Shown here: piece after piece, positions 1 through 16,124 of the stretch | How positions within the stretch are numbered: the first letter of the stretch is position 1 | Layout of the letters: each line of letters opens with the position of its first letter | Source: a bacterium | GTDB taxonomy: Bacteria; UBP15; UBA6099; DSWB01 | Length of the DNA stretch: 16,124 nt | Assembly (NCBI GenBank): GCA_020061125.1 | Contig: JAGUYV010000236.1 | Location: 1 to 16,124, forward strand | Reading direction: 5' to 3' | Position numbers and translations under genes: made by a program | Notes under the pieces: generated by a model | Seen by the model: the letters and a program-made list of their open reading frames with translations, nothing else | What the model was told of the DNA's origin: nothing | Database searches by the model: none

Positions 1-603
1 CATGCCGCCCTGCCCGGTCACGGCGCGCCGGAGCGCGGCGATGACGCCGGGCGAAGGGTTCTCTCTCGCCCCGAACAGCAATTCACGCAGATAATCGCGC
101 GTGCCCGCGCGTGTTTCGGGCGCGCCGCCGGACACGATGAACCCGTCGCCGTCCACCGCGGCCTGCTGCGCCGGGTCGTCGGAAATCGCGCGCATCACAA
201 TGCGGCCGCGCCTGCGGCTCCATCCTGCAATCACGGCTATTGTGCGGCTGTACCGCCGTGTGTGCTCCGCGGGCAGGTCCGGCCACCGCTGCCTGTAGGT
301 CCGATACCAGTCCCGGCCCACAATCTGCATGATCTCCGCGCTGCGATCCATGAAGTAATCAATGCCGCCGCCCGCGATGCGCATACCCTCGGCCATGCGC
401 CAGTATTGCGCGAAACCGTGCGGATTGCCGCACTCGGCGATCAGAAAATTCCCGAACTGATGAATCTTATTCACATCCAGAAAATACTCGTTCCTGGACG
501 GGTCGTAGGGATCGCGGATCCTGGTCTGGCAACTGTCCACGGTGATGGCGCACAGGGGGCCGCCGGGCAGTGACTGGCTGACCACTGCGATGACAATGGA
601 CAT
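1..603 (-). CDS. Hypothetical protein, 3' end beyond the left edge
   Basis: The frame is open from the ATG at 603-601 to the window edge, giving 201 codons with no stop, so the C-terminus is missing. The start is supported by GGAGG (complement of 613-617) nine bases upstream. The product begins MSIVIAVVSQSLPGG and continues with ITVDS, then VNKIHQFGNFLIAECGNP. A short beta strand, an acidic-Ser stretch and a second strand after a Lys-Ile pair loosely recall the N-terminal part of proteasome-like Ntn hydrolases. I see no conserved catalytic Thr, Ser or Cys at position 1 or 2 that would settle this. The middle is rich in Arg, Tyr and Trp (for example GRDWYRTYRQRWPD). The gene is divergent from the metallo-hydrolase gene. 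Its function is not recognised; the Ntn resemblance is a weak impression only. Confidence 0.6.
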   Translation of the reverse strand, partial: MSIVIAVVSQSLPGGPLCAITVDSCQTRIRDPYDPSRNEYFLDVNKIHQFGNFLIAECGNPHGFAQYWRMAEGMRIAGGGIDYFMDRSAEIMQIVGRDWYRTYRQRWPDLPAEHTRRYSRTIAVIAGWSRRRGRIVMRAISDDPAQQAAVDGDGFIVSGGAPETRAGTRDYLRELLFGARENPSPGVIAALRRAVTGQGGM

Positions 604-729
604 GGACGGCGGCCTCCGAAGAGTGCGGGCGCTTCGCGGCGAATGCGCCGCGCCCGCTGTTTTCTGATTATCGCACATTCGCGCGCGGATTGGCGAGAGC
701 CGGCGACCGGCGCCACGCCTCAAGTATAT

Positions 730-758
730 TTGAACCCGCGTCCGGGTCTTGATATGAT
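730..758 (+). promoter_or_regulatory. Sigma70-type promoter of the metallo-hydrolase gene
   Basis: TTGAAC at 730-735 and TATGAT at 753-758 are separated by exactly 17 bp. This would start transcription near 765, leaving a leader of about 40 bases that contains the GGAGGG site (792-797) before the ATG at 806. It is one of the best promoter matches in the window. Confidence 0.6.
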
Positions 759-805
759 CAGCCCAGAGGGTGGTAAGACTGATAGAATCCCGGAGGGTTT
801 CATCC

Positions 806-1648
806 ATGGCTTACACAATCACCACACTGGTGGAAAATTCCGTGGCCACAAGTTTCGGACTGATCGCCGAACACGGGCAGAGCCTGCTCATCGAGGGGCA
901 CGGCCGCACCATTCTTTTCGACACGGGCCAGGGCAACGCCCTGCTCAACAACGCCGCCAAACTCGGCAAGGACCTCTCCAAAGTGGACACCGTGATCATC
1001 AGCCACGGCCATTACGACCACACTCTGGGCCTCGGCCCGCTCATGAGCGTGAACACCGGGTTCGAACTTATCATTCACCCTGACGCATTCCAGAACAAGG
1101 TGGCCATGATGCCCGGCAAAAGCGGCCCCGAGTTCAAGCCCATCGGCATGCAGTTGACCAGGGAAGACATCGAAAAGCGGGGCGTGAAAATCAATCTGGT
1201 GACCCAATCTTACAAAGTCGCGCCCGGACTCATCACCTCTGGCGTAATTCCCATGACCAACGACTTCGAGCAGATCGAGCCGATTCTGATGGTGGGCAAC
1301 AACGGGCACAAAGACCTGGATCTGCTGGCCGACGACTTGAGCCTGTTCATGGAATCGGATAAGGGGCTGGTGGTGATCCTGGGGTGCGCACACCGGGGCA
1401 TCGTGAACATCCTGGACCACGCGCGCAAGCTCACGGGCGTGGACTCGGTTCACGCCATCATCGGCGGGCTTCACATGGAGCGCGCCGGGGACGACCGAAT
1501 CCTCAAGACCATCGAAAAATTTCAGGAGTACGGGATAAAGAAAATCGGGGCGTCGCATTGCACGGGCGTGCGCGCCATCGCCGCCATGTACAAAGTTCTC
1601 GGCAACGCCATGATGCCCAACTTCGTGGGCGCCACGGTTTCGGTGTGA
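806..1648 (+). CDS. MBL-fold metallo-hydrolase, COG1237 (DHPPP synthase-like) family
   Basis: This 280-residue protein has the metallo-beta-lactamase fold metal motif SHGHYDH at residues 66-72, with further conserved segments GCAHRG (about 193-198, His196), GGLHM (about 220-224) and SHCTG (about 250-254). The layout matches the COG1237 branch. Its characterised archaeal member makes 7,8-dihydropterin-6-methyl-4-(ribofuranosyl)aminobenzene phosphate in methanopterin synthesis. Bacterial members mostly have no established substrate, so the reaction here is unknown and a soluble cytoplasmic location is inferred from the lack of a signal peptide. The frame could extend 12 codons upstream, but the ATG at 806 is chosen because GGAGGG sits eight bases before it and the fold begins immediately (MAYTITTLVENSV). 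The gene is alone in its transcript and convergent with the dehydrogenase gene. Confidence 0.9.
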   Translation: MAYTITTLVENSVATSFGLIAEHGQSLLIEGHGRTILFDTGQGNALLNNAAKLGKDLSKVDTVIISHGHYDHTLGLGPLMSVNTGFELIIHPDAFQNKVAMMPGKSGPEFKPIGMQLTREDIEKRGVKINLVTQSYKVAPGLITSGVIPMTNDFEQIEPILMVGNNGHKDLDLLADDLSLFMESDKGLVVILGCAHRGIVNILDHARKLTGVDSVHAIIGGLHMERAGDDRILKTIEKFQEYGIKKIGASHCTGVRAIAAMYKVLGNAMMPNFVGATVSV

Positions 1649-1653
1649 CGCAA

Positions 1654-1685
1654 GCGGCCGCGCCCCGCGCGCGGGGCGCGGCCGC
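1654..1685. terminator. Perfect 32-bp GC palindrome between convergent genes
   Basis: The 16 bases at 1654-1669 are followed directly by their exact reverse complement at 1670-1685, all G and C. It lies six bases after the hydrolase stop and 12 bases before the dehydrogenase stop, so it could form a hairpin in either transcript. There is no run of T on either side, only a short AT-rich tract (AATTTA) on the plus side. Bidirectional termination or mRNA 3'-end protection is likely but is not the classical intrinsic type. Confidence 0.5.
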
Positions 1686-1697
1686 GCAATTTACCTT

Positions 1698-1958
1698 TCA
1701 GCAGCCGATGTGACGGCTGATCACGATGCGCTGGACCTCGCTCGTGCCCTCGCCGATCTCCAGCAGTTTGTGGTCCCTGTAGAACCGTTCCACATCATAT
1801 TCCTTCATAAGCCCGTAGCCGCCGTGGATCTGCACGGCCTGATTCACCACGCGGCCCATGACCTCGGAACAGTAGAGCTTGGCCATGGCGGCCTGCTGCG
1901 AGAACGGGCGGCCCGTGTCGCGCATCCAGCAGGCTTTGTAGAGCAGGTTGCGCGCGGC
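1698..1958 (-). pseudogene. C-terminal part of acyl-CoA dehydrogenase, beyond an in-frame TAG
   Basis: These 86 codons plus a TGA stop continue the dehydrogenase frame immediately after the TAG at 1961-1959. They encode AARNLLYKACWMRDTG, then the second acyl-CoA dehydrogenase signature QIHGGYGLMKEYDVERF followed by YRDHK, and end in IGEGTSEVQRIVISRHIGC. The Glu in IGEGTSE corresponds to the usual catalytic base of short- and medium-chain family members. This segment therefore carries the residue that abstracts the alpha proton, plus the end of the C-terminal helical domain. No frameshift or other stop is seen. Internal ATGs exist (for example at 1925), but none has a good ribosome site, and separate translation would make no useful protein. 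It is either a recent nonsense allele, a sequence error, or a readthrough extension. Confidence 0.75.
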
Positions 1959-2849
1959 CTAGATCTCGGTGGCCATGTCCGCGAGCTTGAACGCGATGGC
2001 CTGGAATTTGGACAGAGGCTGGTTGAACTGCTGGCGTTCCTGTGCGTAGCGGAGAGCCTTTTCGTACGCGCCCTGCGCGCCGCCCAGCCCCATGGCCGCG
2101 ATGCTCAAGCGGCCGCTGTCCAGGGTTTCGAGCATCTGCTTGAACCCGTCGCCGCGCCGGCCGAGCAGGTTGCCTTCCGGCACCCGGCAGTCGTCGAAAT
2201 ACAGTTCGGCCGTGTTGCTGCCGCGCCACATCATTTTCTTTTTCATGGTCTTGGCCGTGAATCCGGGGGTGCCGCCCGGCACCAGTATGCACGAGATCTC
2301 CTTGCGCCCGTCCTCGCTGCGCCCGGTCACGCACTGGGTCACGGTCACGCCGCTGATGGGGTTGGATGCGTTGGTGATGAAGATCTTGCTGCCGTTTATG
2401 ACCCATTCGCCGCCGTCGAGTTTGGCCGTGGTTTTTGAGGCCTTGGCGTCGGAGCCGGCGTTCGGTTCGGTGAGACCGAAGGAAGCCAGGCATTCGCCCG
2501 CGCACAGTTTCGGAAGCCATTCATGCTTCTGCTCCTCGGAGCCGAAATAGTAGATGGGACCGATGCCGAGCGAGTTGGCCGCAGCCACGGTGGCGGCCTG
2601 CGAGCCGTCCACGCGCGCAATTTCCTCCACCGCGATGATGTACGAGGTGTAGTCCCGGCTGAACCCGCCGTATTCCTCGTCCACCACCATGCCGAACAGC
2701 CCAAGGTCGGCCATCTTGCGCGTGAGTTCCACGGAGAACTCTTCCTTTTCGTCCAGTTCCCGGGCCACGGGCGCGATTTCCTTTTCCGCGAAATCGCGCA
2801 CGGTGCGCCGCAGGATTTTCTGTTCCTCGGTCAAGTCGTAACTCAACAT
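1959..2849 (-). CDS. Acyl-CoA dehydrogenase, main part, ended by an internal amber codon
   Basis: FAD-dependent acyl-CoA dehydrogenases insert the alpha-beta double bond of acyl-CoA thioesters and pass electrons to electron-transfer flavoprotein. The 296 residues before the TAG hold the N-terminal helical domain (MLSYDLTEEQKILRRTVRDF onward) and the middle beta domain. The latter contains the first family signature GLTEPNAGSDAKAS (about residues 126-139), which contacts flavin and substrate. The C-terminal helical domain then starts (LSIAAMGLGGAQGAYEKAL) and is cut at LADMATEI. Read through the TAG, the gene would be 383 codons, the normal family length. Truncated as written, it lacks the catalytic Glu and should be inactive. 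The start ATG (2849-2847) is preceded by GGAGG (2864-2860) at ten bases. Substrate chain length cannot be judged. Typically Glu or Gln occupies the TAG position, so one base change explains it. Confidence 0.85.
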   Translation of the reverse strand: MLSYDLTEEQKILRRTVRDFAEKEIAPVARELDEKEEFSVELTRKMADLGLFGMVVDEEYGGFSRDYTSYIIAVEEIARVDGSQAATVAAANSLGIGPIYYFGSEEQKHEWLPKLCAGECLASFGLTEPNAGSDAKASKTTAKLDGGEWVINGSKIFITNASNPISGVTVTQCVTGRSEDGRKEISCILVPGGTPGFTAKTMKKKMMWRGSNTAELYFDDCRVPEGNLLGRRGDGFKQMLETLDSGRLSIAAMGLGGAQGAYEKALRYAQERQQFNQPLSKFQAIAFKLADMATEI

Positions 2850-2957
2850 GAAATGCAGTCCTCCAGGTATGCTCTGATCGGGCCGGCCATGAGTTGCGGA
2901 ACGGCGGGTAATTCTTGCGCCGGATCAGCGGGCCGGCCTCGTATTGATTGCTTCTGA

Positions 2958-2972
2958 TTTCTGTTACAGAAA
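2958..2972. promoter_or_regulatory. 15-bp inverted repeat, candidate operator of the acyl-CoA dehydrogenase gene
   Basis: TTTCTGTTACAGAAA is a perfect inverted repeat (6-bp arms, 3-bp centre). It lies just downstream of the predicted -10 element of the dehydrogenase promoter on the minus strand, where it would overlap the transcription start. That is a typical place for a repressor such as a TetR- or GntR-type fatty-acid regulator. No regulator gene is in view and the binding protein is unknown. Confidence 0.4.
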
Positions 2973-2975
2973 GTT

Positions 2976-3006
2976 ATTATATACCAAACGCGGCGGACAT
3001 GCGCAA
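2976..3006 (-). promoter_or_regulatory. Candidate promoter of the acyl-CoA dehydrogenase gene
   Basis: On the minus strand TTGCGC is followed after 17 bp by TATATAAT (complement ending at 2976). The start would fall near 2968, inside the 15-bp inverted repeat, leaving a leader of about 120 bases. The -35 is weak but the -10 is strong. The same TTGCG(G/C)-17-TATATAAT layout precedes the histidine kinase gene. Confidence 0.4.
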
Positions 3007-3008
3007 GC

Positions 3009-3036
3009 AAAAAGGCCGGCGGGAAATCCGCCGGCC
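3009..3036 (-). terminator. Intrinsic terminator of carB
   Basis: Read on the minus strand, a perfect 9-bp GC-only stem (GGCCGGCGG with CCGCCGGCC, 3014-3022 and 3028-3036) with a 5-base loop is followed at once by five T residues (A run at 3009-3013). It starts about 34 bases after the carB stop and shows that carB transcription ends here rather than running into the dehydrogenase gene. Confidence 0.85.
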
Positions 3037-3069
3037 GGGGAGCTTCTCAAGAGAACGCAAACGGTGCGT

Positions 3070-6000
3070 TTATTTGATATCCGCGTGGTATTCCTGGAGG
3101 GATTTGACGCCGATGGCGCCCTTGCGCGCGGCGTTGATGCCGCGCGCCGCGGCCAGGCCCGCCGCGGTTGTGGTGAAATACGGGATTTTGTACTTGATGG
3201 CGGTCTTGCGGATATAGCTGTCGTCGTGCGCGCTTTTCTTGCCCACGGGCGTGTTGATCACAAGCTGGATGTCGCCGTTGTGCATGGCGTCCACGATGTG
3301 CGGTCTGCCTTCGTGAACCTTCTTGATGATCTCGCAATCCACGCCGTTGTCGCGGAAGTGGCGCGCGGTTCCGCCCGTGGACACAATGCGGTAGCCCGCA
3401 GCCTGCAGCTCGCGCGCCGCGGCGAGCGCCTTGTCCTTGTCCGGATCGTTCACCGTGATCAGCGCCGTGCCTTCCACGGGCGGCGTGTACCCGCTGGCCA
3501 CCTGGGCCTTGTGGAACGCCAGGGCGAACGAGTCCGCCATGCCCAGCACTTCGCCCGTGGACCGCATCTCGGGGCCGAGCACAGGGTCCACTTCCGGGAA
3601 CATAAAGAACGGGAACACGGTCTCCTTGACCCCGAAGTGCGGATACTCGCGCGGGTGCGTGTCCATGTCCTTGAGCTTTTTGCCGAGCATGATTTCCGTG
3701 GCCATGCGCGCCATGGACACGCCCGTGATTTTGGACACCAGAGGCACGGTGCGCGACGCGCGCGGGTTGGCCTCGAGAATGTAAACCTTGTCCTCGAAGA
3801 TGGCGTACTGGATGTTCATGAGGCCCACGACCTTGAGTTCGCGGGCGATGCGGCGCGAGTAATCCACGATGGTGTCCAGGTGCTTCTGGGGAATCTCCAC
3901 GGGGGGAATCACGCATGCGCTGTCTCCGGAATGGATGCCTGCCAGCTCGATGTGCTCCATGATTGATGGCACAAACACATCGTCCCCATCGGCGATGGCG
4001 TCGGCCTCACACTCAAGCGCGTCTTCGAGAAACTTGTCAATGAGCATGGGCTTGTCAGGTGTGATGACCGTGGCGGCCTCCACATACGCGCGCAGCATGG
4101 TTTCGTCGTATACGACTTCCATGCCGCGGCCGCCGAGCACATAGGACGGGCGCACCATGAGCGGATATCCGATGCGTTTCGCCACCTTGAGCGCCTGCTC
4201 CATCGAGGTTGCGGTTCCGTTCTCGGGCTGCGGGATGCCCAGTTTTTTCATGACCTTGGCGAATTGCTTGCGGTCTTCGGCCAAGTCTATGCTCTTGACG
4301 GAGGTGCCCAGAATCTTTACGCCCGCGTCCTCGAGCTCGCGCGCGATGTTCAGCGGAGTCTGGCCGCCGAACTGTACGATGACCCCCTCGGGTTTTTCCT
4401 TGTCGTAAATCGAGAGCACATCTTCCACGGTCACTGGCTCAAAGTAGAGCTTGTCCGAGGTGTCGTAGTCCGTGGACACGGTCTCCGGGTTGCAGTTGAT
4501 CATGATGGACTCGAAGCCCAGGTCGCGCAGGGTGAACGCCGCGTGCACGCAGGTATAGTCAAACTCGATGCCCTGCCCGATGCGGTTGGGTCCGCCGCCG
4601 ATGATCATGATCTTCTTGTTCGGTGACACCGCGACTTCGTCCGGCGCATTGTAGGTGGAATAGTAGTACGCCGCGTTCTCGGCGCCGCTCACGGGCACCG
4701 CGTTCCAGGCTTGCTTCACGCCCAGCTTGATGCGTCGCTTGCGGATCTTCTTTTCCGGCACTCCCAGCAGGAACGACAGATACCGGTCTGCAAACCCGTC
4801 CTTCTTGGCCCGCACCAGAAGCTCATCGGGCGGCAGGTCGCCCTTGTGCTTGAGCAGTTCTTCTTCAAGTTCCACAAGCTCCATCATCTGCTCGATGAAC
4901 CAGTGTTTTATGTGGGTGAGCTTGTGCATCTCGTCCGCGCTCATGCCCTTGCGCAGTGCTTCGTACATCAGATACTGGCGCTCGGACGAAGGCTCCACCA
5001 GCATCTTTTTGATCTCATCCAGAGGAAGCGCGTTAAAGTTCTTCGCGAAGCCCAGGCCGTAACGGCCGTTCTCCAGTGAGCGGATGGATTTGAGGAACGC
5101 TTCTTTGTAGTTCTTGCCGATGCTCATGACCTCGCCAACGGCGCGCATCTGCGTGCCGAGCTTGTCTATGGAACCGGGGAATTTCTCGAACGCCCATCGC
5201 GCGAATTTCACGACCACATAATCGCCGCTGGGGGTATATTTTTCCAGGGTGCCGTCGCGCCAGTACGGGATATCGCGCAGGTCCAGGCCGCCCGCGAGTT
5301 TCGAGGACACCAGGGCGATGGGGAAACCCGTGGCCTTGGACGCGAGCGCGGACGAGCGCGAGGTGCGCGGATTGATCTCGATGACCACCACACGGCCGGT
5401 CTTGGGGTCGTGCGCGAACTGCACATTGGTGCCGCCAATCACGCCAATGGCCTCCACGATGCGGTAGGAATAATCCTGTAGCTTTTCCTGAAGTTCCGGA
5501 GCGATGGTGAGCATGGGCGCGGTGCAGTAGCTGTCCCCCGTGTGCACGCCCATGGCGTCCACATTCTCGATGAAGCAGACCGTGATCTTGTCATTTTTAG
5601 AATCGCGCACCACTTCGAGTTCAAGCTCTTCCCAGCCGAGCACGGATTCCTCGATCAGCACCTGCCCCACCAGGCTGGCGGCCAGGCCTCGAGCCGCGAT
5701 TACGCGCAACTCCTCCACATTCCACACCAGGCCGCCGCCCGTGCCGCCCATGGTGTATGCGGGACGCACCACCACGGGATAGCCCAGAGATTCAGCGATT
5801 TTCTCCGCCCCCTCCACCGTGGTCGTGGTTTCCGAGCGCGGCATGTCTATGCCAAGCCGGGTCATGGTGTTTTTGAACTCGGTCCGGTCCTCGCCGCGCA
5901 TGATGGCGTCTTCCTTGACCCCGATGATCTCGACTCCGTACTTCTCGAGAATTCCCTTGCGGGACAGTTCCGAAGACAGGTTCAGCCCTGTCTGGCCGCC

Positions 6001-6270
6001 CAGGTTGGGCAGCAGCGCGTCCGGGCGCTCCCGGGCGATGATCTTCTCCATGGTCTCCACATTCAGCGGCTCGATGTAAGTGCGGTCGGCCATTCCCGGG
6101 TCCGTCATGATTGTGGCCGGGTTGGAGTTCACCAGCACGATTTTGTACCCGAGCTGCCGCAGCGCCTTGCACGCCTGCGTGCCCGAATAGTCGAACTCGC
6201 ACGCCTGACCGATCACGATAGGCCCGGACCCGATGATCATTACTTTGTTGATATGCTTGTGTTTTGGCAT
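3070..6270 (-). CDS. carB: Carbamoyl-phosphate synthase large subunit
   Basis: The enzyme makes carbamoyl phosphate from bicarbonate, two ATP and ammonia delivered by the small subunit CarA, feeding pyrimidine and arginine synthesis. The 1066 residues are close to the usual 1070. Two homologous ATP-grasp halves are visible. The first has IGSGPIVIGQACEFDYSG, PNLGGQTGLN, VVRPAYTMGGTGGG and IEINPRTSRSSALASKATG. The second, from about residue 553, has IGGGPNRIGQGIEFDYTC, FGGQTPLN, VRPSYVLGGRGMEV and LEANPRASRTVPLVSKITG. A helical oligomerisation segment lies between them. The last 130 or so residues form the MGS-like allosteric domain (STGGTARHF, then FTTTAAGLAAA). The start ATG (6270-6268) gives the standard N-terminus ahead of VMIIGSGPI. 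Its Shine-Dalgarno AGGAGG is 13 bases upstream, slightly far. The gene is monocistronic by promoter and terminator, and carA is not adjacent. Confidence 0.97.
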   Translation of the reverse strand: MPKHKHINKVMIIGSGPIVIGQACEFDYSGTQACKALRQLGYKIVLVNSNPATIMTDPGMADRTYIEPLNVETMEKIIARERPDALLPNLGGQTGLNLSSELSRKGILEKYGVEIIGVKEDAIMRGEDRTEFKNTMTRLGIDMPRSETTTTVEGAEKIAESLGYPVVVRPAYTMGGTGGGLVWNVEELRVIAARGLAASLVGQVLIEESVLGWEELELEVVRDSKNDKITVCFIENVDAMGVHTGDSYCTAPMLTIAPELQEKLQDYSYRIVEAIGVIGGTNVQFAHDPKTGRVVVIEINPRTSRSSALASKATGFPIALVSSKLAGGLDLRDIPYWRDGTLEKYTPSGDYVVVKFARWAFEKFPGSIDKLGTQMRAVGEVMSIGKNYKEAFLKSIRSLENGRYGLGFAKNFNALPLDEIKKMLVEPSSERQYLMYEALRKGMSADEMHKLTHIKHWFIEQMMELVELEEELLKHKGDLPPDELLVRAKKDGFADRYLSFLLGVPEKKIRKRRIKLGVKQAWNAVPVSGAENAAYYYSTYNAPDEVAVSPNKKIMIIGGGPNRIGQGIEFDYTCVHAAFTLRDLGFESIMINCNPETVSTDYDTSDKLYFEPVTVEDVLSIYDKEKPEGVIVQFGGQTPLNIARELEDAGVKILGTSVKSIDLAEDRKQFAKVMKKLGIPQPENGTATSMEQALKVAKRIGYPLMVRPSYVLGGRGMEVVYDETMLRAYVEAATVITPDKPMLIDKFLEDALECEADAIADGDDVFVPSIMEHIELAGIHSGDSACVIPPVEIPQKHLDTIVDYSRRIARELKVVGLMNIQYAIFEDKVYILEANPRASRTVPLVSKITGVSMARMATEIMLGKKLKDMDTHPREYPHFGVKETVFPFFMFPEVDPVLGPEMRSTGEVLGMADSFALAFHKAQVASGYTPPVEGTALITVNDPDKDKALAAARELQAAGYRIVSTGGTARHFRDNGVDCEIIKKVHEGRPHIVDAMHNGDIQLVINTPVGKKSAHDDSYIRKTAIKYKIPYFTTTAAGLAAARGINAARKGAIGVKSLQEYHADIK

Positions 6271-6315
6271 AATTTTTCCGTTTCCTCCTAATTCCCCCAA
6301 TTTCAGAATCGAAGG

Positions 6316-6345
6316 AGCATAACACAATCAAAGGGCAATTTTCAA
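6316..6345 (-). promoter_or_regulatory. Sigma70-type promoter of carB
   Basis: On the minus strand TTGAAA (complement of 6340-6345) and TATGCT (complement of 6316-6321) are 18 bp apart. The start would be near 6309, giving a leader of about 40 bases that includes AGGAGG before the ATG at 6270. No attenuator hairpin is apparent in so short a leader. Confidence 0.55.
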
Positions 6346-6717
6346 GCGAAGATCGAGCGAGGGAAAAACGGGCGCCCCGCACCCGGCAATTTGGCCGCAA
6401 ACAAAATCTCGCGCGAATAAAAAACAAAAACCATGCCGCGTAGCCCTGCCGCCATTGATCGCGTAGTCCGCAGGATGACGCCTTGTTCGGGTAGATGGCC
6501 TTTGCAGCGGATGAATCGGGATGTTGCACGGGAAACAGGGAAATTCAATGCAATTATGCTAATGCAAATTTCTTCCAAACAACATATTAAATTTATGCCA
6601 GCAGCTAATATCACATTGCGCATTGTGCGGCTTCTATCCTCTCCCAACTCCCGAAGAATGGGATTCGAGCCAAGCCGGCAAGCCGCCGTGGCGCGCATGC
6701 GCGGTTATGGACGGCGA

Positions 6718-6747
6718 TTGCGGAATCGTGCTAAAATTTTTGATTAT
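6718..6747 (+). promoter_or_regulatory. Weak candidate promoter of the barrel protein gene
   Basis: TTGCGG (6718-6723) and GATTAT (6742-6747) are 18 bp apart, in a locally AT-rich patch about 90 bases before the chosen start. The match is modest. A second possible -10, TAAAAT at 6732-6737, lacks a matching -35. Confidence 0.3.
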
Positions 6748-6834
6748 CGTGTGCGTCTGGAAGCGGGCCTGCGCAAGAGCGGGACGGCAGATGGTTGTAA
6801 TGTGCGCAGACTCCGGAGATTATTGAAACGCGCT

Positions 6835-9800
6835 ATGAGCCCCAGGGATTTGAGCCAAGTCGCAATAACGCCCTTCCGCGCCATCCTCGCGGTTTCCTGC
6901 CTTGCATTTCTTGTGCTGCTGGCTGCGCCAGCGAGCGCCTGGGTGCCGCCCCTGCACGATAACCGCGCGCCGGATTTCCACACGGGCAAGTGGCCGGAGC
7001 CGGAGTTCCGCCTGCCGGACCGCCCGGGCTTCAGCCTGTACGAACTTCCCCAACCCGAGACGAAATCCCAACCTGAACCTGGTGTGCAACAACCGCCGCC
7101 GCAGACGCAAAAACCCAAAGACGACGGGGACGGCTGGCAGGTGGATGTGCAGGGCTACCGCTACCTGCGCATGCGCCGTTACGGAAGCAGCGGAAACTCC
7201 ACGCGATTCGAGTCCGCCATGGGCCTGTTCGCATACGGAAGCGCATTCGAACAGGGCACGGACATGACGCTTACGGCATCGCGTGAGCGCTACGCACTCA
7301 CCGCCAGTTTCTATGAAATGCCGCGACAGGACCGCGAGATGGAGGTGGCTCTGGGCGCGGGATTGTACAATCTGCGCTTCGGCGACATCGTGCTCGCTTT
7401 CAAGGGAGGCAGCTTCACTCCCTTCTCCAAGAAAATCACGGGGTTCGAAGTTGGGTACGAGACAAAGAACACATTTTTGCAGATGTTCACCTCCCAGTCC
7501 AAAAGCCAGACCCAGACGCGCACCTTCACCGGCCGCAACATCAAGGGGCCTTACGATCTGGGCGCCAACGACCTGATCCCGGACCGGGTCACGGTCAAGC
7601 TGAACCAGACCGTTCTTGGCGGGGACGAGTACATCCTTGACGCGTTTCTGGGCGAAATCACATTTTACGAAATTCTCACCTCCAGCGATGTGATTACGGT
7701 CACCTTTGAGCAACGCCTTCGCGGGGGGTTGGACGCAGGGGGCCTGTCCGGTCTTGCCGCGGGCTTCAACGCGGGCCGCGCGCGCTACGGCGTGTCGCAT
7801 CTGGTGCAGGAGGCCAACAGCGGCGCGCAAACCGTGAAAAAGACCGTGTCCGGCGAAACCGTGGTTCCGGATGCCGACGGCGTGCTGCAGGCCGCGCACG
7901 GGTTCATCGCCCGCACCCAGGAAGCCGGGTCGGAAACCATCATCAAGTCCGTGGCCGGCCTTGACACCACGCTCGAACCGGGCGTGGATTACAACGCCGT
8001 GGACTTGAGCCAGAAAATGGCGCTCTACGCCCAGGGCAAGTTCAAGCTCAAGGCGCCTTTCGACACGAATGCGGTCTACACAATTTCCTACGCCTATTAT
8101 CCGGACGATGTGGTGCAGCGCCAGGAAAACGAATACATCAGCCACCTGAACGCCGTGTATACCCTGCAGCAGCAAACCATCTACTACGGCTCGGAAACCG
8201 TGCGCCAGTGCACGGACCAGACCTGCTCCGTGTACACGGGCCTCGTCCTGAACCGGGGCACGGACTACATCATTGAGGAATCGCAAAACAGAATCGTTCT
8301 TTATAATTACATCGCACCGGACGACCACCTGGCCATTGATTACAACTATTACCCCCTTCTCGGGGGCGTGGAATCCACGCAGTACGATCACACCGTGGAC
8401 GGATTGAGCCTGGAATACGACATGAGCCAGGCCGTAAAGGTCAAAGCGGAATTCGCGCGCAGCCAGTCCGATGTGTCCAGCAAACCCATCCAGCAACTGA
8501 ATGAAACCGTGGCGTTCGTGACCCAGGACCTGGCGTGCTCCGGCGCAGCGCTCAACGCCGGTTGCAGATTCCGCTTCAGCAACAAAGGTCTTGTGGACAA
8601 CTCCGTGGTCATGTACTTCAACGACAGGGTGACCCGCGAAAACATCCTCACGCCATACAGCGATTACATTGTTGATACGGACCAGGGCGCCGTGGAAATT
8701 CGCAAGGACATCCCCGCGGGCACCGTGGTCCTGGCGGATTACCGCTACTATCCGGACCGGCCCGAAGGGCTGGAGACCGGCAACATCTGGCAGTTCGACG
8801 GCGCATACCGGAACAGCGCCACGCAATTCGCCCTGTCCCTCAAAGGCGCGGACACCACCTTCACGCCCGTGGGCGGCGAGGCCAACATGGAAACCGCGCG
8901 CATGAACTGGAACCTCACCCACGCGCTGGGTCCGAACCTCAAAATCGGCGCGCGCGGGCTGTCCGTGGACACCGCTTCGGACCTGGAGCAGACCCACACC
9001 ACCACCCAGCAGCAGTACGCCTACGACATGGACTGGAGCCTGCCGGAGAAGAAAATCAAAATCAGCGCGGGCCTGGCCACGCGGAACCAGAGCGACGACT
9101 TCTCCCCGGCCCAGACCGACAGCAGCGAAAAGGCCACACGGTTCTCCCTGGCCGCTCCCATGCCCATGCTCAAAAACGCCACCATGGATTTCGGATTCAT
9201 GCGCCAGTCCGTGAACGACAACAAGCAGGGCGCCGCCAGCACCGCCAACACACGCCGCAACTTCGGCATCAATTGGAAACCGTCCCAGAACCTTTCCTTC
9301 AACGGCAGTTTCGACGAATCCGTTCTGGACAGCTCCGGCGGCGCGGCCGAGCCTTTCACCTCCACAACCCGCGCCAACGCCATCACCTCCACCTGGAAAC
9401 CCACGGAACTCGTCACACTGGGCGCGAAAATTGACAAGCAGTCAAAAACCGATTCGCGCCCTTCCGCCGAAGGCTCCACCATCAACAACACCCTCATCCG
9501 CCTGGACACCGCCCCTTTCGGCCGCGTGCACTTCATCGGCATCGTGCTCACCAAAAACGACCGGCCCTCCATCAACACCCCGTCAAGCTCCACACAATCC
9601 GAGAGCTTCAGCACTTCTCTGGCCGTCACACGAGCCATTGATTTCTCCCCCAGCTACATCAACACAAGCTCTTCCTATGGCTCCACTTCACAAAACGAAA
9701 ACACAAACACCACTTACAAACTCGAATACCGCCCCCCCGGAAGGCCCTACAACGCAGCGTACAGCATTGACAAAGGAGAGCGGTCCTCCATCAGCCTCAC

Positions 9801-10185
9801 CTCCAGCAGCTTTTTCAACACCGAGCGCAGCAAACTCGAACTTGGATACAACCCCAGCCCGGCCTGGGCATTCACCGCGGCGCTGGAGAATGAAACCGAG
9901 TCCTCGACCTCCGGCGTTCCGGGCAAAAACCTGGACAAACTGAATCTGCAACTGCGCCACAAGCCCGTTGACGGGCGCTCCCACTGGCTCCTGTTCAACC
10001 GCAACAATTACGGCGGCACTCAAAGCTACTCCCAGAGCACTCTGGAATTCGGACTCGATTACAAGCTCACGGACCTGTTCAGTTGGGATTTGCGTTACCG
10101 CAAATCGGACTACAGCGATAACCTTCACGCAGATTCTTCCTATGACGGCTACCTTCTCGAAAGCTCGCTTCGCATACAGTTCTAA
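6835..10185 (+). CDS. Large outer-membrane beta-barrel protein with four repeated beta modules
   Basis: This 1116-residue protein is of unknown function. A signal peptide is clear: basic start, hydrophobic core AILAVSCLAFLVLLA, cleavage after APASA at about residue 35. A Pro/Gln-rich segment follows (about 70-95). Four related beta modules end near residues 294, 424, 507 and 640. They share a GxDYI-type turn, a strand such as RIVLYNYI, and a closing strand VITVTFEQ, YTISYAYYP, LAIDYNYYP or VLADYRYYP. From about 655 the chain alternates polar and apolar residues, is rich in Ser, Thr and Asn, and ends SSLRIQF, a terminal Phe typical of BAM-inserted barrels. The only Cys in the mature protein are the pairs C459/C464 and C568/C577, probable periplasmic disulfides. 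The ATG at 6835 is chosen because it starts the signal peptide, although its ribosome site (GGAG at 6815-6818) is far. The architecture recalls large secretion or surface-assembly barrels, but no family is assigned. Confidence 0.8.
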   Translation: MSPRDLSQVAITPFRAILAVSCLAFLVLLAAPASAWVPPLHDNRAPDFHTGKWPEPEFRLPDRPGFSLYELPQPETKSQPEPGVQQPPPQTQKPKDDGDGWQVDVQGYRYLRMRRYGSSGNSTRFESAMGLFAYGSAFEQGTDMTLTASRERYALTASFYEMPRQDREMEVALGAGLYNLRFGDIVLAFKGGSFTPFSKKITGFEVGYETKNTFLQMFTSQSKSQTQTRTFTGRNIKGPYDLGANDLIPDRVTVKLNQTVLGGDEYILDAFLGEITFYEILTSSDVITVTFEQRLRGGLDAGGLSGLAAGFNAGRARYGVSHLVQEANSGAQTVKKTVSGETVVPDADGVLQAAHGFIARTQEAGSETIIKSVAGLDTTLEPGVDYNAVDLSQKMALYAQGKFKLKAPFDTNAVYTISYAYYPDDVVQRQENEYISHLNAVYTLQQQTIYYGSETVRQCTDQTCSVYTGLVLNRGTDYIIEESQNRIVLYNYIAPDDHLAIDYNYYPLLGGVESTQYDHTVDGLSLEYDMSQAVKVKAEFARSQSDVSSKPIQQLNETVAFVTQDLACSGAALNAGCRFRFSNKGLVDNSVVMYFNDRVTRENILTPYSDYIVDTDQGAVEIRKDIPAGTVVLADYRYYPDRPEGLETGNIWQFDGAYRNSATQFALSLKGADTTFTPVGGEANMETARMNWNLTHALGPNLKIGARGLSVDTASDLEQTHTTTQQQYAYDMDWSLPEKKIKISAGLATRNQSDDFSPAQTDSSEKATRFSLAAPMPMLKNATMDFGFMRQSVNDNKQGAASTANTRRNFGINWKPSQNLSFNGSFDESVLDSSGGAAEPFTSTTRANAITSTWKPTELVTLGAKIDKQSKTDSRPSAEGSTINNTLIRLDTAPFGRVHFIGIVLTKNDRPSINTPSSSTQSESFSTSLAVTRAIDFSPSYINTSSSYGSTSQNENTNTTYKLEYRPPGRPYNAAYSIDKGERSSISLTSSSFFNTERSKLELGYNPSPAWAFTAALENETESSTSGVPGKNLDKLNLQLRHKPVDGRSHWLLFNRNNYGGTQSYSQSTLEFGLDYKLTDLFSWDLRYRKSDYSDNLHADSSYDGYLLESSLRIQF

Positions 10186-10279
10186 CTGTCACTTCGGCAT
10201 TCCGCATATTAACGAGTTCTGTCATACAGGGCGGTATCTGCTTGAAAACGAAGGCTTTTTTGCGATAGATTATGGAATT

Positions 10280-10304
10280 CAAAAACCGGCATTCGCGGGT
10301 TTTG
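10280..10304 (+). terminator. Possible terminator after the barrel protein gene
   Basis: CAAAAACCG (10280-10288) and CGGGTTTTG (10296-10304) can pair over eight of nine positions around a 7-base loop, with the T run inside the 3' arm. It lies 95 bases after the stop codon. The stem is weak and the T-tract is short, so this is only a candidate. Confidence 0.3.
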
Positions 10305-10346
10305 TTCTCAAAAAGTGCGCCATTGTTCGTATTTGCGCGCAAATGT

Positions 10347-10456
10347 TGTGTATTCGAGGCCTGTGGAAATCACGAAAACAAAAATCAAGCTGCCAGCCGC
10401 AATTTTTCCACTTATCCACAATTCTGTGTGGAAAACTTTCAAATACTTGTGAATTG
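10347..10456. promoter_or_regulatory. Cluster of DnaA-box-like 9-mers
   Basis: Against the consensus TTWTNCACA: TTATCCACA at 10412-10420 (plus) and TTTTCCACA at 10435-10427 (minus) match fully. TTTTCCACT at 10404-10412 (plus) and ATTTCCACA at 10370-10362 (minus) match 8 of 9. GAATACACA at 10355-10347 and a 7-of-9 site at 10456-10448 (both minus) are weaker. The two central boxes sit in an inverted repeat with arms TTTTCCAC and GTGGAAAA. The spacing and mixed orientation fit a DnaA-binding region, either an origin or a DnaA-controlled promoter. Neighbouring genes are not typical origin genes. Confidence 0.45.
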
Positions 10457-10607
10457 CCGAACGGCAAACAGCGGGATAAAAATCTTGCATCTTGAGGTCC
10501 ATGGGATCCGGTTGCGGGCCTTCGCGGCATAATCCTGCCTTGCCACGCGCTCTCGCACTAATTAAACTATCGTGAGGCTGGAACGGCACGGATGGGGAGA
10601 AAGCCCT

Positions 10608-10796
10608 GTGTCTCTGAACGGATGCGGCGAACACGCGAATTTCAAGACGCTTCGCGCCGTGGAATGCACATGCCCGGCATGCGGCCGGCTCCACGAGCTG
10701 TTCAACGACGAGTTGGACGCTGATGCGCGTTGCGAGCAGTGCGGCGCCGCGCTTATCACAGTGGCACCATCCAGCGGCCGGCAATCCGGGGATTGA
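10608..10796 (+). CDS. Small zinc-ribbon protein
   Basis: This is a 62-residue protein beginning MSLNGCGEHANFKTL. It has two CxxC knuckles, CPAC at residues 22-25 and CEQC at 42-45, spaced as in a zinc ribbon, with an extra Cys at residue 20. The segment between them is acidic (LFNDELDADA). The GTG at 10608 is preferred because GGGGAGA (10594-10600) lies seven bases before it. Another GTG at 10572 would add 12 residues but has no ribosome site. It is followed after 122 bases by the histidine kinase gene, which has its own candidate promoter. Small zinc ribbons of this kind often act as nucleic-acid or protein-binding adaptors, but no specific role can be assigned. The reading frame could be spurious, though the paired CxxC motifs argue against that. 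Confidence 0.6.
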   Translation: MSLNGCGEHANFKTLRAVECTCPACGRLHELFNDELDADARCEQCGAALITVAPSSGRQSGD

Positions 10797-10824
10797 CCCA
10801 CTTCAAAAACCCCATCAGAAAAAT

Positions 10825-10853
10825 TTGCGGACATACCACGGTTCCGTTATATA
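10825..10853 (+). promoter_or_regulatory. Candidate promoter of the hybrid histidine kinase gene
   Basis: TTGCGG (10825-10830) is followed after 17 bp by TATATAAT (10848-10855). The start would be near 10860, leaving a leader of about 60 bases. The layout closely resembles the one upstream of the acyl-CoA dehydrogenase gene. Confidence 0.45.
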
Positions 10854-10918
10854 ATTCCTTACTTGCGCATCCTTTCCTGTTTTGAGAAGCGCCGCATACG
10901 GCGGATTTGGAGCGCGGC

Positions 10919-13018
10919 ATGACACAGGACAACACAACGGAAGCAGTGCGTATCGAGGAGCTTTTCAGCTCCAGATCGCATTTCCTGTCCCGGTTGCTTG
11001 ACAACATTGACGAATCCATTGTTGTGGTGGACGCCGAAGGCACGATCCTGTATTGCAACCAGACCCTGTGCAATGCGCATGGGCGTCCCGCTGAAGCCAT
11101 GCTCGGGAAATGCGCATGGGATTTCATCCCGCCCGATGTGGCCCGCGAACGCAGCCGCATAATCAAGGAATGCGTTCGCATAGGCCAGCCCATCCAGGTC
11201 GAGGACACGCGCGACGGCATCCGGTTTTTTTCCACAATGACGCCTTTGGACGGCGGCCTGGTCATGGTTTCGGCGCGAAACATCACCATACAGCACCAGG
11301 AACAGCAATCCCGCGAGGAACAGGCGCGAACCCTTGAACGCGAGGTGGCGAACAGAACCGCCGAACTCCGGGAAGCCAACAAGAAACTCACCCGTGAAAT
11401 CGAGGAACGGCAGCGCGCCGAAAACGAAATCAAGAAGGCCAGGGACTTCCTGCAAATCGTGGTGGATGAAATCCCCTATCCCCTGGCGGTCAAGGATCAC
11501 GCCTTCCGCTGGATTCTGATCAACCGCGTGATTTGCGACATGTTCGGCAGAAGCATGGACGAACTGCTCGGCAGGACCGACTATGATTTCATCCGCAAAC
11601 AGGAGGCCGATATTTTCCGCGCCATCGAAGAAGAGGTGTTCCGCACCGGGCGGCGCAACGAGAACGAGGAAGTCATCACCGAGCCGAGCGGCCGCACCCG
11701 GTGGCAGGTCACGGAAAAATCACTGATCACGGATCCGGCCGGAGAGCAGTTTCTGTTGGCCATAGCCTACGACATCACAGAGCGGCGGCAGGCGGAACAG
11801 GAATTGCGCCGGCACAGGGACCACCTCGAAGACCTGGTGCGCGAGCGAACACAGGAGTTGCGCAGAACGCATGAACAGCTCCTGCATGCGCAGAAGCTCG
11901 AAGCAGTGGGCCAACTCGCCGGGGGCATCGCGCACGAATTCAACAATCTGCTCGCGGTCATGCTCATGACTGCGGACATCCTTGCTCGAAAGGCCCCGCA
12001 ACAGAGTGCGGACCGCGTCAAGCTCGAGCGCATCATCCGCACATGCGAACGCGCCAAGGGGCTGACCTCCAAGCTCCTCGCTTTCGCCCGCAAGGAACAG
12101 CCCGATGTGCGCCCGACCCCCGTGAGCGACATTCTGGCCGATGTAACAGACATGCTCGGGAGCACCGCGCGCAAAAACATTTCCATCCGCGCGAACGACA
12201 TCAACCCGCAACTGGAAGTTGTGGCGGACGCCAATCAGATCGCGCAGGCCGTTCTGAATCTGTGCATCAACGCCTGCGACGCCATGCCGGGCGGGGGAAC
12301 CCTCGAGCTGGACGCAGCACCGCTTTGCCTGGGCGAAGACGACTGCAAGAGATTCAACGGCCTCAAGCCGGGCGAATACTGCCGCATCATAGTGCACGAC
12401 ACGGGCCGGGGAATCGATCCCCGGGTGCGCGGCAGAATCTTCGAGCCGTTTTTCACCACCAAGGAACGCGGCAAAGGCACAGGCCTTGGCTTGTCCGTAA
12501 CCATGGGCATCGTGCGCGTTCATGGCGGCGATATCATTGTGCAAAGCGAACCGGGCAAGGGAACAACCGTGGAACTGTTGCTGCCCCAGTCCGGCCAGGA
12601 AGCCCGGGCTTCGGAATCCGCTTGCGGAGACGCCATCGGATCGCCGCCGCTGACGGGAATCGTGCTGATTGTAGACGACGAGACGGAATTTCTGGACACT
12701 ATGAGAGACACCATCGAGGATCTGGGCCTGCGCGTGCTGTGCGCGGAAAATGGAGACAAAGCCATCCGCATTTTCAGAGACTGGCGTGACCGCATCAGCC
12801 TGGTTGTGCTGGACATCATGATGCCAGGCATGGAAGGCGACGAAGTCCTGGCGGCGCTGCAGCAAATCCGCGAAGATGTAAAAGTCATTCTGTGCTCCGC
12901 ATACAGCGTAGAGGGCAAAGTCACGAGCATGCTCAAAAGCGGCGCCGCGGGATACCTGCAGAAACCGTATAAATACAATGATTTAGTCAGGCTGATTGCG
13001 GAGGTTCTTCGAAAATAG
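10919..13018 (+). CDS. PAS-PAS hybrid sensor histidine kinase with C-terminal receiver domain
   Basis: This 699-residue protein has no transmembrane segment or signal peptide, so it is a cytoplasmic sensor. Order of domains: PAS 1 (about 20-122, with [19 protein letters not shown]), a charged coiled coil (about 126-175), PAS 2 (about 177-290, ending [10 protein letters not shown]), a second coiled coil, HisKA with the phospho-acceptor His339 in GGIAHEFNN, and HATPase_c. The ATPase has its N box at [10 protein letters not shown] (448-457), DTGRGI (494-499) and GKGTGLGL (518-525). A linker leads to a receiver domain (about 580-699) with acidic DDE 586-588, phospho-acceptor Asp632 in LDIMMPG, Ser660 and Lys682. 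The PAS domains probably sense a ligand, redox state or gas, but no heme or flavin residues are certain. The ATG at 10919 has GGAG six bases upstream; an in-frame TTG at 10907 is less likely. It stops at TAG. No separate output regulator is beside it. Confidence 0.93.
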
Positions 13019-13032
13019 CCGGACGCCGCAGG

Positions 13033-13049
13033 ACCGATTACGGTTTTTT
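13033..13049 (+). terminator. Weak terminator candidate after the histidine kinase gene
   Basis: ACCG and CGGT form a short stem around ATTA, extendable by two G-T pairs, and run into six T residues (13044-13049). The stem is very short. It sits 14 bases past the kinase stop, so partial termination before the hemerythrin gene is possible. Confidence 0.3.
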
Positions 13050-13110
13050 CTTGCGCGGATCCGGGTTATACTTTCCGGGGATTGCATCATATTTGTCAAA
13101 CGAGGCGCGC

Positions 13111-13644
13111 ATGGATGCCATGGAACCCCTGATTCGCGAACACCGACTGATCCGCAGGCTGGCCAACCGCATGGAGCAGGAACTCGAAGCGCTCAAAAAC
13201 GGAGTTGCCCCTGACCTGGATTTTCTGGACGCCGCCATTGATTTCGCGGAAATCTACATGGAAGAAGCCCATCACGCCAAAGAAGAAAAGATTCTGTTCA
13301 CGGCGCTGAACCGCAAGGAAATCGCCGTGGACCACCGGCACATGATTGAAGAGTTTGTTTCGCAGCACCGGGCCAGCCGGGACTTGGCCCTGCGCCTGGG
13401 CGCGTTGCGCGAGCGCTGCCGTCAGGCCGAGCCGGGCGCCCTCGGAGAACTTATCCGCGAACTGCGCGACTCCGTGGCCTTTTACCGCCAGCACATTGCC
13501 CGCGAGGAAACCTATTTCTTCCCTTCAGCCGCCAAATATCTGTCTTCGGGCGAACTCGACGCCATGCTCACGGATTTCCATGAGTTCGACCGGGATTTCC
13601 TGCACAATAAATTCGAAGCGCTTCTGGAAAAATTTCCCAAATGA
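13111..13644 (+). CDS. Hemerythrin HHE-domain protein
   Basis: This 177-residue all-helical protein has the spaced ligands of a hemerythrin-like di-iron site: His11 in REHRLI, the HxxxE pair in EEAHHAKEE (His54/55 with Glu58/59), His86 in VSQHRAS and the HxxxE pair in YRQHIAREE (His128 with Glu132). Such proteins bind oxygen or nitric oxide, or act in iron handling and oxidative stress, in the cytoplasm. The ATG at 13111 has GAGG at 13102-13105. A TTG at 13051 in the same frame would add 20 residues unlike the family. The next ATG at 13120 is also possible. It follows the hybrid kinase by 92 bases on the same strand. A TATACT at 13067-13072 could be its own -10, but no good -35 is spaced to it. 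A link to the PAS kinase in oxygen or redox response is inference. It is convergent with the SRPBCC gene, 18 bases away. Confidence 0.88.
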   Translation: MDAMEPLIREHRLIRRLANRMEQELEALKNGVAPDLDFLDAAIDFAEIYMEEAHHAKEEKILFTALNRKEIAVDHRHMIEEFVSQHRASRDLALRLGALRERCRQAEPGALGELIRELRDSVAFYRQHIAREETYFFPSAAKYLSSGELDAMLTDFHEFDRDFLHNKFEALLEKFPK

Positions 13645-13662
13645 CATGCCGCGCCAGCCGGG

Positions 13663-14202
13663 TCAGAGAAGCCCGTTGTCCGCGCCGAATTTTTTTATGG
13701 CCCTGTAAAACTGCCGCAGGTTCGGCTCGATGAGCCTGCCCGCCACGGCTTCGAGCAGGGCGCTCGCTTTGACCAGGAATGCATTGGGGAACGCGGGAAT
13801 GGGCAGTGTGTCAATCCAGAACTCGCCTGTGACGCGAACGCGGCTGCGGCCCGGCGCCATGTCCAGAAACTCGGTCAGCCCATGGCAGTGGATATGGTTG
13901 GGGAAGAATGCGGGATGCACGGTCCAGTCAATGCTAAGCAACCGCGGATCATAAATCAGGGTTTGCTTCCAGGAAAGCATTTCCGGGCGGATGATGCTTG
14001 CAAGAACCGGGGGCAACGGACTTTTGGCGCGAAATTCGTACAGGCCGCGCTCACGGCCGTCCTCAAGAGTCTCGCGCTCCAGAGTGACAAGGCTCTGCAG
14101 GTTGGGCACATACGCGATGATGCCCGGATATTCCATGGTGGCCGCGCTGTAGGCGTTTTGCGCGGCGCATGGGAATGGTTCGGTAAAATCAATCCGCACC
14201 AT
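13663..14202 (-). CDS. SRPBCC/START-like domain protein
   Basis: This 179-residue protein has no signal peptide. Its layout is that of the polyketide-cyclase/START-like helix-grip fold: a first strand and short helices (MVRIDFTEPFPCAAQNAYSA), a Pro-Gly turn and PNLQSLVTLERET. A run of beta strands follows (for example WKQTLIYDPRLLSIDWTV, then RVRVTGEFWIDTL), then a long C-terminal helix beginning at FLVKASALLEAVAG. Members of this fold bind hydrophobic ligands such as lipids or polyketides, and no ligand can be predicted here. The ATG at 14202-14200 has GGGAGGGG (complement of 14212-14219) nine bases upstream. It lies downstream of the large propeller-like gene on the same strand, but the 106-base gap contains two strong -10 boxes, so it is probably transcribed separately. 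The fold assignment rests on pattern only. Confidence 0.65.
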   Translation of the reverse strand: MVRIDFTEPFPCAAQNAYSAATMEYPGIIAYVPNLQSLVTLERETLEDGRERGLYEFRAKSPLPPVLASIIRPEMLSWKQTLIYDPRLLSIDWTVHPAFFPNHIHCHGLTEFLDMAPGRSRVRVTGEFWIDTLPIPAFPNAFLVKASALLEAVAGRLIEPNLRQFYRAIKKFGADNGLL

Positions 14203-14242
14203 GCAATGTTGCCCCTCCCGGCGTGTGCCGGCTGTTCATAAC

Positions 14243-14260
14243 ATTATACGCAACATTATA
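14243..14260 (-). promoter_or_regulatory. Tandem TATAAT boxes upstream of the SRPBCC gene
   Basis: On the minus strand two perfect TATAAT hexamers (complements of 14255-14260 and 14243-14248) lie 12 bp apart within a near direct repeat of ACATTATAC (14241-14249 and 14253-14261 on plus). No good TTGACA-like -35 is spaced to either, so activator or alternative spacing may be needed. The starts would be about 30-50 bases before the ATG at 14202. Confidence 0.5.
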
Positions 14261-14308
14261 CACGGGAAGAGCCGTCCGTTTGGCGGTATGGAAATTGATT
14301 GACGGCAA

Positions 14309-16124
14309 TCAGCGCACAGGCGCGAATTCGCCGTTGATGATGTTCTGGATGATATTTGCGGAGATCTGGTGCGGAGGCCAGGGATTGGCGCTGTCCACCC
14401 CGGCGATTGGACGGCGAAGGGCTTTGCCGCCGTAATTTCTCGCCACAAGCACGGCTTTGCCCTTGAGCGCCGCGGCCATGTCCCGCCGCAGTCCCCGCAG
14501 CGTCGCGCCCGTGTCTATGGCCACGCCCTTGACTCCATCCGGCCCCGATGCAATGAACACGATGAGATCTTCGGCCACGAACGGGACGATCATGCCTGAC
14601 AGGTTCACGGGCGTGACGCTGGTGAGCCAGTTGCGGGAATAGGGATCAATGATTCCGAGATAATGAGGCGGTAGCTTGCCCGTGCTGTCGCGCACCACGC
14701 GCAGAAGCACGAACAGGCGGGAATCCTCGAGAGTGTGAATCAGAGACACCGGCTCGATAGCCACATCCGCGGTTTTGGCGAGGTCGTGCTTGATCTGCGC
14801 CGGAGAGGCATAGAGGCGAAGGGGCTTTGTGAGGCCTGCGGAATCTATGGTGAAAACCTGTTTGCTCTTTGCGTCTATAGTGAACAGGGTGCGATAGTCG
14901 GCCGGGGCTTTTCCCGCGGGCGCGGGCGTGGCTTTGGCCTGTCTGGCGGATTCAGCGGATGGCCCGGCCATGGCTTTGAAATGGAATGCCGCGGGTGCGG
15001 ACCAGGACACCCCGGCGTCCGGGAACGCCATTTTGGAGAATGCCAGGCTGGCCGTGAGGCCGGAGAGCACGCGCCCTTCGCCGCCCAGCAGATATATGTA
15101 CTGCGCGTCATCCGTCAGCTCCATGTGAAATGCTTTTTCCGGCAGTTTTTTCAACGACACGGACGGAGTGGCGTGGGGGTCGAAGCGCAACAGAGAATCC
15201 GTGTAAGGCACAAGCATGTACGCCGTATCCGTTGCCGGGGACATGGCCATCTGAATGGGAAAGGCTGGCACGCCTCGCGCTTCGGCGGCGTAGGGGCCGG
15301 GATCGGCCAAAAGTTTGAATTCGTCTTTGAGCGGATACGCCTTGACTTCGCGCAGGGTGGAGGCGTCCACGGTGAGCACGGCGCGTTTTCTGCCGTCCAG
15401 CACGGTGGCTGTCTTCCGATCCCTGTTCATGGACATGGCCAGAGGAATGTAATCGAGCTTGCGCAAGGTTCCGTCGAGGGTCTCTGCCTCGGGGTTGTCC
15501 AGAGGGAACATTATCGCGGCGCCGGATTTGTCCTCTCGATTGATGCCGCCGATCACGAGTTGCGCGGGGCGATCCTTTTCATAAATGGTGAACGCTGTAG
15601 TAGGCACGATGCCGCCCAGAGTGAAGGCGCCGAGCGCGCGCGGCGGGTATGCGCCTGTCTGCACATCGCGCAGCCAGTAGATGGTATCCGCGTTGGGCGG
15701 GCGGGACGCGCCCTCGGGAATGGCGGCCGCGGCCGGAGACGGGTCCAGGTTCATGAGCAGCGCATCGCGGCATGAAAATTCCGGGAATCCGTCTCTGCTT
15801 TGGTAGGGACGCAGTCCGAAAACATAAAAATCGCCTGTGAGCGCGGCCGGGATGCGCTTGCCTCCGAGTGGAAGTTCCGGGAATGGCTCGTTTCGCGCCG
15901 CCAGCTTGCCCCACTGTTCGCGCAGCAGGCGCGGGTCCAGGCCCAGAAACGCGGCCGCGGCTGCGGCCTCCACGGACAGGTTGTCCTGATCCTGCGGGTT
16001 TGCGGGCAGAAGCGGGCCGTAGCGCACAGGCTCCTCGCCCTCGGGCAGCGCCGGAAACATGGAAGCCCACACGGCCAGCACATCGTCGTTGCGCAGCGCG
16101 AGCGGGGGCCAGTGGTGGAGAATG
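14309..16124 (-). CDS. Large unknown protein with beta-propeller-like repeats, 5' end beyond the right edge
   Basis: The frame is open from the right edge to the TGA at 14311-14309, giving 604 visible residues with the N-terminus outside the window. A GTG at 16081 could start it, but sequence upstream in the same frame (HHWPPLALRNDDVLAVW) reads like protein, so the real start is probably outside. The middle holds repeated strand units resembling YVTN/WD-type propeller blades: IPLAMSMNRDRKTATVL, then IQMAMSPATDTAYMLVPYTD and FHMELTDDAQYIYLLGGEG. The N-terminal third is rich in Pro and Ala, and the tail contains VLVARNYGGKALRR and ends GEFAPVR. A soluble, possibly exported, protein is likely, but its signal region is not visible. 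No family or function is recognised. Confidence 0.8.
   Translation of the reverse strand, partial: ILHHWPPLALRNDDVLAVWASMFPALPEGEEPVRYGPLLPANPQDQDNLSVEAAAAAAFLGLDPRLLREQWGKLAARNEPFPELPLGGKRIPAALTGDFYVFGLRPYQSRDGFPEFSCRDALLMNLDPSPAAAAIPEGASRPPNADTIYWLRDVQTGAYPPRALGAFTLGGIVPTTAFTIYEKDRPAQLVIGGINREDKSGAAIMFPLDNPEAETLDGTLRKLDYIPLAMSMNRDRKTATVLDGRKRAVLTVDASTLREVKAYPLKDEFKLLADPGPYAAEARGVPAFPIQMAMSPATDTAYMLVPYTDSLLRFDPHATPSVSLKKLPEKAFHMELTDDAQYIYLLGGEGRVLSGLTASLAFSKMAFPDAGVSWSAPAAFHFKAMAGPSAESARQAKATPAPAGKAPADYRTLFTIDAKSKQVFTIDSAGLTKPLRLYASPAQIKHDLAKTADVAIEPVSLIHTLEDSRLFVLLRVVRDSTGKLPPHYLGIIDPYSRNWLTSVTPVNLSGMIVPFVAEDLIVFIASGPDGVKGVAIDTGATLRGLRRDMAAALKGKAVLVARNYGGKALRRPIAGVDSANPWPPHQISANIIQNIINGEFAPVR

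Follow-up and report, generated by a model that had tools for sequence, protein, structure and literature searches.

The 16,124-nucleotide stretch of bacterial DNA analysed here (the window) contains a cluster of DnaA boxes in the gap between a predicted outer-membrane-barrel gene and a small zinc-ribbon-like ORF. The part from 10362 to 10435 is probably (we would put it at about 0.6) a secondary cluster of DnaA boxes, set in a gap with a promoter-like sequence, and not the chromosomal origin, oriC. What was observed directly is that the boxes exist, where they lie, how rare they are and that the marks of an origin are missing. An earlier note had proposed an origin or a DnaA-controlled region. 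The second role is plausible: two genes running in the same direction have this rare box cluster on their upstream side. The first found no support in the skew, in the placement of dnaA, dnaN and parB, in the relatives, in DnaA-trios, which are absent, or in the density of the boxes, which is exceeded at two other sites.

Boxes were scored against the consensus TTWTNCACA, an exact box counting 2 and a one-mismatch box counting 1. Two exact boxes face each other: TTATCCACA at 10412-10420 on the plus strand and TTTTCCACA at 10427-10435 on the minus strand. They are accompanied by two boxes with one mismatch, TTTTCCACT at 10404-10412 (plus) and ATTTCCACA at 10362-10370 (minus), and by two weak boxes with two mismatches, GAATACACA at 10347-10355 and CAATTCACA at 10448-10456 (both minus). 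All six were found where the earlier note had placed them, within 110 bases; the consensus scan gave a further two-mismatch box at 10425 (minus). The core of the cluster, 10404-10435, reads TTTTCCACTTATCCACA-ATTCTG-TGTGGAAAA, the box at 10362-10370 being additional to it. The starts of the same-strand boxes are 8 bp apart, giving a one-base overlap; the opposed boxes are separated by 6 bp and their starts by 15 bp.

The gap, 10186-10607, extends from the stop of the barrel gene (10185) to position 10608, where the zinc-ribbon ORF probably starts. The AT content is 61% over 10347-10456, and the GC content is 46% over 10186-10574, compared with 59.7% for the whole window and about 60% for the genome; the description of an AT-rich, gene-free stretch in a GC-rich genome was borne out. 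Upstream lie carB (carbamoyl phosphate synthase large subunit; 3070-6327, minus), a conserved marker for placing the window in relatives, and the gene of the predicted barrel-like protein (6433-10185, plus; true start probably nearer 6820). The latter matched no Pfam or NCBIfam family; the seven genomes of the order each encode about five members of its own family.

Two genes are located downstream of the cluster, in the same direction: the zinc-ribbon-like CxxC ORF of 62 aa (10608-10796, plus; GTG start, GGGGAG upstream), a candidate controlled gene, and that of a PAS-PAS-histidine kinase-receiver protein (10907-13018, plus), the next candidate. The profile matches of the small ORF, to Zn_Ribbon_TF and LysW-like, were both below the cut-off. 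A sigma-70-like sequence, TTGCCA-N17-TAAACT, is found at 10540-10568 (plus; a consensus match only), about 105 bp past the last strong box, and is a candidate DnaA-controlled promoter. Three such matches occurred in the scanned region, with 0.4 expected.

The cluster is real and rare, though it is not the densest of the genome. The window holds 23 boxes that are exact or one mismatch off, against 13.8 ± 3.8 after shuffling, and one in 200 shuffles gave a count as high. The 110-bp cluster score of the gap is 6; among 5000 dinucleotide shuffles of its sequence, one reached this value. A 542-kb sample of DNA from elsewhere in the genome peaked at 4; it makes up 13% of the assembly and is a stricter test, as 339 kb of it were picked for holding an exact box. 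Exact TTWTCCACA is enriched in the 4.12-Mb assembly: 116 copies, against 42 of the reversed word. Pairs of exact boxes within 30 bp, of which about 0.1 would be expected under even scatter, number at least three (window, contig C56 and contig C499), a lower bound drawn from 100 of the 116 exact boxes. Box density elsewhere had been offered as a test in the earlier note: the 542-kb sample held nothing comparable, but the clusters on C56 and C499 (scores of 9 and 8 in 150 bp) are denser. The genome has at least three DnaA-box clusters, all of them intergenic.

The dinucleotide shuffles, the lower scores in the genome's own DNA and the enrichment of TTWTCCACA all argue against a chance or compositional pile-up of TTTTCCACA-like words without DnaA function. 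We consider such a pile-up rather unlikely, even though TTATCCACA by itself is not enriched (16 copies in the assembly and 16 of its reversed control) and the arrangement is not kept beside the homologous genes of relatives. The inverted arms TTTTCCAC and GTGGAAAA might also belong to an RNA hairpin, a terminator of the barrel gene, whose resemblance to DnaA boxes would be incidental. The 11-nt arms (10401-10411 and 10428-10438) are inverted repeats of each other with 91% complementarity and enclose 16 nt. They are AT-rich, however, the inner boxes match the consensus independently and a terminator scan made no call at the site, which leaves this explanation highly improbable.

It is distinctly unlikely that the cluster is the origin of the lineage, separated from dnaA and dnaN. 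A genuine cluster of DnaA boxes, as an oriC has, is present at 10347-10456 in a relatively AT-rich gap, and the earlier note had taken a shift from C to G on the plus strand as a further mark of an origin. Its base counts were reproduced exactly (69 C/22 G on the left; 14/20, 20/19 and 15/19 on the right). The shift is present in the bases, but it tracks the gene strand and the barrel gene; the caveat that the composition of this gene could cause it was right, the C-rich stretch being the 3' part of the gene, whose composition accounts for most of the C-richness. Skew was counted at fourfold-degenerate sites, which are insensitive to amino-acid content. In the short window no switch was found: the plus-strand values are -0.041 to the left and +0.001 to the right of the cluster, and the strandwise skew is negative for every gene of the window, on both sides. 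In the relative G003 the skew differs by about 0.22 between the two sides of the cluster near dnaA. Skew was dropped as a pointer to the origin after these counts; the window being short, the absent switch counts moderately against one.

Position relative to dnaA and dnaN, another check proposed in the earlier note, spoke against an origin as well. The cluster does not lie next to dnaA, dnaN, mnmG or parB, a proximity not strictly required in every bacterium: dnaA is on contig C200, dnaN on C49 and a ParB-like gene on C288, all off the window contig. In favour of a displaced origin, the usual neighbourhood is broken up: at the dnaA locus (L002, G000:C200, 1-2269) a DUF3866 gene and not dnaN comes next, and at the dnaN locus (L100, G000:C49, 4716-5193) there is no adjacent dnaA. 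This genome yielded no copy of the conserved gene (alignment A1) that adjoins dnaA in relatives, and its DnaA shares no more than 50% identity with the DnaA of named phyla. The genome is also fragmented: the origin was not directly located because the assembly is 79% complete, consists of 513 contigs and lacks the 5' end of dnaA. Besides the denser clusters on C56 and C499, the region upstream of dnaN weighs against the window. This long AT-rich gap with DnaA boxes contains a TTATCAACA/GTATCCACA pair 2 bp apart beside a very weak duplex and looks more origin-like than the window cluster, although its cluster score is low and the contig ends just past it.

The only parS-like site of the assembly, TGTTGCACGGGAAACA, is located at 6522-6537 of the window. 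It carries one mismatch and was not counted as placing the origin, about 0.7 such sites being expected by chance in 4.1 Mb; the perfect TGTTTCACGTGAAACA, present in four relatives, is missing here.

The basal unwinding system of bacterial oriC consists of two DnaA boxes, a short spacer and DnaA-trios (PMC8287927). The window cluster resembles it in having close boxes in AT-rich DNA, and its two-box 17-mer with the 8-bp step is shared with dnaA-linked sites of Thermus, Omnitrophota and Lachnospiraceae, which favours an origin. At the Thermus site CTA repeats resembling DnaA-trios come next; these are absent at the window cluster. Unlike oriC, the window shows neither a skew switch nor dnaA-dnaN proximity, no DnaA-trios follow any of its boxes, and an unwinding element with such trios was not found at the cluster. 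Its duplex is also more stable. The weakest 60-bp flank reaches -1.25 per step, while the values for the other eight clusters are -1.05 to -1.20, which makes it the most stable of the nine; the instability is modest, and weaker duplex is found elsewhere on the contig.

In four relatives of the order, from three genera (G001, G002, G003 and G005), DnaA clusters were found near dnaA-dnaN, and in all four carB is on a contig other than that of the dnaA-linked cluster, which again argues against an origin in the window. In G001, G002 and G005 the cluster is found upstream of a gene that diverges from dnaA, in an AT-rich gap, and dnaN follows. G003, a congener of G002, has a near-identical cluster about 11 kb away on the other side of dnaA. 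The placement of the same cluster 3 kb upstream of dnaA in G002 (C59) and 11 kb downstream in G003 (C6) (L038-L041) suggests a local rearrangement near the origin or a misassembly. In G003, dnaA has parS, two ParB genes and mnmE-mnmG-rsmG within some 13 kb, and the cumulative skew reaches its minimum in this region; the two ParB-type genes are adjacent (L038 5924-7563, G003:C6). Conservation of the cluster beside carB or the barrel homologues was ruled out: in the relatives both are located away from the dnaA-linked cluster, with nothing comparable beside them. No related locus sharing the same genes and boxes was found; therefore nothing shows that the site is under selection.

One likeness to the relatives favours an origin. 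Read on the minus strand, the main boxes TTTTCCACA, TGTGGATAA and AGTGGAAAA match the dnaA-upstream cluster of G001 in order, orientation and type. The spacings are 15 and 8 bp in the window against 26 and 19 bp in G001, each exactly 11 bp, or about one helical turn, shorter. This likeness was spotted post hoc and may be a coincidence. With dnaA and dnaN apart and several origin-like clusters in the genome (window, C56, C499 and upstream of dnaN), the window cluster might also represent a relocated or additional initiation site, or part of a distributed DnaA-control set, which we hold to be very doubtful.

As a secondary cluster, the window site is an off-origin DnaA-box cluster, an already known kind of element: it has several consensus or near-consensus boxes within about 100 bp, and its location outside oriC is inferred from the origin tests described above. 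In Bacillus subtilis eight strong DnaA regions are known, two of them in oriC and the others including sda and gcp-ydiF (PMC4447404). Escherichia coli has a compact DnaA regulon plus datA, DARS1 and DARS2 (PMC11317965, PMC12371093). Off-origin clusters bind DnaA and serve to control transcription or to limit free DnaA (PMC4447404, PMC11317965, PMC12371093). Like the B. subtilis off-origin regions, the window cluster consists of several close boxes in an intergenic gap away from dnaA, and such clusters are few per genome; unlike them, it has other flanking genes, and its box number and spacing are unmatched. With the E. coli double boxes, datA, DARS1 and DARS2, which are used for transcription or DnaA control, it shares an off-origin position in a gap. 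DnaA of E. coli prefers two boxes 2-3 bp apart (PMC11317965), whereas the starts in the window are 8 and 15 bp apart and no same-strand pair with the 2-3 bp gap is present. A deep uncultured lineage joins the bacteria having a small set of off-origin DnaA-box clusters.

By binding the overlapping and opposed boxes, DnaA would tune transcription of the zinc-ribbon and histidine-kinase genes in step with DnaA activity. Alternatively, the cluster would hold DnaA as a titration site. The presence of a dnaA gene on C200 supports these putative roles; that DnaA binds, which gene it regulates and whether it activates or represses are predictions from the DNA. Binding strength is uncertain because the box pairs 2-3 bp apart preferred in E. 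coli are absent. Among dense clusters at 80 dnaA loci from other phyla, same-strand starts are most often 12 and 11 bp apart; the affinity expected at the window cluster is lowered because neither these spacings nor the 2-3 bp gap are present.

The C56 cluster is located between guaB3 and tsaD (L103, G000:C56, 2464-2576), and the same gap was found in G001, which belongs to another family (L237, G001:C98, 10261-10326). In both gaps four boxes occupy identical relative positions (0, +12, +20 and +57). The alignment is gap-free over the boxes and the other bases have diverged; the flanking proteins are 56% (TsaD) and 64% (GuaB3) identical. These boxes form a phylogenetic footprint. As a candidate conserved DnaA control site, the guaB3-tsaD cluster outranks the window cluster, its four box positions being kept in two families. 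A major DnaA site of B. subtilis, gcp-ydiF, adjoins gcp (tsaD) (PMC4447404). The correspondence of TsaD and gcp is given by the TIGR00329 gcp_kae1 profile. The guaB gene of E. coli has been described as DnaA-repressed; ChIP-seq found no site within guaB.

The third dense cluster (L102, G000:C499, 1946-2105) is located upstream of an extracellular solute-binding protein gene. In G002, an array at about 7330-7470 of L238 (G002:C50) is built of TTTTCCACG/TGGAAAAA units repeated every 31 bp or so, and ends in the palindrome TTTTCCACACTGTGGAAAA.
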